From contig NZ_AP017655.1 of the NCBI RefSeq assembly GCF_002355855.1, positions 2,979,001 to 3,043,000 of the forward strand: DNA of 64,000 bases, in the 5' to 3' direction. The stretch is from Sphingobium cloacae. Lineage in GTDB: Bacteria; Pseudomonadota; Alphaproteobacteria; Sphingomonadales; Sphingomonadaceae. The notes under the pieces were generated by a model, which had not been told where the DNA came from, made no database searches, and worked only from the letters and a program-made list of their open reading frames with translations. Within the stretch, counting starts at the first letter, position 1. The number at the start of each line of letters is the position of its first letter. The translations under genes were made by a program, and so were the position numbers. Positions 1 to 64,000 of the stretch are shown piece by piece.

Positions 1-420
1 CTCCGCGAAATCCTCCCCCGCGACCGGCTGCCAGCTATGCGGCACCCGCAATCCCGCCTCGGCCGCCGCCGCCAGCGTCCGGTTCTTGTCGAGCACCTTT
101 TGCAGCGGCTCCATCCGGGGCACGAGCAGGTGGCAATCCCCGATGCGCGGCGGCAGTCCGGCGAGTTCCAGCAGGTCCGTTTCCGATGTCGCGAACAGGG
201 CCCCCGCGCCCGTGCGCGCGATCAGGTCCGGCAGCCACGCGGCGATGGGCCCATCAGGCCGCTCAAAGGCCGTCGTGCAATAGCGCGACGCCGCCGCCAC
301 GCCGGATGTCGACCGCCCGACACCATGGACCGGCACGCCATGCTGGCCCAGTTCCCGCATGATGGTAAGGCCGATCGCGCTGTCCAGACCCAGTATGATG
401 GCGCCGGCAAGGTGCGTCAC
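1..420 (-). CDS. ATP-grasp domain protein, N-terminal part (runs off the window)
   Basis: The first 140 codons of a gene that continues past base 1. The protein opens with a short hydrophobic strand and a Rossmann-like segment (AGAIILGLDSAIGL), and later has DKNRTLAAAAEAGLRVPHSW, the lysine-containing strand and the 'young, then older, wiser' linker typical of the preATP-grasp fold of carboxylate-amine ligases. The start is GTG at 420, whose GTGA overlaps the TGA stop of the upstream deacetylase gene (417-419), so the two are translationally coupled. By analogy with similar pairs it probably modifies a polysaccharide or its precursor. The substrate cannot be read from the fragment. Confidence 0.6.
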   Translation of the reverse strand, partial: MTHLAGAIILGLDSAIGLTIMRELGQHGVPVHGVGRSTSGVAAASRYCTTAFERPDGPIAAWLPDLIARTGAGALFATSETDLLELAGLPPRIGDCHLLVPRMEPLQKVLDKNRTLAAAAEAGLRVPHSWQPVAGEDFAE

Positions 421-1391
421 GCAGGGGCCAGCTTTCGTTCATAGCGCCAGTGGGCCCAAAGCTGCTGCGCCATGCGCGACGCGGTGCGCGCCCGGCTGGG
501 CGGCGCCAGCGTGAAGCCGGGCTTGCCGTCGCCCAGCGATGGGGAAAGATCGGCAAAGCCCCCCGCCTCGACGCCGGGAAGGCGCCGCGCTTCCTCGCAC
601 AATCGCTCGAACCGGCGCATCACGGCGCGATTGGGCCGCGCCCGGTCGCGCGAAAGCATTTCGAAACTATGCGTGACGACGACGAAGGCCGCCTGCCGCT
701 CCTGGACGGCATGGCGCAGCCCCACGCGCATTTCGGCGGCGGACATGGCGCAGATCTGCGCGGGGCGGAAGCCGCCCGGACGATCCGCAATGCCCGAAAC
801 CGGCACTTCCGTGAGGCCCAGCATCCGATGCGGCCCGGCAAGCCCACTCGCGGAAATGGCGCAATCGCGGCCCAGATAAGCGGGATTGACGCTGCTGTCC
901 CACGCGATGCCGACCTTGGCCAGCGCCCGCAGCGTATCGTCGTTCGCCCCGAAATTCCCGGCGCGGAAGGCGGTGACGGCGGGCGCGCCCGCTTCTTCCA
1001 GCAGGCGCTTGCCGCATCCCAGCAGCACTATCTGGTCGGCCAGCGAAAAGTCCCCGATATTCCGGCCCTGCCGCCCGCCGACCGGCGATGACTTCGCCCA
1101 TTGCAGCCATTCGCTATGGACATGCAGTTGAATCTCATGCCCGCGCCCCACGACCGCATCGACTATGGGCTTCAGGAAATCGGCGCCGTAAAGCAGCGCG
1201 GGCAGGGGATCGAGGAAGAAGACGCCCTTCAGGCCGTGCCGCTCCATCAGCGTCATCTGCCATTCGATGCCATAGGCCCGGCCCTCCGCCTCGCCCCAGA
1301 TGGAGCGGCGCAGATTCTCCTCCAGCCCCAGGCCGCGCTGGTAAAGCGCGGCGGACAATTCCGTGTCGACGGTGATGAGCAGCGTGGTCAT
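417..1391 (-). CDS. Polysaccharide deacetylase-like protein (NodB fold)
   Basis: A protein of about 324 residues. It starts MTTLLITVDTE, where the D-T-E strand is the first metal-site motif of the NodB/CE4 fold. HEIQLHVHSEW is the second motif (HxxxH-like, metal-binding histidines), and TAFRAGNFGAND matches the arginine-glycine motif 3. The first methionine in the frame lies 27 bases further upstream, but MTTLL fits the family start. No signal peptide is visible, so it may act in the cytoplasm on a sugar precursor. It is coupled by a 4-base overlap to the ATP-grasp gene. The exact substrate is unknown. Confidence 0.7.
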   Translation of the reverse strand: MTTLLITVDTELSAALYQRGLGLEENLRRSIWGEAEGRAYGIEWQMTLMERHGLKGVFFLDPLPALLYGADFLKPIVDAVVGRGHEIQLHVHSEWLQWAKSSPVGGRQGRNIGDFSLADQIVLLGCGKRLLEEAGAPAVTAFRAGNFGANDDTLRALAKVGIAWDSSVNPAYLGRDCAISASGLAGPHRMLGLTEVPVSGIADRPGGFRPAQICAMSAAEMRVGLRHAVQERQAAFVVVTHSFEMLSRDRARPNRAVMRRFERLCEEARRLPGVEAGGFADLSPSLGDGKPGFTLAPPSRARTASRMAQQLWAHWRYERKLAPA

Positions 1392-1509
1392 GGGCGGTCC
1401 GGTCCGGGGGCGACTCATTTTCTAGCGGGCAGATATTAAGGACAGGTAATATGGCCGCCCGATGGACGCTTTCCTACCGATGGGACGGGTGGGGAGCGGA
1501 CATCAATTG

Positions 1510-1532
1510 TCCCTCGCCCCATGGGTGAGGGA
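1510..1532 (-). terminator. Inverted repeat downstream of pgeF
   Basis: TCCCTCGCCC and GGGTGAGGGA form a 10-base stem with one non-Watson-Crick position and a 3-base loop. It lies in the 280-base gap between the stop of pgeF and the start of the deacetylase gene, both on the minus strand, where a terminator is expected. There is no clear T run. The rest of the gap (1392-1671) shows no gene. The sequence also resembles a worn REP-type intergenic repeat. Confidence 0.35.
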
Positions 1533-1671
1533 GAAACCGCCTTCGCGATAGCGTGTAACCTGGCCTCCCGCCCCTCATCCAACGCCTCCCAAGGGGAGAA
1601 GGGAAAACCCATGTTCCCTCATGCCCCGAATCCGCCACCGCAATATCGCAGGCCCGCAAGTTCCAATCCGC

Positions 1672-2433
1672 TTAACTCCCCAGCGCGATCATGGAAATCT
1701 GCCGCCCATAGTCCGCCTCGCCGCGATGACAGGAACGGCGATAGCTGTAGAAGCGGCCCGGCTGCCCATAGGTATCCTCGTCCAGCATCTCGATCGAGCG
1801 GATGCCCGCATCGGCCAGCCGCGACGCCACATAGGCGGCGATATCGAACTGGCAATGCCCCTCCCGCCCCGGCGTGAAGAAACGGGCGTTCGCCGCATCT
1901 TCCCGCTCGAACCGTTCGGCGAAGTCGTCCGTCACCTCATAGGACGACCGGCCGATGCAGGGGCCGATGGCGCAGGCGATGCGGTCGCGCCCGGCCCCCA
2001 GCGCCTCCATCGCCGCGATGCAATTGTCCGTGACGCCCGCGACGGCGCCCTTCCACCCCGCATGGGCCGCGCCGACCACGCCCGCCTGCCGGTCGGCGAA
2101 CAGCACCGGCACGCAATCGGCGGTCAATATGCCCAGGATCAGGTCCGGCCGGTCCGTCACCATGGCGTCGGCGGGCGGGCGATCTTCTTCCGCGATGGGG
2201 CCGGTGACCGTCACGACATCGGGCGAATGGACCTGCCGCACCGTCACCAGCGTTCCGCCCGGCAGCAGCGCGTCGCGCGCCAGGTCGCGGTTGCGCAGCA
2301 CCGCCTCGCGATCATCCTCCGACCCCAGTCCCACGTTCAGGCCGCCATGGACGCCTGTCGAAACGCCGCCTTTCCTGCCCGCGAAGCCATGCGTCACGCC
2401 CGCCAGATTCCGTGCCCGCAGCAATTCCACCAT
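1672..2433 (-). CDS. pgeF: Peptidoglycan editing factor PgeF (YfiH/laccase-domain family)
   Basis: A 253-residue protein of the Cu-oxidase_4/YfiH family. Visible family marks are HGFAGRKGGVSTG near the N terminus, VRQVHSPDVV, the metal-site stretch HAGWKGAVAGV, and CAIGPCIGRSSYEV. The histidines and cysteine of these motifs are the conserved metal ligands. Known members remove wrongly incorporated L-Ser from peptidoglycan precursors and show purine nucleoside phosphorylase activity in vitro. The length is normal. It appears to be a single gene transcribed towards the deacetylase, and is not part of the polysaccharide locus. Confidence 0.9.
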   Translation of the reverse strand: MVELLRARNLAGVTHGFAGRKGGVSTGVHGGLNVGLGSEDDREAVLRNRDLARDALLPGGTLVTVRQVHSPDVVTVTGPIAEEDRPPADAMVTDRPDLILGILTADCVPVLFADRQAGVVGAAHAGWKGAVAGVTDNCIAAMEALGAGRDRIACAIGPCIGRSSYEVTDDFAERFEREDAANARFFTPGREGHCQFDIAAYVASRLADAGIRSIEMLDEDTYGQPGRFYSYRRSCHRGEADYGRQISMIALGS

Positions 2434-2595
2434 CCTGTTTTTCCTCGCGGTCGTTGAAAAGGCGTGTCCCCGATACGCAACATACTTGCGCGGGACGGAT
2501 TAGGCGATAGGTTTCGATCCCATGCCATTCCGGCGAAAGTGGCCTGCACCGTCCTGTGCCGCTTCTGGGAAAAAGACGATTAGGGGGCCTCAACC

Positions 2596-4212
2596 ATGAT
2601 TTTCGGGCGCATCAAGCCTCTGGACGCCATATTGGCGACGGCGCAGAAGAAATCCCTCGTCCGGACGTTGGGGCCTGTCCAGCTCACGCTTCTGGGCGTC
2701 GGCGCCATCATCGGCACCGGCATCTTCGTCCTGACCGCCGCCGCCGCGCAGAAGGCTGGGCCGGGCATGATGTGGAGCTTCGTGATCGCGGGGCTGGTCT
2801 GCGCCTTCGCCGCGCTCTGCTATTCCGAACTGGCCTCGATGGTGCCGGTGTCCGGGTCCGCCTATACCTACAGCTATGCGGTGGTGGGCGAATTGCTCGC
2901 CTGGATGGTGGGCTGGGCGCTCATCCTCGAATATGCGGTCGCGGCCAGCGCCGTGTCGGTGGGATGGTCCGGCTATTTCATGGGCCTCCTCAAAAGCGTG
3001 ACGGGGCTGGAACTGCCGCAGGCGCTTTCCGCCGGGCCGGTATGGACCATGAACGGCTGGATGCCCCATGCCGATTTCACCCATGGCGTCATCAACATTC
3101 CCGCCATCGTCATCGCGCTCGCGGTGACGGCGCTGCTGGTGATCGGCACGACCGAAAGCGCCCGCGTCAACGCCGTGCTGGTCGCGATCAAGGTGACGGC
3201 GCTCACCGCCTTCATCGCGCTGACGCTGCCGGTGCTGGACACGGGGAATTTCTCGCCCTTCGCGCCCAATGGCTGGTTCGGGCCGGAAGGGACCAGCGGC
3301 ATGGGCATCGTCGGCGCGGCCGCGTCGATCTTCTTCGCCTATGTCGGCTTCGACGCGGTGTCGACCGCGGCGGAGGAGACCAAGAATCCCCAGCGCAACG
3401 TGCCCATCGGCCTGATCGGCAGCCTGGCGCTCTGCACCCTCTTCTACCTCTTCGTCGCCGCCGGGGCCATCGGCGCCATCGGCGCGCAGCCGGTGCTCGG
3501 CCCCGACGGCGCGGTGGTCGCGCCCGGATCGGCGGGTTTCGCCGCCGCCTGCGCCACCGCCGCCCATGCGGGCGATCTGGTCTGCTCCAACGAAGCGCTC
3601 GCCCATGTGCTGCGCGCGATCAACTGGACGACTGTAGGAAATGCGCTGGGCCTCGCCGCCAACCTCGCCCTGCCGTCCGTCATCCTGATGATGATGTTCG
3701 GCCAGACCCGCATCTTCTTCGTCATGGCCCGCGACGGCCTGCTGCCCGAAAAGCTCGCCAGCATCCACCCCCGCTTCAAGACGCCTCATATCGTGACCAT
3801 GGTCACCGGCGTCTTCGTCGCGATAGGAGCCGCGCTGCTCCCCGTCGGCCAGCTCGCCGACATTTCGAACTCCGGAACATTGTTTGCCTTCTTCATGGTT
3901 TCGATCGCCGTGCTGGTCCTGCGCGTCAAGGATGCGGGCCGCCACCGGCCTTTCCGCACGCCCCTGGTCTGGGTGATCGCGCCGGCCGCCACCATCGGCT
4001 GCGTGTTCCTGTTCCTGAACCTGCCCATCGACGCGCAGCTGGTGCTGCCGGTGTGGGGCGGCCTCGGCCTCGTCTTCTATTTCCTCTATGGGTATCGCAA
4101 GAGCCATGTCGGGCGCGGCATCGTCGACATCCATGAAGACGATCCCGACGCCCCGCCCCAACCCGTGCCGCCCATGCCCGGCGCGCCGACGCCGGGCGGG
4201 CGCGACGCCTGA
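2596..4212 (+). CDS. APC-superfamily amino acid permease
   Basis: A 538-residue inner-membrane protein with about 12 or more hydrophobic segments. The APC signature GVGAIIGTGIFVLTAAA lies in TM1 (about residues 35-52), the unwound helix that binds the substrate amino and carboxyl groups. SIFFAYVGFDAVSTAAEETKNPQRN in TM6 is typical of the cationic amino acid transporter (CAT/YfnA) branch. A proline-rich cytoplasmic tail (DDPDAPPQPVPPMPG) ends the protein. It stands alone, with no binding protein or catabolic gene beside it. Specificity is not predictable from sequence alone. Confidence 0.88.
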   Translation: MIFGRIKPLDAILATAQKKSLVRTLGPVQLTLLGVGAIIGTGIFVLTAAAAQKAGPGMMWSFVIAGLVCAFAALCYSELASMVPVSGSAYTYSYAVVGELLAWMVGWALILEYAVAASAVSVGWSGYFMGLLKSVTGLELPQALSAGPVWTMNGWMPHADFTHGVINIPAIVIALAVTALLVIGTTESARVNAVLVAIKVTALTAFIALTLPVLDTGNFSPFAPNGWFGPEGTSGMGIVGAAASIFFAYVGFDAVSTAAEETKNPQRNVPIGLIGSLALCTLFYLFVAAGAIGAIGAQPVLGPDGAVVAPGSAGFAAACATAAHAGDLVCSNEALAHVLRAINWTTVGNALGLAANLALPSVILMMMFGQTRIFFVMARDGLLPEKLASIHPRFKTPHIVTMVTGVFVAIGAALLPVGQLADISNSGTLFAFFMVSIAVLVLRVKDAGRHRPFRTPLVWVIAPAATIGCVFLFLNLPIDAQLVLPVWGGLGLVFYFLYGYRKSHVGRGIVDIHEDDPDAPPQPVPPMPGAPTPGGRDA

Positions 4213-4378
4213 GGGCACGAAAAGGGCGGGTCAGCGAAAGCGATCCGCCCCCACTCCCCCATAATGATTACCCCCGAAATGTTGCTGCAGAAACAGGACG
4301 GGGAGCATAAAAGTGTGCGCTCTCCTAGCGGCCGCAGATGCACGACGGCCGGAGAAGGGGGGCGAAGGGCCGAGGCGC

Positions 4379-5395
4379 ATGAAGCATTTCCGACTAAAGG
4401 CGAGCCGCTCGACGCCTGCCATCGCCCGGATAGACGCTTCGGAATTGTCACCCGGCAGTCTGGGACAATATTTCCATGACGGAGCCTCCGCTGCCGTCAT
4501 CACGGGAAATGAGTGGATAACGACCCTGTGGCGGTCGCTGACCGCCCAAGACTCCGCCATGCCCTGGACGGCGTCGCTCTACGATCTCGCGGGCAATTTA
4601 AGAGCGCATGACCATGTCACCGAAGCATTGGGAGACGTCTATTATTTCAAGCCGCGTCGCCATTCCTATATTGGCCGCAAGATCGAGATACGCTCCGACC
4701 ACGGGATGCTGTCGAGCACCCCGGCATCCTTTCGCACACGGCAGGGCAGCTGGCAGATCAGCGACCTGTTGCGCGAGCAATGCTGGCGCTTTTCCATGGC
4801 CGTGATGAAGGCGCTGGCGCCTGCCAGGGCAAGGGAGGCGCAGTTCGACGGCGTACGCGCCGTGGTGCAGCATCTGCGCTATCACGACACGATGGACGGT
4901 CATAATTCGCTCTATGTCATGGTGCACAACTCGCTGGGGGCATGGGGCCGGATCGGTTACGGGCTGGATCGCCGCCGCGAAGAGTTGCGCGGCCCGCTGG
5001 GACGCCGCGGCGTTTCCGATGCGCTGGCGCTGCTTTCGCTAGCCCCGCCGCTGCGCGCGGCGATCGACCGGCTGAACAGCCTGGCAGGTCATTTCGATAA
5101 GCGCGGCATGGTGCCGGACGGCTATTCGCTCCTGTCGAAAGAGCATGTCGATACCCGCTATTTCTCCGCCTTGTGCGGTTCGCGCCGCAATCTGCGGACC
5201 GACATATTCGTGGACGGCGCATGGCTGCCCTTGCCGGTGAACAGCACGGACATCGTCGTCATTCCCGGCGCGCGGGCCATGCTTGCCTATGGCATCCAGC
5301 CGACCCTGCACCGGGTGCTTCAGGCCGATGGCGAGCATGGCGAAGGCGAGGACGGCGACGCCGCGAACATCACGCTTCTGCTGGGCGCCAAGTAA
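4379..5395 (+). CDS. 2-oxoglutarate/Fe(II) oxygenase-like protein (isopenicillin N synthase fold)
   Basis: A 338-residue protein. The C-terminal half carries a full facial triad: HVD (His256, Asp258) and PTLHRV (His311), with Arg313 where the 2-oxoglutarate carboxylate is bound in this family. Between them FVDGAWLPLPVNSTDIVVIPG is the usual jelly-roll strand pattern (G-W-x-P ... D-I-V-V-I-P-G). The first methionine of the frame is at 4313, but the ATG at 4379 gives a family-like length. It is not in a tight operon: a 130-base gap separates it from the glycosyltransferase gene. A role in modifying a sugar or lipid of the polysaccharide is a guess from position. Confidence 0.6.
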   Translation: MKHFRLKASRSTPAIARIDASELSPGSLGQYFHDGASAAVITGNEWITTLWRSLTAQDSAMPWTASLYDLAGNLRAHDHVTEALGDVYYFKPRRHSYIGRKIEIRSDHGMLSSTPASFRTRQGSWQISDLLREQCWRFSMAVMKALAPARAREAQFDGVRAVVQHLRYHDTMDGHNSLYVMVHNSLGAWGRIGYGLDRRREELRGPLGRRGVSDALALLSLAPPLRAAIDRLNSLAGHFDKRGMVPDGYSLLSKEHVDTRYFSALCGSRRNLRTDIFVDGAWLPLPVNSTDIVVIPGARAMLAYGIQPTLHRVLQADGEHGEGEDGDAANITLLLGAK

Positions 5396-5526
5396 GCGGC
5401 GATACCGGCCCAAAGGGTTACTAGCCATATTCACCCCACACGGCGGCGGCGCGCGCCCTTATCCTTGGCGCGACACCGGCAGAGCGGATCGAATTGATTC
5501 GCGTCTGTGCTTTTCGGGAGGAAGGC

Positions 5527-6726
5527 GTGAAGATCGTCGTCGTCGCCAGCTTCGCACCATCGCTGGTCAATTTTCGCGGCCGATTGCTGGAAAGCCTCGT
5601 CTCGCGCGGACATGAGGTCATCGCCTGCGCGCCGGAGGACGATCCCGGCGTCGCCGAAACCCTCGGCCGCTGGGGCGTGCGATATCAGGGCATTCCGATG
5701 GCGAGGGCCGGGATCAATCCCTTCGCGGACCTCAGGACATTGGGCGCGCTTGCCCGGCTGTTCCTTCGGCTGCGCCCCGGACTGGTGCTGGCCTATACCC
5801 AGAAGCCGATCATCTATGGCGGCATCGCCGCGCGGCTGACGGCGCCTCGCGCGCGCCGCATCCTCATGTGCAGCGGCCTCGGCTATGCCTGCACGGGCGG
5901 CGAGGGGGCGGACAGGCTCCGGGCATTCGTCCGCGCCGTCATGGCCCGCCTGTTCCGCCTCGCGACGGCGCGCGCGGATCGGGTACTGGTCTTCAACCGG
6001 GACGACGGCATCGACATGCGCAGGCTGGGCATGGTCGCGCCGGGGCAGGACATCGTGCAGGTGCCGGGATCGGGCGTGGACGTGGCGCATTTCCGCGAAA
6101 GACCGCTTCCCGGCGGCCCTCCCACTTTCCTGATGATCGCGCGGCTGCTGCGCGACAAAGGCGTGGTCGATTATGTGGAGGCCGCCCGCCTGGTCCGCAA
6201 ACGCCATCCGGAGGCGCGTTTCCGTATATTGGGGCCGTTCGACCCCAACCCCTCAGCGGTGAGCGAAAGGGACATGCGCGGCTGGGTCGAGGAAGGCACG
6301 ATCGAATATCTCGGTTCCACCCATGACGTCCGGCCTTGCCTCGCCGAAGCCGGCGTGTTCGTCCTTCCCTCCTACTATCGGGAAGGATTGCCGCGAAGCA
6401 CGCTCGAAGCCATGGCGACCGGCCGCGCGATCATCACCACGGACTCTCCGGGATGCCGCGAGCCCGTGGTGCATGGCGAAAATGGCTGGCTCGTCCCCGT
6501 CCGCGATCCGCAGAGCCTCGCCGCGCATATGATGCGCTTCATCGCGCAGCCCGATCTGATGGCCCAGATGGGCAGGAGATCGCGCGAGATCGCGGTCGGC
6601 CATTACTCCGTCGACCAGGTCAACGCCCTGCTGATCGACCTCATGGGATTGAACGAAGACCGCGGTGCCGCCCCTTCCACCCATGACCGGCGCGCCATGG
6701 CGGCATCGCTGGCCCAGCAATCATGA
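5527..6726 (+). CDS. GT4 glycosyltransferase, PglA/WbnK-like
   Basis: A 399-residue GT-B protein. The N-terminal domain starts KIVVVASFAPSLVNFR. The C-terminal nucleotide-sugar domain carries FLMIARLLRDKGVVDYVEAA, then VFVLPSYYREGLPRSTLEAM, the EGxPxxxxEA retaining-transferase motif, followed by GRAIITTDSPGCREPV. I chose the GTG at 5527 because GGAGG (5517-5521) precedes it by five bases. A longer frame opens at 5494. Its stop overlaps the ATG of the initiating sugar transferase (ATGA at 6723), so it probably adds the second sugar to the lipid-linked residue made by that enzyme. Confidence 0.85.
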   Translation: MKIVVVASFAPSLVNFRGRLLESLVSRGHEVIACAPEDDPGVAETLGRWGVRYQGIPMARAGINPFADLRTLGALARLFLRLRPGLVLAYTQKPIIYGGIAARLTAPRARRILMCSGLGYACTGGEGADRLRAFVRAVMARLFRLATARADRVLVFNRDDGIDMRRLGMVAPGQDIVQVPGSGVDVAHFRERPLPGGPPTFLMIARLLRDKGVVDYVEAARLVRKRHPEARFRILGPFDPNPSAVSERDMRGWVEEGTIEYLGSTHDVRPCLAEAGVFVLPSYYREGLPRSTLEAMATGRAIITTDSPGCREPVVHGENGWLVPVRDPQSLAAHMMRFIAQPDLMAQMGRRSREIAVGHYSVDQVNALLIDLMGLNEDRGAAPSTHDRRAMAASLAQQS

Positions 6727-7439
6727 AAGCCCGCGTCCTGATCGAAGGAATCGTCGCCGCGCTGATGCTCGTGCTGGCCGCGCCTGTGCTGTTGGGCATC
6801 GCGGTCGCGGTCCGGCTTTCCATGGGACGGCCGGTCATCTTCTCGCAGATCCGCAGCGGCCTCCACCGCCACCCCTATGCCTTGCGGAAATTCCGCACCA
6901 TGACGGATGCGCTTGACGGGAACGGGCAGCTTCTGCCGGACGATCTTCGCACCACGCGGGTCGGCGCTTTCCTGCGGCGCAGCCGGTTGGACGAACTTCC
7001 CGAGTTATGGAACATCGTCAAGGGCGAGATGAGCTTCATCGGTCCCCGTCCGCTGCTTCCCCCCACCATCGCGGTCATGCAGGACAAGGGCGAACGACGG
7101 TGCAGCGTGCGGCCGGGGCTGACCGGCTGGGCGCAGACGAAGGGGGGCCAGCTTCTCAGCCTCAGCGAGAAACTGGATCTCGACCTCTGGTATATCGACC
7201 ATGCCTCCCTCCGGCTGGATGCGGTCATCCTGTGGCGCACGCTGCTGGTCGTGCTGCTGGGCGACCGGCGATCCTATGCGCCTTCCTCGATGAACATGCA
7301 GGCCAGCACCGAGGACCGCCGCTACGCCACCCCCACGGGCCTGTCATCGGGCCGCGCGGGCGATTCGGCGGCTCGCGATATTGCCGAGCCGGAAGAGGAG
7401 GAGCCGATGGCGCGCGAACGGGCGGCCGGACGGCGATAG
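6723..7439 (+). CDS. Initiating undecaprenyl-phosphate sugar-1-phosphate transferase (PglC/ExoY family)
   Basis: A 238-residue monotopic membrane enzyme. One N-terminal hydrophobic helix (about residues 5-30) is followed by the catalytic domain with LRKFRTM, then SRLDELPELWNIVKGEMSFI (the D-E pair is catalytic), GPRPL, and PGLTGWAQTKGG. The short form, without the multi-helix N-terminal domain of WbaP, is that of PglC-like enzymes. It moves a sugar phosphate from a UDP-sugar to undecaprenyl phosphate and so starts each repeat unit. The C terminus has a low-complexity acidic/basic tail. It is coupled to the upstream GT4 gene by a 4-base overlap. Confidence 0.92.
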   Translation: MKARVLIEGIVAALMLVLAAPVLLGIAVAVRLSMGRPVIFSQIRSGLHRHPYALRKFRTMTDALDGNGQLLPDDLRTTRVGAFLRRSRLDELPELWNIVKGEMSFIGPRPLLPPTIAVMQDKGERRCSVRPGLTGWAQTKGGQLLSLSEKLDLDLWYIDHASLRLDAVILWRTLLVVLLGDRRSYAPSSMNMQASTEDRRYATPTGLSSGRAGDSAARDIAEPEEEEPMARERAAGRR

Positions 7440-7470
7440 CAGAGCGGACATGACTGGAGGGAGTGAAGGA

Positions 7471-8379
7471 ATGAAGCCGAATTTTTTCATCGTCGGGGCG
7501 CCCAAATGCGGAACGACGGCATGGGTGGAATATCTTCGTTCGCATCCCGGCATCTTCATTTCGGCGGCGAAGGAGCCGCATCATTTTTCCCGCGACTTCC
7601 CCAAATGGAACTTCGTTCCCCGGCTGGACGATTATCTGGCGCTGTTCGAGAAAAGCGGGCCCGCGTCCGCGGTGGGCGAAGGATCGGTACGCTATCTCTA
7701 TTCGAAGGTGGCGGCGCGGGAGATCCACAAGTTCAATTCCGACGCCCGCATTCTCATCTTCCTGCGCGATCAGGAGGATTTCCTTCCCTCGCTCCATCAT
7801 CAGCAGCTTTACAATGGCGATGAGAATATCGAGGATTTCGAACGGGCATGGCGCTATTCAGCGGAGCGTCCCGCCTATAGCATCCCTGCCTGCTGCCGGG
7901 AACCGAGCTTCCTCGACTATGCGGCCATGGGCCGCTTCCATGAACAGGTGGAGCGTTATTACGCAATCTTTCCGCACGATCAGATCCGGGTCATCTGCTT
8001 TCGCGACTGGGTCGGCGATCCTCGCGGCACCTATCTGGAGATACTCGATTTCCTGGGGCTGGAGGATGATGGCCGGACCGATTTTCCGCGCATCAACGAA
8101 GCCAAATATCACAAGAGCCGGCTGGTCGCATCCCTGACGCAGATTCCGCCCGGCTGGGTGCGCCGCTCTTCGGCGGTCCTGACCCGGATCGCCGGAAAGG
8201 AGATGGGCCTATTGGCCCGCCTGCGCCGGATGAACCGGGGCACCGGTTACCGGACGCGGATCGATCCGTCGCTCAAGGAGGAAATCCGGCGCTATTATGA
8301 AAGGGACAACGCCCTTCTCCATGAGCGCATCGGCGCCCGGCTCGGCCGGGCCGCGCGACCGGTGCGATCCGCCGCCTGA
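7471..8379 (+). CDS. PAPS-dependent sulfotransferase
   Basis: A 302-residue cytoplasmic protein. FFIVGAPKCGTTAWVEYL is the 5'-phosphosulfate loop (Lys12, Gly14, Thr15, Thr16), and ARILIFLRDQEDFLPSLHHQ provides the Arg/Ser 3'-phosphate site. The rest is the usual sulfotransferase_1/3 layout. I chose the ATG at 7471, preceded by GAAGGA, because MKPNFF places the P-loop at its normal position; an upstream ATG at 7450 is possible. Position right after the initiating transferase suggests it sulfates a sugar of the exopolysaccharide or its lipid-linked precursor. No PAPS synthesis genes are nearby. Confidence 0.85.
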   Translation: MKPNFFIVGAPKCGTTAWVEYLRSHPGIFISAAKEPHHFSRDFPKWNFVPRLDDYLALFEKSGPASAVGEGSVRYLYSKVAAREIHKFNSDARILIFLRDQEDFLPSLHHQQLYNGDENIEDFERAWRYSAERPAYSIPACCREPSFLDYAAMGRFHEQVERYYAIFPHDQIRVICFRDWVGDPRGTYLEILDFLGLEDDGRTDFPRINEAKYHKSRLVASLTQIPPGWVRRSSAVLTRIAGKEMGLLARLRRMNRGTGYRTRIDPSLKEEIRRYYERDNALLHERIGARLGRAARPVRSAA

Positions 8380-8391
8380 TAGGCCGGGACA

Positions 8392-8435
8392 GGATGGGGG
8401 TGGGACGCTCAGATCGGTCCTTCCCACCCCCATCC
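8392..8435. terminator. Bidirectional hairpin between convergent genes
   Basis: GGATGGGGGTGGGA (8392-8405) and TCCCACCCCCATCC (8422-8435) form a perfect 14-base stem with a 16-base loop. It lies between the sulfotransferase gene (plus) and the LuxR-type gene (minus), which converge here. There is no long T run on either side, but position and stem strength fit a shared terminator. Confidence 0.7.
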
Positions 8436-8451
8436 CGCATCCTTCGGCCGA

Positions 8452-9144
8452 TCAGGCGGTCGGCGCTATCTGGTTTTCGGCAGCGGGAAGATCGAAGGCG
8501 GTGAGGCCGTGATGAGCGGCCCAGATCGCCGCCTGCGTGCGGTTCTTGACCCCGATCTTGCGGAGCACCGCCTTGACGTGGACCTTCACCCGCGGCTCGC
8601 TGATCTGCAGGCAACGGGAGGCGAGCTTGTTGGGATAGCCCATCACCAGGCACCGCAATATGCCCGTTTCCTGGGGACTGAGCTTGATGTCGCGCAGATC
8701 CTGGCCGGGGTCCGCCTGCTCGGCTTGCGGCAGGAAGGAAGGAAGATTGTCCGCAAGCTGGGAAGGCAGCACCTTGGCGCCCATCGCCACCAGGTTGAGC
8801 GTGCGGATCAGGGATTCGCAGCTGATCTCCGAAACGACCAGACCGTCGGCGCCCTGGCGCAAGGCCGAGACCAGCCCGTTGAAATCGAAACTGTCCGCCA
8901 GCACCACGATATGCGCATGGGGCATGCGTTCCTTGATCGGCGCCAGTTGATGGCCTTCTCCCTCCGTTGCGGAGGCTTCGACCAGAATGATCGGCTCCGG
9001 CCCGCCGCCCGATGGGATGTCCATCTCCTCGATGGAACTGACCGATTGAAGAACACGCAGATTTTCCTCCGCAAGAATGCGGACAAGGCCTTCGCGCGTA
9101 ATCGAATTGCGCGCGACGACGATGACGTCGATTGAGTCAGCCAT
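8452..9144 (-). CDS. LuxR-type regulator with degenerate receiver domain
   Basis: A 230-residue protein. Residues 1-120 have the receiver fold, but the acidic pair of strand 1 is replaced (VIVVARNSITREG), the phospho-acceptor position reads LVEASAT, and the conserved lysine after strand 5 is missing (GLVVSE). Residues about 155-220 are a LuxR/GerE helix-turn-helix (LSPQETGILRCLVMGY ... VKVHVKAVLRK). The ATG at 9144 is preceded by AGGTGAGA; a much longer open frame upstream is not coding. It is closely similar in its DNA-binding part to the regulator at 32929-33705. It probably controls the surrounding polysaccharide genes without classical phosphorylation. Confidence 0.82.
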   Translation of the reverse strand: MADSIDVIVVARNSITREGLVRILAEENLRVLQSVSSIEEMDIPSGGGPEPIILVEASATEGEGHQLAPIKERMPHAHIVVLADSFDFNGLVSALRQGADGLVVSEISCESLIRTLNLVAMGAKVLPSQLADNLPSFLPQAEQADPGQDLRDIKLSPQETGILRCLVMGYPNKLASRCLQISEPRVKVHVKAVLRKIGVKNRTQAAIWAAHHGLTAFDLPAAENQIAPTA

Positions 9145-9397
9145 AGGTCTCACCTCTGTTTGTGGTATCAGGCAGACCCCATTATTCATTGCACCCGGCC
9201 ATAAGGCTGAAGCGGCGACTCGGTGGGTCGACGCGAAAACTAGCATTTTCATGCGCCTGCGGGATCGTTTCCGAAGGACTAATCCGGCTGGACTATGCCG
9301 TTTCTTCCCGAACCGGCGGAGTAACTCCGAAGAGCCCCGGCATTGCGTGTCCGCCCCTGCTATAAATTCCGGGAACCTTGAAAGATGGGAACCTGAA

Positions 9398-10450
9398 ATG
9401 ACTGAAACGCTGAATGTCGGCCTCAATGGCTTTGGGCGCTTCGGGCTGCACCTGCTCAAATATTGGCTCGACAGGAATGAGGATACGCCCTGGAAGATAG
9501 GCTGGATCAATGATGACAGCCTGTCCTTGCAGGACGCCTACCGGCTGATGCTGCAGGACGATTATGTCATCTTCAACAAATACAAGGTCTATGCGGAAGG
9601 CGACACGTTGACCTTCCTCCAGCCCAATGGGCGCAAGCATGTCCTGCAATATAGCAATGTTCCCAAGGACCGGATTCCCTGGGTGGGCCTGCCCGACCTC
9701 TTCTTCGAATGTTCGGGCAAGAACACCATCGCGGAACGGTGCGACGATTTCCTGACCGGCCGGACGAAACAGGTCCTTATTTCCGCGACCTCATGGGATG
9801 CCGATGCGACGCTGGTCTATGGCTTCAACCATCAGGACTGGCGCTCCGACCTTCGGACGATTTCCTATGGCAGTTGCACCGTCAACGGCTTCGTGCCCCT
9901 GGCCGAATGGTTCAACGCCATGTACGGCGTCGTCAGCAGCGACGTGAACGTCATCCACAACGAAGCGCGCCACAAGCGGGGCGGGGAGACGCTGCTGCGC
10001 AAATTCTGCACGCTGGAAAAATCCGGCCCGCAATTACTGTCATGGCTGGCGGGCGATCGGTTCATCGTGAACTATACCGTCGTTCCCTATAGCGGCGTGT
10101 CGATGATGGACATGCGGTTCCGCTGTCAGCGACCACCCACGGCCGAGCAGCTTGCCGGCGACCTTTCGGTTGCGATGGCCGATGGCGGGCCGCTCGCCGG
10201 AATCTATGACATGGACGTCGCGGACATCGGACCGGAGGTCTATAATTGCACCGCCTATTCGGCGGTCATCATCCGCAACGCCATCAAGGTGCTGCATGAC
10301 GAGGTCTATCTCCAGACCTATTTCGACACCGAAAATTCGGTGAACCGCTATTATGACCTCTCCACCTTCGTGGCGCGCAAGCTGCTGGGGCAGGAGAGCC
10401 GGGACGACCACAAGGTGGTCGCCTTCTCCCAGCCGATGGAAGCCTGTTGA
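9398..10450 (+). CDS. Glyceraldehyde-3-phosphate dehydrogenase paralogue
   Basis: A 350-residue protein with the GAPDH layout. GLNGFGRFG (residues 8-16) is the NAD-binding loop. SCTVNG holds the catalytic cysteine (Cys160) and VIHNEA the partner histidine (His187), 27 residues apart as in canonical GAPDH. VVPYSGVSMMDM replaces the usual VPTPNVSVVDL. The sequence is clearly divergent, for example SCTVNGF for SCTTNCL, so this is not the glycolytic enzyme. It heads a tight run with an ACP (stop and next start overlap or nearly so), an acyl-adenylate ligase and a phosphatase. I infer that it oxidises a phosphorylated aldehyde to an acyl-enzyme for an ACP-linked pathway. Confidence 0.85.
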   Translation: MTETLNVGLNGFGRFGLHLLKYWLDRNEDTPWKIGWINDDSLSLQDAYRLMLQDDYVIFNKYKVYAEGDTLTFLQPNGRKHVLQYSNVPKDRIPWVGLPDLFFECSGKNTIAERCDDFLTGRTKQVLISATSWDADATLVYGFNHQDWRSDLRTISYGSCTVNGFVPLAEWFNAMYGVVSSDVNVIHNEARHKRGGETLLRKFCTLEKSGPQLLSWLAGDRFIVNYTVVPYSGVSMMDMRFRCQRPPTAEQLAGDLSVAMADGGPLAGIYDMDVADIGPEVYNCTAYSAVIIRNAIKVLHDEVYLQTYFDTENSVNRYYDLSTFVARKLLGQESRDDHKVVAFSQPMEAC

Positions 10451-10452
10451 CC

Positions 10453-10713
10453 ATGGCCCGGGGCGGAGACATCGGGATGGCGGACGTCGCCGCTCTGTTC
10501 GCGGACGTCTTCGGGATTCCGGCGGAGACGGTCGAAAGCGCGACCAGCGCGGATGACGTGGGCACATGGGATTCCATGGGGCATCTGGTGCTGATCCAGA
10601 CCATCGAGGAACGGTTCAGGATCACGCTGGAAATGAACGAGATGTTCGAGATCGTCGATGCGGGGTCCGCCTTGACGGTATTGCAACGCCATGGAGCGAG
10701 CGGTCATGCCTGA
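10453..10713 (+). CDS. Acyl carrier protein
   Basis: An 86-residue acidic ACP-family protein. The phosphopantetheine site is WDSMGHLVLI with Ser41. Helix 1 (VAALFADVFGIPAETV) and the D-S-M-G motif match discrete ACPs of specialised pathways rather than the fatty-acid AcpP (DSL). The start is uncertain: TTG at 10447 overlaps the GAPDH stop, ATG at 10453 is used here, and ATG at 10477 has GGGCGGAG upstream. Its end overlaps the start of the acyl-adenylate ligase, which is the likely loading enzyme. Confidence 0.82.
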   Translation: MARGGDIGMADVAALFADVFGIPAETVESATSADDVGTWDSMGHLVLIQTIEERFRITLEMNEMFEIVDAGSALTVLQRHGASGHA

Positions 10714-12211
10714 CGACCAGATCGCCAATCTGTCGCAGGCCGTTCGCCAATGGGCTGAGGCCGACCCGGATCGCGACTATCTGATCGTCGGGGACAGGCG
10801 CTACAGCTATGGCGAGGTCGATGCACTGGTCGACCGGTGCTGCGTCGCCTTCGCCGGGCTCGGGCTGAAGCCGGGGGACATCGTCAGCGCCGTGATCGAA
10901 AACGGCGCGGCTTATGTCGTGCTCTACATGGCGTCGCTGCGCTACGGGACGGTGTTCAATCCCTTCCCCTTCACCATGGAGGCGCAGGACATCCTGTCCT
11001 ATCTGCGCCATATCCGGCCCCGGCTGCTGCTGTGCCGCAAGCAGCATCATGAGCGGCTGTCCGGCCAGCAGGACCATCCGGTCCACCTGCTTGGCCCGTC
11101 CTTTCCGGAGGATTTGCCGCAAGGGGCGAGCGGGTGGCCGACATTCCAGCCGGAGGAAAGATCGCCCGCCTGCCTCTATTATTCGTCCGGCACGACCGGC
11201 AATCCCAAATGCATCCTGTTCAGCCACGCCAATATGATGGCGAATGTCCGGGCCATCGTGTCCGGCTTCCGCTTCGGGGAGCGGGAACGCCACCTGATCG
11301 TCCTGCCGCTCGGCCATACGGCGTCGATCAACTATTCGCTGCTGCCCTGCACCCTGACGGGCGGCGCGCTGGTCATCGCCCCATCCTTCTGGAGCGCGCG
11401 GCCCCGTTTCTGGAACCTGGTCCGCGCCCACGCGATCACCTATGTCGAGGTGGTGCCCAGCGTGCTGGCGGCGCTTCTGGAAACCCCCTTCGCCGCCGAT
11501 GCATCCGATTTCCTGCCCGCGCTGCGTTTCATCGGTTGCGGGTCGTCGACGCTGCCCCATGAATTGCAGCGCCGCTTCATGGAGCGGTTCGGAGTCAGGG
11601 TCGCCAATCTCTATGGCCTGTCCGAAACGGGGCCGTCGCATGTCGACTATCCGATGGACCCCGATTGGCAACCCGGCTCCATCGGTTTCCCGCTGGCCTG
11701 CAATGAATGTTTCATCGCGGATGAGGACGGCCGACCCCTGCCTCCGGGATCGGTCGGGGAGATCGCGATCCGCGGCCCCAATGTCTTCATCCAATATCTC
11801 GGCAACCGGGTACTATACGACAGCGTGGTGAGGGGCGGGGCCTTTTTTACCGGCGATCTGGGCAGGGTGGACGAAAAGGGCCGCTTCTGGTTCGTCGGGC
11901 GGAAGAAGGAACTCATCATCAAGGGCGGCGTCAACATCGCGCCCGACGAGATCGACGAGGTCATCTACAAGCTGCCGGGCGTCGCCATATCGCTGACGGT
12001 GGGCAAGGCGGACGACTATCTGGGCGAGAAGATTCACTCCTTCATCGTCCCGGCGGACGGCGTGTCGCTGTCGGAGGCGGAGATACAGGCCCATTGCCGG
12101 TCCTTCCTGTCGAGCAGCAAGATACCGGACCAGATTTCCTTCGTCGCGGCCATTCCCGCCGGCCATTCGGGCAAGTTCCTGCGCCGCGAAATGCAGAGGC
12201 AGGCGTCTTGA
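10706..12211 (+). CDS. Acyl-adenylate ligase (AMP-dependent synthetase family)
   Basis: A 501-residue ANL-superfamily enzyme. LYYSSGTTGNPKCILFSHAN is the AMP-binding P-loop. YGLSETGPSHV is motif A5, GDLGRVDEKGRFWFVGRKKE is motif A7/A8, and HSGKFLRREM contains the catalytic lysine (Lys490). Such enzymes activate a carboxylic acid as acyl-AMP and load it onto CoA or an ACP. The ATG at 10706 overlaps the ACP stop by 8 bases and has GGAGCGAG upstream; an in-frame ATG at 10691 also exists. The ACP directly upstream is the likely acceptor. The acid is unknown. Confidence 0.88.
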   Translation: MPDDQIANLSQAVRQWAEADPDRDYLIVGDRRYSYGEVDALVDRCCVAFAGLGLKPGDIVSAVIENGAAYVVLYMASLRYGTVFNPFPFTMEAQDILSYLRHIRPRLLLCRKQHHERLSGQQDHPVHLLGPSFPEDLPQGASGWPTFQPEERSPACLYYSSGTTGNPKCILFSHANMMANVRAIVSGFRFGERERHLIVLPLGHTASINYSLLPCTLTGGALVIAPSFWSARPRFWNLVRAHAITYVEVVPSVLAALLETPFAADASDFLPALRFIGCGSSTLPHELQRRFMERFGVRVANLYGLSETGPSHVDYPMDPDWQPGSIGFPLACNECFIADEDGRPLPPGSVGEIAIRGPNVFIQYLGNRVLYDSVVRGGAFFTGDLGRVDEKGRFWFVGRKKELIIKGGVNIAPDEIDEVIYKLPGVAISLTVGKADDYLGEKIHSFIVPADGVSLSEAEIQAHCRSFLSSSKIPDQISFVAAIPAGHSGKFLRREMQRQAS

Positions 12212-13089
12212 CCCGCTTCGCACCGGAACTGCGGCTGGCGCTGGACGCGGCGGAGGCCATCGGACGGACCCAGATGGAACGGTTCGACCAGAACTACCGC
12301 GTGCTCCGCAAGGAAAGCCGGGAATTCGTCACCAGCGTGGACCTCGAATGCCACATGCTCGCGCATGAGCGGCTGGGGATCGCCGCGCCCGTCCTGTCGG
12401 AAGAGACGCGCGGCGATTTCGACTTCGGGCATGACCTGTGCTGGATCGTCGATCCGCTCGACGGCTCCCATAATTATATCGCGGGCCTACCCAATTTCGG
12501 CGTCTCGGTCGCGCTGGTAGAGAATGGCCGGTTCGTGCTGGGCGTGATCGGCATCCCCTTCTTCGGCGAAGTCTATCATGCGGTGGAGGGCGAAGGCGCC
12601 TTCCGCAACGATGCGCCCATCCGCATTTCCCCCAATGCCGTGCTGTCCAAGGCGATGATCGCCTATGACAACCAGTTCCACCTGTCGCCTCACGGGTTCG
12701 CGCGGTATCGCCGCCTGACCGACGCGGCGTTCACGACGCGGATTTTGGGGTCGGCCGCCTATGATCTCGCGCTGGTCGGCCGGGGTCGGATCGACGCGCG
12801 GGTGCTCAATTGCACCAAGGTCTTCGATGTCGCCGCCGGGATCGTCCTCGTGCGGGAGGCAGGCGGGCGCGTCACGGATTTTTCCGGCGGGGAAGTCGGC
12901 GTCGCGAGCAAGGAAATCCTCGCCAGCAACGGCCACACCCATGACGCCCTGCTCTCAGTCCTTGGGGATATGAACGATGAAGAAGCTGGTCCTTTACACG
13001 GCGGGGTCCGGATCGCGCGAAATCCTGGTGAGCATTCGCGACTCCAACCGCCATCGGCCGGAATGGGAGCCGGTCGCCTTTGTCGATGA
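12208..13089 (+). CDS. Inositol monophosphatase-family phosphatase (IMPase/CysQ-like)
   Basis: A 293-residue sugar-phosphatase-family protein. Metal ligands are visible: Glu65 in LSEET, Asp82 and Asp85 in DPLDGSHNY, and Asp207 in VFDVAAGIVLV. The start is probably TTG at 12208, whose TTGA overlaps the ligase stop; no ATG or GTG lies close. The family removes phosphate from inositol phosphates, PAP or related small molecules. Here it could dephosphorylate a phospho-acyl intermediate of the GAPDH/ACP pathway. The frame runs 113 bases into the next gene, giving a C-terminal tail of about 37 residues beyond the usual family end. Confidence 0.85.
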   Translation: MTRFAPELRLALDAAEAIGRTQMERFDQNYRVLRKESREFVTSVDLECHMLAHERLGIAAPVLSEETRGDFDFGHDLCWIVDPLDGSHNYIAGLPNFGVSVALVENGRFVLGVIGIPFFGEVYHAVEGEGAFRNDAPIRISPNAVLSKAMIAYDNQFHLSPHGFARYRRLTDAAFTTRILGSAAYDLALVGRGRIDARVLNCTKVFDVAAGIVLVREAGGRVTDFSGGEVGVASKEILASNGHTHDALLSVLGDMNDEEAGPLHGGVRIARNPGEHSRLQPPSAGMGAGRLCR

Positions 13090-13633
13090 AGACCCGGCGA
13101 AGATCGGCACGACCATCGACGGCCTGCCCGTCCGCGGCCCGGATCACGACTTCGGCCCCGATCTCCATGCCCTGTGCGGCGCGATGGACCCTATCGTCCG
13201 CAAGCGTATGTCGGAGGAACTGATCGAGGGGCGGGGCCAGACGCTCGCGACGATCATCCACCATTCGGCGCTCGTCGCCGACGATCTGGTCCACGGTCCC
13301 GGCCTTGTCCTGATGCCGGGGGTCAAGGTGAATTTCGACGTCCGCTTCGGCAAGGGCGTCCACATCTTGTGGAACGGCATGCTGGGCCATGGCCTGCGCG
13401 TCGCCGATTACGGGACGTTGCTGACCAATGTGACCGTGCTGGCCGGTTGCACGGTCGGCTATGCCGCCACGGTCGGCAGCGGCAGCGTACTCAGCCCCGG
13501 CGCCACGGTGGAGGCCGGCGCGCTGGTGGGCGTGGGAACGACCCTGCTGCACAAGGTGGATGCGGGCCAATCGATCATGAGCATGCCGCGCGTGGTGAGA
13601 TGGAAACGTCCGCCCGAAACCATCGCTCACTGA
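12977..13633 (+). CDS. NeuD/PglD-family sugar N- or O-acyltransferase
   Basis: A 218-residue protein. The N-terminal Rossmann-like domain (KLVLYTAGSGSREIL) binds the UDP-sugar. The C-terminal part is a left-handed beta helix of hexapeptide repeats (LVADDLVHGPGLVLMPGVKV onward). MLGHGLRVADY places His138 at the position of the catalytic base of PglD, which acetylates the amino group of UDP-4-amino sugars. It overlaps the phosphatase gene by 113 bases and so is co-transcribed with the GAPDH/ACP run. It could either complete UDP-diNAc-bacillosamine synthesis or transfer the ACP-bound acyl group. Confidence 0.82.
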   Translation: MKKLVLYTAGSGSREILVSIRDSNRHRPEWEPVAFVDEDPAKIGTTIDGLPVRGPDHDFGPDLHALCGAMDPIVRKRMSEELIEGRGQTLATIIHHSALVADDLVHGPGLVLMPGVKVNFDVRFGKGVHILWNGMLGHGLRVADYGTLLTNVTVLAGCTVGYAATVGSGSVLSPGATVEAGALVGVGTTLLHKVDAGQSIMSMPRVVRWKRPPETIAH

Positions 13634-13691
13634 CGGTTCCGAAACAGCCACGTTGAAGGCGGCATCAACCGGCATTGCCAAGAGGTCGAGG

Positions 13692-15743
13692 GTGGAGCGT
13701 TCCGACAGACCATTCGCCGTTTCCCTGATCGCCGGTTCGATCGGTCCGGCCCAGCGCGCATCCTTTCCCGCCGTCGGATACAGGGCCGATCTGGACGCCC
13801 TGCGCGCCATCGCGGTGATCGGCGTGCTGTTGTTCCATGTCGGTTTTGAGCGGGCAGGCGGCGGCTTCGTCGGCGTCGACATCTTTTTCGTGATCTCCGG
13901 CTTCCTCATCACGCAACTGATGATCCGCGACCTGGATAACGGCGTCTTTTCGCTGGCGAATTTCTATCACCGGCGGATCAGGCGGATCTTCCCCGCCTTG
14001 ATCCTGATGCTGATCGTGTGCACCATCGCCTGCACATGGCTCCTGCTGCCCGATGATCTGCAACGCTACGGCCAGAGCACGGCGGCCGCCGCGCTTTTCT
14101 CCTCCAATATCTGGTTCTGGCTCAAGACCGACTATTTCGACGGCCCCGCTCTCTTCAAGCCGCTACTGCACACATGGTCGCTGGCGGTGGAGGAGCAATT
14201 CTACCTGTTCTTCCCGCTCTTCCTGCGTTGCATCTGGCCGCTGGGAAGAGCGGCGACCCAGATCATCCTGGCGGCCTGCGTGGCCCTGTCCTTCGCCGCC
14301 TGCCTGGCGATCATGCGGACGGACGTGTCCGCCGCCTTCTACCTGACGCCCTTCCGCGCATGGGAATTGCTGCTGGGCAGTCTGCTCGCGGCCGGGGCGG
14401 TCCCGGCCATCACCCGCCCGATGCTGCGGGAAATCGCGGCGGCGCTGGGCCTTGCGCTCATCCTCTTTTCGATCCTCGCCTATTCGGAACTGACGGTCTT
14501 TCCCGGCGTGGCGGCGCTGGCCCCCTGCATTGGCACCGCGCTGGTCATCCATGCGGGCAGCAGCGGCGGATGCGCGGTCAACCGGGCGCTGGCGATCAGG
14601 CCGCTCGTGGCCGTGGGCCTGATCAGCTACTCCCTTTATCTCTGGCATTGGCCGATCATCGTTCTGGCGCGCTATCTGACGATCGACGAATTGCAATGGC
14701 CCTCCGCCGGGCTGCTGATCGCCCTGTCCTTCGCTGCGGCGTGGCTATCCTATTCCCTGGTCGAGCAGCCCTTCCGCGCCTCCCGGATCAAGCGCCCGTC
14801 CGTGACCATCGCGGCCTGCGCCGCCGTCACCATCGGTTCGGCGGCGGCGGGGCTGGCCATCTATGCGGCCCATGGCTGGCCGGCGCGCTTCTCCGCCGAT
14901 GTGAGCCGGTTGGAAAACTACAAGAATTCGGAAAACCCCAACGAGGACAAATGCCAGCGGGTGAAGCTGCAACTGGCGCGCCACTCCCCCTGCACCATTG
15001 GCGATCCGGCGAAGGCCAGCGTGTTGCTCTGGGGCGATTCCCATGCAGGCGTGCTCTACAGCGCGCTGTCCGAGATCGCGAAAAACGGGCCAGGCACCGT
15101 CTATGCGGCGACATCGCGTTGTCCCCCCCTGTTCCAGCTGGGCACCGACAGGGTTTGCGTCCGGGGCAACGACCGCCGCCTGCATTACCTGCGCAAACAT
15201 AAGGAGATCGGAACGGTCATTCTGGCCGCCCGCTGGTCGCTCTATCTGGAGGGAAGGGCCATCGACATCGGCCCCGACGAGACCAACGGCAACACGCCCG
15301 TCCTGCAACGGGCCGACGGCGAGCAGCTGGAACGTTTTTCCCCCGCCGCGCGCGCTGCCTTCAACCGCGGCCTGCATCAACTGGTCGACGCGCTGCTCGC
15401 TTCGGGCAAGAAGATCATCCTCGTCTATCCCGTTCCGGAACTGGGCTATGACGTGCCTTCCCGCGCCGCCCGCATGAGGGCGCGGGGGGAGGACCCGGCG
15501 GCCTTCACCATTCCGGCGTCGGTCTATTTCCGCCGTCAGGATCACGCCCTCGCCATATTGGATGGGCTGGGCCAGCGTTCCGGACTGATCCGCATCTACC
15601 CGGAAGCCATATTATGCCCGCGGGGACGCTGCCTTTCCGTGCTTCACGGAGCGCCGCTCTATTTCGACAGCCATCATCTCAGCAAGCCCGGCTCGCGGCT
15701 GCTGGTCCCGGCGCTGCGGCAGGCGTTGGCGGCGGCGGAATAG
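13692..15743 (+). CDS. OafA-type membrane acyltransferase with C-terminal SGNH domain
   Basis: A 683-residue protein. The N-terminal half is an acyltransferase_3 domain of about ten helices, opening with YRADLDALRAIAVIGVLLFH (histidine of the R-x10-H motif), GFVGVDIFFVISGFLIT and LHTWSLAVEEQFYLFFP. The C-terminal half is a periplasmic SGNH esterase-like domain with LLWGDSHAG (Ser450) and DSHHLSKPGS near the end. The family O-acylates lipopolysaccharide or exopolysaccharide. GTG at 13692 has AGAGG upstream; the frame also allows TTG at 13653. Directly after the ACP-linked run, it may be the final acyl transferase. Confidence 0.88.
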   Translation: MERSDRPFAVSLIAGSIGPAQRASFPAVGYRADLDALRAIAVIGVLLFHVGFERAGGGFVGVDIFFVISGFLITQLMIRDLDNGVFSLANFYHRRIRRIFPALILMLIVCTIACTWLLLPDDLQRYGQSTAAAALFSSNIWFWLKTDYFDGPALFKPLLHTWSLAVEEQFYLFFPLFLRCIWPLGRAATQIILAACVALSFAACLAIMRTDVSAAFYLTPFRAWELLLGSLLAAGAVPAITRPMLREIAAALGLALILFSILAYSELTVFPGVAALAPCIGTALVIHAGSSGGCAVNRALAIRPLVAVGLISYSLYLWHWPIIVLARYLTIDELQWPSAGLLIALSFAAAWLSYSLVEQPFRASRIKRPSVTIAACAAVTIGSAAAGLAIYAAHGWPARFSADVSRLENYKNSENPNEDKCQRVKLQLARHSPCTIGDPAKASVLLWGDSHAGVLYSALSEIAKNGPGTVYAATSRCPPLFQLGTDRVCVRGNDRRLHYLRKHKEIGTVILAARWSLYLEGRAIDIGPDETNGNTPVLQRADGEQLERFSPAARAAFNRGLHQLVDALLASGKKIILVYPVPELGYDVPSRAARMRARGEDPAAFTIPASVYFRRQDHALAILDGLGQRSGLIRIYPEAILCPRGRCLSVLHGAPLYFDSHHLSKPGSRLLVPALRQALAAAE

Positions 15744-15746
15744 GAT

Positions 15747-16919
15747 TCAGGCGGCCGCCAGTGTCGGCTTGCCGGCGGAAGGTCGTTCAAGGACCAGCGC
15801 CTCGGCGACGACATCCTCCCATTGGCGCAGGACCGCATCGGTCGTGAACCTTTGCGAGGCGATCCGCGCGCCCTGCGACAATTGCGCGCGGCGGGCGGGA
15901 TCGTTGCACAGGGCCGCCATCGCCTCGCCCAGCGCCGGCACGTCGCCATCGGGGACCAGCAGGCCGCCGACTCCATTGGCGATCATTTCTCCCGGTCCCC
16001 AGCAGCAGTCGAACGCGATGGTGGGAATGCCCGCCGCCATCGCCTCGCCGATGACGATGCCCCATCCTTCGAAGCGGGACGACAGCACGAAGATATCCGC
16101 CTCGCGCAGCCAGCCGCCATGTTCCTTCGTCACGCCGGGCAGCGCGACGCGCTTGCGAAGCCCCAGAGCATCGCGTTGCGCCTCCAGCTTCGCCCGTTCC
16201 GGTCCTTCGCCCCAGATCGTGAGCGACCAGCCGGGCATCCGCTCCGACACGCGGGCAAAGGCGTCCAGCAGCAGGTCGAATCCCTTTTGCGGCACCAGCC
16301 TGCCGACCGCCACGATCCGCTTGCCCGCCACGCGGCCAGGGTCCGGCTCGATCGGGGCATAGGTGGGATTGGGGATGACCCATTGGCGGCGGCGCATCGA
16401 TGCGGGAAACTGGTCCATCGCCCCCTGCGTCATGGTGATGAGCCCATGGGCGCGGCCATAGGCATGGCGACGCAGGGCCGACCAGGCGAAGCCGGGGCGC
16501 TGCTGGGATGGATTGTTGCGCTCCGACACGATGACCGGGATGCCCAGCGGCCTTGCCGCCAGCACGCTGACGACATTGGTCCTCGTCAGGAAGCTGATGA
16601 CCAGATCGGGGCGATCCTCTTCCAGCGCTCCGCGAAGGGTGAGGATGCGGTCACGCACATTGGCCAGCGAGCGGAACAGGGGAAGCCGCCCCGCCGGATG
16701 CCCAAGCTGCCGGATGCGCACTCCCGGATCATGCGGGTAATAGGGCGCGTCTCCCCGCTCCTCGAAGGCGAAGAGGCTGACCGCCCAGCCCAGCCGGCTG
16801 AAATGATTGCAGAGCAGGCTGACGATATGTTCCGATCCTCCGGCGCGCAGGCCGGGAAGAACCAGAGCGATATGCGGCCTGCCGGAAAAGGGGGCAGCCG
16901 CCCGGAACGATTTCCTCAT
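15747..16919 (-). CDS. GT4 glycosyltransferase, PglH-like
   Basis: A 390-residue GT-B enzyme. IALVLPGLRAGGSEHIVSLL is the N-terminal acceptor motif with GGSE. IVAVGRLVPQKGFDLLLDAF begins the donor domain, and DIFVLSSRFEGWGIVIGEAM is the E-x7-E region of GT4 enzymes. CCWGPGEMIANGVGGLLVP follows as in PglH/PglJ-type GalNAc transferases. It is on the opposite strand to its neighbours, ends 3 bases from the stop of the acyltransferase gene, and probably adds an internal sugar of the repeat unit. Confidence 0.87.
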   Translation of the reverse strand: MRKSFRAAAPFSGRPHIALVLPGLRAGGSEHIVSLLCNHFSRLGWAVSLFAFEERGDAPYYPHDPGVRIRQLGHPAGRLPLFRSLANVRDRILTLRGALEEDRPDLVISFLTRTNVVSVLAARPLGIPVIVSERNNPSQQRPGFAWSALRRHAYGRAHGLITMTQGAMDQFPASMRRRQWVIPNPTYAPIEPDPGRVAGKRIVAVGRLVPQKGFDLLLDAFARVSERMPGWSLTIWGEGPERAKLEAQRDALGLRKRVALPGVTKEHGGWLREADIFVLSSRFEGWGIVIGEAMAAGIPTIAFDCCWGPGEMIANGVGGLLVPDGDVPALGEAMAALCNDPARRAQLSQGARIASQRFTTDAVLRQWEDVVAEALVLERPSAGKPTLAAA

Positions 16920-17108
16920 GCACCGAAGGTGGATCGGCCGCGCCGTTTATTCCATGGCCCTTGGGTATATGTCCAAGGGAACGGCCCGAACCAGCCAAGC
17001 GGCTTAACCTGCGGGGAAGGGTCCTGCATTCGGGCTAATCCCTATTGGCCTTCCCCCTAGCCAAGCGCCCCCCTTCATGCGGCGGCGACACATAGTAGGG
17101 TCTTGTCC

Positions 17109-17954
17109 ATGATACTCGCCGCCACCCAGTTCTTCTCGCGCCCGGCCGATGCCCTTCCCCAGCAGGTCGAGGACGCCTTCTTCAGCTCGATCAAGAACCC
17201 CAACAACACGTTCAAATGCACCTGGGGCGGGCGGTTCGGCGAGGTCGACCGTCGTCTGGCGCAGGCCATCAAGGCGCGGGGGACGGAGGTGCGCGAACTG
17301 CTGGACATCGGCGTCTCGTCGGGAACGACCACGCTGGACCTGCACGACACCCTGTCGCGCGAGGGATTCCATCCGCGCATCATCGGCACGGACTATCCCA
17401 TCCATGCATGGATCGTGCAGCTTGGCGGCGGATGCGCGGCCTTGCTGAACAAGCATGGGCAACTGCTTCAGATCGACATGTTCGGCCGATCCATCCAGCC
17501 ATGGCGGCGGCGCAGGGATTTCCTGACCGGCATGTGGCTGGCGCGCCCGCTGCTGGCGCGGCTGCTGGGCCGCTGGGCGGCGCGCAAGCTGCGCGAAGGG
17601 ATCGGCGTCCGGCAGGTCGAACTGGTCAGCCCGCGCATCCGCGACCATGATTCCATCGTCATCGTCGAGGACGACGTGCTGCGGCGCAAGGAAGCGTTCG
17701 CGGGCCGCTTCGATCTGGTGCGGGCCGCCAATATCCTCAACGAAAATTACTTCCGCGAAGCCGAGTTGCGGCGCGCCACCCAGAACCTGCTTTCCTATCT
17801 CCGGGGGCCGGGATCGCTGCTTTTCATCGTGCGCACGCTCCAATCGGGCGACCATCATGGGACGCTGTTCGCCTTGCGAGGCGACGGCGCTCTGGAGGTT
17901 GTGGAACGGATCGGCGCCGGATCGGAGATCGAGAAGCTGCTGGCGATGGCCTGA
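17109..17954 (+). CDS. Class I SAM-dependent methyltransferase-like protein
   Basis: A 281-residue protein with a recognisable SAM fold: LLDIGVSSGTTTLDLHD is motif I, IIGTDYPI is the acidic motif II, and FDLVRAANILNENYF followed by SYLRGPGSLLFIV fits strands 4 and 5. This arrangement resembles the CheR-like and small-molecule methyltransferase families. ATG at 17109 is used; TTG at 17103 would add two residues. It is divergent from the GT4 gene upstream (189-base gap with no obvious gene) and 32 bases before the next GT gene. It may methylate a sugar of the repeat unit; the substrate is unknown. Confidence 0.6.
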   Translation: MILAATQFFSRPADALPQQVEDAFFSSIKNPNNTFKCTWGGRFGEVDRRLAQAIKARGTEVRELLDIGVSSGTTTLDLHDTLSREGFHPRIIGTDYPIHAWIVQLGGGCAALLNKHGQLLQIDMFGRSIQPWRRRRDFLTGMWLARPLLARLLGRWAARKLREGIGVRQVELVSPRIRDHDSIVIVEDDVLRRKEAFAGRFDLVRAANILNENYFREAELRRATQNLLSYLRGPGSLLFIVRTLQSGDHHGTLFALRGDGALEVVERIGAGSEIEKLLAMA

Positions 17955-17986
17955 ACTGAAGCGCCAATCCGGTTTCAGGAACAGTT

Positions 17987-19177
17987 ATGAAGATACTGCA
18001 CGTCATTACCGCTCTCAACGTCGGTGGCGCGGAAACCATGCTTGCCCGGCTGCTGGAACATGAACGGATGCAGGGCGGTGCCCGTCAGGCGTCCGTGCTG
18101 TCGCTGATGCCGCCCGGCGTCGCGGGCGCGCGCGTCAGGGAAAGCGGCATTCCGCTCCGCGATTGCGGGCTGGCCGGCATGGGCTCGCTCCTGCCGGGCC
18201 TCATGCGCCTGCGCGCGGCGGTGCGCGGGGAAAGGCCGGACCTCATCATGGCGTGGATGTATCATGCCCATCTGGCGGCGCGGCTGGGGACGTGGCTGCG
18301 GCGCGAGCGGATTCCGGTCGTCTGGAACGTGCGCCACAGCATCGACGATCTGCGGCAGGAAAAGCCCGCGCTGCGGACCATCATCAGGCTGGCCGCGCTG
18401 TTTTCGCGCTGGCCGCAAGCCATCGTCTATAATTCCCACGCCGCCGCCCGGCAGCATGGGCGGCTGGGCTTTGCGCCGGACCGGGCGACGGTGATCCCCA
18501 ACGGGTTCGATTGCGACCTGTTCCAGCCGCGCGTGGATGGGCGCGACGGACTCGTCGCCAGTTTCGGTATCGATCCCCGCGCTCTGATCGTCGGCATGGC
18601 GGCGCGCAATCATCCCATGAAGGACGTGGCCAATCTGATCGATGCGGTGGGGCGGGCGAGAAAGGCCGGGGTGGACGTCCATCTGCTGCTGATGGGGCAG
18701 GACATGGACCGGCCCTCGGGGCGGTTCGGCCAGCTGATTGGCGGATTACCCGCCGACCGCCTGACGCTGCGGGGCCATGTCTCCTCGCTGGCCGATGTCC
18801 TGCCGGGGCTCGACCTGCTGGTCCTGCCTTCGGCCTGGGGCGAGGGTTTCCCCAATATCCTGGGCGAAGCGATGGCCTGCGCCGTTCCCTGCATCGCGAC
18901 GGATGTCGGGGACAGCCGCTGGATCGTGGGGGATGCCGGCATCACCGTGCCTCCCTGTGCACCGGACAAGCTGGCGGAGGCCATCATGACGATGTGGGAA
19001 ATGGGCAGGGCCGGGCGAAAAAGGCTGGGCGCCGCGGCTCGCGCGCGCGTGAAGGCGGACTTCTCCATCGGCAGGATCGCAGCCTCCTACGACCAGCTTT
19101 ATCAGACGATCGGCGGCCATGCCGTGGCGTCGCGGGACGCGTCCCCATCCGATATCCGCCAGGCACAGGTGATGTAA
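17987..19177 (+). CDS. GT4 glycosyltransferase
   Basis: A 396-residue GT-B enzyme beginning KILHVITALNVGGAETMLAR, the GGAE acceptor motif. Later it has ATVIPNGFDCDLFQ, IVGMAARNHPMKDVANLIDA and LVLPSAWGEGFPNILGEAMA with the EGFPNxxxEA donor motif. The stop is followed without gap by the next GT gene (ATG at 19178). An epsF/WbpT-like role in exopolysaccharide repeat assembly is likely; linkage and donor are unknown. Confidence 0.88.
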   Translation: MKILHVITALNVGGAETMLARLLEHERMQGGARQASVLSLMPPGVAGARVRESGIPLRDCGLAGMGSLLPGLMRLRAAVRGERPDLIMAWMYHAHLAARLGTWLRRERIPVVWNVRHSIDDLRQEKPALRTIIRLAALFSRWPQAIVYNSHAAARQHGRLGFAPDRATVIPNGFDCDLFQPRVDGRDGLVASFGIDPRALIVGMAARNHPMKDVANLIDAVGRARKAGVDVHLLLMGQDMDRPSGRFGQLIGGLPADRLTLRGHVSSLADVLPGLDLLVLPSAWGEGFPNILGEAMACAVPCIATDVGDSRWIVGDAGITVPPCAPDKLAEAIMTMWEMGRAGRKRLGAAARARVKADFSIGRIAASYDQLYQTIGGHAVASRDASPSDIRQAQVM

Positions 19178-20425
19178 ATGCTTCAGCTTTCCTCCGCTTC
19201 CGACGCCCTCTCCCAACCGTCCGTCCCGGCGCGGGGCGCAGCGCGATGCGCGACGCCGGTTCGCATCTGCTTCCCCTTCGGCGGCGGCGCGGTGGGGGGC
19301 AGCCACATCTCGGCCACGCAGCTCATCCGCCGGCTCGACCGGAGCCGGTTCAGTCCCCTCATCGTGCTGCATCATGGCGAGGGCCAGTTCGGCACGTTCC
19401 TGCGGGCGGAAGGGCTGGAGCATGTCGTCCTGCCCGATGCGGGTTTCTTCGGCAATTCCTGCGGCGTCCCTCCGCCGAAGGGGGTGGCGGGCGCTGTGGC
19501 GGACCAATGGCGGCTGGCCCGCTTCCTCCGGGAGCAGCAAGTCGGCATCGTGCACACCAACGAAGGGGCGATGCATGTGTCATGGGCGCTGCCGGCCCGG
19601 CTCGCCGGAGCAAGGCTGCTCTGGCATCACCGTGGAAGCTCGGACGCCAGAGGCGTGCGCTTCCTGGCGCCCTTCGCGGCGCATCGCATCGTCGGCGTGT
19701 CGGATTACGCCCTGTCGGAAGTCCGGCGAAGCAAGAGCGCCGCGCGCAAGACGGCGGTGGTCTACAGCCCCTTCGACGTCGATGCCCAGCCCATCGACAG
19801 GGATCAGGCCCATCGGGCGCTGACGTCGGAACTGGGCGTCGGTCCCGATACCCGGCTCATCGGCTTCTTCGGCCACATGCTGGAGCGCAAGCGGCCGCTG
19901 TTCTTCGTCGATGTCCTGTCCTGCATGGCCAGAATGCGGCCGGACCTCCGCTTCATGGGGCTGATATTCGGTTCGCCGCTCGTGCCGGGAATGGATGTCC
20001 AGGTGCTTCACAAGGCAAGGACGCTGGGCGTGGCCCCTCGCTTGCGCCTGATGGGCTTCCGCTATCCCGGCGCGCCGCTGATGGCCGGATGCGACATCCA
20101 TGCCGTGCCCGCCGTGCACGAGCCTTTCGGCCGGTCGCTGATCGAGGCGATGTTGCTGGGCACGCCGGTGGTGGCCGCCGCGTCGGGCGGCAATATCGAG
20201 GCCATCGACCATGGCGTCACCGGCCTGCTGTCCCATGCCGACGATCCGGCCGAAATGGCTTCGGCGATCATCGGCCTGCTCGATTCGCCGGACCGGCTGG
20301 CGGCCATCGCGGCCGCCGCATGGGCCGATGCCACCCGGCGTTACAGCGCCGATCGCCATGTCGAACAGATCAGCGCGATCTACCAGTCGCTTCTGCCCGG
20401 CGGGATGAGCGGGCCGCCATGGTGA
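19178..20425 (+). CDS. GT4 glycosyltransferase
   Basis: A 415-residue GT-B enzyme. The N-terminal domain has ICFPFGGGAVGGSHISATQL, a glycine-rich acceptor loop. IVHTNEGAMHVSWALPAR is similar to plant-type sucrose-synthase-like GT4 members, and HAVPAVHEPFGRSLIEAMLL carries the EPFGRxxxEA donor-site motif. It starts one base after the stop of the previous GT gene and its last 7 bases overlap the lyase gene, so all three are one transcript. Confidence 0.87.
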   Translation: MLQLSSASDALSQPSVPARGAARCATPVRICFPFGGGAVGGSHISATQLIRRLDRSRFSPLIVLHHGEGQFGTFLRAEGLEHVVLPDAGFFGNSCGVPPPKGVAGAVADQWRLARFLREQQVGIVHTNEGAMHVSWALPARLAGARLLWHHRGSSDARGVRFLAPFAAHRIVGVSDYALSEVRRSKSAARKTAVVYSPFDVDAQPIDRDQAHRALTSELGVGPDTRLIGFFGHMLERKRPLFFVDVLSCMARMRPDLRFMGLIFGSPLVPGMDVQVLHKARTLGVAPRLRLMGFRYPGAPLMAGCDIHAVPAVHEPFGRSLIEAMLLGTPVVAAASGGNIEAIDHGVTGLLSHADDPAEMASAIIGLLDSPDRLAAIAAAAWADATRRYSADRHVEQISAIYQSLLPGGMSGPPW

Positions 20426-21837
20426 GCCAGAGCGCCATGGCCATGCTGGGCATCGGCATCGCGGCCCTGCTCGCGACGCCGTTCGTGGCGCCGTCCGATC
20501 TTGCCCAGCGCCTCAAGAGCGGCGGCGCGGATGCGGATCTGGACGGATCGTCGGTCCTGCCCGAAGTGCCCGGCGTGGAAGCCTTTCCCGGTGCGGAAGG
20601 CTATGGCCGCCGGTCGCGCGGCGGGCGGGGCGGAGCCATCATCCCCGTCACCACGCTGGCGGATCGCGGCCCCGGCTCGCTGCGCGCCTGCATAGAGGCG
20701 CAGGGGCCGCGCGTCTGCGTCTTTCGCGTCAGCGGCGTCATCCGATTCACGACGCGGCGGCCGATCATCACCAATCCCTATATCACCATCGCGGGCCAGA
20801 CGGCGCCAGGCGGCGGCATCATCGTCACCCATGGCGGCGGCGTGGACGGCTATACGCCGATCATCGCCAAGGACACGCATGACGTCATCATCCGCCATAT
20901 CCGCGTCCGCACCGACCTGAATGCGGAGGACCGGGGCAGCAACAGTTCCTTCCTGTTCGAAAACAGCCGCAACGTCATCTTCGATCATGTGAGCGGCGCA
21001 TGGGCGCAGGATCAGGTGATGAGCGGATATGACCACAATGACAATATCACCATCTCCAACTCGATTTTCGTGCAGGGCATTCCGCGCCACGACAAATGCG
21101 CCCTGCTCGCCTCCAATCCGAAAGCGCCGCAGAAGCTCAGCTTCATCCGCAATCTCTGCGCGCATAACGGGGACCGCAATCCCGATGTGAACTTCATGCC
21201 GCTGTCCTGCGTCGAGATATTGAACAACGTCTTCTACAATGGCGATTCCCAGTTCACCGAAGTGCATGAGGTCTTCGGCGGCACGCCTGTCAGCATCGTC
21301 GGCAACACCTATCGCAAGGGACCGGACAGCGCGGACGCCATTCCCGCCATCGACCGCGTGCTGGACAGCAGCACGGGGATGTCGAAAATCTTCATGGCGG
21401 ACAACAGGCTGGACAAGGTCAAGGTGCTGAAGACCGGCACGGTGGAAATATCGCAGGTGTCGCGTCCCGTCTGCCCGCTCAGCACGCGGCTCGTTCCGGC
21501 GGAGCAGGCCTATCTTCAGGTGCTGGACAAGGCGGGCGCTTTCCCCAGGGATGCGCTGGACGTGCGCACCGTGGCCGAGGTTCGGGCGCGGACCGGATCG
21601 ATCATCCACGATGCGGCCATGCGCAGCGGCCCGCGCCCCTTGCCCGCCATCGCGCCCGGAACGCCCTATGTCGATCTGGACGAGGACGGCATGGCCGACA
21701 GCTGGGAGCGGGCCCATGGCCTCGACCCCCGGCGCAACGATGCGTGGGAGGATGCCGATCACGACCGCTGGCTGAACCTGGACGAGTTTCTCGACTTCGC
21801 CCATCGAGAGGTGATGGCAGGGCGGCCGATTCCCTGA
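20419..21837 (+). CDS. Exported right-handed beta-helix polysaccharide lyase (pectate-lyase-like)
   Basis: A 472-residue protein. An N-terminal hydrophobic stretch (MAMLGIGIAALLATPF) is a signal peptide or anchor. AFPGAEGYGRRSRGGRGG and TVTTLADRG-like VTTLADRGPGSLRACIEA are the start of PL1/PL9-type pectate-lyase-like proteins, and the core shows repeated N-I-x-I-x-N-S rungs (DNITISNSIF, SCVEILNNVFYN). The C terminus has an EF-hand-like repeat (DLDEDGMADSWE, then DADHDRWLNLDEF) that should bind calcium. It probably trims or releases the polymer in the periplasm or outside. An open frame continues far upstream of 20419 but is a shadow of the GT genes. Confidence 0.8.
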   Translation: MVSQSAMAMLGIGIAALLATPFVAPSDLAQRLKSGGADADLDGSSVLPEVPGVEAFPGAEGYGRRSRGGRGGAIIPVTTLADRGPGSLRACIEAQGPRVCVFRVSGVIRFTTRRPIITNPYITIAGQTAPGGGIIVTHGGGVDGYTPIIAKDTHDVIIRHIRVRTDLNAEDRGSNSSFLFENSRNVIFDHVSGAWAQDQVMSGYDHNDNITISNSIFVQGIPRHDKCALLASNPKAPQKLSFIRNLCAHNGDRNPDVNFMPLSCVEILNNVFYNGDSQFTEVHEVFGGTPVSIVGNTYRKGPDSADAIPAIDRVLDSSTGMSKIFMADNRLDKVKVLKTGTVEISQVSRPVCPLSTRLVPAEQAYLQVLDKAGAFPRDALDVRTVAEVRARTGSIIHDAAMRSGPRPLPAIAPGTPYVDLDEDGMADSWERAHGLDPRRNDAWEDADHDRWLNLDEFLDFAHREVMAGRPIP

Positions 21838-21853
21838 GCCGCAGCAGCCGCCT

Positions 21854-23086
21854 TCAGAATTGAAAGCGGATTTCCGCGCCGAAGATGGCGCGATCGAACT
21901 CGTCGGCCGGCCGCGTGCTGCTGCGGTCGGCGATCCGCGCCATCAGGGCGAGGGCGATATGGCGGCTCAGCAGATATTCCAGCTCCACGATCCCCGCGAG
22001 GGTCCGTTCATGTTGCCCGGTGCCGACGAAATTGCTGCGGCGGTAGAGCAGCGATCCCTGAAGCCGCAGATTATGGCGGACCTCGCTCTGAACGCCGAGG
22101 CGCAAGCGGGTGTCGGTTCGCGAACGGGCGCCCGTCCGGACCGTGGCCACATCACCCCGGAAGCCGTCGAGCGTGATCGCCAGCCGGGGCGTCGGCGCAT
22201 AGACGAGCGCGGCCGAGACGGAAAGGCCCGTCCGCGAATCCTGCGCCGGATCGTCCGGCTTGAAGCGGAAGACGCCGACGGCGGCCTCTCCGCTGAGCAG
22301 GCCGCCCGGCTCGAAGGCGAGGCCCACGCGTGCGCCATAGGTCCGGGAATCGCGGTCGATGCCCGATGTGTCGAAGGGCAGGTCGAAATCCCTGACGACG
22401 ATAAAGCCTTCGCCAAAGGCGCTCATGATTCCGCTGACCCGGTATCCGATCCGCGCCTGCCCGCTATACTGGTCGAAATCGCGTTCCTCGTCGATGCGGG
22501 CGAGCGCATTGTTGCGCAGCGCGGTGCCCTTGAGGCCGATGGTGATGCGCGATCCGATATGGTTGTAGGCCAGCTCCCCGCGCAAACGATCATAGCGGCG
22601 GGGCGACGTTGCCGGGTCGGTCTGCGATTCCGGCTCGCCGCGTTGCTCGACCAGCCGCTGCCATTCGATGGCTGCATTGATGCTGTCGGTTTCGGAAAAA
22701 CGATAGACGCCGGCGAGTTCCGCTTTGCCCGCTTCGGAATTTTCCGTCTTGTTGTCGAAATAGCGGCGGATGACGGCGCTGCCCTCCGCCGCCAGTTCGA
22801 AGCGATCGCTTTCCAGCGCCAGGTTCACCCTCGGCGCGAGGGTTGCCCGCATATCGTCGATCTTGTCCGAAGGCAGGGCGTAGATGTTGGAATCATATTC
22901 CAGCCTGACGTCGCCCCCGACGAAGGCGGAAACCGGCCCGATCTGGATCGGCCTGGCCTGATATTCCTTGGGCGCTTCCAGAAGGGGCGTCGCGCGGTCC
23001 AGTTCCTGCGCTCCGGCGGGGACGGACAGAAGCGCCAGGACCGAGCAGGAACAGAGCCGGACCAGACGGGCAGGGGTCAAAACCAT
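21854..23086 (-). CDS. Outer-membrane beta-barrel protein of the polysaccharide export system
   Basis: A 410-residue protein with a signal peptide (VLALLSVPAGAQE). It has many alternating aromatic/hydrophobic strands and the C-terminal F (AIFGAEIRFQF) expected of barrels inserted by BAM. DVRLEYDSNIYAL is the opening of the beta-barrel porin 2 (BBP2_2) group that accompanies Wza-type proteins in Sphingomonas and Xanthomonas gum clusters. It overlaps the wza-like gene by 10 bases and is transcribed with it, so it probably serves in export or attachment of the polymer at the outer membrane. Confidence 0.8.
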   Translation of the reverse strand: MVLTPARLVRLCSCSVLALLSVPAGAQELDRATPLLEAPKEYQARPIQIGPVSAFVGGDVRLEYDSNIYALPSDKIDDMRATLAPRVNLALESDRFELAAEGSAVIRRYFDNKTENSEAGKAELAGVYRFSETDSINAAIEWQRLVEQRGEPESQTDPATSPRRYDRLRGELAYNHIGSRITIGLKGTALRNNALARIDEERDFDQYSGQARIGYRVSGIMSAFGEGFIVVRDFDLPFDTSGIDRDSRTYGARVGLAFEPGGLLSGEAAVGVFRFKPDDPAQDSRTGLSVSAALVYAPTPRLAITLDGFRGDVATVRTGARSRTDTRLRLGVQSEVRHNLRLQGSLLYRRSNFVGTGQHERTLAGIVELEYLLSRHIALALMARIADRSSTRPADEFDRAIFGAEIRFQF

Positions 23087-23646
23087 TTCTCCACCACCTT
23101 GACGGTGTCGCCCGGCTGTATGGGCGTGTTCTCCGATGCCCTGGCGGTCGAGGCCTGGCCGTTGACCTGCCGGATGATCGCGACGGCGTTGCGATTGGCG
23201 CGGAACGTATATCCGCCCGCGACCGACACCGCCGTCACCACCGTCATGCCGGGGCGATAGGGATATTCGCCGGGGCTCTTGACCTCTCCCAATATGTAGA
23301 TCGGCCGCAGCCGGACGGGCTGGACGCTGACCACCGGGGAGATCATCAACTTCCTTTGCACCAGTTGCGCGGCGATGGCCTGCTCCAGTTCGGGGATGGT
23401 CGATCCGTTCGCCGGGATCGGCCCCATCAATGGCAGGGACAGTTCGCCCCGGTCATTGACGGTGAAGGACGCGCCCTTGTCGATCTCCGTCAGGCCGGGG
23501 ATCATGATGCGCACCTCGTCGCCGGGGCCGAGCCGATATTGATTGGCCTCCGCCGTGGAGAGCGCGGGAAGGCCGGATACCGATCCGGCACATGCCGCCG
23601 TGAAGTGGACCAGAAGTGCCAGGCTGACGACAGGAACTATCCGCAT
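23077..23646 (-). CDS. Wza/GumB-type polysaccharide export lipoprotein
   Basis: A 189-residue outer-membrane lipoprotein. The signal peptide ends at a lipobox (FTAACAG). YRLGPGDEVRIMIPGL starts the poly_export domain, followed by a SLBB-like domain (RPIYILGEVKSPGEYPYRPG). The size is that of short GumB-like export proteins, without the large D-domains of E. coli Wza. ATG at 23646 has AAGGAG 11 bases upstream. The AT-rich gap 23659-23725 before it is the likely promoter of this two-gene operon. Confidence 0.9.
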   Translation of the reverse strand: MRIVPVVSLALLVHFTAACAGSVSGLPALSTAEANQYRLGPGDEVRIMIPGLTEIDKGASFTVNDRGELSLPLMGPIPANGSTIPELEQAIAAQLVQRKLMISPVVSVQPVRLRPIYILGEVKSPGEYPYRPGMTVVTAVSVAGGYTFRANRNAVAIIRQVNGQASTARASENTPIQPGDTVKVVEKWF

Positions 23647-23725
23647 GACCGTCTCCACTCCTTGATTGGCATGGCGCTGTAATATTGGTTCATTTCACAA
23701 TAGGAATAAAATAATGTCAATTATA

Positions 23726-24997
23726 CTAAGGAGTTACATCATTCGAGAAAGGCCGTGCGGCATCGGGGTCGCAGGCCGAGTCGAGCGCTTCGACCAATGT
23801 GTCGATCGTCAGGTCCATCGCCTGCGCATCCAGGAGATGATCGACGCACAGCATGAGGCTGCGCTCGCCCACCTCGGCCGCCACGGGCAGCGGATGGCGG
23901 TTGGGATGGGCGCTGTCGCGGACGGCCAGTTCCCGCGACATGTCGGGGCACGATCCGGTCCCGGCCGGGATGCCCCGGTCGTTGAGGGCCGCGATGATGT
24001 CCGCCCTTCCCTTTCCCGGCGCGAAAAGCCCGTACTCCAGCATGAGGTAGAATTTGTAGAAGGCATGGTCCACGCCTTCGGGGACGACCGGCAGCCGGAC
24101 CAGTGGATGACCGCCCAGCCCGCGCCGCAACCGATCCGCATGGGCGCGCCGCCGCGCCAGCCATGCGGGCAGCTTGCGTAGCTGCGCCCGCCCGATGGCC
24201 GCCTGCATTTCCGTCATGCGCCAGTTGGTGCCGAAGCTTTCATGGAGATAGCGAAAGGCGTTTCCGGGCGAAGGCGCGCCCATCATCGCGACATTCTTGC
24301 CATGATCCTTATAGGCCCAGGCCCGCCGCCAGTGCGCCTCTTCCCTCAGCAGCAGCATCCCGCCTTCGCCGCCCGTCGACAGGATCTTGTCGGTGCAAAA
24401 GGAGAAGGCGGCGGCATGTCCGAAGGAGCCCACCTTCCGCCCACCAATGGCCGCGCCATGCGCCTGCGCGCAATCCTCCACCAGCCACAGACCATATTCC
24501 GCGGCGATGGCGTCCAAGGCTGCCATGTCGCAGGGCCAGCCGGCAAGATGGACGCACAGGATCGCCCTCGTGCGCGCGCCGATCAGGGGTTCGACGCCGG
24601 CCGGGTCGATCGTGTGGCTGTTCGCGTCGATGTCGGCGAATACCGGCACCGCCCCGACCGCCGCCACCGCCGAAGCGCTGGCGAAGAAGCTGCGAGCGGG
24701 CACGATGACTTCGTCGCCCGCCCCGATCCCCAGCGCGCGGAAAGCGAGTTCGAGGGCGAGCGTGCCATTGGCGAGCGAAATGGCGTGCGGCATCCCGCAA
24801 TAGGCCGCGAACTCCCGCTCGAAGGCGCGGCATTCGTCGCCATGCACCAGCGAATTGACCCGGCCGCTGGCCAGCACGCGGACGACCGCGCCGATCTCGT
24901 CGGCCTCATATTGGGGCCAGCGCCGGTCGGGCGGCGGGAAGCGCGCCGCGATCGGCGCGACCGAAACGGGCTGCTCCATGGCGCGCAGGTCGCTCAT
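23726..24997 (-). CDS. DegT/DnrJ/EryC1-family sugar aminotransferase
   Basis: A 423-residue PLP enzyme. The lysine that binds PLP is in AFSFCTDKILSTGGEGGML. The family motifs SLANGTLALELAF, GDEVIVPARSFFASASAVA and VEDCAQAHGAAIGGRKVGS are present in order. Such enzymes convert a 4-keto (or 3-keto) UDP-sugar into the amino sugar. It overlaps the dehydratase gene (ATGA at 24994), which would supply the keto-sugar, as PglF and PglE do in bacillosamine synthesis. The length is slightly above the usual 370-400 because of N-terminal and C-terminal tails. Confidence 0.88.
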   Translation of the reverse strand: MSDLRAMEQPVSVAPIAARFPPPDRRWPQYEADEIGAVVRVLASGRVNSLVHGDECRAFEREFAAYCGMPHAISLANGTLALELAFRALGIGAGDEVIVPARSFFASASAVAAVGAVPVFADIDANSHTIDPAGVEPLIGARTRAILCVHLAGWPCDMAALDAIAAEYGLWLVEDCAQAHGAAIGGRKVGSFGHAAAFSFCTDKILSTGGEGGMLLLREEAHWRRAWAYKDHGKNVAMMGAPSPGNAFRYLHESFGTNWRMTEMQAAIGRAQLRKLPAWLARRRAHADRLRRGLGGHPLVRLPVVPEGVDHAFYKFYLMLEYGLFAPGKGRADIIAALNDRGIPAGTGSCPDMSRELAVRDSAHPNRHPLPVAAEVGERSLMLCVDHLLDAQAMDLTIDTLVEALDSACDPDAARPFSNDVTP

Positions 24998-27144
24998 TCG
25001 TTCGCCGCCTTGCCCACCAGATCGATCTCCCGCGTCAATTCGCGCAGCGTCCTGGCCCAGGTCGATTGCGCCGGGGCGCGCAGCAACTCCTTCATCAGGT
25101 CCTGCACGCCTTCCTCGTCCCGCTCCGCGATGAGGTGGGACAGGTCGGCAAAGGCCTTCACCAGCTTTTCCAGCGGCACGGGGCAGGGACTCGCCTCGAT
25201 CACGCCGGGGATGGAGGAACGAAGCTGCTCCTCGGTCGTGTCGAACAGTTCCTCATAGAGCTTTTCGCCGGGACGGAGGCCGACGAACTGGATCGGCACG
25301 TCGATGTCGGGACGAAGGCCCGCCAGGCGGATCATCCGGCGCGCGATGTCGACGATCCTGATCGGCTCGCCCATGTCGAGGACGAAGATGGTGCCGCGGT
25401 CGATCTTCGCCTCCATGGCTCGCGCGCTGCTCTGGAGGATCAACTGCACCGCTTCCGCGACGGTCATGAAATAGCGTTTCATGTCGGGATGGGTGACGGT
25501 CAACGGCTTGCCCGCCGCCATCTGCTGCTGGAACAGCGGCACCAGCGATCCGCTGGAACCCAGCACATTGCCGAAACGCACCGTCATGAAGCGCGGGCTT
25601 TCGGGGTCGCATTGTCCGATCAGGTCCAGCGCCTGGCAGTAAAGCTCGCCCAGCCGCTTGGTCGCGCCCATCACGCCGACGGGATTGACGGCCTTGTCGG
25701 TCGACACCTGCACCATGGCGAGCGCGCCGTGCGCGCAGACGGCATCGGCGACATTGCGCGTGCCCAGCACATTGGTATGCGCGCCTTCGCAAGGATTGCA
25801 CTCGACGATGGGGACATGCTTGAGCGCGGCGGCGTGGAAGACGATCTCCGGCTCTCGCCGCCGGAACACATCGTCGAGCGAACCGCGCTCGCGGATCGAG
25901 CAGAGTTCGGGATGGCAGAGGATGTCGGGGAACAAGTCCCGCACCTGCATTTCGATGGAGTAGAGGTTGAACTCGCAATGATCGAGCAGGACGATCGCCG
26001 ACGGCTTGAACGTGGCGATCTGGCGCACCAGTTCGCCGCCGATGGTGCCGCCCGCGCCGGTCACCAATATCCGGCGCCCCCGGATCAGCCGCTCCACGAC
26101 GTTGCGCTGGAGCGAGACTTCCGGGCGGCCGAGCAGATCGGCCAGCTCGAAATGCTTGATCTCGATGCGCGGTTCGCCTTCCTTCGTCCTTTGCAGGTCC
26201 CGGGCATGGGCGACGGTGAGGTCGCACTGATCGGCCAGCTTCACCAGCCGCGAAAAGGCGCGGCGCGGCATCGTCGTATCGCCCCTTATGACGAGGCTTT
26301 CGGGCTTCAGGCCCTTCGCGGCGAGCGCTTCGGTGATCTGCGACAACTTGTCGGGCGCGCCCAGCACCGGCACGCCCGCGACCTGAAGCCGGGTATCCCG
26401 CCCGTCGAAGGTCAGCGCGCCGACGACATGAAAGCTGTTCGTGCGATCGGCGCGCAGCATTTCCAGCAGCGACCGGATCCAGTCCAGTTCGCCCAGCAGC
26501 AGGATATTATGCCTCTCGCCGCGTGGAACGATATGCGCGCGGGCGAATTCCCGCAGCCCGCGCCGGATCGTCCGCGCGCCGATCATCGCCACCAGCAGCA
26601 GCGCCGAATGCAGCAGCGCGAAGCCGATCACGTCCAGCGGCACGGCCCTGATTTTCGCCGAGACGATGAGGCACAGGCCCCATGCGGCCGCCATGCTGCC
26701 CGCCACCGCCGTCGACAACATGATGCAGTCGCCAAAGGACAGGAAGCGCCAGCAGCGCCAGTAAAGGCCGGTGAGGCAGAGGGTGAAGACCGCCGCCATG
26801 CTGAAGAACAGCATCAGGCTGGGGCGGTCGAGAAAGGCAGCGGAAACCGGCCCCGGAATCGCCAGGACGACCAGCAGCAGCGTCAGGAGGACCAGCGCTC
26901 CGTCGATCAGCATCAGCGCCGCGAAGCGCGCTGGCGCGGGGAAGCCGGTCGGCCGGGTCAGCATGTCATGCAGCAGGACCGCCCAGAGCGGCGCGCCGGT
27001 GGCAATCTGTACTTCATCCTCTTCGGGATCATCCGGGAGCGGATCGGCCGGAAACGGATCATACTGGGCGGGCGGAATGCTCGCGGCCATAGGGACGCCC
27101 TTGCGCGCTGGGGGAAACGGCGTCCGGGCGGCTCGTGCCTGCAT
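24994..27144 (-). CDS. Membrane-bound UDP-sugar 4,6-dehydratase (CapD/WbpM/PglF family)
   Basis: A 716-residue protein. Four transmembrane segments lie in about residues 60-190, a CoA-binding-like domain follows, then the SDR domain with LVTGAGGTIGGELVRQ (NAD loop), STDKAVNPVGVMGATKR (family form of the active site, M in place of the usual Y, with K) and RFGNVLGSSGSLVPLFQ. WbpM-type enzymes make UDP-4-keto-6-deoxy-GlcNAc. It is translationally coupled to the aminotransferase downstream. ATG at 27090 (MAASIPPAQ) is a possible alternative start. Confidence 0.9.
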   Translation of the reverse strand: MQARAARTPFPPARKGVPMAASIPPAQYDPFPADPLPDDPEEDEVQIATGAPLWAVLLHDMLTRPTGFPAPARFAALMLIDGALVLLTLLLVVLAIPGPVSAAFLDRPSLMLFFSMAAVFTLCLTGLYWRCWRFLSFGDCIMLSTAVAGSMAAAWGLCLIVSAKIRAVPLDVIGFALLHSALLLVAMIGARTIRRGLREFARAHIVPRGERHNILLLGELDWIRSLLEMLRADRTNSFHVVGALTFDGRDTRLQVAGVPVLGAPDKLSQITEALAAKGLKPESLVIRGDTTMPRRAFSRLVKLADQCDLTVAHARDLQRTKEGEPRIEIKHFELADLLGRPEVSLQRNVVERLIRGRRILVTGAGGTIGGELVRQIATFKPSAIVLLDHCEFNLYSIEMQVRDLFPDILCHPELCSIRERGSLDDVFRRREPEIVFHAAALKHVPIVECNPCEGAHTNVLGTRNVADAVCAHGALAMVQVSTDKAVNPVGVMGATKRLGELYCQALDLIGQCDPESPRFMTVRFGNVLGSSGSLVPLFQQQMAAGKPLTVTHPDMKRYFMTVAEAVQLILQSSARAMEAKIDRGTIFVLDMGEPIRIVDIARRMIRLAGLRPDIDVPIQFVGLRPGEKLYEELFDTTEEQLRSSIPGVIEASPCPVPLEKLVKAFADLSHLIAERDEEGVQDLMKELLRAPAQSTWARTLRELTREIDLVGKAANE

Positions 27145-27607
27145 GGCCTTGGCGCCGTTTCCAGTTGACGTGGCGAAACGGTATCAACTTGGCCTGCCGC
27201 CGCAATGAACCAGACAGCTATCATCCCTTGTGGCAGAAACCCGCGCGCAGAATAGCTTATCGGGAGCCGTCCGTGGGCGGCTTCCGCGGGGATCGGGCGC
27301 CCGGACAGGAAACAGGGTTAATGCTTTGGGATAGGGGACCGCCCGTAACGCATTTCACCGCCTGATTTTTATGCGCGCGCGTCGGACAGGCGGGAGCGAT
27401 TTTGGGGGATGGCGATCGGGCATGGCAGTCGTCCCGCGCAGGACCGGACCGGGCATCGCACGGCTTGTCCGCAGCGGAAGAAGCCATGCCCCGAACGGGT
27501 TAATCATTATTCCTGCCGCCTTCGACCCGAAGATTGTTTGATCGCGCCCGCCAAAAGCCCGAAGTTCGGGCCTTCCGATGTCTTGACGCCGTCACGGAGA
27601 CATATTC
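27145..27607. promoter_or_regulatory. Divergent promoter region of the dehydratase and wzc genes
   Basis: A 463-base gap with no convincing gene between the divergent dehydratase (minus) and wzc-like (plus) genes. It must hold promoters for both directions. A 15-base palindrome, GCCCGAAGTTCGGGC (27557-27571), lies 36 bases before the wzc start and is a good candidate operator for one of the LuxR-type regulators of the locus. I see no clear sigma-70 -35/-10 pair. Confidence 0.5.
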
Positions 27608-29908
27608 ATGCTATCGCAAACAGGTGCAATGGGCGCCCCGCTTCTGGAAGCGAGGCCCGAGCGGCCCACGGAAGGAAATTCCGCGCCCTTGAGCATGTCC
27701 GCGCGACAGGTGCTCAAGATCATAAGGCGGCATGAACTGCTGCTCGGCGCGATCGTGTTCGTCGCGGTGCTGGTGGTTCTGGTCGCGCAGCTTTTGACCA
27801 CCCCGGTCTATGAAGCGACCGCCACGGTGCAGGTGGAACTCAATGACGACAGCGGTTCGCCCGACATGGCGGCCCGCAACCAGCAGCGCGTTTCCAATGA
27901 GGCGGGCATCTACCGCTCCCGCGCGCTGGCGGAGCGCGTCGTGCAGGACCTGAAACTGGCCCATGACCCCCGCTTCGTGGATTCGCCGCTGAAGGAAGGC
28001 GCCGTTCTCGATTCCCGGCGATTGACGCGGCTGGCGGGCAGGCTGCTGGCGCGGACATCGGTGTCGAACGTCAAGGATTCGGATTTTATCGAGATCACGG
28101 TGCGGTCGGCCTCGCCGGAAATGGCGTCCGAAATCGCCAATCAATATCCGGTCAGCCTGGCCGCCTATCGGGCCGCCATGCGCGACGAGCGGCAGGGCAA
28201 GATCGTCCGCCAGCTTGACGATGAGCGCGACCGGCTGGCGGCGGAGGCGCATCAGGCCGAACAGGCCGTCGCCGGTTTCCGGCGCAGCCATCAGATGCTG
28301 ACCGGCGCGGGCGGGTCGGAGGATTACGCCCAGATCAACCGCATCGCGGTGGAAGCCGCCTCCGCCGCCGCCATGCGCGCCGCGCAGAGCGCCCGCGCCG
28401 CCGGCGTCAGCCGGGCGGTTTCGAACATCAGCACGGCGAACGCCTCTTCCTCGCTGCTCGAACAGCAAAGGCGGCAGCTGGACGACCTGACGCGGACGCG
28501 CACGGAAATGGCGATGACCTATGGCGTGGAGCATCCCCGCATGCTGGGGCTCGACGCGCAGATTTCCGAAACCCTGGGCGGAATGCAGAAGGAGCAGGCG
28601 CGGGTCAACGCCGCCGCCCAGGCGCAGGCGCAGGCGGACGCGGCCCGTGAAGCGGGCATGGCGCGCAGCGAGGCGGCGGCTTCCGCCTCGCGGGCGGGCC
28701 AGCTGGAAGGAACGCTGCACGCGATCACGGGCAAGGCCTTCGCCAACACCGCCGCGATGGTCGAACTCAACGCGCTGGAACGCAATGCGGAAACGGCGCG
28801 CGCCGCCTTCCTCTCCATGAGCACCAGGGCGCAGCAGGTGAAGGCCAGCCTTGCGGCGGCGGGCATCCATTCGCGTCTGATGTCGCCCGCCGCCATTCCC
28901 GAAAACCCGGTCGCGCCCCGGCCCAAATCCGCGACCTTCGCGGCCTTCATCGGATCGCTGATCCTGGGGCTGCTGATCGTGTTCGGGATCGAGCTGACGG
29001 ACAACCGGCTGTGGAATGCGGAACAGATCTTCCATCAGTTCGGCCTGCGCACCTTCGCGATGCTGCCGGAACTGGCGGGCGACGCCGTGACTTCGGCCAA
29101 GGCCAATCCGGTGTTGCAGGACCCTCAATCCCTGTTCGCCGAAGTCGCGCGCGGACTGGGAAGCGAGGTCGCCGACCTCGCCATCCCCGGTCAGGCGCAG
29201 ACGGTGCTCATTACCTCTCCCATCACCGGCGACGGGAAATCGACGGTCACGCTCACCCTTCTGGCGGCCGCCGTGGCAATGGGACGCCGCGCCATCGTCA
29301 TCGACCTCGACCTGCGCCGGCCCAGCGACAGCGTGTTGCGCTCCACCGAGGAGCGTGGCGGCATGCCCGACCTGATCGATTATCTGTCCGGCACGGCCGA
29401 GGTCGCCAATCTGCTCCCCGCGCCCGCGCAGGCCGCGCCCCCGGCAGAAGGCGCGCGCAGTGCCCCGACCTATGAGCCGGTCGTCATCAGCGCGCGCGAA
29501 CCGGCGCGCAATCCGGTGGCGCTGATGCGGCTGGGCCGCGTCAGGGAATTGCTGGAGAAGCTGCGGCAGCAATATGACCTGATCGTCATCAACGCGCCTC
29601 CCACTCTGGCGACGCGCGATTCCCGCATGTTGATGGAGACGGCGGACCAAACCCTGCTGGTGGTCCGCTGGGGCAAGACCACGACCGAACAGGTGCGCGC
29701 GGCGATGCAGGTCCTTCAGAAACCCGTCGACGGCGTCGTCATGAACCGGGTGGATTATGCCGAACATGCGCGGCGGGGCTATGGCGATCCCGTCCAGTTC
29801 TACATGGCGTCGGCTGAATATTTCGAAGGCGAAATGCCCCGCCCGCGCCGGTGGTATGAGCGGCTGGGCGGCTTCCCGTGGCGCAAGCGCGCGCCCACCT
29901 ACGCCTAG
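27608..29908 (+). CDS. Wzc/ExoP-type polysaccharide co-polymerase with BY-kinase domain
   Basis: A 766-residue inner-membrane protein. Residues about 30-480 are the Wzz domain, with TM1 near residue 45 (LLGAIVFVAVLVVLVAQLL), a long coiled coil rich in Ala and Gln, the P-x2-P-x4-S-like SPAAIPENPVAPRPKS and TM2 (FAAFIGSLILGLLIVFGIEL). The C-terminal kinase has Walker A TGDGKST (Lys544), Walker A' IVIDLDLRRPS and Walker B LIVINAPP. The tail holds a tyrosine cluster (six Tyr in the last 52 residues). It controls chain length and export with Wza and Wzy. Confidence 0.93.
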   Translation: MLSQTGAMGAPLLEARPERPTEGNSAPLSMSARQVLKIIRRHELLLGAIVFVAVLVVLVAQLLTTPVYEATATVQVELNDDSGSPDMAARNQQRVSNEAGIYRSRALAERVVQDLKLAHDPRFVDSPLKEGAVLDSRRLTRLAGRLLARTSVSNVKDSDFIEITVRSASPEMASEIANQYPVSLAAYRAAMRDERQGKIVRQLDDERDRLAAEAHQAEQAVAGFRRSHQMLTGAGGSEDYAQINRIAVEAASAAAMRAAQSARAAGVSRAVSNISTANASSSLLEQQRRQLDDLTRTRTEMAMTYGVEHPRMLGLDAQISETLGGMQKEQARVNAAAQAQAQADAAREAGMARSEAAASASRAGQLEGTLHAITGKAFANTAAMVELNALERNAETARAAFLSMSTRAQQVKASLAAAGIHSRLMSPAAIPENPVAPRPKSATFAAFIGSLILGLLIVFGIELTDNRLWNAEQIFHQFGLRTFAMLPELAGDAVTSAKANPVLQDPQSLFAEVARGLGSEVADLAIPGQAQTVLITSPITGDGKSTVTLTLLAAAVAMGRRAIVIDLDLRRPSDSVLRSTEERGGMPDLIDYLSGTAEVANLLPAPAQAAPPAEGARSAPTYEPVVISAREPARNPVALMRLGRVRELLEKLRQQYDLIVINAPPTLATRDSRMLMETADQTLLVVRWGKTTTEQVRAAMQVLQKPVDGVVMNRVDYAEHARRGYGDPVQFYMASAEYFEGEMPRPRRWYERLGGFPWRKRAPTYA

Positions 29909-29930
29909 ATGGCCTTTCGATCGGTGAGAT

Positions 29931-29952
29931 GCCGCCTTTTCAGGCGGCGTTT
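29931..29952 (+). terminator. Rho-independent terminator after wzc
   Basis: GCCGCCT (29931-29937) and AGGCGGC (29942-29948) form a 7-base stem with a 4-base TTTC loop, followed by GTTTTG. It lies 22 bases after the wzc stop and before the convergent wzx gene. Confidence 0.75.
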
Positions 29953-29971
29953 TGCTGTCTGACCGTTTTGG

Positions 29972-31306
29972 CTATTCCGCCGCCGCGGCCGAAGGCATTT
30001 CCGGCTGGCTCCGATACACCCACCCAAGGTCCAGCAGCACCGCCGTCACCACCGCCAGCACGATATGCGCCACGCTGGCGCCCATGGGTCCGAAATAGAC
30101 GAGCCCCGGGATCGCCACCATGTAGAAGATGACGGTGCTGAGCGCGAAGACATGGAGCACGAGCTGCGGCTGCCCCATGGACAGCAGGGCGCTGCGCGCG
30201 GGCGCGGAATGCATGATGAAAAGCACGGCGATCACCTGGCTCATCAGCAGCGGGAACGCGGCGACATATTGCGCCCCCGGCCCGATGCGCAGCAGCCATT
30301 CCCCGAAAAACCATGTGAGCACGGCGATGGCCACGCCCGTTCCGCTCAGCAGCATCTGCGTGTTGAAGATGGTGCCGCGAAACATGTCCCGCTCGCCGCT
30401 GCGCCACATGCGCGCCAGTTCGGGATAGAGCACCGTCTGCACCTGCCCTGCGATCTGCTGCCCCAGCTTCGCGATCCGCTTGGCCAGATTGTACATGCCC
30501 GCCGCTCCCTGACCGGCGAGCGCGCCGACCACCAGCTCGTCCGCCTCATGGGTGAGCGTCCGGAGCGCCGTGGAAAGATTGGTGGACCAGGCGAAGGACA
30601 GGAAATCGGGGAAGTCCCGCTTCAGCCCTTTTAGCGGGACGCTGAGCGGGAAGGGCACGCCCTGCCGCCTCAGCGACTGGCAGCCGAGCCAGACATAGAA
30701 GGCGCTGTAGGAGATTTCGGCCACGGTCCATGCCAGTATGAAGCCGATGATGCCCGTCTCCAGCCAGAGGCACAGGGCGGCCAGGATCACCCGCAGGATG
30801 TTCGACAGGATCTGCGAATAGGCGACCGCCGCGAACCGTCCGTCCAGACGCAGGGCGGCTCCGGGCGCGCCGATCACCTTGGTCAGCATGGTCAGGGAAT
30901 AGAGGGCCGCCGCGTCGAGCGGAATGCCCTTCACCCCGAAGACCGGCCCCAGCACCGCCGCGATGGCCACCAGCAGGAACGCCGAAAGCGCCGCCGTGCT
31001 GATGTCCAGCAACACGCCATAGCCGTAAAGCCGCGCCATCCGTACCGGATCGGCCTCCACCTCTTCCTCGGCGGCGAACTTGATCAGCGGTTGCCAGGAT
31101 TCGAACTTGACCAGACGCTCGATGGTGCTCGCCAGAGCGAGGATCAGCACCATCGATCCCCACAGTTCCGGCCCCAGCCCGCGCGCGGCCAGCGCCACGG
31201 CGACCAGCATCACGCCCGCATTGACGAAATTGCCCGTCAGCATATGGCCGATATTGACCAGTCGGCGGCCCATCGGGCTGCTCAGCACGGAAGCGATCAT
31301 CCCCAT
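29972..31306 (-). CDS. Wzx-type lipid-linked oligosaccharide flippase
   Basis: A 444-residue membrane protein with 12-14 hydrophobic segments and the polysaccharide_synt/MATE-like layout: NIGHMLTGNFVNAGVMLVAV in TM1 and GAAGMYNLAKRIAKLGQQIA in the central loop. It moves the undecaprenyl-linked repeat unit across the inner membrane. It follows the wzy-like gene by 14 bases on the same strand. Confidence 0.86.
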   Translation of the reverse strand: MGMIASVLSSPMGRRLVNIGHMLTGNFVNAGVMLVAVALAARGLGPELWGSMVLILALASTIERLVKFESWQPLIKFAAEEEVEADPVRMARLYGYGVLLDISTAALSAFLLVAIAAVLGPVFGVKGIPLDAAALYSLTMLTKVIGAPGAALRLDGRFAAVAYSQILSNILRVILAALCLWLETGIIGFILAWTVAEISYSAFYVWLGCQSLRRQGVPFPLSVPLKGLKRDFPDFLSFAWSTNLSTALRTLTHEADELVVGALAGQGAAGMYNLAKRIAKLGQQIAGQVQTVLYPELARMWRSGERDMFRGTIFNTQMLLSGTGVAIAVLTWFFGEWLLRIGPGAQYVAAFPLLMSQVIAVLFIMHSAPARSALLSMGQPQLVLHVFALSTVIFYMVAIPGLVYFGPMGASVAHIVLAVVTAVLLDLGWVYRSQPEMPSAAAAE

Positions 31307-31320
31307 GGCGCGAAAATCCT

Positions 31321-32718
31321 TCAGGGTCCGGATGACGGCATCGGTCCGCCCGCTGCCCTGCCCGGTCGCGGCGCAACGGCCCCGTAGGAGATCAGGGCCG
31401 GGCTCGCCGCCAGGAAGATGAACAGGAACCAGGCGCGTCCATAGACATGCGGCACGCCCATGACGGCGTTGGCGAACACGACCACCGTCGTGAAGATGGT
31501 GAGGAATATGAGTTTTCCGTGGGGCAGCCGCCAGGCGAAGATGCCCGCCAGGATCGGCACGCCCAGGATCACCATATAGCCCAGCAGCGACAGGCCGCCG
31601 CCCTCGTTCAGCAGCAGCAGGTAGAGATTATGGACCGGGTGCCCATATTGGCTGACGACGCGATACTGGTCCGCCCCCATGCCGATGATGAGGTTGTCGT
31701 CGGCCAGCGTCAGTGCCTCCATGTTCAGTTCCTGCCGGTCCTCGAACGTGCCCGCGCCGGAAATATCGCCCGAATTGATCGCGCCCAGCACGCGCTCCTG
31801 GAATTTCTGCGGCATATAGTCCTGCCCGAAGGTCAGGGCGGCGATGCCCAGCGCGCCCACGACGAGCAATGTCTTGAAGTTGCGCCGCCCGCCGAAGAAG
31901 ATCAGCGTCGCCGCGATCATGCTGTAAAGGCCGGTATTCGAACTGGTCAGGATGATGCCGTAGACGAGCAGGCCCAGGCAGAGCAGGGCGACCGGGGGAC
32001 GCCACTGCCGCGAGAGCAGCAGGAACCAGACCAGCGGCAGGGTCATGACGGTCAGCACCGCCATGGCGTTGGGATTGTCGACGAAACCGGCGAGACGCCT
32101 GCTGCCGGTGATGACCGCCATCTGGCCCCGCGACATGCTGTACCAGCCGGTCAGGTAGATCGCGATGCCGATCGCGCACATGGCGACCATGCCCCAGACG
32201 CCGCATTTGATGAGGCGGATGACCTGATCTTCGGGGCGGCGGAGCAGCACCAGCGGCACGATCAGATAGGCGAAGCAATATTGGGCGATCAGCACCAGGC
32301 AGCGGGCCATGTCGCCATGGAACATGCTGCTGAAGAAAAGGCCCCCGGTCAGCATGAAAAGCCCCAACAGCCAGAGCCATGTCAGGTTGGCGAAGGGCGG
32401 CATCATCCGGCCCGTGGCAAGGCGCAGGCAGAAAGCGCCGGCGAACAGGGCGTCGCTGATGGTGATGTAGATGGCGGGATGGCGGAAGGAGATGTAGGGC
32501 GCCAGGAAAACCGCGCCTTGCAACAGGAAGAATTCCCATTTCCGCAACTCGTTCGACCAGAGCTGCGATGCGTTCCTGCTGGCGCTGGATGGACGGCGCG
32601 CGGGGGCGGCATATCGGGCCGCTGGATGGTGACTGGTCTGCACGCGGCGGCGCTCCGGCTTGGCTTGGCCTTGATTTCGCACCAGAATGAAGGGACGGTC
32701 CGGCTCCGTCCATTGCAC
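31321..32718 (-). CDS. O-antigen ligase/Wzy-type polymerase
   Basis: A 465-residue protein with about 11-12 hydrophobic segments. A basic N-terminal tail of about 60 residues precedes the first TM (FFLLQGAVFLAPYISF), so the true start could be further in. The Wzy_C-type periplasmic loop contains GTFEDRQELNMEALTLADDN, IGMGADQYR and GHPVHNLYLLLLNEGG, where the H-N-L-Y motif is diagnostic of the O-Ag ligase/Wzy superfamily. It polymerises repeat units and is paired with Wzx. Confidence 0.85.
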   Translation of the reverse strand: MQWTEPDRPFILVRNQGQAKPERRRVQTSHHPAARYAAPARRPSSASRNASQLWSNELRKWEFFLLQGAVFLAPYISFRHPAIYITISDALFAGAFCLRLATGRMMPPFANLTWLWLLGLFMLTGGLFFSSMFHGDMARCLVLIAQYCFAYLIVPLVLLRRPEDQVIRLIKCGVWGMVAMCAIGIAIYLTGWYSMSRGQMAVITGSRRLAGFVDNPNAMAVLTVMTLPLVWFLLLSRQWRPPVALLCLGLLVYGIILTSSNTGLYSMIAATLIFFGGRRNFKTLLVVGALGIAALTFGQDYMPQKFQERVLGAINSGDISGAGTFEDRQELNMEALTLADDNLIIGMGADQYRVVSQYGHPVHNLYLLLLNEGGGLSLLGYMVILGVPILAGIFAWRLPHGKLIFLTIFTTVVVFANAVMGVPHVYGRAWFLFIFLAASPALISYGAVAPRPGRAAGGPMPSSGP

Positions 32719-32928
32719 ATTTTATCCTCCGCCAGATCAAAAGGGGCAGGGGCGGCTAAGCCCATTGGCTATTTCGCCGGTCGTCGAGGATATGAAGCCG
32801 GGGGTAAAGTCCGCCCGCCGTCGATACAGTCATCGCGCCGGGAATATTCGGAACATTTTCCAGTCTGGCGATGAAGGCCGGTTCGCCGCCGGGCATGGAG
32901 TCTGCCCCATGCCCGGCGGCGAATATGA

Positions 32929-33705
32929 TCATGCGTGGGCGAGATGCGGCTCGGCCCTTGCACCGGCCTGATAGGCAGGCGCCGCGACTGACGGCTGGCT
33001 GCCGATCCTGGACGTGGCCACGGCCGGCGCCGCCCATTCGCCGTCCATGCCCATGCCTTGTAGGCCCTGGGTCGCGGCCCAGATGGCTGCCTGCGTCCGG
33101 TTGGTGACGCGCAGCTTGCGGAGAACCGCCTTCACATGGACCTTCACGGTCGCTTCGCTGATGGAGAGCTGCCGCGAAATCACCTTGTTGGGCAGTCCGG
33201 CGATCAGCCGCCGGAGAATCTCCAGCTCCCGCGCCGAGATGTTGGCGGAATCGATCGTCGCCGCATTGGGAACATGATCGTAGGCGGAACTGCGGTCGAT
33301 CAGTTTCTGGGCCAGTTGGGACGGAAAGATTTTCTCGCCCAGCGTGATGAGGTCGAGATAGCCGATCAGCCGTTCCCACGGCACGTCCTTGGTGAGATAG
33401 CCTTCCACGCCCACCCGGAACGCTTCGAGCATGGCGGAGAAATCGAATTCATTGGCAAGAATGGCGATCCGCGCCGCCGGATGGCGTCGATGGATGGCCG
33501 CCAGTGCATCCCCGTCCCATTCCGATCTTTTGTCTTCGATCAGAAGAAGCAGGAAATCCGATTCGGCGACATCCGCCCTTTGAAGGTCTTCAAGACCAAA
33601 GCCGGAAAATATGATCTGTCGATCCTGTTCGGAAAGCAGGCATCGAAGTCCCTCCCTGACGATGGAACTTCGGCCGATAAGTACTACTTTGGAAGCTGTC
33701 GTCAT
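32929..33705 (-). CDS. LuxR-type regulator with degenerate receiver domain (paralogue)
   Basis: A 258-residue protein. The receiver fold lacks the acidic pair (KVVLIGRSSIVREGL in place of D-D), while an ED pair remains near strand 3 (LLLIEDKRSE) and the lysine after strand 5 is kept (GYLTKD). The C-terminal GerE domain (ISARELEILRRLIAGL, then VKVHVKAVLRKLRVTNRTQ) is nearly the same as in the protein at 8452-9144. It is probably a transcription factor of the exopolysaccharide genes that responds to something other than standard phosphorylation. A C-terminal tail of about 35 residues follows the HTH. Confidence 0.82.
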   Translation of the reverse strand: MTTASKVVLIGRSSIVREGLRCLLSEQDRQIIFSGFGLEDLQRADVAESDFLLLLIEDKRSEWDGDALAAIHRRHPAARIAILANEFDFSAMLEAFRVGVEGYLTKDVPWERLIGYLDLITLGEKIFPSQLAQKLIDRSSAYDHVPNAATIDSANISARELEILRRLIAGLPNKVISRQLSISEATVKVHVKAVLRKLRVTNRTQAAIWAATQGLQGMGMDGEWAAPAVATSRIGSQPSVAAPAYQAGARAEPHLAHA

Positions 33706-34036
33706 CCTCCGTCACTCCGTTCAGCATCACGGTTTTACCGCGATGAGTTGAAAGGCAATTTATCTTGACCGAGGCAACCCTGTTATGGACGAGAAGAGTA
33801 ACACATATGAAGCCCGCCACAAGTGCTTTAAGAATGATTAAAGGAACGATTCCGAAACGATTCATCCAGTGGACCTATTATTAGGGCGATTCGACGGATG
33901 ATTTCTTGGGACGCGCAGGTTGTTCTGGAGAAGAAGCGCCGCTCGACATCATGGCATCTGCGAATCGGAGTAATCCTGTTGCGATTATTGTGCGATCCAA
34001 GAAAGGGATGCTGTCTATCGTACTGGAATGACAGGA
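33706..34036. promoter_or_regulatory. Intergenic region upstream of the LuxR-type gene
   Basis: A 331-base gap without a gene. It holds the imperfect palindrome ATCACGGTTTTACCGCGAT (33726-33744), 21 bases before the start of the LuxR-type gene, which could be an autoregulatory site. The rest is AT-richer than its surroundings and shows no other clear signal. Confidence 0.4.
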
Positions 34037-34657
34037 TTAGTTCAGGACCAGCGAGGCCAGGGCGGTGCGATTGGCGATTTGCAGCTTCTGATAGATGTTC
34101 TGGAGATGGATCTTGATCGTGCCCGCCGACGACCCAAGCTCGCGGGCGATCATCTTGTTCGAATAGCCGCGGCAGACGAGTTCCGCGATTTCCATTTCGC
34201 GGCGCGTGAGCGTGGCGCAGGCGTCCGCGCGCTCCCTCGGCACGGGCGGGGGCGTTGCCGCCTTCGCCACCAGTTCGGGCGGCAGCCAGCGCCGCCCGGC
34301 GGCTACTTCCCGCAGGCAGACGATCAGCGCCTCCGGCGCGCTTTCCTTGAGCAGCAGGCCCGCCACGCCCAGGTCCAGCGCCTCTGAAATCTGGGGTCCG
34401 GTGATCGTGGCCGTCAGGAAGATGATCCTGACGTCGATCCCCGATTCGACCACTGCCCGCAGGATGTCCATTCCTCCCAGATCAGGCATGGACACGTCGA
34501 TGACGCCGATATCGACCCGGCCGTCCTTCAGCAGGGCGAGCGCCTCATGTCCCGATGTGCTGGCCCCCACCACGGTGAAGTCGGGCTCGATCTCCAGAAG
34601 GTCGCATAGCCCCCGCAGCAGCAGGGGATGATCGTCGGACAGGACAACGCCATGCAT
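34037..34657 (-). CDS. NarL/LuxR-type response regulator
   Basis: A 206-residue protein with an intact receiver: VVLSDDHPLLLRGL (acidic pair), IGVIDVSMPDLGG (phospho-acceptor Asp), and LLLKES (Lys). The GerE HTH (LTRREMEIAELVCRGYSNKM ... IKIHLQNIYQKLQI) ends the protein. ATG at 34657 is preceded by AGGGGA. It lies 11 bases after the histidine kinase gene and is its cognate partner. An open frame continues upstream through the kinase gene but is a shadow. Confidence 0.9.
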   Translation of the reverse strand: MHGVVLSDDHPLLLRGLCDLLEIEPDFTVVGASTSGHEALALLKDGRVDIGVIDVSMPDLGGMDILRAVVESGIDVRIIFLTATITGPQISEALDLGVAGLLLKESAPEALIVCLREVAAGRRWLPPELVAKAATPPPVPRERADACATLTRREMEIAELVCRGYSNKMIARELGSSAGTIKIHLQNIYQKLQIANRTALASLVLN

Positions 34658-34668
34658 ATCCGTTTCCC

Positions 34669-36318
34669 CTAAACCGGCAACTGGATCAGCATCGCGAGGC
34701 CCGGCGCCGTATGCGTGATCGCGAACTGGCCATGAAGATCGGCGACTCGCGCCGCCATGGAGCCGGGCGGACGGCAGGCGGCGGGCGGCGTGCCCGCCAT
34801 GCCGGTGCCGTTGTCGGCGATTCGAAGCTGAAGCGCCTTCCGCTCCATCGCCGCTTCCAGTTCGAGTTGGGTCGCGCCGCCATGGCGGACGGCGTTGGCG
34901 GTCGCCTCCGCCAGCAGTTTCGAGATTTCCAGCGTCATTGCACCCGGCAGCACGAGTTGCTGCGGCTCCACCTCGACATGAATGTCGCAATTCCACTGCT
35001 GGCGCAGCGAAGCCGCACAATTCCGCAGGGTGGCTTCCAGCGATCCGTCCTCGTCGGCCAGTTGCACATTCTCGACATAGTGCCGCACCCGGCGCTGCTG
35101 ATCGAGAATGACGGCGTTGACCAGCGCGAGGCCGTCCCTGGCCTGTTCGGGCACATGCGCCATCGTCGCCTTCAGCCGGAGACTGGCGGCGGTCAGGTCC
35201 TGGAGGATGCTGTCGTGCAGATCGCGCGCCAGCCGCGCCCGTTCTTCCGCCCGCGCCGATTGGGCGATGTCGCCCATCAGTGCCAGCCGCTCCAGTTCCG
35301 CCGCGACGCGGGCCGCGATGATCGTGGTGAGCGAAGCGCCTTCCTCCAGATAGCAGGTGGGATTGATGACGAAGAGTTCCCCCCGGTAACGAATGCCGGA
35401 AAAGGGCGCCGAATAGGCTTTGCGCAACCGGGTGGCCGCCGTCAGGATGGAGGGCGTTGATGGCGAACGGGCAACCACGGCCGATAGGCGCCGGAATGTC
35501 GCGGTGGCGTCGGCAGGTTGCAGCAACTCCGCGTCGATAGCCGACCATAGCTCCATGTCCGACATGTCGGCGATCTGAAGATGGCCTGCGCGCCAGACCG
35601 CCACCATGCCCGTGGTTTTTTCCTGATCCTGCCAGAATACGATGAGCTGCGGATCGCCGAGCACGTTCGCGGCGTGCCCCAGCAACGATCCCAGCCAGAC
35701 CCGGATGTCCGCGGAAAACAGGTTCGGCCATGCCGCCAGACGTTCGAGCCGCCGGCGGCTGAGGTCGCGTGATGCGCCGAAATAGCCCAGCATGATGGCC
35801 GCGACCAGATAATAGGCGGATCGCATGATGAGGACGTTGAGTTCGGCGTCCCCGTCATCGAGATCGGGCCAGCCCACCAGCAGCAGGACCCCTTCCAGGG
35901 CCATCGCCCCCAGGATGGCGCCCAGAAGGCCCCAGCGCACCGTCGTGGCGAGCAGGATGAACGGCAGGAAGGTGCAAAAGGGGCTGCTCAATTCGTCGGT
36001 GAGCAGGGCGAGGCCGCCAATGACCAGCAGGTCCATGCCATGGGTGAGCAAATGGACCGGATGGTCGATCCGCCGCCGGACGGGCCGGACGACAAGGATG
36101 ACGGCGAAAAAGAAGTAGAGCGTCAGGGTGACCCGTGCTTCGGTAGCAAGATAGCCGGGTTTGGTCGGATCGAGATAGATCGCCACCAGGGCGAATATGG
36201 CGGTGATCATCCGCGCCACGCCGATCAGTGCCTGGGGATCGACGGACAGCAGCAAATTGGCGGGCTGGGCGGCAAATTTGGCCGTGGCGAACGCATCACG
36301 TTTCGGTGTTGGCTTCAC
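34669..36318 (-). CDS. NarX-type sensor histidine kinase
   Basis: A 549-residue inner-membrane kinase. Five to six hydrophobic helices in about residues 30-180 form a membrane sensor (MITAIFALVAIYLD ... YYLVAAIMLGYFGA). A GAF-like middle part follows, then the HisKA_3 box RARLARDLHDSILQDLTAA (phospho-accepting His) and HATPase_c (LLAEATANAVRHGGA, IADNGTGM). GTG at 36318, with AAGGAAGAAGG upstream, is used; an ATG at 36396 would add 26 residues. It probably signals to the downstream NarL-type regulator. The signal is unknown. Confidence 0.85.
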   Translation of the reverse strand: MKPTPKRDAFATAKFAAQPANLLLSVDPQALIGVARMITAIFALVAIYLDPTKPGYLATEARVTLTLYFFFAVILVVRPVRRRIDHPVHLLTHGMDLLVIGGLALLTDELSSPFCTFLPFILLATTVRWGLLGAILGAMALEGVLLLVGWPDLDDGDAELNVLIMRSAYYLVAAIMLGYFGASRDLSRRRLERLAAWPNLFSADIRVWLGSLLGHAANVLGDPQLIVFWQDQEKTTGMVAVWRAGHLQIADMSDMELWSAIDAELLQPADATATFRRLSAVVARSPSTPSILTAATRLRKAYSAPFSGIRYRGELFVINPTCYLEEGASLTTIIAARVAAELERLALMGDIAQSARAEERARLARDLHDSILQDLTAASLRLKATMAHVPEQARDGLALVNAVILDQQRRVRHYVENVQLADEDGSLEATLRNCAASLRQQWNCDIHVEVEPQQLVLPGAMTLEISKLLAEATANAVRHGGATQLELEAAMERKALQLRIADNGTGMAGTPPAACRPPGSMAARVADLHGQFAITHTAPGLAMLIQLPV

Positions 36319-36462
36319 GGTGCCACCTTCTTCCTTTGTGGGGGGAAGAATAGCAGCCGCCGATATCGCGCCAATTGCGATTACGGATAGACTCATCCCT
36401 TTGAGCCTCTACCGCGATCAGCCGGAAGGGTATGTAATGCCGCCCGGCGAAAGGATCGGGCG

Positions 36463-36867
36463 ATGCACAGCCTCATCATACTCGAAGTCGCGCGTCAGCC
36501 GGACGGGTCGCTGCCCGACCGGCTGCTGGAACTCGCCTATCGCGCGAGCCAGCGCGGCTGCATCATGCTGCTGCTGAACGGCGTTTCGCCCTTCGAGGTC
36601 GATGCCGCGCTCGATCCGCTGGTGGGGCGGATGCCGCTGGACATTCCGGGCGTGGTCTATCGCGACGTGGCGGAAGGAGATTCGCTTTCGCCGGCGGTGA
36701 CGGATGCCGCCATGATATTTCTGTCGCCCGGACTGGCGCGGCGCTGCCCGTCCCTTACCCGCCTTGCCAGCCGCCGCTATGCCCGCCCTGCTGCCGCGCT
36801 TCCCATTCTGGAGCGCCTGGGCCGCCCGACCTCGCTCAGGGAACTGGCGGGCCGCGCCCATGGGTAG
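36463..36867 (+). CDS. Hypothetical protein
   Basis: A 134-residue protein that I do not recognise. It is leucine- and arginine-rich with no signal peptide or membrane segment. It starts HSLIILEVARQPDGSLPDRL and shows a short alternating alpha/beta pattern. It lies between the divergent histidine kinase gene and the carbamoyltransferase gene, 123 bases before the latter. The gap 36319-36462 holds the divergent promoters. Codon use looks like that of its neighbours. Confidence 0.5.
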   Translation: MHSLIILEVARQPDGSLPDRLLELAYRASQRGCIMLLLNGVSPFEVDAALDPLVGRMPLDIPGVVYRDVAEGDSLSPAVTDAAMIFLSPGLARRCPSLTRLASRRYARPAAALPILERLGRPTSLRELAGRAHG

Positions 36868-36990
36868 GATGGACTGCCTCCAATGGGCAGTGCTGAAGGT
36901 GGTATGCTGATCGGCAGATTCCGCTTTTGAGATGAAGGCCCTATTCCTCTGTCGGTAAACCGAAGCCTTCTCACGACCGATGGAGCGGAT

Positions 36991-38739
36991 ATGGATCATT
37001 TCATAGGATTGTTCGAAGGCGGCTATGACCCTTGCGCCGCGCTGGTCAGGGCGGGATCGCTCGTGGCCTTCGCGGAGGAGGAGCGCTTCCTGCGGAACAA
37101 GCATGCGAAGGGCTGGTATCCGACGCGGGCGCTGCGCTTCTGCCTGGATCAGGGCGGGATCGGCGCGGCGGACGTGAAGGCGATCGCGATCAACTGGGAC
37201 GTCCCCTCCTACACGAACGGCGTCATGCGCAGCTTCTTTTCGGAAATGCGGAAGAACTGGCCGGTGGATGCCAAGACCGTCGCCTGGCAGAACGGCCTGC
37301 TCAACATCTTTTCCGACGAAGCGGTCGTGGCGCGCCACAATGCCGCATGGCGCAAGGCGCTGGGCGCCCGCTCCGCGCCGCCGCTTCATCCGGTGCCGCA
37401 TCATTATACCCACGCCGTGCACGCCTATCTGCAATCGCCGTTCAACGAGGCGCTGTGCCTGACCGTCGACGGGTCGGGTGACCAGCTCTGCACCGTGCTG
37501 TGGCATTGCAACGGCGATCATATCGTGCCGATCTACGAAGTGCCGATGCCGCATTCGCTGGGCTGGTTCTATGCCGCCGCCACCGAATATCTGGGCTTTG
37601 AAGCCTATGACGGCGAATATAAGGTCATGGGCCTTGCCGCCTATGGCAAGCATGATCCGGCGATCAAGGCGCTGGTCGACAGGATCGTCTTCCCGTCGGA
37701 GGATGGCATCGGCTATTGCGTCGATCCGCGCATGATCCATTACGGCCCGCGTACCTGGTCGGACCGTTTCACCGACTATCTGCCGCGCCTGCTGGGCCGC
37801 GATCCCCGCTCCGAAAACCAGCCTATCGAGGAATGGCACCATGACTTCGCCTTCGCCGTTCAGGAGGCGCTGGAGGAAGCCGTCACCCGGCTCGTCCGCT
37901 GGGGTCGGCAGAAGACGGGCGCCACTAACCTTTGCGTGGGCGGAGGCGTCGGCCTCAATGTGAAGATGAACAGCAAGCTCTACGACATCGAGGGCATAGA
38001 GCATATCTTCCCCCATCCCCTCTGCGCGGACAGCGGCGCGGCGGCGGGGGCGGCGTTCATTGCCTGCTGGCAGCAGACGGGCGTCCATCCGGAAAAGCTG
38101 ACTTCCCTCGCCTTGGGCCCGGAAGAGAGCGACGCCGAGATCGAGGCTATGCTCAACCGCTGTGGGATCGACTATCACCGCCCCAACGACATCGCCCGCA
38201 CCGTCGCGGAGGATTTGAGCGAAGGGCGGATCGTGGGCTGGTTCCAGGGCCGCATGGAGGCGGGGCCGCGCGCGCTGGGACAGCGCAGCATCCTTGCCGA
38301 CCCGCGTACCGTCGAGGCCCGCGACCGGGTGAACGCCGTCATCAAATATCGCGAGCCATGGCGTCCCTTCTGCCCATCCATGAAGGCGGAGGCGGCGGAT
38401 CATTATCTGGAACGGCCCGACAATGCGCCGTTCATGGTCATCGCCTTCCGCGCCAAGCCCGAACTCGCCCGCGATGCGCCCGCCGTGGTCCATGTCGACG
38501 GCACCGCGCGGGTGCAGATGGTGCATGAACAGACGAACCCGCTGTTCCACCGGCTGCTGAGCGCCTTTGAGAGCATCACGGGCGTGCCGGTGCTGCTCAA
38601 CACATCGTTCAACGTGAAGGGCGAGCCGGTCGTGTGCAGCGCGGTGGACGCGGTGCGGACATTTTTCGGCACTGGCATGGATACGCTGGCGCTCGGCAAC
38701 TGCCTGATCCGCAAGCCGGTCGCGCCGATGGCGGCCTGA
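36991..38739 (+). CDS. NodU/TobZ-family carbamoyltransferase
   Basis: A 582-residue protein. The N-terminal Kae1-like domain has FAEEERFLRNKHAKGWYP, HHYTHAVHAYLQSPF (metal-binding histidines) and LTVDGSGD. The C-terminal YrdC-like-related domain has GRMEAGPRALGQRSILADPR and the family end VLLNTSFNVKGEPVVCSAVDA. The enzyme makes carbamoyl-AMP from carbamoyl phosphate and ATP and carbamoylates a hydroxyl group, in known cases on Nod factors or antibiotics. Here a sugar of the exopolysaccharide is the likely target. It is 34 bases before the PIG-L gene. Confidence 0.92.
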   Translation: MDHFIGLFEGGYDPCAALVRAGSLVAFAEEERFLRNKHAKGWYPTRALRFCLDQGGIGAADVKAIAINWDVPSYTNGVMRSFFSEMRKNWPVDAKTVAWQNGLLNIFSDEAVVARHNAAWRKALGARSAPPLHPVPHHYTHAVHAYLQSPFNEALCLTVDGSGDQLCTVLWHCNGDHIVPIYEVPMPHSLGWFYAAATEYLGFEAYDGEYKVMGLAAYGKHDPAIKALVDRIVFPSEDGIGYCVDPRMIHYGPRTWSDRFTDYLPRLLGRDPRSENQPIEEWHHDFAFAVQEALEEAVTRLVRWGRQKTGATNLCVGGGVGLNVKMNSKLYDIEGIEHIFPHPLCADSGAAAGAAFIACWQQTGVHPEKLTSLALGPEESDAEIEAMLNRCGIDYHRPNDIARTVAEDLSEGRIVGWFQGRMEAGPRALGQRSILADPRTVEARDRVNAVIKYREPWRPFCPSMKAEAADHYLERPDNAPFMVIAFRAKPELARDAPAVVHVDGTARVQMVHEQTNPLFHRLLSAFESITGVPVLLNTSFNVKGEPVVCSAVDAVRTFFGTGMDTLALGNCLIRKPVAPMAA

Positions 38740-38773
38740 CGGGCCCCGACAATCAAGGAAGGGAGAGCGGGTG

Positions 38774-39568
38774 ATGGAAGCCTTCTCCGAATCGCCGGCC
38801 CATGCCGGGCTGTCTCTGCCACCCCACGCCGATGCCATGGCGGCATCCCCGCCGTCCTCGCCCGAAGGCCGGCCCGCGCCAAGACGAAGCCTGATCGGCC
38901 AGATCGAAAAGGCGCTGGTGATCGCTCCCCATCCCGACGACGAGGTTCTGGGGGTCGGCGGCACCATGGCCCGGCTCGCCCGCCAGGGCGCGGACGTGCA
39001 GGTCTGCATCCTGACGCGCGGCGATCCGCCTCGCTTCCCGGCGGGCGCGACCGAGCGGGTGCGGCGGGAAAGCGCCGTGGCGCATCGGAACCTGTCCGTC
39101 ACCCAGACCCATTTCTGCGACCTGCCCGCCGCCGAACTCGACCGGGTGCCCCATGCCGAAATGAACGCGAGGATCGGCGCGGTCATCGATCGGATGCGGC
39201 CTGATGCCCTGTTCGTGCCCTTCGTCGGCGACATCCATCTGGACCACCAACTGGCCTTCATCTCCGCCCTCGTCGCCGCGCGGCCGCGCCATGGGCAGTC
39301 CCCCGGCCTCATCCTCGCCTATGAGACGCTGTCGGAAACCAACTGGTATGCGCCCGGCGTGACCCCGGCTTTCGTGCCCAATGTTTTCGTCGACATCAGC
39401 GAAACGCTCGAAATCAAGCTGGAGGCCTTCGCCGCCTATGAATCGCAGGTGAAGGCCTTTCCCGACGAACGGTCCATCGAGGCGCTGAGAGCGCTGGCGA
39501 AGGTGCGCGGCGCATCCGTGTTCCGCGAGGCGGCGGAAGCCTTCATGCTGGTCCGCCAGATCGCCTGA
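38774..39568 (+). CDS. PIG-L family N-deacetylase
   Basis: A 264-residue protein. ALVIAPHPDDEVLGVGGT is the diagnostic zinc site (HPDDE), and FVPFVGDIHLDHQLAF supplies the third histidine motif. Members remove acetyl groups from N-acetyl sugars such as GlcNAc-containing precursors. A 35-residue disordered N terminus precedes the domain. ATG at 38774 follows GTG (38771) in the same frame. It forms a pair with the carbamoyltransferase, suggesting successive modification of one sugar. Confidence 0.9.
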   Translation: MEAFSESPAHAGLSLPPHADAMAASPPSSPEGRPAPRRSLIGQIEKALVIAPHPDDEVLGVGGTMARLARQGADVQVCILTRGDPPRFPAGATERVRRESAVAHRNLSVTQTHFCDLPAAELDRVPHAEMNARIGAVIDRMRPDALFVPFVGDIHLDHQLAFISALVAARPRHGQSPGLILAYETLSETNWYAPGVTPAFVPNVFVDISETLEIKLEAFAAYESQVKAFPDERSIEALRALAKVRGASVFREAAEAFMLVRQIA

Positions 39569-39589
39569 CGGGTGTATGCCCTTTTCCGT

Positions 39590-39660
39590 CTGCCGAACTC
39601 CTTGGCGAAATGCACATGAGCGTCGATCAGGCCGGGCATCACGTGAGATTGGATGGACCA
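39590..39660 (-). pseudogene. Amidohydrolase gene remnant
   Basis: On the minus strand the sequence reads SHVMPGLIDAHVHFAKEFG, which matches the PGLIDxHxHF metal-site motif of amidohydrolase-superfamily enzymes (imidazolonepropionase/dipeptidase-like). The frame has no gene-length extension on either side, so this is a leftover fragment in the 235-base gap between the PIG-L and catalase genes. Confidence 0.55.
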
Positions 39661-39741
39661 AGACAATCGGCCGGACGATCGCTGTAACCCCAATCATGGG
39701 AATTTTCCGGCGATCATATTCCGGCGCCCGCCCCATGGCGA

Positions 39742-39768
39742 ACAGGCCGGGACACTGTCCCGGCCTGT
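39742..39768. terminator. Hairpin between the PIG-L and catalase genes
   Basis: ACAGGCCGGGA (39742-39752) and TCCCGGCCTGT (39758-39768) form a perfect 11-base stem with a 5-base loop, 36 bases from the catalase stop. The two flanking genes converge here, so it may serve both. Confidence 0.65.
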
Positions 39769-39803
39769 CCTCAAACGGGGCTATGCCATGATAGCGATTT
39801 GCT

Positions 39804-41294
39804 TCACGCCGATAGCGCGGGTGTGGCCGCCATGCCCAGCGCATCCGCGACGCCCGCGCCATAGGCGGGGTCGCAGCGCGTGCAATTGTCGATATGGCGC
39901 TGCTTGATGAAATCGGGGGCATCGCCCATCGCCCGCGCGGTGTTGCCGAACAGCGCCTGCTGCTGCTCGGGGCTCATCTGCTGGAACAGCTTGCGGGGCT
40001 GGGTGAAATAATCATCGTCATCCTCGCGATAGTTCCAGTGCATCGCATCGCCCGAAATCCGCAATGGCGGCTCGCTATAGTCAGGCTGCTGCTGCCACTG
40101 GCCGAAGCTGTTGGGCTCATAATGCGGGCGGCCGCCATAATTGCCGTCCACCCGGCCAGCACCGTCGCGATGATTGCTCATCACCGGACAGCGCGCCGCA
40201 TTGACCGGAATCTGGTGATAGTTCACGCCCAGCCGGTAACGTTGGGCATCGGCATAGTTGAACAGCCGCGCCTGCAGCATCCGGTCGGGCGACACGCCGA
40301 TGCCCGGCACTAGGTTCGACGGCGCGAAGGCCGACTGTTCCACGTCCGCGAAGAAATTCTCCGGATTGCGGTTCAGTTCGAACTCGCCCACCTCGATCAA
40401 CGGATAGTCCGCCTTGTACCAGACCTTCGTCAGGTCGAAGGGATGGAAGCGATAGGTTTCGGCCTCCGCCTCGGGCATGATCTGCACATACATCTTCCAT
40501 TTCGGGAAGTCGCCGCGTTCGATCGCGCCATAGAGGTCGCGCTGATGCGTTTCGCGGTCGCCGCCGGCCAGCGCCGCGGCCTCCGCGTCGGTGAGGTTTT
40601 CGATGCCCTGCTGGCTTTTGAAGTGGAACTTCACCCAGAAACGCTCGCCCGCCTCGTTCCAGAAGCTGTAGGTGTGGCTGCCGAAGCCGTGCATGTGACG
40701 GTAGCTTTTCGGGATGCCGCGGTCGGACATCACGATCGTCACCTGGTGGAAGGCTTCGGGGAGCAGCGTCCAGAAATCCCAATTATTGGTGGCGCTCCGC
40801 ATGTTGGTGCGCGGGTCGCGCTTCACCGCCTTGTTGAGATCAGGGAATTTGCGCGGATCGCGCAGGAAGAAGACGGGCGTGTTGTTGCCCACCATGTCCC
40901 AATTGCCTTCCTCTGTATAGAATTTCAGCGCGAAACCGCGAATGTCCCGCTCGGCATCGGCTGCGCCGCGTTCTCCGGCGACGGTGGTGAAGCGGGCGAA
41001 CATCTCCGTCTTCTTGCCCACCTCGCTGAAGATTTTCGCGCGGGTGTAACGGCTGATGTCATTGGTGACGGTGAAGGTGCCGAACGCGCCCGATCCCTTG
41101 GCGTGCATCCGTCGTTCGGGGATCACCTCGCGCACGAAATTGGCGAGCTTCTCATTCAGCCACACGTCCTGCGCGAGCAGCGGTCCGCGCGGACCCGCCG
41201 TCAGGCTGTCCTGATTATCGGGCACCGGCGCACCGAAGGCGGTGGTGAGATGAGACACGGGACATTGGCCGGCGTCGGGATGCGTCTTGGTCAT
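39804..41294 (-). CDS. katA: Monofunctional heme catalase (clade 3 type)
   Basis: A 496-residue catalase. [20 protein letters not shown] holds the active-site His, [20 protein letters not shown] is the core region, and [20 protein letters not shown] supplies the proximal Tyr that binds heme. The length fits small-subunit catalases. It breaks hydrogen peroxide into water and oxygen in the cytoplasm. Transcribed alone; no oxyR-like gene is seen beside it, and the 216-base gap upstream holds its promoter. Confidence 0.95.
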
Positions 41295-41510
41295 GGCGAT
41301 ACCTCCTTTTTGAATGGCACCCCTGCTTTCTACGCCTTGACTATTAATTCGTCCTCTTCATTAAATCTGTCATTGTGATTGAGAAATTTGATGAGTGATC
41401 CGAAACGACCATTTGCGGAGATCGCGTCGATCGCCATCGGCCCGAACGGCTTCAAGTGAGGTCCAGGCCGAGATAGCGCAGCGCAGCGGATACCGCCGCA
41501 TGGGCCAGAC

Positions 41511-42275
41511 TCATCGCAGGAAGAACTCGACCGGCACCACCAGTTCGATGGTGTCGCCCGTGACCGACGCCGGCGGTTTGGGCAAGGGCTGGGCCCGCTT
41601 GGGCAGGGCGATCGCCTCCGCATCGAGGGACGCGATGCCCGACGACCGTTCCAGCCGCGCGCTCAGCACCTTGCCCTCCCGGTCCATCAGGAAGCGGATA
41701 TAGGGCACGCCCTGTTGCTTGCGGAACAGCGCATCGCGCGGATAGCGGCGCACCTTGTTGAGCGCCGCCAGCACCTGTCCTTCCCAGGTCGGCTTGGCGT
41801 TGCCGGGCGGCGGTGGCGCGGCCGCGGGCTTCACTTCAGGCGGCGGCGTCTTGTCGACCGGCACGGGCGTTGGCCGCACCGGCGGCGGCACAGGGATCGT
41901 GACGGGAGTGGGAATCTGCACCTTGGGAGGTTCGGGCTGCACCTTCTCCTCCGGCTGCTGCTGTGGGGCGATTTCGGGCGGCGGCGGTTCATCGACCGCT
42001 ATTTCCGCCGGAGGCGCGGGGGGCGCGACATCGAAAACGCTGAGCGTCGTCGCCTGCTGCTTCACATATTCGCTGTGCCACCGGACCAGCATCAGCCCGG
42101 CCACCACGATATGAACGGCGATCGTCAGCGACAGGCCCATCGCCCTGCGGCGACCATGGGCGCCTGCGCGATAACCGCCGTCCGAAGCGGCGGCATCGAC
42201 GGCGGCGGACGATGGAACGATCGGCTCCCGCTTGCCCCTATGGTCCTCATCAAGGCGGATGGCGGCGCGAAGCAT
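41511..42275 (-). CDS. tonB: TonB-family energy transducer
   Basis: A 254-residue protein. One TM segment near residues 50-65 (GLSLTIAVHIVVAGLMLV) is followed by a long proline-rich periplasmic stretch (VAPPAPPAEIAVDEPPPPE onward). The C-terminal TonB domain reads LNKVRRYPRDALFRKQQGVP. Its ATG overlaps the stop of the DUF3325 gene by one base. It closes the siderophore-uptake operon and should energise the receptor encoded upstream. A longer open frame upstream of 42275 is not coding. Confidence 0.88.
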   Translation of the reverse strand: MLRAAIRLDEDHRGKREPIVPSSAAVDAAASDGGYRAGAHGRRRAMGLSLTIAVHIVVAGLMLVRWHSEYVKQQATTLSVFDVAPPAPPAEIAVDEPPPPEIAPQQQPEEKVQPEPPKVQIPTPVTIPVPPPVRPTPVPVDKTPPPEVKPAAAPPPPGNAKPTWEGQVLAALNKVRRYPRDALFRKQQGVPYIRFLMDREGKVLSARLERSSGIASLDAEAIALPKRAQPLPKPPASVTGDTIELVVPVEFFLR

Positions 42276-42625
42276 CAGGCTACTCCCGAAAGGACCGCCG
42301 TGCCCAGCGACAGCGGTACGGCGACAAGGCCTGCCAGCGGCAGCAGGCGAGGACGGTAGGTAAGGCCAAGGGCCGCGCCGAGCGCCGCGAGCGTCAGCAC
42401 GCCCAGCCAGAAGGTGATGCCGACCGCCGTTCCGAAGCGCAACATCAGCGGCACGGCGGCAAGCGCGATCGCGGCCCACCCGGCCGCCTTCCAGGGCGCG
42501 ACGGAGCGTCCCTTGGGCAGCACGCCGGTCATGTCGCGATGATGTTTGTCCATCGCGAAGGCCAGCGCGATGAAGCCCGCGAAACTGGCGAGCAAGGCGG
42601 ACAGCGCCGGAAGACATCCGATCAT
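42275..42625 (-). CDS. DUF3325-family small membrane protein
   Basis: A 116-residue protein with three to four hydrophobic helices (CLPALSALLASFAGFIALAF, then AAGWAAIALAAVPLML, AVGITFWLGVLTLAALGAAL). Its position between DUF3649 and tonB in an iron-siderophore operon is the usual one for DUF3325. It overlaps DUF3649 by 4 bases (ATGA at 42625). The function is unknown beyond the link with ferric siderophore uptake. Confidence 0.72.
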   Translation of the reverse strand: MIGCLPALSALLASFAGFIALAFAMDKHHRDMTGVLPKGRSVAPWKAAGWAAIALAAVPLMLRFGTAVGITFWLGVLTLAALGAALGLTYRPRLLPLAGLVAVPLSLGTAVLSGVA

Positions 42626-42945
42626 GACGCCGCTCCCGGTCCGGCGGCCCAGAGTATCGCCCCGGCGGGAGCGGCGACGGCCAGCAGCCCCAGCCACGCC
42701 CTCGTCGCGCTGCGGGCATGGAAGACGGCCATGATGATGGCGGCATAGAGGAAGAAACTCGCTAGGGTCGTCGCATGCAACGCCTCTGCCGCCGATACGC
42801 CCAGCCATGGCAGCGCGAGCGTCGCCAGCAGCGTCAGCATATTGGTCAGGACATAGCCGCCGCCGACCGCGGCGAGGATACGCGACAGCAGCGGCCCGTC
42901 GACCGGCAACCTGCGGAGTCTATGGCTGAACGGCTTCGGCTTCAT
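42622..42945 (-). CDS. DUF3649-family small membrane protein
   Basis: A 107-residue protein with three hydrophobic helices (AAVGGGYVLTNMLTLLATLA, ASFFLYAAIIMAVFHA, LGLLAVAAPAGAILWA). It is the usual partner of DUF3325 and a PepSY protein in siderophore operons. It overlaps the PepSY gene by 4 bases at 42942-42945. The exact role is not established. Confidence 0.72.
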   Translation of the reverse strand: MKPKPFSHRLRRLPVDGPLLSRILAAVGGGYVLTNMLTLLATLALPWLGVSAAEALHATTLASFFLYAAIIMAVFHARSATRAWLGLLAVAAPAGAILWAAGPGAAS

Positions 42946-44546
42946 GCGGCCACCGCTTCGGCTGCGCGCTGGCGCGCTCTGGCGGGCGCTGCCGTGCCTG
43001 CCCGCTGTTTGCGGATCAGGATGCGGCGTATATGGGCAAAGAGCAAGGCGAGGCCGATCGCGCCCAGATCGATGCTGGCCAGCGTCCAGTCGCCCGCCGG
43101 AAGGCTGACGCCCAGATGCCGGTTCGTGGTCAGCAGGTTGATGACCGGGACCAGGCCGAAGGCGGCGATGGCGATGGCGGTCAGTTCGCCCCATGCCCTG
43201 GCGGTCGGCCGCCAGATCGCATACAGGAAGCAGGCCCCCCAGGTCAGGAACAGCGTGTGCATTTCCCAGGCCGCGCGCCCTTCCATCGCCGCCGGGATCA
43301 GCCGGTTCGCCCAGAAATAGGCCGCCACGCCGATGGGAAGCCCCATGATGGTCCCCAGATTCAATATGTCGACCAGGACGATGCCGAAGGGCAGCCGGCC
43401 CGCCTTCGCCAGCTTCGCCTTGCGCTTGGCCGACCAGAGCAGCAGCCCGGTGGCGATCATCGCCGCGCCGCCCAGCCCCGACAGCACATAGAGCGCGCGC
43501 AGCACCGGCCCCGCGAAATGCCCTTCATGCGCCGCCAGCAATGCCAGCGAGAAGCGGGCCGAGGCCGTGCCCCTATCGCCGTCGTCGGGCAAGCGCGCGC
43601 CGGTCACGCCATCGAACCGCATGGCCGGCCCGTTCCGGCTGAGCGTGGTCAGGGTGTGAGCGGCGATCACGACCTTCGCATCGGCCCGGCCGGGATGCTC
43701 CACCGTCAGACGGGCGATGCTCCCCGCCCCCCATTTCCGCTCAGCTTGGCCTAGCATCGGAGCCAGCGGCGCGTTGCCCGCAGGCGCCTCCTTCACTTTC
43801 CCGCTCTCTTCCTCGCCATAAACCTGTTCGTAGAAGCGGTCGCGCGACGGGCCTTCGGGATAGAGCGTGTCGATCGGCACCGGCATATAGGTGAAGAGGA
43901 AGAAGATCAGCCCCGACCAGGTGATCATCAGGTGGAAGGGCAAGGCGGTGACGCTCAGCAGATTATGCGCGTCGAGCCAGCTCCGTTGCCCCTTGGCGGG
44001 ACGGAAGGTGAAGAAATCCTTGAAGATCTTCTTATGCGTGACGATGCCGCTCAGGATCGCCACCAGCATGAACATGGTGCACACGCCAACGATGCGGATT
44101 GCCCAGTCATAGGGCATGTATCGCAATGCATAATGCATGGCGTACAGTTCCTCGCCCCCGCCCGTCTCGCGTATTCGTCCTTTCTGCTCGGCCCCGGTCG
44201 CGGGATCGACGGCGGCGAGGGTGAAGGCGCCATAATCCTCGCCCGGCTTGGGCCAGGCCTGCCAGCCTGCCTTGAACTGCGTCTCGCCACGGCGGCCGGG
44301 GAAGAAAATATACCAGCGCTCGGCGTCCTGCCCATGGGCGCGCAGCCATGTCTCGCCGGCGGGCAGCAGGGATCGGGCGGCGGGCGGCGCGCCCTGCAAC
44401 GGCAGTTCAGGCCGCATCCAGCGGCTGACCTCGCTGTTCACATAGCCGAAGGTGCCGGTCACGAAGACGAAGAACAGAACCCAGCCGACCAGCAGGCCGG
44501 TCCAGGTGTGCAACCACGCCATGGATTGGCGGAAGCCCTCCTTCAT
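42942..44546 (-). CDS. PepSY-domain inner-membrane protein (siderophore-iron reductase type)
   Basis: A 534-residue protein with PepSY_TM repeats. It starts MKEGFRQSMAWLHTWTGLLV, where W-L-H-T-W-x-G is the classical opening of the family, and has further hydrophobic helices near residues 180-200, 230-260, 350-380 and 390-520. Histidines at helix ends fit heme binding, as in proteins that reduce ferric siderophores in the periplasm. GGAAGG precedes the ATG at 44546. It lies 31 bases after the receptor gene stop. Confidence 0.85.
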   Translation of the reverse strand: MKEGFRQSMAWLHTWTGLLVGWVLFFVFVTGTFGYVNSEVSRWMRPELPLQGAPPAARSLLPAGETWLRAHGQDAERWYIFFPGRRGETQFKAGWQAWPKPGEDYGAFTLAAVDPATGAEQKGRIRETGGGEELYAMHYALRYMPYDWAIRIVGVCTMFMLVAILSGIVTHKKIFKDFFTFRPAKGQRSWLDAHNLLSVTALPFHLMITWSGLIFFLFTYMPVPIDTLYPEGPSRDRFYEQVYGEEESGKVKEAPAGNAPLAPMLGQAERKWGAGSIARLTVEHPGRADAKVVIAAHTLTTLSRNGPAMRFDGVTGARLPDDGDRGTASARFSLALLAAHEGHFAGPVLRALYVLSGLGGAAMIATGLLLWSAKRKAKLAKAGRLPFGIVLVDILNLGTIMGLPIGVAAYFWANRLIPAAMEGRAAWEMHTLFLTWGACFLYAIWRPTARAWGELTAIAIAAFGLVPVINLLTTNRHLGVSLPAGDWTLASIDLGAIGLALLFAHIRRILIRKQRAGTAAPARARQRAAEAVAA

Positions 44547-44577
44547 GACCGTCCTTCCAAGCGCGCCGCCCGTTCCA

Positions 44578-47094
44578 TCAGAACTGGCCGCGCAACGTGA
44601 CCATGACGTTGCGGGGATCGCCATAGAGATTGCCGTAACCCGGCCCGTCGATGGTCACATAATAGGTCTTGTCGAAGATGTTGTTGAGGTTCGCGCTGAT
44701 CGAGAAGCGGTCGTTGAACGCATAGCCCGCCCGCGCCGACCAGATCGCATAGCCCTTCACGCGGAACTGATATTCATAATAAGGACCGTCATAGAGGCCG
44801 GTCAGCGGATTGAGTTCCTGTATCCAGCCCGAATGGAAATTGCTGCTCTGCGCGGTGACGCCCGCGCCGATGCTGAGGCCCTTGAGCGCATCGCCCTGGA
44901 ATTTATAGTCGGTCCACAGCTTCAACAGATGCTTGGGCGTGGTTTCAGAATACCGGGCGTCGCTATCCCGCTTGTTGACGTTGTTGTTGTAGGTATAGCC
45001 GAACGCGACCTGAAGGCCGGGGAAAATCTCTCCGTTCAGTTCGACCTCCACGCCCTGGCTCTTGATATAGCCGTCGCGGATATAGCAGCAACTGTCGCCG
45101 CCAATCGGCGGACTGGCCGGGTCGGACGCCGCCTCGCCCTTCTTCGTCACGCGATACCAGGCGACCGATCCGGTCAGCTTGCCATCGGCCAGCTCGCCCT
45201 TGATCCCCGCCTCATAGTTGCGGCCGGTCACGGGGTCGAGCGGCGAGCCGGGACGCGGGCCGCTATTATATTGCGCCTGCGACTGATAGATTTCGGCTAC
45301 GCTGGCGTAGAGGCTGAACCCCTTGTAAAAGTCCCAGATCGCCGCACCATAGGGAATGAACACACTGTCCTGTTCGACCCGATCGCGCAGCGCGTTCGTG
45401 ATGAGATCGTAATTGCGGGTCTTGTCCCGGAACGCCAGACGGCCGCCGCCGATCAGCGACAGGCTTTCGACGGGATGAATACGCAGCGTTCCATAAAGCC
45501 CCATCCGCTCGATCGTCTGGCGATTGCGGTAATTCCAGTTGGGCGGGAAAACAGGCTGCTCAGGATAGACCGGATCGAAGATGTCGTCCTCCAGGCCGAT
45601 ATAGGTCCAGAGTTGCTGATACACCTGATTAAGGCGGACATAATCGACGCCCAGGATCAGATTATGGGTCTGGCCGAACAGTTCGAAGCTGCCCTGCGCG
45701 TTCAGATCGACGGTGGTTTCCTTCGTCGCCTTGTCCTGCTGGAAATACCACCAGTTGAGGCCGGAACCGTTAACCGGATCCACGGCGTTTTCCATCTCCG
45801 CCGCGTTGGTCTTGTCACGGTTGCGCATGTGATTGGCGGTCAGCTTGATCGCCCAGTCGTCGCCGATCCGCTGCTCCAACCGTCCAAAGAAGACGCTCGT
45901 GCCGCGCTTGATCCAGTTCCACGGCGTGCCCATGTTGAAATCGCGCGGTAGGCCGATGTCGACGCCGTTGCGGTAACGCGGCAGCGAAACGTTGAAACCA
46001 TCCTTCCGGTCTTCCTGCCGGGTGAAGCCCGCGACCAGCAGGGTGGACGGGGTCAGATCGGCTTCGATCAGACCATGGATCAGCGCGCGGCGATCCTGCT
46101 TGAAGCGCTGGAAGCTGTGGCCGCTGTCGATGACGCCGATGGCACGGCCGCGGATCGCGCCATTGGCCGCTAGCGGGCCGGTGACATCGCCTTCCACTCG
46201 ATAATTGTCCCAGCTGCCGCCATAGGCGTTGAGCTGAAGCTGCGCCTCCTCCAGCGCGCGCTTGCGCGTGAAGTTCAGGACGCCGCCAGCTTCCCCGGCG
46301 CCGAACAATCCGTCCGCGCCGCGCACCAGAGCGATGCTGTCATAGATGGCCGTGTCGATGTCCGACATGCCATCGACCCGGAAGCTCGTGGCGCCCCCGT
46401 CATAGCGGGCATAGCTGATATTCAGACCCCGGCTGTTATAGGTCGAGGACAGCCAGTTGCGGTCCACCGTCACGCCGGTGGTCTGCAACATCACATCCTC
46501 GATGCTGATGAGATTCTGGTCCTCCAGCCGCTGGCGGGTGATGACGGTGACCGACTGCGGAATCTGACGCAGGCTTTGCGCGGCTTTCCCGACATTGGTG
46601 GCCAGCGGCGCATAGCTGCGGCTTCCTTCGGTCATGACCGGATCGCTGGCGGCGGAGAGGGGCGAAACCGAACCCCCGGCACGGCCGTTACCGCTTCCTT
46701 CCACCCGCACCGGACCGAGTGAAACCGCGTCCCCGGCAATGTCGGGCACGTGCTCCAGCACGACCGTATTGCCCATCAGGCGGAAGGAAAGGCCGGTGCC
46801 GCTCAGCAAACGGGATAGCGCCGACATGGCCGACATGCGGCCAGCGACTCCGCTCGACGTTCGGCCGGACAGAAGATCGGCCGGCGCGCTCACCTGCAGG
46901 CCCGCTTGCTGGCCATAGCTGGTGATGGCCGTCGCCAAAGGCTGGGCGGGGATGTCGTACGACCGTTCGGACGCGGTGGATTGCGCCATTGCGATCGACG
47001 GCGCCACGACTATTGAACTCGTGCCAGCCAGCAAGGCGGCCGCGAAGACTCTTTCCATCTGTCCGAAACGCAAAATATTTCCCCCGGAGTGCAT
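44578..47094 (-). CDS. TonB-dependent siderophore receptor with signalling domain
   Basis: An 838-residue outer-membrane receptor. A signal peptide (RVFAAALLAGTSSIVVAPSI) is followed by a secretin/TonB short N-terminal (STN) domain (SYDIPAQPLATAITSYGQQ), which contacts FecR. The plug begins RQIPQSVTVITRQRLEDQN, and the 22-strand barrel ends RNVMVTLRGQF. The STN domain and the FecI/FecR genes upstream make it a transducing receptor of the FpvA/FoxA type. ATG at 47094 is used; ATG at 47058 is also possible. The ligand is probably a hydroxamate or similar siderophore, but this cannot be read here. Confidence 0.9.
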   Translation of the reverse strand: MHSGGNILRFGQMERVFAAALLAGTSSIVVAPSIAMAQSTASERSYDIPAQPLATAITSYGQQAGLQVSAPADLLSGRTSSGVAGRMSAMSALSRLLSGTGLSFRLMGNTVVLEHVPDIAGDAVSLGPVRVEGSGNGRAGGSVSPLSAASDPVMTEGSRSYAPLATNVGKAAQSLRQIPQSVTVITRQRLEDQNLISIEDVMLQTTGVTVDRNWLSSTYNSRGLNISYARYDGGATSFRVDGMSDIDTAIYDSIALVRGADGLFGAGEAGGVLNFTRKRALEEAQLQLNAYGGSWDNYRVEGDVTGPLAANGAIRGRAIGVIDSGHSFQRFKQDRRALIHGLIEADLTPSTLLVAGFTRQEDRKDGFNVSLPRYRNGVDIGLPRDFNMGTPWNWIKRGTSVFFGRLEQRIGDDWAIKLTANHMRNRDKTNAAEMENAVDPVNGSGLNWWYFQQDKATKETTVDLNAQGSFELFGQTHNLILGVDYVRLNQVYQQLWTYIGLEDDIFDPVYPEQPVFPPNWNYRNRQTIERMGLYGTLRIHPVESLSLIGGGRLAFRDKTRNYDLITNALRDRVEQDSVFIPYGAAIWDFYKGFSLYASVAEIYQSQAQYNSGPRPGSPLDPVTGRNYEAGIKGELADGKLTGSVAWYRVTKKGEAASDPASPPIGGDSCCYIRDGYIKSQGVEVELNGEIFPGLQVAFGYTYNNNVNKRDSDARYSETTPKHLLKLWTDYKFQGDALKGLSIGAGVTAQSSNFHSGWIQELNPLTGLYDGPYYEYQFRVKGYAIWSARAGYAFNDRFSISANLNNIFDKTYYVTIDGPGYGNLYGDPRNVMVTLRGQF

Positions 47095-47213
47095 TCTTTC
47101 TGAGCATGAAACTGCGAATGCGTTGCAATTGCTTGCCCAGAGAAAGAGACGTTGCAGGCCCGTCCGTTTTCGGTCGGAGAAGAAAAATTTATTCCGAAAA
47201 GGTCGTAACCGGC

Positions 47214-48221
47214 TCAATCCTGCGAATAAATGACCAGCCAGCCGCCGATCGTCATCACCCGTCCACCATAAGCACGGGCCATGCCGTGCAGCGCTTCAAG
47301 GGGGTCGGATGCGTTAAAGACGCCGGTCAGGCGTTGACGGGCCAGCGCGTCACCCCGCGCCACGATCATGCCGTTGAACCAGGGGCGTAGTCGCTCGATG
47401 GCGTCGGCGATCGACTCATCCTGAACGATCAGCTGGCGCTCGCGCCACGCCGCCACCTGTGTCGCAGGCACGATCTGCCGATTGACGCGTCCCGACGCGG
47501 CCACGATGGCGGCCTCGCCTCCGGTCAGGATGTCGGCGGGCCCGTCGGCGGGCTCGACCCGAACCCGGCCATGTTCCACCCCGATGAAGGCGGGCTGTGC
47601 CGCCGCCTCCGCCTCGCGGACGTCAAAGGCAGTGCCCAGCACGGTCACGGTGGCCCGCGCGCCCCTCACCCGGAACGGCCGTTGCGGATCGGGCGTGACG
47701 GTGAAGAAGGCTTCGCCCTTCAGCAGCCTGATGTCGCGCCGTCCTTCCGCATAGTCGACGGCGATGGCGGACCGGGGGGCCAGTTGGACGACACTGCCGT
47801 CCGCCAATGTAATCCGCTGTATTTCGGCAACGCCGGTGCGATGATCGGCCTGCAATCTCAGCATCGCGGCTGGCATGAACAGCAGGCCGAGGCATAGCGC
47901 GCAGCCCGCCAATAGTGCCGCGCCACGCCAATGACGCGAGGATGCGGTTATCCTTTCCGCCCGCGTGGCGGGCCATGGCCGCCGCGCCTGACCGGTCCGG
48001 ACGGCATAGGTCGGTTCGATCTCGCCCAACCGATCATGGATATGGCGCATCTCCGCCCAGGCGAGATGATGCGCGGCATTCGCCTCCAGCCAGGTCTGGA
48101 AGTGCTGCTGAAGCACCTCGTCAGCGGGACGCTCGTGCAGAGCGATAGCCCATATGACCGCCTGCTCCTCTGCACCCCGCTCAAAGGAAATGGGAGGATA
48201 CCCCTCTATGCCGCGGTCCAT
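47214..48221 (-). CDS. fecR: FecR-type anti-sigma/signal-transducing protein
   Basis: A 335-residue protein. The N-terminal cytoplasmic domain (AVIWAIALHERPADEVLQQH, DUF4880) binds the sigma factor, one TM follows (AALLAGCALCLGLLFMPAAM, about residues 103-122), and the periplasmic FecR domain (TLADGSVVQLAPRSAIAVDY) senses the receptor. Its stop is 120 bases before the receptor start. It should hold the ECF sigma factor inactive until the loaded receptor signals. Confidence 0.92.
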   Translation of the reverse strand: MDRGIEGYPPISFERGAEEQAVIWAIALHERPADEVLQQHFQTWLEANAAHHLAWAEMRHIHDRLGEIEPTYAVRTGQARRPWPATRAERITASSRHWRGAALLAGCALCLGLLFMPAAMLRLQADHRTGVAEIQRITLADGSVVQLAPRSAIAVDYAEGRRDIRLLKGEAFFTVTPDPQRPFRVRGARATVTVLGTAFDVREAEAAAQPAFIGVEHGRVRVEPADGPADILTGGEAAIVAASGRVNRQIVPATQVAAWRERQLIVQDESIADAIERLRPWFNGMIVARGDALARQRLTGVFNASDPLEALHGMARAYGGRVMTIGGWLVIYSQD

Positions 48222-48301
48222 GCGCGTCCTTGTCCCCTGATCGTCGCCATGACCATCAGACGTTCAACCAGCGGATTTTTTCGCCCGTAGCAGGATAGCA
48301 A

Positions 48302-48820
48302 TCACTGTCCAGCATCGGCAGGCTGACGCAGCGCCGCGCGGCAATGCCGCAGTGCAGCGGCGACCAGTTCATGTGCCCGCGTTATCGAAATGCCGAGCGC
48401 AATGGCGATATCTTGCAGCCGCTCGCCCTCGAACCGATGCATTTCAAACGCCACGCGGGTCCGGTCGTCGAGCGTGTTCAGGGCATCGCGTAAAATTTCC
48501 AACTCGCGGCGCGCGATCACCGCCCGCTCGACCGAAGGCGCGTCGTCGGCAGCCGCCCGCCTGATATCGCTGGGATCGCCGTCCTGCGATCTCGCCCGTT
48601 CGCGTGCCAAGCTGCGGTTGCGGTCTATCGATAGGTTGCGGAGCACACGCCGGAACAGATGGGCGGGGTCGCCGATACTTTCCCGGCTCGCAATGGTGCG
48701 ACAGCGAATCCAGGCATCCTGCACCAGATCCTCCGCCCCGAACTCGTCGGAACTGACCGTGCGCGCATAGCGGACCAAACCGCCATGTTGCCGTTGATAA
48801 AAATCGCTTAGCCCTTTCAC
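48302..48820 (-). CDS. fecI: FecI-type ECF sigma factor
   Basis: A 172-residue sigma-70-family protein: region 2 has YARTVSSDEFGAEDLVQDAW and region 4 has LDDRTRVAFEMHRFEGERLQ followed by DIAIALGISITRAHELVAAA. I infer GTG at 48820 as the start (VKGLSDFYQRQHGG is the normal FecI N terminus, and AAAGGCC lies upstream); the frame stays open to 49066 but runs into an IS fragment. It should drive the receptor operon. A Fur-box-like palindrome lies just upstream. Confidence 0.88.
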   Translation of the reverse strand: MKGLSDFYQRQHGGLVRYARTVSSDEFGAEDLVQDAWIRCRTIASRESIGDPAHLFRRVLRNLSIDRNRSLARERARSQDGDPSDIRRAAADDAPSVERAVIARRELEILRDALNTLDDRTRVAFEMHRFEGERLQDIAIALGISITRAHELVAAALRHCRAALRQPADAGQ

Positions 48821-48837
48821 ACCACGGCCTTTAAGGA

Positions 48838-48856
48838 AATGCGAACGATTCGCAAG
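48838..48856 (-). promoter_or_regulatory. Fur-box-like palindrome upstream of the sigma factor gene
   Basis: AATGCGAACGATTCGCAAG is a near-perfect 6-3-6 inverted repeat (TGCGAA/TTCGCA at 48840-48854), 20 bases upstream of the inferred sigma start. The spacing and A/T flanks resemble Fur operators (AATGAGAATGATTCTCA type), which would make the sigma gene iron-repressed. Confidence 0.55.
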
Positions 48857-48949
48857 CGTGATGTAAGGGGCGCCTCCAATGGCTCGCCGCCTATCGGTTG
48901 AGATGCGCTTTCGCAGGGCATTGCGGAAGTCCCGCCGGGCGGGGGGGAC

Positions 48950-49148
48950 GTCAGCCGAGGCTGGGCTGTCGCACACGACGATCCGCCGGATTTGGGGCGC
49001 GTTTGGCTTGCAGCCGCACCGGTCGGAGGCGTTCAAGCTGTCGAGCAATCCGCTGTTCGTCGACAAAGTGCAGGACGTTGTCGGTCTTTACCTGTCGTTT
49101 AGGGTCCAAGCCTTCTCCCTCGGCTTGGCGGCATTGATCTGGATATAG
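48950..49148 (+). pseudogene. IS630-family transposase fragment
   Basis: A frame reads AEAGLSHTTIRRIWGAFGLQ, then PHRSEAFKLSSNPLFVDKVQ and DVVGLYLS, which matches the helix-turn-helix and start of the catalytic part of IS630-type transposases. The DDE residues (beginning VDEKSQ in the family) are missing: from about 49100 the frame leaves the homology and stops at 49148. It is a relic at the edge of the mobile region. Confidence 0.7.
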
Positions 49149-49509
49149 GTCAGCATGGTCGTTTTCCCAGCAAAGCCGGGTCGATCCGAGAGTAACAAAA
49201 GGAGCAACATTTTGTGGCTGCTGCTGTTGCTCTTAGCCGGATTTCACCGGACGGTGTCTGGCAATTCTCAGTCGAAAAATGATGTGAGACCAGCCGCTTA
49301 CTGGACTTATCTGGACGTATCCAGAGCCAGTGTTGGTGCCCAGAAGAAGTCTTTTCTAAGTAAATATGCCTGCGGAAGGCGTTGAAATCAATGTATTTTC
49401 TTTTACAATCGGTGACGCAAGATTACTTGTTTTGACCTCATATTGTGCCAAATGTGCCACAATACTTAGGTTGGTCGCGTCTTTGATTTGAGTAAGGAGG
49501 ATACAAGCG
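49149..49509. other. Gap with left att-like repeat
   Basis: About 360 bases without a convincing gene. It holds TCTGGACGTATCCAGA, a 16-base palindrome (49309-49324), and TGGTGCCCAGAAGAA (49334-49348), which recurs at 53281-53295. The 52-base stretch 49297-49348 can be aligned without gaps to 53244-53295 with about two thirds identity. I read this as the left boundary of the integrase-bearing island 49334-53295. Confidence 0.5.
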
Positions 49510-49884
49510 ATGGCTACCATCCAAAAGCGCAAAAAGGCTTGGCGGGTTCAAGTCCGCCGCAAGGTGGTGACACGCCTCGAAGAGGAGACCCGGATCGGCA
49601 AAGGCGGGACCCTGGCGGCGCAGCTGTCGCGGCTCGATCTGATCGTGCTCGACGAGCTTGGATATCTGCCGTTCGCACGCTCGGGAGGGCAGTTGCTGTT
49701 CCACCTCATCAGCAAGCTTTATGAGCGCACCAGCGTCATCATCACCACCAACCTTGCCTTCGGCGAGTGGCCTACCGTCTTCGGGGATCCCAAGATGACT
49801 ACGGCGCTGCTCGACCGCGTCACCCACCACTGCGATATCATCGAGACGGGCAACGACAGCTGGCGCTTCAAAAACCGCAGCTGA
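49510..49884 (+). pseudogene. In-frame fusion of an integrase N terminus with the IstB C terminus
   Basis: A 124-residue open frame with a good ribosome site (AAGGAGG at 49494). Residues 1-18 ([18 protein letters not shown]) are the start of a tyrosine integrase of the type that begins with an arm-binding domain. From residue 19 on it is the second half of IstB, the IS21 helper ATPase, with [16 protein letters not shown] (Walker B) and [19 protein letters not shown]. The IstB Walker A part and all of IstA are missing. The product is a chance fusion left by a deletion, probably not functional. Confidence 0.72.
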
Positions 49885-50060
49885 CCGCTACCTTCGGCGC
49901 CTTCAAAAATCTATCTTGCGCTGCGCGCGCCTCCGGTCGGGCTACGCCCGCCCTCCGCCGCACGCAGCGCAAGGCCATCTTCAACAAACCAACATCATAT
50001 CCGAAAAAGGGGGTCCCTCTTCGACGCCGATCGGGGGTCCCTTTTGAACGCCGTTTGACA
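49565..50060 (+). mobile_element. IS21-family insertion sequence, right part only
   Basis: This holds the 3' half of istB and then the terminal repeats. GGGGGTCCC occurs twice (50009-50017 and 50033-50041), the second followed by TTTTGAACGCCGTTTGACA, the typical multi-repeat IS21 end, finishing about 50060. The left end, istA and the first half of istB are gone. The right end lies inside the reading frame of an XRE-type gene on the other strand. Confidence 0.75.
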
Positions 50061-50296
50061 TCAAGCCCGGCGACTTCGGCAATTATCGTCATCGGATCTC
50101 GATCCAGCGCGCGGATAACGTCAATCAGCTCGATAAGATCAAGACGCCGTTCGCCGACTTCATATTTGGCGACGAAAGATTGCGGTTTTCCGACTTTGGC
50201 GGCCAGTTGGTCTTGCGTCCACCCGCCAGCCTTGCGCGCATCGACAAGCAGTTGCCGAAGCTTTTGATGGCGAGGTGAGCGAAGGGATTTATACAT
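49868..50296 (-). CDS. XRE-family regulator whose C terminus is recoded by the IS21 end
   Basis: Of 142 residues, 1-79 are a normal XRE/HTH_3 protein ([20 protein letters not shown], then [38 protein letters not shown]). From about residue 79 (position 50060) the frame reads into IS21 DNA ([20 protein letters not shown]), giving a basic tail that is not part of the family. The HTH itself is intact, so it may still bind DNA. It probably once regulated the island's integration or transfer genes. Confidence 0.65.
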
Positions 50297-50444
50297 GCAG
50301 GACCGGCGAATTGTGAACAACCGCCGTCGCCATCATCCCGATTCAGGATTATCCCATTTTAGGATTATTGACTTTGCCGGGCGGAGGCCCATGGTTAAGA
50401 ACGACCTCCCGGCGCAAAGCCGAACATGGGAGGTGGAGAGCATC

Positions 50445-50750
50445 ATGCGCCCACGCCCCAGCCTCGAACCGGAGTTGCTACCGGCTCCCCCTGCATCGGA
50501 CGATCTGACCGACTACGATTATCTTCTGCTGGTCGTCTATCTGCGTCTGCTCGATGCCGACGCGGACGGCGCGGATTGGGCGGAAGTCGCCCGGATCGTG
50601 CTGCATCTCGATCCAGCGAGCGACCCCGAAAAGACGCGCGCTATCCATGCCGCGCATCTGGCGCGGGCGCGATGGATGCGCGACCACGGCCATGACAAGC
50701 TGCTGGCCGACACACAGGAACTGATACCGCCGCGCGACCGGATGCATTAA
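50445..50750 (+). CDS. DUF2285-like mobile-element protein
   Basis: A 101-residue protein with LTDYDYLLLVVYLRLLDADA, then DGADWAEVARIVLHLDPASD and AAHLARARWMRDHGHDKLLA. This layout matches DUF2285, a small domain found beside HTH regulators in integrative elements of alphaproteobacteria. ATG at 50445 is preceded by GGAGGTGGAG. Its function is unknown. Confidence 0.6.
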   Translation: MRPRPSLEPELLPAPPASDDLTDYDYLLLVVYLRLLDADADGADWAEVARIVLHLDPASDPEKTRAIHAAHLARARWMRDHGHDKLLADTQELIPPRDRMH

Positions 50751-50858
50751 AACGCTAGATGCGGGCTACTCAAAGCAATTTTGGGGAGCGGCTTCGGCAA
50801 GCGGTGGGCGTAACGCCGCTACGCTTTCGGCTCGAACGGATGCGGTAGAACAGGACGG

Positions 50859-51080
50859 TTATCGGATTGTTCGAGGACGCCCCATGCGTTTTACCGGGGA
50901 ACCGCTGTTGGCATTTGCCCAATCCCGAACCACCTCCGGTAGCCATCTCGGACGTGCCAGTGCCGCCACGCGCGGCGGTAACTTTTCCGGCTGCTGCGAT
51001 ACCATCCGGCAAATGGTGCTTTCCGAATAACCCAGGAACCTTGCCAACTCCCTCGGCGTCCAAAGCTTATTATCTTCCAT
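50859..51080 (-). CDS. AlpA/MerR-like helix-turn-helix regulator (excisionase-like)
   Basis: A 73-residue protein: LWTPRELARFLGYSESTICR is the winged HTH of excisionase/AlpA-type proteins, followed by PRWLPEVVRDWANANSG. ATG at 51080 has AAAGGAGG seven bases upstream. Placed inside the island with the integrase 51880-53115, it may be the excisionase. The gap 50751-50858 shows no gene. Confidence 0.65.
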   Translation of the reverse strand: MEDNKLWTPRELARFLGYSESTICRMVSQQPEKLPPRVAALARPRWLPEVVRDWANANSGSPVKRMGRPRTIR

Positions 51081-51142
51081 TGTCATGCCTCCTTTGGACC
51101 GAGGAGGTTAAGGCAGAAATTGTCACATAATGCCGACCCCAT

Positions 51143-51427
51143 TCACACAAGCTGGACCTCCACGCGCCGCCCGACGATCGCGGCGGCGCGCTGCAAGGTT
51201 TCGATGGTGACATTGCCATCGTTGGGGTCAAGCAGCCGGTTTACCTGCGTGCGGCTGGTTTTCATCATCGTGGCGAGACGGTTCTTGCTCAACTTGCGCG
51301 CCCGCATCGCCTCCGCAAGCTGCCACGCGATCACCTCCTTGATGGCCTTGGCCTGAAACTCCCCAAGCATCCCTTCTTCTTCAAGGAAGCTATCGAGAGT
51401 CGATCCCCGGTGCGGATTGTCAGCCAT
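51143..51427 (-). CDS. HigA-type XRE antitoxin
   Basis: A 94-residue protein with AIKEVIAWQLAEAMRARKLS, then KNRLATMMKTSRTQVNRLLD, an HTH of the XRE type, and DGNVTIETLQRAAAIVGRRV. It overlaps the toxin gene by 8 bases (51420-51427) and lies downstream, the toxin-first order of HigBA modules. It should bind and silence the toxin and repress the shared promoter. Confidence 0.82.
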   Translation of the reverse strand: MADNPHRGSTLDSFLEEEGMLGEFQAKAIKEVIAWQLAEAMRARKLSKNRLATMMKTSRTQVNRLLDPNDGNVTIETLQRAAAIVGRRVEVQLV

Positions 51428-51773
51428 GTTCGACCTCCTTCTTGCGCTCGCGCGCCAGTTTCAAATCCGGCTCCGGCGTTTTCGGGCTTTTCTTGATGAA
51501 GCCGTGCAACGCATACAGTTCGCCGTCATGGAAGCAGAACAGCACGCGGGCGATGGTCTTATCCGGCAAATCCGTGCGGACCTCGAACAAGCCTTTTCCC
51601 ATCGGCCGGACTAGGGGCATCCCCACAGACCAGCGATATTGCACCCGCTGCAAGTCCTGACCGACAATCCGCCTGTTCTCGATTGGCAGGCCCGCCAACC
51701 AATCCCGAACCGGCTCGTTACCGGCAAGCGTCCTGTAAAAGACCAGTTCGATCTTACGGGCCGACTGCTCCAT
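51420..51773 (-). CDS. HigB-type (Gp49-like, DUF891) toxin
   Basis: A 117-residue RelE-superfamily protein. KIELVFYRTLAGNEPVRDWL opens the Gp49/DUF891 family, and GLFEVRTDLPDKTIARVLFC plus LYALHGFIKKSPKTPEPDLK is the typical core and C-terminal helix. Members cut mRNA at the ribosome. Start ATG 51773 with AAGG at seven bases. It stabilises the island that carries it. Confidence 0.85.
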   Translation of the reverse strand: MEQSARKIELVFYRTLAGNEPVRDWLAGLPIENRRIVGQDLQRVQYRWSVGMPLVRPMGKGLFEVRTDLPDKTIARVLFCFHDGELYALHGFIKKSPKTPEPDLKLARERKKEVEHG

Positions 51774-51777
51774 ATCC

Positions 51778-51809
51778 GCACCTTATATAGTCCATGCACC
51801 TTATATAGT
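51778..51809 (-). promoter_or_regulatory. Promoter/operator of the HigBA-like operon
   Basis: Two exact 14-base direct copies of GCACCTTATATAGT (plus-strand reading) start at 51778 and 51796, 18 bases apart, immediately upstream of the toxin gene. On the minus strand each copy holds TATATAAGG, so a -10 box and the ribosome site lie inside the repeats. This is the expected layout for antitoxin binding and autorepression. Confidence 0.6.
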
Positions 51810-51879
51810 GCAAGAGAAGAATCGGCCGGTCGATCCGCCTTCATGCGTTCGACCGGCCGCCGCGAGCCGTGCCAGCGGC

Positions 51880-53115
51880 CTAGCCCGCCCTCTGGAAGCG
51901 CCTGCCGAAATCCGGTTTCAGGATTTTCCCGCCGTCGCGCAGGTTATCGAGATAATCGGACCAGTGCTGCATCATCTTGACGCGCTCATCCCAATACTCG
52001 CCACGAGCATAGGCGCGGCGCACGCCGTTGTTTTCCATGTGCGCCAACTGGCGTTCGATGGCGTCGGGGTTCCAGATGCCCATTTCGTTGAGCAAGGTCG
52101 CGGCCATTGCCCGGAAGCCGTGCGCCGTCATTTGCTCCTTGGCATAGCCCATCCGGCGAAGCGCAATGGTGATGGTGTTTTCCGACATGGGCCGCTTCCA
52201 TGTATGGAAGGCCGGAAAGACATAAGGGCCGTGGCCGGTCAGCGGATGCAGTTCTTCAAGGATTTGGAGAACCTGCCGGGACAGCGGCACCTTATGCGGC
52301 CAGCGCATTTTCATCTTCTCGGCGGGGATCGACCATATCGCGCGGTCAAAATCGAACTCACTCCATTCCGCCCGGCGCAATTCGCCGGGCCGGACGAACA
52401 CATGCGGCGTCATGCGAAGCGCAAACCGGGTGATGGCATGGCCGGAACAAAGCTCGATGGCCCGCATGATCTCGGCCGCATCCTTGGGCGTGGTGAGCGC
52501 GGCATAATGCTTGGTCTTGGGGACGATGATCGCCCCGCGTAGATCGGCGGCAACGTCGCGTTGCGCCCGCCCGGTGGCGACGCCATAGCGGAATATCCGG
52601 CTGATGACGCTCCGCATACGGCGGGCGCTTTCATAGCGGCCGGTCGCTTCCAGCACGCGAAGGACGGCAAGAACCTCCTGAACCTCGATCTTGTTCAAGG
52701 GCCGCTCGCCAATCAGCGGATAGGCCATGTCGAGCAGCCAGCGCACCTTGTCGAGCGTAACCGGCGCGCGGCCTTCGCGCTCGATCTTGACCAGCCATTC
52801 CTCCGCGACCGACTTGAAGGTAATGGCGGCGTCGATCTCCGCGCGCACGCGGGCAAGCTTCTTCTGCGCGTTGGGGTCGAAGCCTTCCTTGATCTGCTCG
52901 CGCGCCTTGTCCCGCCTGTCGCGGGCGTCGGCAAGGCTGACCTCCGGCCATACGCCGAAGGACAGGGTTTTGACCTTGCCGAGATAGCGGTAGTTCATCC
53001 GCCAGTATTTTCCGCCCTGCGGCGTCACCAGCAGATACAGAGCGCGTTCGTCGTGAAGCTTGTAAGCCTTGTCACGGGGCCGCGCATTTTTGATGGCAAT
53101 GGCAGTTAAAGGCAT
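51880..53115 (-). CDS. Tyrosine recombinase/integrase with DUF4102 N-terminal domain
   Basis: A 411-residue P4-type integrase. The N-terminal arm-binding domain (LTAIAIKNARPRDKAYKLHD, DUF4102) is followed by the core-binding domain and the catalytic domain with RPGEL (Arg), TAHGFRAMAATLL (His-x-x-Arg), MENNGVRRAYARGEYW (Tyr). ATG at 53115 fits the family; an open frame upstream to 53244 does not. It lies next to the right-hand att-like repeat and so is the integrase of the 49334-53295 island. Confidence 0.9.
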   Translation of the reverse strand: MPLTAIAIKNARPRDKAYKLHDERALYLLVTPQGGKYWRMNYRYLGKVKTLSFGVWPEVSLADARDRRDKAREQIKEGFDPNAQKKLARVRAEIDAAITFKSVAEEWLVKIEREGRAPVTLDKVRWLLDMAYPLIGERPLNKIEVQEVLAVLRVLEATGRYESARRMRSVISRIFRYGVATGRAQRDVAADLRGAIIVPKTKHYAALTTPKDAAEIMRAIELCSGHAITRFALRMTPHVFVRPGELRRAEWSEFDFDRAIWSIPAEKMKMRWPHKVPLSRQVLQILEELHPLTGHGPYVFPAFHTWKRPMSENTITIALRRMGYAKEQMTAHGFRAMAATLLNEMGIWNPDAIERQLAHMENNGVRRAYARGEYWDERVKMMQHWSDYLDNLRDGGKILKPDFGRRFQRAG

Positions 53116-53280
53116 GAGGGTATCTCCATCCGAAACCGGGTGGAACGACCCTCCTAGATACCTCCAAAGTGGGGGTATCTGTGGCCGGACGCACCCGAAC
53201 CATGTTGGACAAGATACCGGAAAAAACGCTTTGGCCCCAGTCACTTACGGGACGTTGGTGGACGTCCACGGACGGGTAAA

Positions 53281-53295
53281 TGGTGCCCAGAAGAA
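53281..53295 (+). repeat. Right att-like direct repeat
   Basis: TGGTGCCCAGAAGAA, identical to 49334-49348. The flanking 37 bases are also related, and each site has its own palindrome nearby (GGTGGACGTCCAC at 53256-53268). It resembles the 3' end of a tRNA-Leu gene read in reverse, a common target for such integrases, but no complete tRNA is present. Region 53296-53497 shows no gene. Confidence 0.5.
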
Positions 53296-53497
53296 ATGTA
53301 GAATGTTATTCTCATGCAATATCAGGGCGTCCCTAACTACACTGTAAAACAAACGATTTTTATTTCATAGTGTTCGTGGTCGGTCGCCCTGATTTGTCTG
53401 AACTTGGTATGAAACGTGGGAATAATTGTGGGGTCATTTAGCGTGGTAAGAGGCGTGGGAACTGACTCCAAATATCCCCTATCAGGGACTCGAACCA

Positions 53498-54706
53498 ATT
53501 GCACTTACGGCATTGAAGGTAAAGAACGCGAAGCCTGGTCGGTATACCGATGGACGGGGCTTGTGCCTCTATGTGAAGCCGAGCGGCTCGCGGACATGGG
53601 TGCTGCGGATGCAGAAGGGCGGCAGGAGACGAGACTATGGCCTGGGATCGGCCCTGGACGTGTCGCTAGCCGAAGCGCGGGAAGCCGCGATAGCCCTGCG
53701 TCGAAAGGTGCGGGAGGGTTGTGATCCGGTTGCCGAGCGGCGGAAGGCGCGCAAGGTCGTTCCGAATTTCGAGAAGGCCGCGCGTGACTGCTACGAGGCG
53801 TTGAAGGAGGGCTGGAAAAACCGGCGTCATACCAACTGGATTTCCAGCCTTGAGAACCATGTCTTTCCGGCAATCGGCAAGAAGCCGGTGGATCAGATAG
53901 GCAGTGCTGCCGTGGTCGCGGTTCTGTCGCCCATCTGGCTTGAGATACCGGAAACCGCCCGAAAAATCCTGCAACGCATTGGCGCGGTGCTGGACTTCGC
54001 CCACATCAAAGGCTGGGTGCCGGAGGAAGTGTCGCTGCGTTCCGTTCGCAAGGGACTTCCCCGCCAGATCGGTAAGGGCGGGCATCTGGAAGCCATGCCC
54101 TATGCCGATGTTCCGGCCATCATGCAGAAGCTCGCGGCAGCATCGCCGACGACCGGGCGGGATGCCTTGCGCTTCACCGTCTATAACGCCGTGCGGTCGA
54201 ACGAGACACGCTTTGCCGTGTGGACCGAGTTCGATCTGGACAAGGCTATCTGGACAATTCCGGGAGAGCGCATGAAGGCGCGCGAAACCCATGTCGTGCC
54301 GTTGTCCGCGCCCGCCGTGGCATTGCTTCGCAAGCGGTGGGCGCAGCGCACCAGCGAAACCGGCCTTGTATTCTCCCCAGACGGCAAGCGGCCTATCAGC
54401 GATATGACCATGACCAAGGCGCTACGCGATGAGGGCGTCAAAGGCGCAACCGTTCACGGCTTCCGTTCCACCTTCACCGATTGGGCAGCGGAAACCACGG
54501 ACTTTCCCAAGGAGGTTGCCGACAAGGCGCTGGCGCACAAGCTCCCCAACCAGGTTGAAGCAGCCTATCGACGCACCGATTTTTTTGAGAAGCGGCGCAG
54601 CCTTATGGCGCTTTGGGCCGAGTATCTGGACAAGGTGCCCGCGAAGGAAGGGGAGGACGCCGCTGCCACGGCGTCCGAACCTACAGACTTCCTCGCTGCC
54701 GCCTGA
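53498..54706 (+). CDS. Second tyrosine recombinase/integrase; start codon abnormal
   Basis: 402 residues if begun at the ATT at 53498. The text from there, IALTALKVKNAKPGRYTDGR, is the normal DUF4102 N terminus except that ATT replaces ATG; the first ordinary start is TTG at 53513. The catalytic domain has AVRSNETRFAVW (Arg), TVHGFRSTFTDWAAE (His-x-x-Arg), and LAHKLPNQVEAAYRRTDFFE (Tyr). GGGACTCGAACC, the T-arm signature of tRNA genes in reverse, sits directly upstream, so the gene start may have been changed by an integration event. It probably served the 54681-62327 element. Confidence 0.85.
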   Translation: MALTALKVKNAKPGRYTDGRGLCLYVKPSGSRTWVLRMQKGGRRRDYGLGSALDVSLAEAREAAIALRRKVREGCDPVAERRKARKVVPNFEKAARDCYEALKEGWKNRRHTNWISSLENHVFPAIGKKPVDQIGSAAVVAVLSPIWLEIPETARKILQRIGAVLDFAHIKGWVPEEVSLRSVRKGLPRQIGKGGHLEAMPYADVPAIMQKLAAASPTTGRDALRFTVYNAVRSNETRFAVWTEFDLDKAIWTIPGERMKARETHVVPLSAPAVALLRKRWAQRTSETGLVFSPDGKRPISDMTMTKALRDEGVKGATVHGFRSTFTDWAAETTDFPKEVADKALAHKLPNQVEAAYRRTDFFEKRRSLMALWAEYLDKVPAKEGEDAAATASEPTDFLAAA

Positions 54707-54875
54707 TGAGGTCGTGCAGGCTGGCGGTGGTGATGCGAGTGGATTTCCCGAGCTTCACTGTCTCGACTTCGCCAGCCGCGATCAGCTCGTAGAGCTTGGT
54801 GCGGCCGACGCCGATCATGCGGGCAGCGTCATTGACGCGAACGCAGATTGGATCGGGGGATGGGCGCGCGGTCAT
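54681..54875 (-). CDS. Excisionase-like helix-turn-helix protein
   Basis: A 64-residue protein with VRVNDAARMIGVGRTKLYEL, then IAAGEVETVKLGKSTRITTA, the HTH_17 excisionase-type winged helix. Its end overlaps the integrase end by 26 bases on the opposite strand, and its start overlaps the next AlpA-like gene by 4 bases. Confidence 0.75.
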   Translation of the reverse strand: MTARPSPDPICVRVNDAARMIGVGRTKLYELIAAGEVETVKLGKSTRITTASLHDLIRRQRGSL

Positions 54876-55087
54876 GGCGCGGCCCTTTCGCTTTCATCAG
54901 CGCGATAGCCTGCTGGATCGGCAATCCAGCGTTGGACGGCTGACTCATGCCAGCCCGCGCCGTTGATGCTGATGGACACCTGCCGGGGAAACGTCCCATC
55001 CGCGATCTTGCGATAGAGGGTGGAGCGGGAAAGGCCGGTGCGATGAAGCACCGTCTTTAGACGAATGATCCTTTCAGGGTTGGACAT
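54872..55087 (-). CDS. AlpA-family phage-type regulator
   Basis: A 71-residue protein with IIRLKTVLHRTGLSRSTLYR, KIADGTFPRQVSI and AVQRWI, the standard AlpA layout (phage_AlpA). AlpA controls excision and integrase expression in P4-like elements. It is coupled to the HTH_17 gene downstream. Three phased repeats lie about 135-200 bases upstream and are its likely targets. Confidence 0.85.
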   Translation of the reverse strand: MSNPERIIRLKTVLHRTGLSRSTLYRKIADGTFPRQVSISINGAGWHESAVQRWIADPAGYRADESERAAP

Positions 55088-55220
55088 TGAGGTAACTTTC
55101 GATTTGTAGCGGTTGACAAAGCTCCCCTGCGAACAGAATTGGTGACCGTGACGCCGCCCGCAAGAGCGTCACGTCCGCGATGTGGTGAAGATGGTGCTTA
55201 CGGCAGTATAAATGTGGGTA

Positions 55221-55287
55221 ACTGCGGCGAACGGCGGCGTATGTCGGCATACTGCGGCGCACGGCGGTGGAATACGGCACATGGCGG
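55221..55287 (+). repeat. Three phased direct repeats upstream of alpA
   Basis: ACTGCGGCGAACGGCGG (55221-55237) and ACTGCGGCGCACGGCGG (55251-55267) differ at one base and are exactly 30 bases apart. A third, weaker copy (AATACGGCACATGGCGG, 55271-55287, 13 of 17 matching) follows after 20 bases. The spacing in multiples of ten puts them on one face of the helix. The remaining gap 55088-55580 shows no gene. Confidence 0.6.
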
Positions 55288-55580
55288 TATTCGAGACTCT
55301 ATTCTTGCACGTTCCTTTACCAACCGTGACAAATTAGCCACGGCATTTCTCAGTTTACAGGGGCAAGAAGCGGCGGGATGGACCTTGCCTGTTTCCGAGT
55401 CGCGCAACATGATCGACCTCTTTCTTTCGCCGGTCCGTCCGCCACATGGTCAAGTTGTATCGCCTTGTCCCGCCTTGCAAGAGGGGGAGGCACTACAGTG
55501 CCGATCATAGCCAACTTAGTCCTGAAAGCGCCAACATAGTGGCTTTCGGCAAGCGCGCCTTCGGGCATCCGGCATTGAAC

Positions 55581-55586
55581 TATAAT
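55581..55586 (+). promoter_or_regulatory. Probable -10 box of the second toxin-antitoxin operon
   Basis: TATAAT, a perfect sigma-70 -10 hexamer, in an otherwise GC-rich region, 46 bases before the inferred toxin start. No good -35 hexamer is seen at 17 bases, so it may be an activator-dependent or extended promoter. Confidence 0.5.
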
Positions 55587-55626
55587 GCTATGTGTTATAT
55601 ATCGACTATGGAGCAGGAGAACCGCC

Positions 55627-56016
55627 ATCACGCGCATTTTCAAGAATGGCTGGTTCGAGCGCTTTTCGCGGAAGGAACGAATCAATGATTCGGCCCTTCG
55701 CGACGCCGTGCAGCGGGCGGAAAGCGGGCTGGTGGACGCCGACCTTGGCGGCGGCGTCATCAAGCAGCGCGTGGCGCGTGCCGGTCAGGGCAAGTCGGGC
55801 GGCTATCGCACGCTGATCCTGTTCCGGCACGGTGACAGGGCGATATTCGCTTTCGGCTTCGCCAAGAGCGCGCAGGCGAACATATCGAAGGCGGACTTGG
55901 CACTGTTGCGCGATGCGGCTGCCGAAGCGTTGGAATGGAGCGGCGAGGAATTGGACCGGCTAGTAGTGGCCGGAACGCTGGTGGAGATCGAAGATGGCAA
56001 CGACGACGAAGGATAA
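55627..56016 (+). CDS. RelE/HigB-type toxin with apparent ATC start
   Basis: 129 residues from the ATC at 55627. The text ITRIFKNGWFERFSRKERIN is the normal N terminus of the RelE-type addiction toxins, with ATC where ATG (Met) is expected; AGGAG (55615-55619) lies seven bases upstream. Further on are QGKSGGYRTLILFRHGDRAI and SKADLALLRDAAAEALEWSG, the family core. The in-frame ATG at 55585 overlaps the -10 box and has no ribosome site. Toxin-first order with the XRE antitoxin downstream. Confidence 0.75.
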   Translation: MTRIFKNGWFERFSRKERINDSALRDAVQRAESGLVDADLGGGVIKQRVARAGQGKSGGYRTLILFRHGDRAIFAFGFAKSAQANISKADLALLRDAAAEALEWSGEELDRLVVAGTLVEIEDGNDDEG

Positions 56017-56326
56017 GGGCTATCGCAGCGAGATCGCGGGTGCGATTCATGAGATGATGAGCGACGCGCACGACGCGGGCGTTGTGTCGCGCGCGACGCT
56101 CCGGACTTTTGATGAAGCGTGCCTCGCTCCGGCCCCCGTGCTGGCTGGCGATGAAATCCGCGCGATCCGCGAGCGCGAGCATGTCTCGCAGCCGATATTC
56201 GCTGCCTATCTCAACGTATCGCGCAATCTGGTGTCCGACTGGGAGCGTGGCGTTAAGCGGCCAGGTGGTCCCGCCCTGCGGCTGTTGTCCATCATCCAGC
56301 GCAAGGGGTTGCAGGCAGTGGCTTGA
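55994..56326 (+). CDS. HigA-type XRE antitoxin
   Basis: A 110-residue protein. The C-terminal HTH is AGDEIRAIREREHVSQPIFA, then AYLNVSRNLVSDWERGVKRP, as in HigA-2-type antitoxins. Its ATG overlaps the toxin stop by 23 bases, so the pair is co-translated. It should bind the toxin and repress the promoter near 55581. Confidence 0.85.
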   Translation: MATTTKDKGYRSEIAGAIHEMMSDAHDAGVVSRATLRTFDEACLAPAPVLAGDEIRAIREREHVSQPIFAAYLNVSRNLVSDWERGVKRPGGPALRLLSIIQRKGLQAVA

Positions 56327-56341
56327 GCGCCATTGGCCCTC

Positions 56342-56692
56342 TCATTTCGTGATTCTGAGATCGGCCCGCATCGCTTCCTTCATGTCGTAGTCGGCTTTCA
56401 TGCGCGCCGAACGATCATCATTGGTTTCGACAATTCGGCGGATCGCATCGCGCACAGACACCGGCGCAACCAACTCACATCGCATCTGCCAGTAGGCGAA
56501 CGCCTTTGCAGCTTCGTCTGTCCTTTCGACAGCCGCGCGATGATAGGCTTCCAACAATCCGATATAGGCAGCTTGTTTCTCACGAAACGCGCGTTCATCC
56601 TGCTTCGATCGCTGCGCCAACCACGATTGGATTAGGGCCGTGACGATCGACCCGAGGCCGAAGGCGGTTAGCAAGGGAATGAGTTGAACCAT
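56342..56692 (-). CDS. Small single-pass membrane protein, unknown
   Basis: A 116-residue protein. One N-terminal TM (LIPLLTAFGLGSIVTALIQ) is followed by a basic stretch (AQRSKQDERAFREKQAAYIG) and an alpha-helical cytoplasmic part. I do not recognise the family. Its layout is the same as that of the protein at 57459-57884 (TM, then R/E-rich helix, then soluble helices), suggesting a distant paralogue. It converges on the antitoxin gene and is divergent from the GIY-YIG gene. Confidence 0.55.
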   Translation of the reverse strand: MVQLIPLLTAFGLGSIVTALIQSWLAQRSKQDERAFREKQAAYIGLLEAYHRAAVERTDEAAKAFAYWQMRCELVAPVSVRDAIRRIVETNDDRSARMKADYDMKEAMRADLRITK

Positions 56693-56748
56693 TTGAACAC
56701 GGTAACGACAATCGTTGCTCGGCGCGATGTTCGTTCTATAGTTTTGGT

Positions 56749-57456
56749 ATGCGCGATCACATCATTGCAGAGATACGGCGACTGGCAGCAGCGAATGGTG
56801 GAAAGCCGCCCGGCAAAAGCGCATTTCAGTCGCAGACCGGAATCGGTGAAACAAAATGGAGCGGCGTCTATTGGTCGAAATGGGGCGACGCTGTTGAAGA
56901 AGCCGGATTTTCCGCGAATGAATGGACCAAACGCCGCGATACGGCAGAACTCACTGAACAGTTTGCCCAAATCACCTTAGCGCTGGGGCACGTTCCAACA
57001 GTCCGTGAGCTTAAACTGCTTCGACGCAAGGGTGATGAAGCTGCGCCGAGCCCCGGCATCATCAGCGAGCATTTTCAGGGCCAGAATGGTGTTATCGAAG
57101 CGCTACGCGAACTGTCGTATCGCGATCCAACTTATGAACGGTTGAGAGCCTTACTGCCAACTCCAAAGCCTGCGATACGCCTAGCCAAAACGGCAACACC
57201 TGATGGGTGGGTGTATCTCGTCAAGTCCGGCGAGTTCTACAAAATTGGTCGTAGCGACGAAATCGAACGGCGGCTTAAAGAGATCAAGGTCGCGCTGCCC
57301 GATAAAGCCGTGCTGTTCCATTCTATCCAAACCGATGATCCTGCCGGTATAGAAGCATATTGGCATCGCCGTTTTGCTGATCGTCGCGCGAACGGCGAAT
57401 GGTTCAAACTCACGTCTGCGGATGTGGCCGCATTCAAGCGTCGTAAGTTTCAATAA
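56749..57456 (+). CDS. GIY-YIG nuclease-family protein (T5orf172/MUG113-like)
   Basis: A 235-residue protein. The C-terminal domain has GWVYLVKSGEFYKIGRSDEI, the GIY-YIG-like strand pair (VYLV ... YKIGR), then IQTDDPAGIEAYWHRRFADR (Glu) and ANGEWFKLTSADVAAF, as in T5orf172-type domains. The N-terminal half has two helical DNA-binding-like units (IAEIRRLAAANGGKPPGKSA, then GDAVEEAGFSANEWTKR). ATG at 56749. It lies 2 bases before the next gene. Possible roles are DNA cleavage in mobile-element biology or defence; none is proven. Confidence 0.75.
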   Translation: MRDHIIAEIRRLAAANGGKPPGKSAFQSQTGIGETKWSGVYWSKWGDAVEEAGFSANEWTKRRDTAELTEQFAQITLALGHVPTVRELKLLRRKGDEAAPSPGIISEHFQGQNGVIEALRELSYRDPTYERLRALLPTPKPAIRLAKTATPDGWVYLVKSGEFYKIGRSDEIERRLKEIKVALPDKAVLFHSIQTDDPAGIEAYWHRRFADRRANGEWFKLTSADVAAFKRRKFQ

Positions 57457-57458
57457 AG

Positions 57459-57884
57459 ATGAACGGGCCTATCGCCGTCGCGGTCATAACAGCTGTAACT
57501 GGCATCTTTATCAGCGCACTCACTTTCTATCTAACGCGGCAAAGAGAGCGCGAAGCGGAATGGCGGACGCAGAAACTCGCGCACTACAAGCAGTTTATGA
57601 CAGCACTAAACGCGATCGTCGGTCCGCCACCTACGACCGAAGAACGTGTCACATTCGCCAACGCCGCCAATAACATATTCCTTGTTGGCTCGCCTCGCGT
57701 TCTAGTTGCGCTGCGGCACTATTTGGACGAAACGGCGGATTCAAATAGCAACAAGGAAGTCGATCGACATGACGAACTTCTAACCCTTCTGATATTCGCC
57801 ATACGCGACGACATAGGGATAAAGCCGAACCAGCCGACCGAGCCGTTTGAGTTTCGCCTATGGTCCGGCAAGCCTCGCGCCTGA
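57459..57884 (+). CDS. Small single-pass membrane protein, unknown
   Basis: A 141-residue protein. An N-terminal TM (IAVAVITAVTGIFISALTFY) is followed by TRQREREAEWRTQKLAHYKQ and a soluble part with NAANNIFLVGSPRVLVALRH. It is translated directly after the GIY-YIG gene (2-base gap), so the two are probably one unit. I do not recognise the family. Confidence 0.6.
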   Translation: MNGPIAVAVITAVTGIFISALTFYLTRQREREAEWRTQKLAHYKQFMTALNAIVGPPPTTEERVTFANAANNIFLVGSPRVLVALRHYLDETADSNSNKEVDRHDELLTLLIFAIRDDIGIKPNQPTEPFEFRLWSGKPRA

Positions 57885-57913
57885 CAGGATGATCGAAGCG
57901 CCGATTTCGCCGG

Positions 57914-58216
57914 TCAACCCGTTTCGGTCTCTGCCTCGAACGCGCGCTTGCCCTTGCGCTTCCACAGCGCCAATGCGTGATCGCGTTCCTCGCCTTGCAA
58001 CTTGCCGGCGATGGAGAGGAACGCGCCGTAGAGTGTGGTGCGGTCGTCGTCGATCAGATCGACCAGCCCGGCCTTGACGACGAGGCCGCCGAGTTCGATC
58101 AGATGCCGCGTTCTCTCTCGCCTTTTCACGACCCATGCCCTTGTGTCGGTTCGCGCCTTTTGTGCTTCAAGCCGATGCCGCGCCGCCTTCGAGCGGTAGA
58201 GCGCCCTCCGGCTCAC
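57914..58216 (-). CDS. traD: Conjugal transfer protein TraD (Ti-type)
   Basis: About 100 residues from an inferred GTG start at 58216; the frame is open further upstream. ERTRHLIELGGLVVKAGLVD, then LIDDDRTTLYGAFLSIAGKL is the conserved core of the small TraD protein of Ti-type transfer systems. It overlaps traC by 50 bases. TraD belongs to the relaxosome region with TraC and TraA. No traG follows. Confidence 0.75.
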   Translation of the reverse strand: MSRRALYRSKAARHRLEAQKARTDTRAWVVKRRERTRHLIELGGLVVKAGLVDLIDDDRTTLYGAFLSIAGKLQGEERDHALALWKRKGKRAFEAETETG

Positions 58217-58472
58217 GTTCAGATCGCGGCGCAGGCTTGCGCGCCTTGCTCCGAAAGAAGGCCGCGCCCGCCTTGCGCCAGCCCTCCCTTGTTGTCGCGT
58301 CCTTGCTGGCGATGGCGTCGAGCAGCGCCCCGGCCAGCAGATCGGCGTCAAGCGTATCGGCCCCGGTTGCGGCGACCAGTTCGCCAAGCTGGCGCACGCG
58401 GCGTTCCTTAATCGCCTTCGCCTTGTCGGCAAGGGCCTTGAGTTCCGAATCAAAGTCACGCAGTTTACGCAT
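58167..58472 (-). CDS. traC: Conjugal transfer protein TraC (Ti-type)
   Basis: A 101-residue protein. It starts MRKLRDFDSELKALADKAKA, then IKERRVRQLGELVAATGADT, a helical DNA-binding-like protein of the TraC type encoded divergently from traA in Ti plasmids. ATG at 58472 has GGAG seven bases upstream. It shares the divergent region, and the candidate oriT, with traA. Confidence 0.72.
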   Translation of the reverse strand: MRKLRDFDSELKALADKAKAIKERRVRQLGELVAATGADTLDADLLAGALLDAIASKDATTREGWRKAGAAFFRSKARKPAPRSEREPEGALPLEGGAASA

Positions 58473-58568
58473 CACAGTCTCCATTCTTTGCGGATAGAGT
58501 GATTCTAAAGTATCGTCGCGCGTAATGCTGTAGAGTCGCCGGGACGCTCTGGAACCACCTAGTCCCTG

Positions 58569-58614
58569 CTCGAATTTTATTCGAGAAGGGCGCGCTTATA
58601 CGTCGTGCCGACGT
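58569..58614. other. oriT: Candidate origin of transfer (oriT)
   Basis: In the 171-base gap between divergent traC and traA, where Ti-type plasmids carry oriT, two hairpins flank a GGGCGC motif. CTCGAAT-TTT-ATTCGAG (58569-58585) is followed by AAGGGCGCGCTTATACGTC (58586-58604), then ACGTCG-TGC-CGACGT (58600-58614). The core resembles the nick region remembered for Ti/RSF1010-type oriT (GGGCGC ... TTATACGTC). The exact nick site is inferred. Confidence 0.6.
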
Positions 58615-58643
58615 GCGCTTAGTGGCGTAGATGGATTGCCCTC

Positions 58644-60701
58644 ATGGCAATCTATCACTTCTCGGTCCAGGTCATCAGCCGCGCGGATGGACGCAGCGCC
58701 GTCGCGGCAGCGGCCTATCGTTCGGCCGACCGGCTGCACGACGAGCGCCTTGACCGCGACCATGATTTCCGCGCCAAGAGCAGCGTCGAGCATAGCGAAA
58801 TCATGCTGCCGGAGAACGCGCCGGAGCAATGGCGCGACCGCGAACGCCTTTGGAACGATGTCGAGGCGTTCGAGAAGCGCAAGGACGCGCAGCTTGCCCG
58901 CGAGGTGGAGTTCGCCATTCCGCGCGAGATGTCGAAGGCGGACGGCATCGAGCTTGCCCGCGATTTCGTCGGCCAAGAGTTCGTCGCGCGTGGCATGATC
59001 GCGGATTTGAATGTGCATTGGGACATTGGCGCTGACGATCAGCCCAAGCCCCATGCCCATGTCATGCTCACCATGCGCGAGGTCAACGAGGATGGTTTCG
59101 GGCCGAAGGTCCGCGACTGGAACCGCACCGAGCTTGTCGAGCAATGGCGCGAGCGTTGGGCCGATCATGTCAACGCGCGCCTTGCCGAACTCGATATTGA
59201 CGTCCGCATAGACCACCGCAGCCTTGAGGCGCAGGGCATCGAGCTTGAGCCGCAAGACAAGATCGGCCCCGCCGCACAGCGCATGGGCGAGCGCGGGCTT
59301 GAATCCGAGCGGATCGAGGATCACCGCGCCATCGCGCAGCGCAACGGCGAGCGCATCATTGCCGACCCGCGCGTTGCCCTGGACGCGATCACCCACCAGC
59401 AGGCGACCTTCACCACGCGCGACCTTGCCATGTTCATTTATCGGCACAGCGACGGCAAGGACCAATATGACCGGGCGATGAGCGCCGTTCGCGCCTCGCC
59501 CGATTTGATCGCCTTGGGCAAGGACGGGCACGGCGATGACAGGTTCACCAGCCGCGAGATGATCGAAACCGAGCAGCGGTTGCAGCGCGCATCGGAATTG
59601 ATGGCCGAGCGCGAGCGGCATCGCGTGGATGAGAAGGACCGCGCCGCCGCACTGGCAAACGCGGAGGGGCGCGGGTTGGTGTTGACCGGCGAGCAGCGCG
59701 CGGCGTTCGACCATGTGACCGGCGAGCGGGGCCTTAGCGTTGTCGTCGGCTACGCAGGCACCGGCAAGAGCGCGATGCTTGGCGTTGCGCGGGAGGCGTG
59801 GGAGCGCAGCGGATTCGAGGTGCGGGGCGCGGCGCTGTCCGGCATCGCCGCCGAAGGCTTGGAGAACGGCTCCGGTATCGCGTCGCGCACCATCGCCAGC
59901 ATGGAACATAGCTGGGCGCAGGGCCGTGATATGCTCACCGCGCGCGATGTGCTGGTGATAGACGAGGCGGGCATGGTCGGCACGCGCCAGATGGAGCGCG
60001 TTCTTTCTCATGCCGCCGACGCTGGCGCAAAGGTCGTGCTGGTAGGCGACCCGCAGCAGTTGCAGGCGATCGAGGCGGGCGCGGCGTTCCGGGCGATCAA
60101 CGAGCGGCATGGCGGCGTCGAGATTACGGAGGTCCGTCGCCAGCACGAGGAATGGCAGCGCGACGCCACCCGGCATCTTGCGACCGGCCGCACCGGCGAC
60201 GCGATCAGGGCCTATGCCGATCATGGCATGGTCCATGCGGCCGAAACGCGCGAGCAGGCGCGCGGTGATCTTGTCGAGCGGTGGGACCGCGAGCGCACCG
60301 ACGCGCCGGATCAAAGCCGGATCATCCTCACCCATACCAATGACGAGGTGCGCGAGTTGAACGAGGCGGCGCGCGACCGGATGCGCGCGGCGGGCGAGCT
60401 TGGCGATGACGTGCGCGTGAAAACCGAGCGCGGCGACCGCGCCTTTGCGACCGGCGACCGTATCATGTTCCTCAAGAACGAGCGTGGGCTTGAGGTGAAG
60501 AACGGCACGCTGGGCACCGTCGAGCAGGTCAGCCCGGAGCATATCGCCGTCCGCACCGATGACGGGCGCAGCATCGCGTTCGACCTGAAGGATTATGCCC
60601 ATGTCGATCATGGCTACGCCGCCACGATCCACAAGGCGCAGGGCATGACCGTGGACCGGGGGCACCCGGCATGGATCGCCACGGCTCCTATGTCGGTATG
60701 A
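58644..60701 (+). pseudogene. traA: Ti-type conjugative relaxase TraA, N-terminal 685 residues before a frameshift
   Basis: The MobA/MobL relaxase domain is at residues 1-220, with HFSVQVISRADGRSAVAAAA and KPHAHVMLTMREV (metal-binding histidines). The RecD/TraI-type helicase has GYAGTGKSAML (Walker A), LVIDEAGMVGTRQM (motif II), LVGDPQQLQAIEAG (motif III) and GYAATIHKAQGMTVDR (motif V). After motif V the frame leaves the family (GHPAWIATAPMSV) and stops. The remainder continues in another frame from 60671. Relaxase activity may persist, but the helicase is split. Confidence 0.85.
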
Positions 60702-61654
60702 CCCGCCATCGGGACGGCATGGCGCTGCACTATGGCCGCGATGATTTCCGCGATCAGTCGAAACTCGTTCGCACGCTCAGCCGCGAGCGCGTCAAGGACA
60801 TGGCGAGCGACTATGAGCGCCGCGACCCCGCACAGCAATTCGCAGAGCGGCGCGGCATCGGCCTTGGCGAACGGATCGTGGAAATGGCCCGCGCGGGAGC
60901 GGAGAAAGCGCGCGGAATCTTCGACGGCCTGCGCCTGTCCCTGTCCGCCCAACAGCGCGAGCCATCGGCCACGCCTGAACGATCGCGCTCCATCTTTGCG
61001 GATTTCAAACCGCCAGCCTCTGTTGCCGATCCCGCAAGGACGGCGCAGGCCGAGCGCGAGCATATCCGGCAGCTTGCCGTTCAGCGCCATGCCCGCGCCG
61101 TCGCTGACATATGGAAGATGCAGGACAAGGGCTTGCCCATCCTGCCCCACCAGCGCGCCGCACTCGACAAGGCCCGCGAGGCGATGAACCAGACGAGCAA
61201 GTACGCCGCGCACGACATGGAGCGCGCCTATAACCGCGATCCCGCGCTGGCATCGGATGCGGCAGGCGGCCGTGTCCGCCAGGCTATGCGCGCCATGCAG
61301 CTTGAAGCCGAAATCCGCACCGATCCCGACAAGCGCGCCGACAGGTTCGTGGAGGGCTGGCAGCAGCTCGGCCGGCATCGAGAGGAACTACAGCGCGACG
61401 GCGATTTCCGAGGGGCGCGCAAGGTATCTGAGCAGATGGCGGGCATGGCGAAAAGCCTCGAACGCGACGCGCAGGTGGAATCGCTGTTGCGCGACCGCAA
61501 GCAGGAATTGGGCATCGGCTTCGAGAAGGCCGCCAACTCTCCCACCACCTTTCCACCAGCGTCGGCATCGAGATGGGCCGGGGCCACGACCACGGACTTA
61601 GCAGATAGGAGAGAAGATCATGGGCAATTTGCCAGCCATTGCGCCCGAAGCTGA
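60671..61654 (+). pseudogene. traA: TraA C-terminal part, out of frame with the N-terminal part
   Basis: It reads MDRHGSYVGMTRHRDGMALH (helicase motif VI, Y-V-G-M-T-R-H-R) and then KLVRTLSRERVKDMASDY and a long alpha-helical tail (AQAEREHIRQLAVQRHARAV). This is what should follow motif V in intact TraA. Some residues between D-R and the G-M-D-R-H-G start are missing, so a small deletion near 60655-60675, rather than a single base change, caused the break. A sequencing error cannot be excluded. Confidence 0.8.
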
Positions 61655-62327
61655 TCCAGCCACCCACGCCTTCGCGCGACTCGCGGAGAAGGTGGACTTG
61701 CTGGAAGCGGCCATTGCCGGGCTTGCCGCCAAACGCGAAGCTACGCCCGATTACAGCGAAACGCTTGGCGAGATCGCGGCCTTGCTCGAAAAGATGCGGA
61801 GCTCGATCCACGCGCTGGCGCGCAGGCCCGCCATGGATATTACGCCCGCTGCAATGGCCGAGCGGATCGCGGCGGCCGCTGCCAGGGCACGCGCGGAGGA
61901 TGCCGCGACCATCAATCAGATGCAGGAGCGATTCAACAGGGCCACGGCCCGGATGGAGTATATTCAGGGTACTATCGCCACCGCCCGCGAGCAGCGCCGC
62001 CAGTTTCATCTATGGGGGATCGGCGGCGCGCTGGCGGCCACGGTGCTTTGCTCATTCCTTCCCGGCTTCGTTGCGCGCGCCATGCCTGATAGCTGGCACC
62101 TGCCCGAACGCATGGCCGCGCGGACGCTGGACCTTGACCGATGGACGGCCGGAGAACGCCTGCTTGCCACGTCTGAGCCGGAACGCTGGCGAACAGTGGT
62201 TTTCGCCAATGCGATTTTGCAGGATAATCGCGGCGCTCTTGCGAATTGCCTTCGTGTAGCAGGCGCGAGCAACAAAGAAATCAGATGCAATATCCTGGTG
62301 AAATCGGCGTTACGTAGCGTGCTATGA
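61620..62327 (+). CDS. DUF6118-family protein
   Basis: A 235-residue protein. A coiled-coil N-terminal half (FARLAEKVDLLEAAIAGLAA, then DYSETLGEIAALLEKMRSSI) precedes one TM near residues 137-155 (LWGIGGALAATVLCSFLPGF) and a C-terminal soluble part. This is the layout of DUF6118 proteins encoded directly after traA in Ti-type mobile elements. It overlaps the traA tail by 35 bases. Its role in transfer is not known. Confidence 0.65.
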   Translation: MGNLPAIAPEADPATHAFARLAEKVDLLEAAIAGLAAKREATPDYSETLGEIAALLEKMRSSIHALARRPAMDITPAAMAERIAAAAARARAEDAATINQMQERFNRATARMEYIQGTIATAREQRRQFHLWGIGGALAATVLCSFLPGFVARAMPDSWHLPERMAARTLDLDRWTAGERLLATSEPERWRTVVFANAILQDNRGALANCLRVAGASNKEIRCNILVKSALRSVL

Positions 62328-62354
62328 GGACGCCACTGAGGTCAAGATACAGCG

Positions 62355-64000
62355 TTAAGCAGATGCTTGACCATGCTCTCCGTCCGTCTCCGTTCCAACA
62401 ATCAGGTTGGACCCTATCGAGAGGGTGAAAGCCGCGCCGCCATCGGGATCGTTGGAGGCGCTTACGTCGATGCCCAGCGCTTCGGTAAACCCCTTGACGA
62501 TCGCAAGCCCGAGGCCGCTCCCGCCGCGCCGGTCTCCACCCGCGCCTTGCGCGAACGTCTCGAATATCGCGGCTTCGGTTCCCGGTTCCAGGCCCGGTCC
62601 TTGGTCCCGCACCGTCAGCAGGATGGCATCACTTGTCCGTCGCCCAGCTATTGTAATCGGCCCATCGGCTCCGCCATGTTGAACAGCGTTGGCCAGCAGA
62701 TTGATGAGGATATGGTGCAGCAGGCGAGCATCTGCCCGGACTAACGGCAGGTCGGCTGGCACCTTGAAGTCGATATGATGGCCGCGCAGCATATCCTTCA
62801 GATCATGGACGGCACCAGCGACGGCATCGGTCAGGTCGATCGGCTCAGGCACGAGATTCAACGCGCCCGCATCGAGACGAACCATATCGACCAGATTGTC
62901 GAGGAACCGCCGCAGCCTAGCCACCTCCGCGCGGGCAAGCGGCAGCGATGCGGCATCGGGGTGCTCGACCCCGATAGCTTCGATCGCGCCAGTGACGCCG
63001 GTGAGTGGCGTCCGCAGATCATGACCGATGGACGACAACAGGGCGGCGCGCAGCCGGTCGCGTTCCTTGAGCAGCGAGATGCTACGCATCTCATCTTCAA
63101 GATGCAGCCGCTCGTGTGCGAGCGCTGCCTGACCGACCAGCGTTGAGAGCAGCACGGCCCGGTCGGCGGGCACCGGATCGCGGCCATCGTCGCGCGCCAC
63201 GCCGAGGACGGCGAGCACTCCGAGCGAGGTCTTGAGCGGATGAAACTGCCAATCCGCCACCGGCAGCGTGGCGCTACCGGAACCTGCCAGCTCGCCGCGA
63301 GTCCAAGCCCAATCGGCCGCCGCCTGATCCAACGGACTTAGTGTCGCGTCCGCCGGCATGGCGGCGACCGTGCGCAGCTTTCCATTCCGCTCAGCAAGAA
63401 GCACGGAGCGGACTTCCAGCAGCCGGGAGACTTCCTCGCATACCGCTTCCGCCGTCCCCGTGCGATCCGAAGCGCGAGCTAGAGTCTGGGAGAAAGCCGC
63501 CAGCGCCGCGCTTTCCTGAGCACTGCGCACGCCTAGCCTTGCCCTTGTTCGCAACCGACCGGCCAGATTGCTGGAAAAGGCCGCAACCCCGGTCAGGATC
63601 AGCATTGTAAGGACACTTTGCGGGTCCGCGATCGTGAACGTCCAGGTTGGCGCAAGGAAGAAGAAATTGAACGCGAGAGCGGCGGCGAGACTGGCGACCA
63701 GGCCCGGCCGTAGGCCGTAGAGACTGGCGGCGATGATGACCGGAACGAGATAGAGGAGGTCGATCGCGCCGGTGCCGATCCAGGGTTGCGCCAGCACGGC
63801 CAGCAGCGTCGTGCCCGCGATCATCAGTGCGATAGCAGCATAGGTCCGGGGACGCCCCCAACCTCTGAGCAGCGTTCGCACCTGATCGGATGACGCCTCG
63901 CCTTCTGCCACCGAAGGGATGACATGCACAGCGACGCCCTGCGCGCTTTTGACGAGCGCATCGACCACCGATCCGTGGCGGAACTCGAACCACCAACTGC
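62355..64000 (-). CDS. kdpD: Osmosensitive K+ channel sensor kinase KdpD, C-terminal part (runs off the window)
   Basis: About 548 residues are visible; the gene continues beyond 64000. The upstream end reads WFEFRHGSVVDALVKSAQG, the end of the KdpD universal-stress domain. Four TM segments follow (TYAAIALMIAGTTLLAVLAQ, then AIDLLYLVPVIIAASLYGLR, etc.), then GAF, then LLSSIGHDLRTPLTGVTGAI (phospho-accepting His) and HATPase_c (HHILINLLANAVQHGG, GGSGLGLAIVKG). KdpD senses K+ limitation and phosphorylates KdpE. The expected kdpE does not follow; the transfer genes lie 28 bases away, converging. Confidence 0.92.
   Translation of the reverse strand, partial: SWWFEFRHGSVVDALVKSAQGVAVHVIPSVAEGEASSDQVRTLLRGWGRPRTYAAIALMIAGTTLLAVLAQPWIGTGAIDLLYLVPVIIAASLYGLRPGLVASLAAALAFNFFFLAPTWTFTIADPQSVLTMLILTGVAAFSSNLAGRLRTRARLGVRSAQESAALAAFSQTLARASDRTGTAEAVCEEVSRLLEVRSVLLAERNGKLRTVAAMPADATLSPLDQAAADWAWTRGELAGSGSATLPVADWQFHPLKTSLGVLAVLGVARDDGRDPVPADRAVLLSTLVGQAALAHERLHLEDEMRSISLLKERDRLRAALLSSIGHDLRTPLTGVTGAIEAIGVEHPDAASLPLARAEVARLRRFLDNLVDMVRLDAGALNLVPEPIDLTDAVAGAVHDLKDMLRGHHIDFKVPADLPLVRADARLLHHILINLLANAVQHGGADGPITIAGRRTSDAILLTVRDQGPGLEPGTEAAIFETFAQGAGGDRRGGSGLGLAIVKGFTEALGIDVSASNDPDGGAAFTLSIGSNLIVGTETDGEHGQASA

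What the first reader, a model, noticed from the sequence alone, without database searches (positions are those of the whole stretch)
9398..13633. A GAPDH paralogue, ACP, acyl-adenylate ligase and phosphatase form a tight operon inside a polysaccharide locus
Seen: the four genes overlap or nearly overlap and are followed by a PglD-like transferase and an OafA-type acyltransferase. The GAPDH keeps its catalytic pair 27 residues apart (Cys160/His187), the ACP has its phosphopantetheine serine, the ligase its lysine and the phosphatase its metal aspartates. Known: GAPDH makes acyl-enzyme intermediates from phospho-aldehydes, and Sphingomonas gellan carries glyceryl and acetyl groups. Inference: the operon makes an ACP-bound hydroxyacyl unit such as glyceroyl (phosphoglyceroyl from GAPDH or glycerate via the ligase, phosphate removed by the phosphatase) and the membrane acyltransferase places it on the polymer. 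I know of no described system with this gene set.
Basis: partly seen in the sequence, partly recalled or inferred. Interest (0 to 1): 0.75.

Follow-up and report, generated by a model that had tools for sequence, protein, structure and literature searches.

The report
Acyl-supply cassette for surface sugars
A small run of neighbouring genes in a Sphingobium-type bacterium probably makes an unusual small acid and hands it to an amino sugar of its surface polysaccharide, and related gene runs turn up in very different bacteria and archaea.

Summary
The gene run is real: GAPDH-like, ACP, AMP-ligase, IMPase-type phosphatase and NeuD/PglD-like genes overlap or nearly abut inside a Wzx/Wzy-type polysaccharide locus of a Sphingobium-genus genome. 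The 'GAPDH' is no glycolytic enzyme. It belongs to a separate family (539 proteins at E<=1e-30) that keeps Cys, His and the NAD-ribose Asp but lacks both canonical phosphate pockets in 37 of 37 aligned members. Of 40 family loci, 7 (four phyla) carry ACP+ligase, 5 of them with IMPase, and one more has a ligase fragment; 7 carry HAD phosphatase + ATP-grasp ligase instead, 5 of these with NeuB; 11 carry a cytidylyltransferase-like gene and/or LicD; 12 none of these. Ligase-IMPase fusions exist. Best reading: the cassette makes a small hydroxy acid, loads it on ACP, and the NeuD-like enzyme puts it on the 4-amino group of a sugar made by the locus's dehydratase/aminotransferase pair, as Vibrio cholerae O1 does with 2,4-dihydroxybutyrate. 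The acyl group is unidentified. New variant of a known kind.

The parts
9398..10450 (+). GAPDH-superfamily oxidoreductase of a separate family (catalytic Cys160/His187, canonical phosphate-site residues absent)
10453..10713 (+). acyl carrier protein (86 aa) of the cassette
   Evidence: PP-binding 26.8 bits, over cut-off; no other match to this query in the genome at E<=1e-3
10706..12211 (+). AMP-forming acyl ligase; nearest solved structures by sequence include oxalyl-, feruloyl- and malonyl-CoA synthetases
12208..13089 (+). inositol-monophosphatase-family phosphatase (TTG start); fused to the ligase in three homologues
12977..13633 (+). NeuD/PglD/VioB-type hexapeptide-repeat N-acyltransferase with invariant His138 and Pro-Arg in place of the Pro-Ala of the NPA loop
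13653..15743 (+). OafA-type AT3 acyltransferase fused to an SGNH domain; probably a separate O-acylation, link to the cassette weak
23729..24997 (-). DegT aminotransferase (PseC/LegC/PglE-like), the only strong DegT match of the genome (317 bits; the other seven matches have 37 or fewer)
24997..27144 (-). 4,6-dehydratase-like protein (Polysacc_synt_2; PglF/FlaA1-type by recall)
6723..7439 (+). small phosphoglycosyl transferase matching only the C-terminal half of EPS_sugtrans (PglC-like size, recalled)
8452..9090 (-). LuxR/NarL-type regulator, divergent from the cassette (possible regulator)

Best explanation
The cassette makes a short hydroxy-acyl group other than acetyl and delivers it as an amide to a 4-amino-4,6-dideoxy sugar nucleotide of the polysaccharide. 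Proposed order: (1) the dehydratase and aminotransferase at 23.7-27.1 kb make the amino sugar; (2) the GAPDH-like enzyme oxidises a small aldehyde with NAD+ through a Cys160 thioacyl intermediate, without the canonical phosphate pockets; (3) the IMPase removes a phosphate next to the ligase step; (4) the ligase makes acyl-AMP and loads the ACP; (5) the NeuD-like enzyme moves the acyl group from the ACP to the sugar amine. Shown: gene identity, order, recurrence, family-wide residue changes, fusions. Inferred: every catalytic step, its direction and its substrate. Candidate acyl groups are C3-C4 polyhydroxy acids (glyceroyl or erythronoyl type); I cannot choose between them.
For: ACP+ligase beside this family in 7 of 40 loci, plus a ligase fragment in L043, across Pseudomonadota, Chloroflexota, Woesearchaeota and Bdellovibrionota. 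The same HMMs find ligase, ACP, AAC3, HAD, ATP-grasp, CTP and LicD in 0 of 20 canonical gapdh regions. Ligase-IMPase fusions P0130, P0139, P0174. An alternative set, HAD phosphatase + ATP-grasp (LAL_C2) + the same GAPDH-like, in 7 of 40 loci, 5 of these with NeuB: a phosphatase plus a carboxyl-activating enzyme type is kept although the enzymes differ. A recognised N-acyltransferase beside the cassette in 6 of 8 ACP/ligase-type loci and in the window. DUF4910 in L034, L035, L061; Cj1295 (family equation recalled) is linked by mutant and complemented strain with mass spectrometry to the 5-N-(2,3-di-O-methylglyceroyl) form of pseudaminic acid, and the same paper's table lists Cj1296/7 as N-acetyltransferase (PMC3068675, passages). 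One match only to the NeuD query and one strong DegT in the genome. The NeuD subfamily has Pro-Arg in 14 of 14 where the four solved relatives whose alignments were printed have Pro-Ala. Precedent: V. [quoted passage not shown]
Against: No substrate is shown for any enzyme. Twelve of 40 loci show none of the companion genes in the stretch held, and 11 have a cytidylyltransferase-like gene and/or LicD, which points to a phosphodiester rather than an acyl amide, so the family is not tied to one chemistry. IMPase-family genes also lie near canonical gapdh in 13 of 20 control regions, at 157 bits or less against 351-432 (the HMM was built from cassette members, which favours them). The 20 controls all come from the window's own order, the family loci do not. 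No IMPase was found in L035 and L059. S. mellinum has ligase (P0126) and NeuD (P0247) with the same longest-contig length, but none of the 120 GAPDH-like rows listed shows that length (clusters with several contigs show only the longest), so the GAPDH-like gene may be dispensable. Pro-Ala to Pro-Arg suggests a donor other than acetyl-CoA but does not prove it. The dehydratase/aminotransferase pair is 10 kb away on the other strand. The window protein has Thr at the nicotinamide-site Asn. The phosphate-site comparison rests on one MAFFT alignment.
Confidence: 0.55

Rival explanations
1. One reading: the GAPDH makes phosphoglyceroyl from glyceraldehyde-3-phosphate, the phosphatase removes the phosphate, and the OafA-type membrane enzyme puts glyceroyl on the polymer as an ester.
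For: Catalytic Cys/His kept; phosphatase present, and fused to the ligase elsewhere; AT3-SGNH gene directly downstream in window and S. faniae.
Against: T179, D181 and R231 (Ps) replaced and T208/G209 (Pi) in a deletion in 37 of 37 family members, kept in 16 of 16 canonical sequences (site roles recalled). Among the 8 ACP/ligase-type loci AT3 was found only in S. faniae. A canonical GAPDH exists elsewhere in the genome.
Confidence: 0.12
2. Reductive direction: the ligase/ACP (or ATP-grasp) activates an acid and the GAPDH-like enzyme reduces the acyl thioester or acyl phosphate to an aldehyde with NADH, on the way to an unusual sugar or amine.
For: A carboxyl-activating enzyme type partners the dehydrogenase in 14 of 40 loci; the GAPDH superfamily runs in both directions (recalled); the V. 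cholerae tetronate genes include a reductase (recalled).
Against: In the cytidylyltransferase/LicD class (11 of 40 loci) the ligase and ATP-grasp HMMs found nothing. N-acyltransferases next to the cassette point to acyl transfer as the end.
Confidence: 0.15
3. The ACP/ligase part supplies an ordinary acyl chain (3-hydroxybutyryl or a fatty acid) for N-acylation and the GAPDH-like enzyme is a bystander or has an unrelated glycan role.
For: S. mellinum may lack the GAPDH-like gene beside ligase and NeuD; the ligase family is large; the GAPDH-like family also occurs without ligase.
Against: GAPDH-like and ligase in the same 2 of 94 genomes of the genus, and repeated adjacency in 4 phyla.
Confidence: 0.15

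Closest known systems
Vibrio cholerae O1 tetronate genes (rfbK/L and neighbours, VC0248-VC0252)
   Same: Acyl ligase (RfbL) and carrier protein (RfbK) in an O-antigen locus; the acid ends as an amide on a 4-amino-4,6-dideoxy sugar (passages).
   Different: Here a GAPDH-superfamily enzyme and an IMPase accompany them; the other tetronate genes (recalled: LuxC-like reductase, alcohol dehydrogenase) were not seen in the run; sequence relation of the ligases not tested.
Campylobacter jejuni flagellin glycosylation locus, Cj1295 (di-O-methylglyceroyl pseudaminic acid)
   Same: A glyceric-acid derivative as sugar amide; DUF4910 gene (Cj1295 family, recalled) and an N-acyltransferase gene present in related cassettes L034, L035, L061.
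   Different: The window's genome has no DUF4910 match; whether C. jejuni has the GAPDH-like gene was not tested.
NeuD/PglD/VioB sugar N-acetyltransferases
   Same: Sequence (profile E 1.9e-31 to VioB), short-strand repeat pattern in the AF2 model (pLDDT 92), invariant His.
   Different: Pro-Arg replaces Pro-Ala of the NPA loop in 14 of 14 subfamily members; TIGR03570 score under its cut-off.
Glyceraldehyde-3-phosphate / erythrose-4-phosphate dehydrogenases
   Same: Fold (best Foldseek hit E 5.3e-28, TM 0.77/0.80), Cys-His pair, Asp of the NAD-ribose site.
   Different: About 30% identity to the genome's own copy; canonical Ps and Pi residues absent; about 10-residue deletion; separate side of the tree.
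FkbH glyceryl-ACP route of polyketide synthases (recalled)
   Same: Would also give glyceryl-ACP.
   Different: No FkbH-named family among the matches shown for the eight window proteins scanned.

Membership tests
Phosphorylating GAPDH / Epd | catalytic Cys and His | tested here: met
   37 of 37
Phosphorylating GAPDH / Epd | substrate-phosphate (Ps) site T179, D181, R231 | tested here: not met
   0 of 37 keep any of the three at the aligned columns; 16 of 16 canonical keep all (site roles recalled)
Phosphorylating GAPDH / Epd | Pi site T208, G209 | tested here: not met
   gap in 37 of 37; S148 kept in 37 and T150 in 33 of 37
Phosphorylating GAPDH / Epd | curated model cut-off | tested here: not met
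   84.3 bits vs 367.2 for TIGR01534, 78.7 vs 530.55 for TIGR01532; 25.2 vs 31.7 for Gp_dh_N
NeuD/PglD/VioB sugar N-acyltransferase | relation to solved members and invariant His | tested here: met
   VioB best, E 1.9e-31; His138 invariant in 14 of 14
NeuD/PglD/VioB sugar N-acyltransferase | curated model TIGR03570 | tested here: inconclusive
   113.5 bits, cut-off 160.8
NeuD/PglD/VioB sugar N-acyltransferase | NPA loop (tie to acetyl-CoA use recalled) | tested here: not met
   Pro-Arg in 14 of 14; NPA in the four solved relatives printed
V. cholerae O1 tetronate-type acyl-ACP cassette | ligase and ACP in a polysaccharide locus | tested here: met
   definition
V. cholerae O1 tetronate-type acyl-ACP cassette | same oxidoreductases and 2,4-dihydroxybutyrate as product | not tested
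   V. cholerae sequences were not fetched
Cj1295-type glyceroyl modification | DUF4910 protein | tested here: not met
   0 matches in own genome; present in L034, L035, L061
Gellan-type glyceryl substitution (sphingan locus) | sphingan gene set and glyceryl ester | not tested
   no sphingan gene was searched for

The most novel reading that the evidence does not exclude
A family of the GAPDH superfamily that I found no description of, stripped of both canonical phosphate pockets, is a general maker of small acids for surface glycans in bacteria and archaea, with an interchangeable second half: ACP+ligase+IMPase for acyl-ACP, ATP-grasp+HAD for direct amide formation, cytidylyltransferase+LicD for phosphodiesters.
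Probability: 0.4. Interest if true: 0.7.

Novelty: new variant of a known kind. Interest (0 to 1): 0.55.

Why it matters
Surface sugars carry odd N-acyl groups (tetronate, glycerate derivatives) whose making is often unclear. A recognisable cassette would let genomes be read for non-acetyl N-acylation, gives an entry point to the GAPDH-like family (539 proteins at E<=1e-30; several of the listed ones are named glyceraldehyde-3-phosphate dehydrogenase by their source), and offers a ready test of whether a NeuD-type enzyme can take its acyl group from an acyl carrier protein.

Tried and rejected
Rejected: a duplicate glycolytic GAPDH (30% identity to the genome's canonical copy; missing phosphate-site residues). 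No close relative on plasmids: 201 records match, all under 60% identity, and the best ones listed are annotated as ordinary gap where annotated (20 of 201 records listed). Rejected as direct precedent: Shewanella sfmABCDE, which has NeuB and ATP-grasp, but no dehydrogenase of this kind among the five genes described in the passages seen. Led nowhere: literature searches for the gene set and for C. jejuni Cj1302/1303/1307. Erythronate versus glycerate could not be decided: no residue-by-residue comparison with Epd was made. A Pfam tally of 44 neighbour proteins of the ACP/ligase loci (44 is what passed a length, cluster and no-X filter; no L035 row passed, its non-cassette rows hold X; L032 was not included) gave glycosyltransferases (4 members), ABC transporter (3), polysaccharide deacetylase (3), cytidylyltransferase (2), NeuB (1), but also genes without an obvious glycan link (radical SAM, IPPT, ATP-synt_ab).

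Method limits: the HMMs were built from proteins of the same loci, chosen after unsupervised clustering, so family hits are partly by construction (wholly so for the two NTP-transferase loci); greedy stop-to-stop ORFs in high-GC loci miss genes. The 20 control regions come from the window's order, not from the phyla of the family loci. The canonical comparison used 16 of 29 extracted sequences and 4 in the tree. Four of 40 loci (L068-L071) were left out of alignment and tree as fragments. L043 was put in the ACP/ligase class on a 221-aa ligase fragment that misses the coverage rule. L032 and G072 (L003, L079, L081) are the same genome judging by contig coordinates. The tree's bootstrap had not settled and its deep forks are open. 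Of 539 and 886 protein hits only 120 rows each were seen.
Full report
Observation. The six genes are present at the stated places with the stated motifs. The window lies in contig C1 of a 4.55-Mb genome of the same genus as Sphingobium faniae (G072, 'same genus', and L032 share contig coordinates). The surroundings are a polysaccharide locus: glycosyltransferases, a small phosphoglycosyl transferase, a sulfotransferase, a Wzz/ATPase protein, a Polysacc_synt flippase-type protein, a protein just over the Wzy_C cut-off, a DegT aminotransferase and a 4,6-dehydratase-like protein.

The GAPDH-like protein. The genome has one other match, the canonical copy, at 30% identity. A protein search found 539 relatives at E<=1e-30; the 120 listed have 51% or more identity, so this is a family of its own. 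In an alignment of 37 family members (36 of 40 loci plus the window) with 16 canonical GAPDHs, Cys149, His176, Ser148 and the NAD-ribose Asp are kept in 37 of 37, Thr150 in 33, an R195-type arginine in 35; T179, D181 and R231 are replaced in 37 of 37 and T208/G209 fall in a deletion in 37 of 37 (numbering and site roles recalled). The nicotinamide-site Asn (N313) is Asn in 26, Thr in 10 including the window protein, Ser in 1. The AF2 model (pLDDT 88) matches GAPDH and erythrose-4-phosphate dehydrogenase folds about equally. It is built like a GAPDH and may use the same thioacyl chemistry, but its substrate is not bound as a phospho-aldehyde in the known way.

Distribution. A genome scan gave 40 loci in bacteria and archaea; in a sample of 398 genomes of the phylum 7, the window's own among them, had one, in the genus 2 of 94, again with its own. 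Among the 40 loci: ACP+ligase in 7 (L032, L033, L034, L035, L041, L059, L061), five of them with the IMPase, plus L043 with a ligase fragment close to the contig start; HAD+ATP-grasp in 7 (L037, L050, L057, L063, L065, L067, L070), 5 of these with NeuB; a cytidylyltransferase-like gene (10) and/or LicD (8), together 11 loci; an NTP-transferase in 2; none of these in 12. Of 20 canonical gapdh regions, all from the window's order, none has any of these companions, except IMPase-family hits in 13 (at most 157 bits, against 351-432 in the cassettes) and epimerase-type hits in 2. The IMPase beside a GAPDH is therefore weak evidence alone; its fusion to the ligase in P0130, P0139 and P0174 is better evidence. 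The family tree is poorly resolved at depth, but the classes cluster on it (10 changes against a shuffled mean of 25).

What the classes say. The two carboxyl-activating classes each combine a phosphatase (IMPase or HAD; none found in L035 and L059) with an enzyme type that activates a carboxylate (AMP-ligase+ACP, or ATP-grasp with an L-amino-acid-ligase C-terminal domain); the third class has a cytidylyltransferase-like protein (glycerol-3-phosphate cytidylyltransferase-like by recall; one member scanned) and LicD, and the IMPase and HAD HMMs found nothing there. One hypothesis covers all three: the product is a small, possibly phosphorylated, hydroxy acid. If it were D-3-phosphoglycerate no extra dehydrogenase would be needed, which argues for another acid (erythronate type, another stereoisomer or another chain). 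This is inference.

Who receives the acyl group. In the window the NeuD-like gene overlaps the IMPase gene, is the only match to this query in the genome and belongs to a small subfamily (17 proteins at E<=1e-20) with an invariant His and Pro-Arg in 14 of 14 where the four solved relatives printed, VioB among them, read NPA. The only strong DegT of the genome and a PglF-type dehydratase lie in the same locus, which would complete a 4-amino sugar route. In five other cassettes the neighbouring acyltransferase is AAC(3)-like (L034, L035, L041, L043, L061; one member scanned), and in three of those a DUF4910 gene is present. That domain fits, by recall, the Cj1295 family; Cj1295 is needed for the 5-(2,3-di-O-methylglyceroyl)amino form of C. 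jejuni pseudaminic acid (PMC3068675, passages). The window's genome has no DUF4910, so there the amine would be acylated directly. In L033 and L059 the gene after the GAPDH-like one has no Pfam match (L033 member scanned).

Precedent. In V. [quoted passage not shown] The present cassette works like that system; sequence membership was not tested. Searches of the open-access library listed no paper whose title or abstract start describes the GAPDH-like gene with ACP, ligase and phosphatase; subscription papers are mostly not covered. Other papers seen: PMC4975691 (one passage), PMC3765264 (passages), PMC3283744 (one passage).

Against the reading. The acid, the direction of the dehydrogenase and the acyl donor of the NeuD-like enzyme are all unproved. 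S. mellinum appears to have ligase and NeuD without a listed GAPDH-like relative. Twelve loci have no recognised companion. L041's neighbours were not tabulated one by one; one of them reads like flagellar FliI (recalled; one ATP-synt_ab member in the tally), so that cassette may serve flagellin rather than a polysaccharide.

Noticed in passing
window 7465-8379 (+): Sulfotransferase-domain gene between the phosphoglycosyl transferase and the cassette: the polysaccharide may also be sulfated.
   Followed up: no
window 12977-13089: IMPase and NeuD-like frames overlap by 113 bases; the open frames overlap similarly in S. faniae (L032 13577-13689).
   Followed up: partly
window 20422-21834 (+): Protein reading like a secreted polysaccharide lyase (recalled resemblance) without any Pfam match at E<=1e-3.
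   Followed up: no
L051, L052, L053, L056, L058, L060, L066: GAPDH-like with cytidylyltransferase-like and LicD genes; in L052, L053, L058, L066 with a shared protein of about 1000 aa that reads like an autotransporter, in L056 near proteins that read like DUF4214 (names recalled): perhaps a modification of surface proteins.
   Followed up: partly
L034, L041, L043, L061: Conserved small protein of 137-152 aa before the AAC(3)-type gene; two members scanned gave no Pfam match; reads like a VOC/glyoxalase fold (recalled).
   Followed up: no
L044, L046, L047, L048 (Magnetococcales): GAPDH-like gene with SYGSCIIN instead of SYGSCTVN; in L046-L048 followed by genes that read as gatA/gatB (recalled), so perhaps outside a glycan locus.
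   Followed up: no
L036, L038, L049: GAPDH-like gene beside a protein cluster whose L038 member reads as PdxA (vitamin B6 pathway, recalled); the link may be incidental.
   Followed up: no
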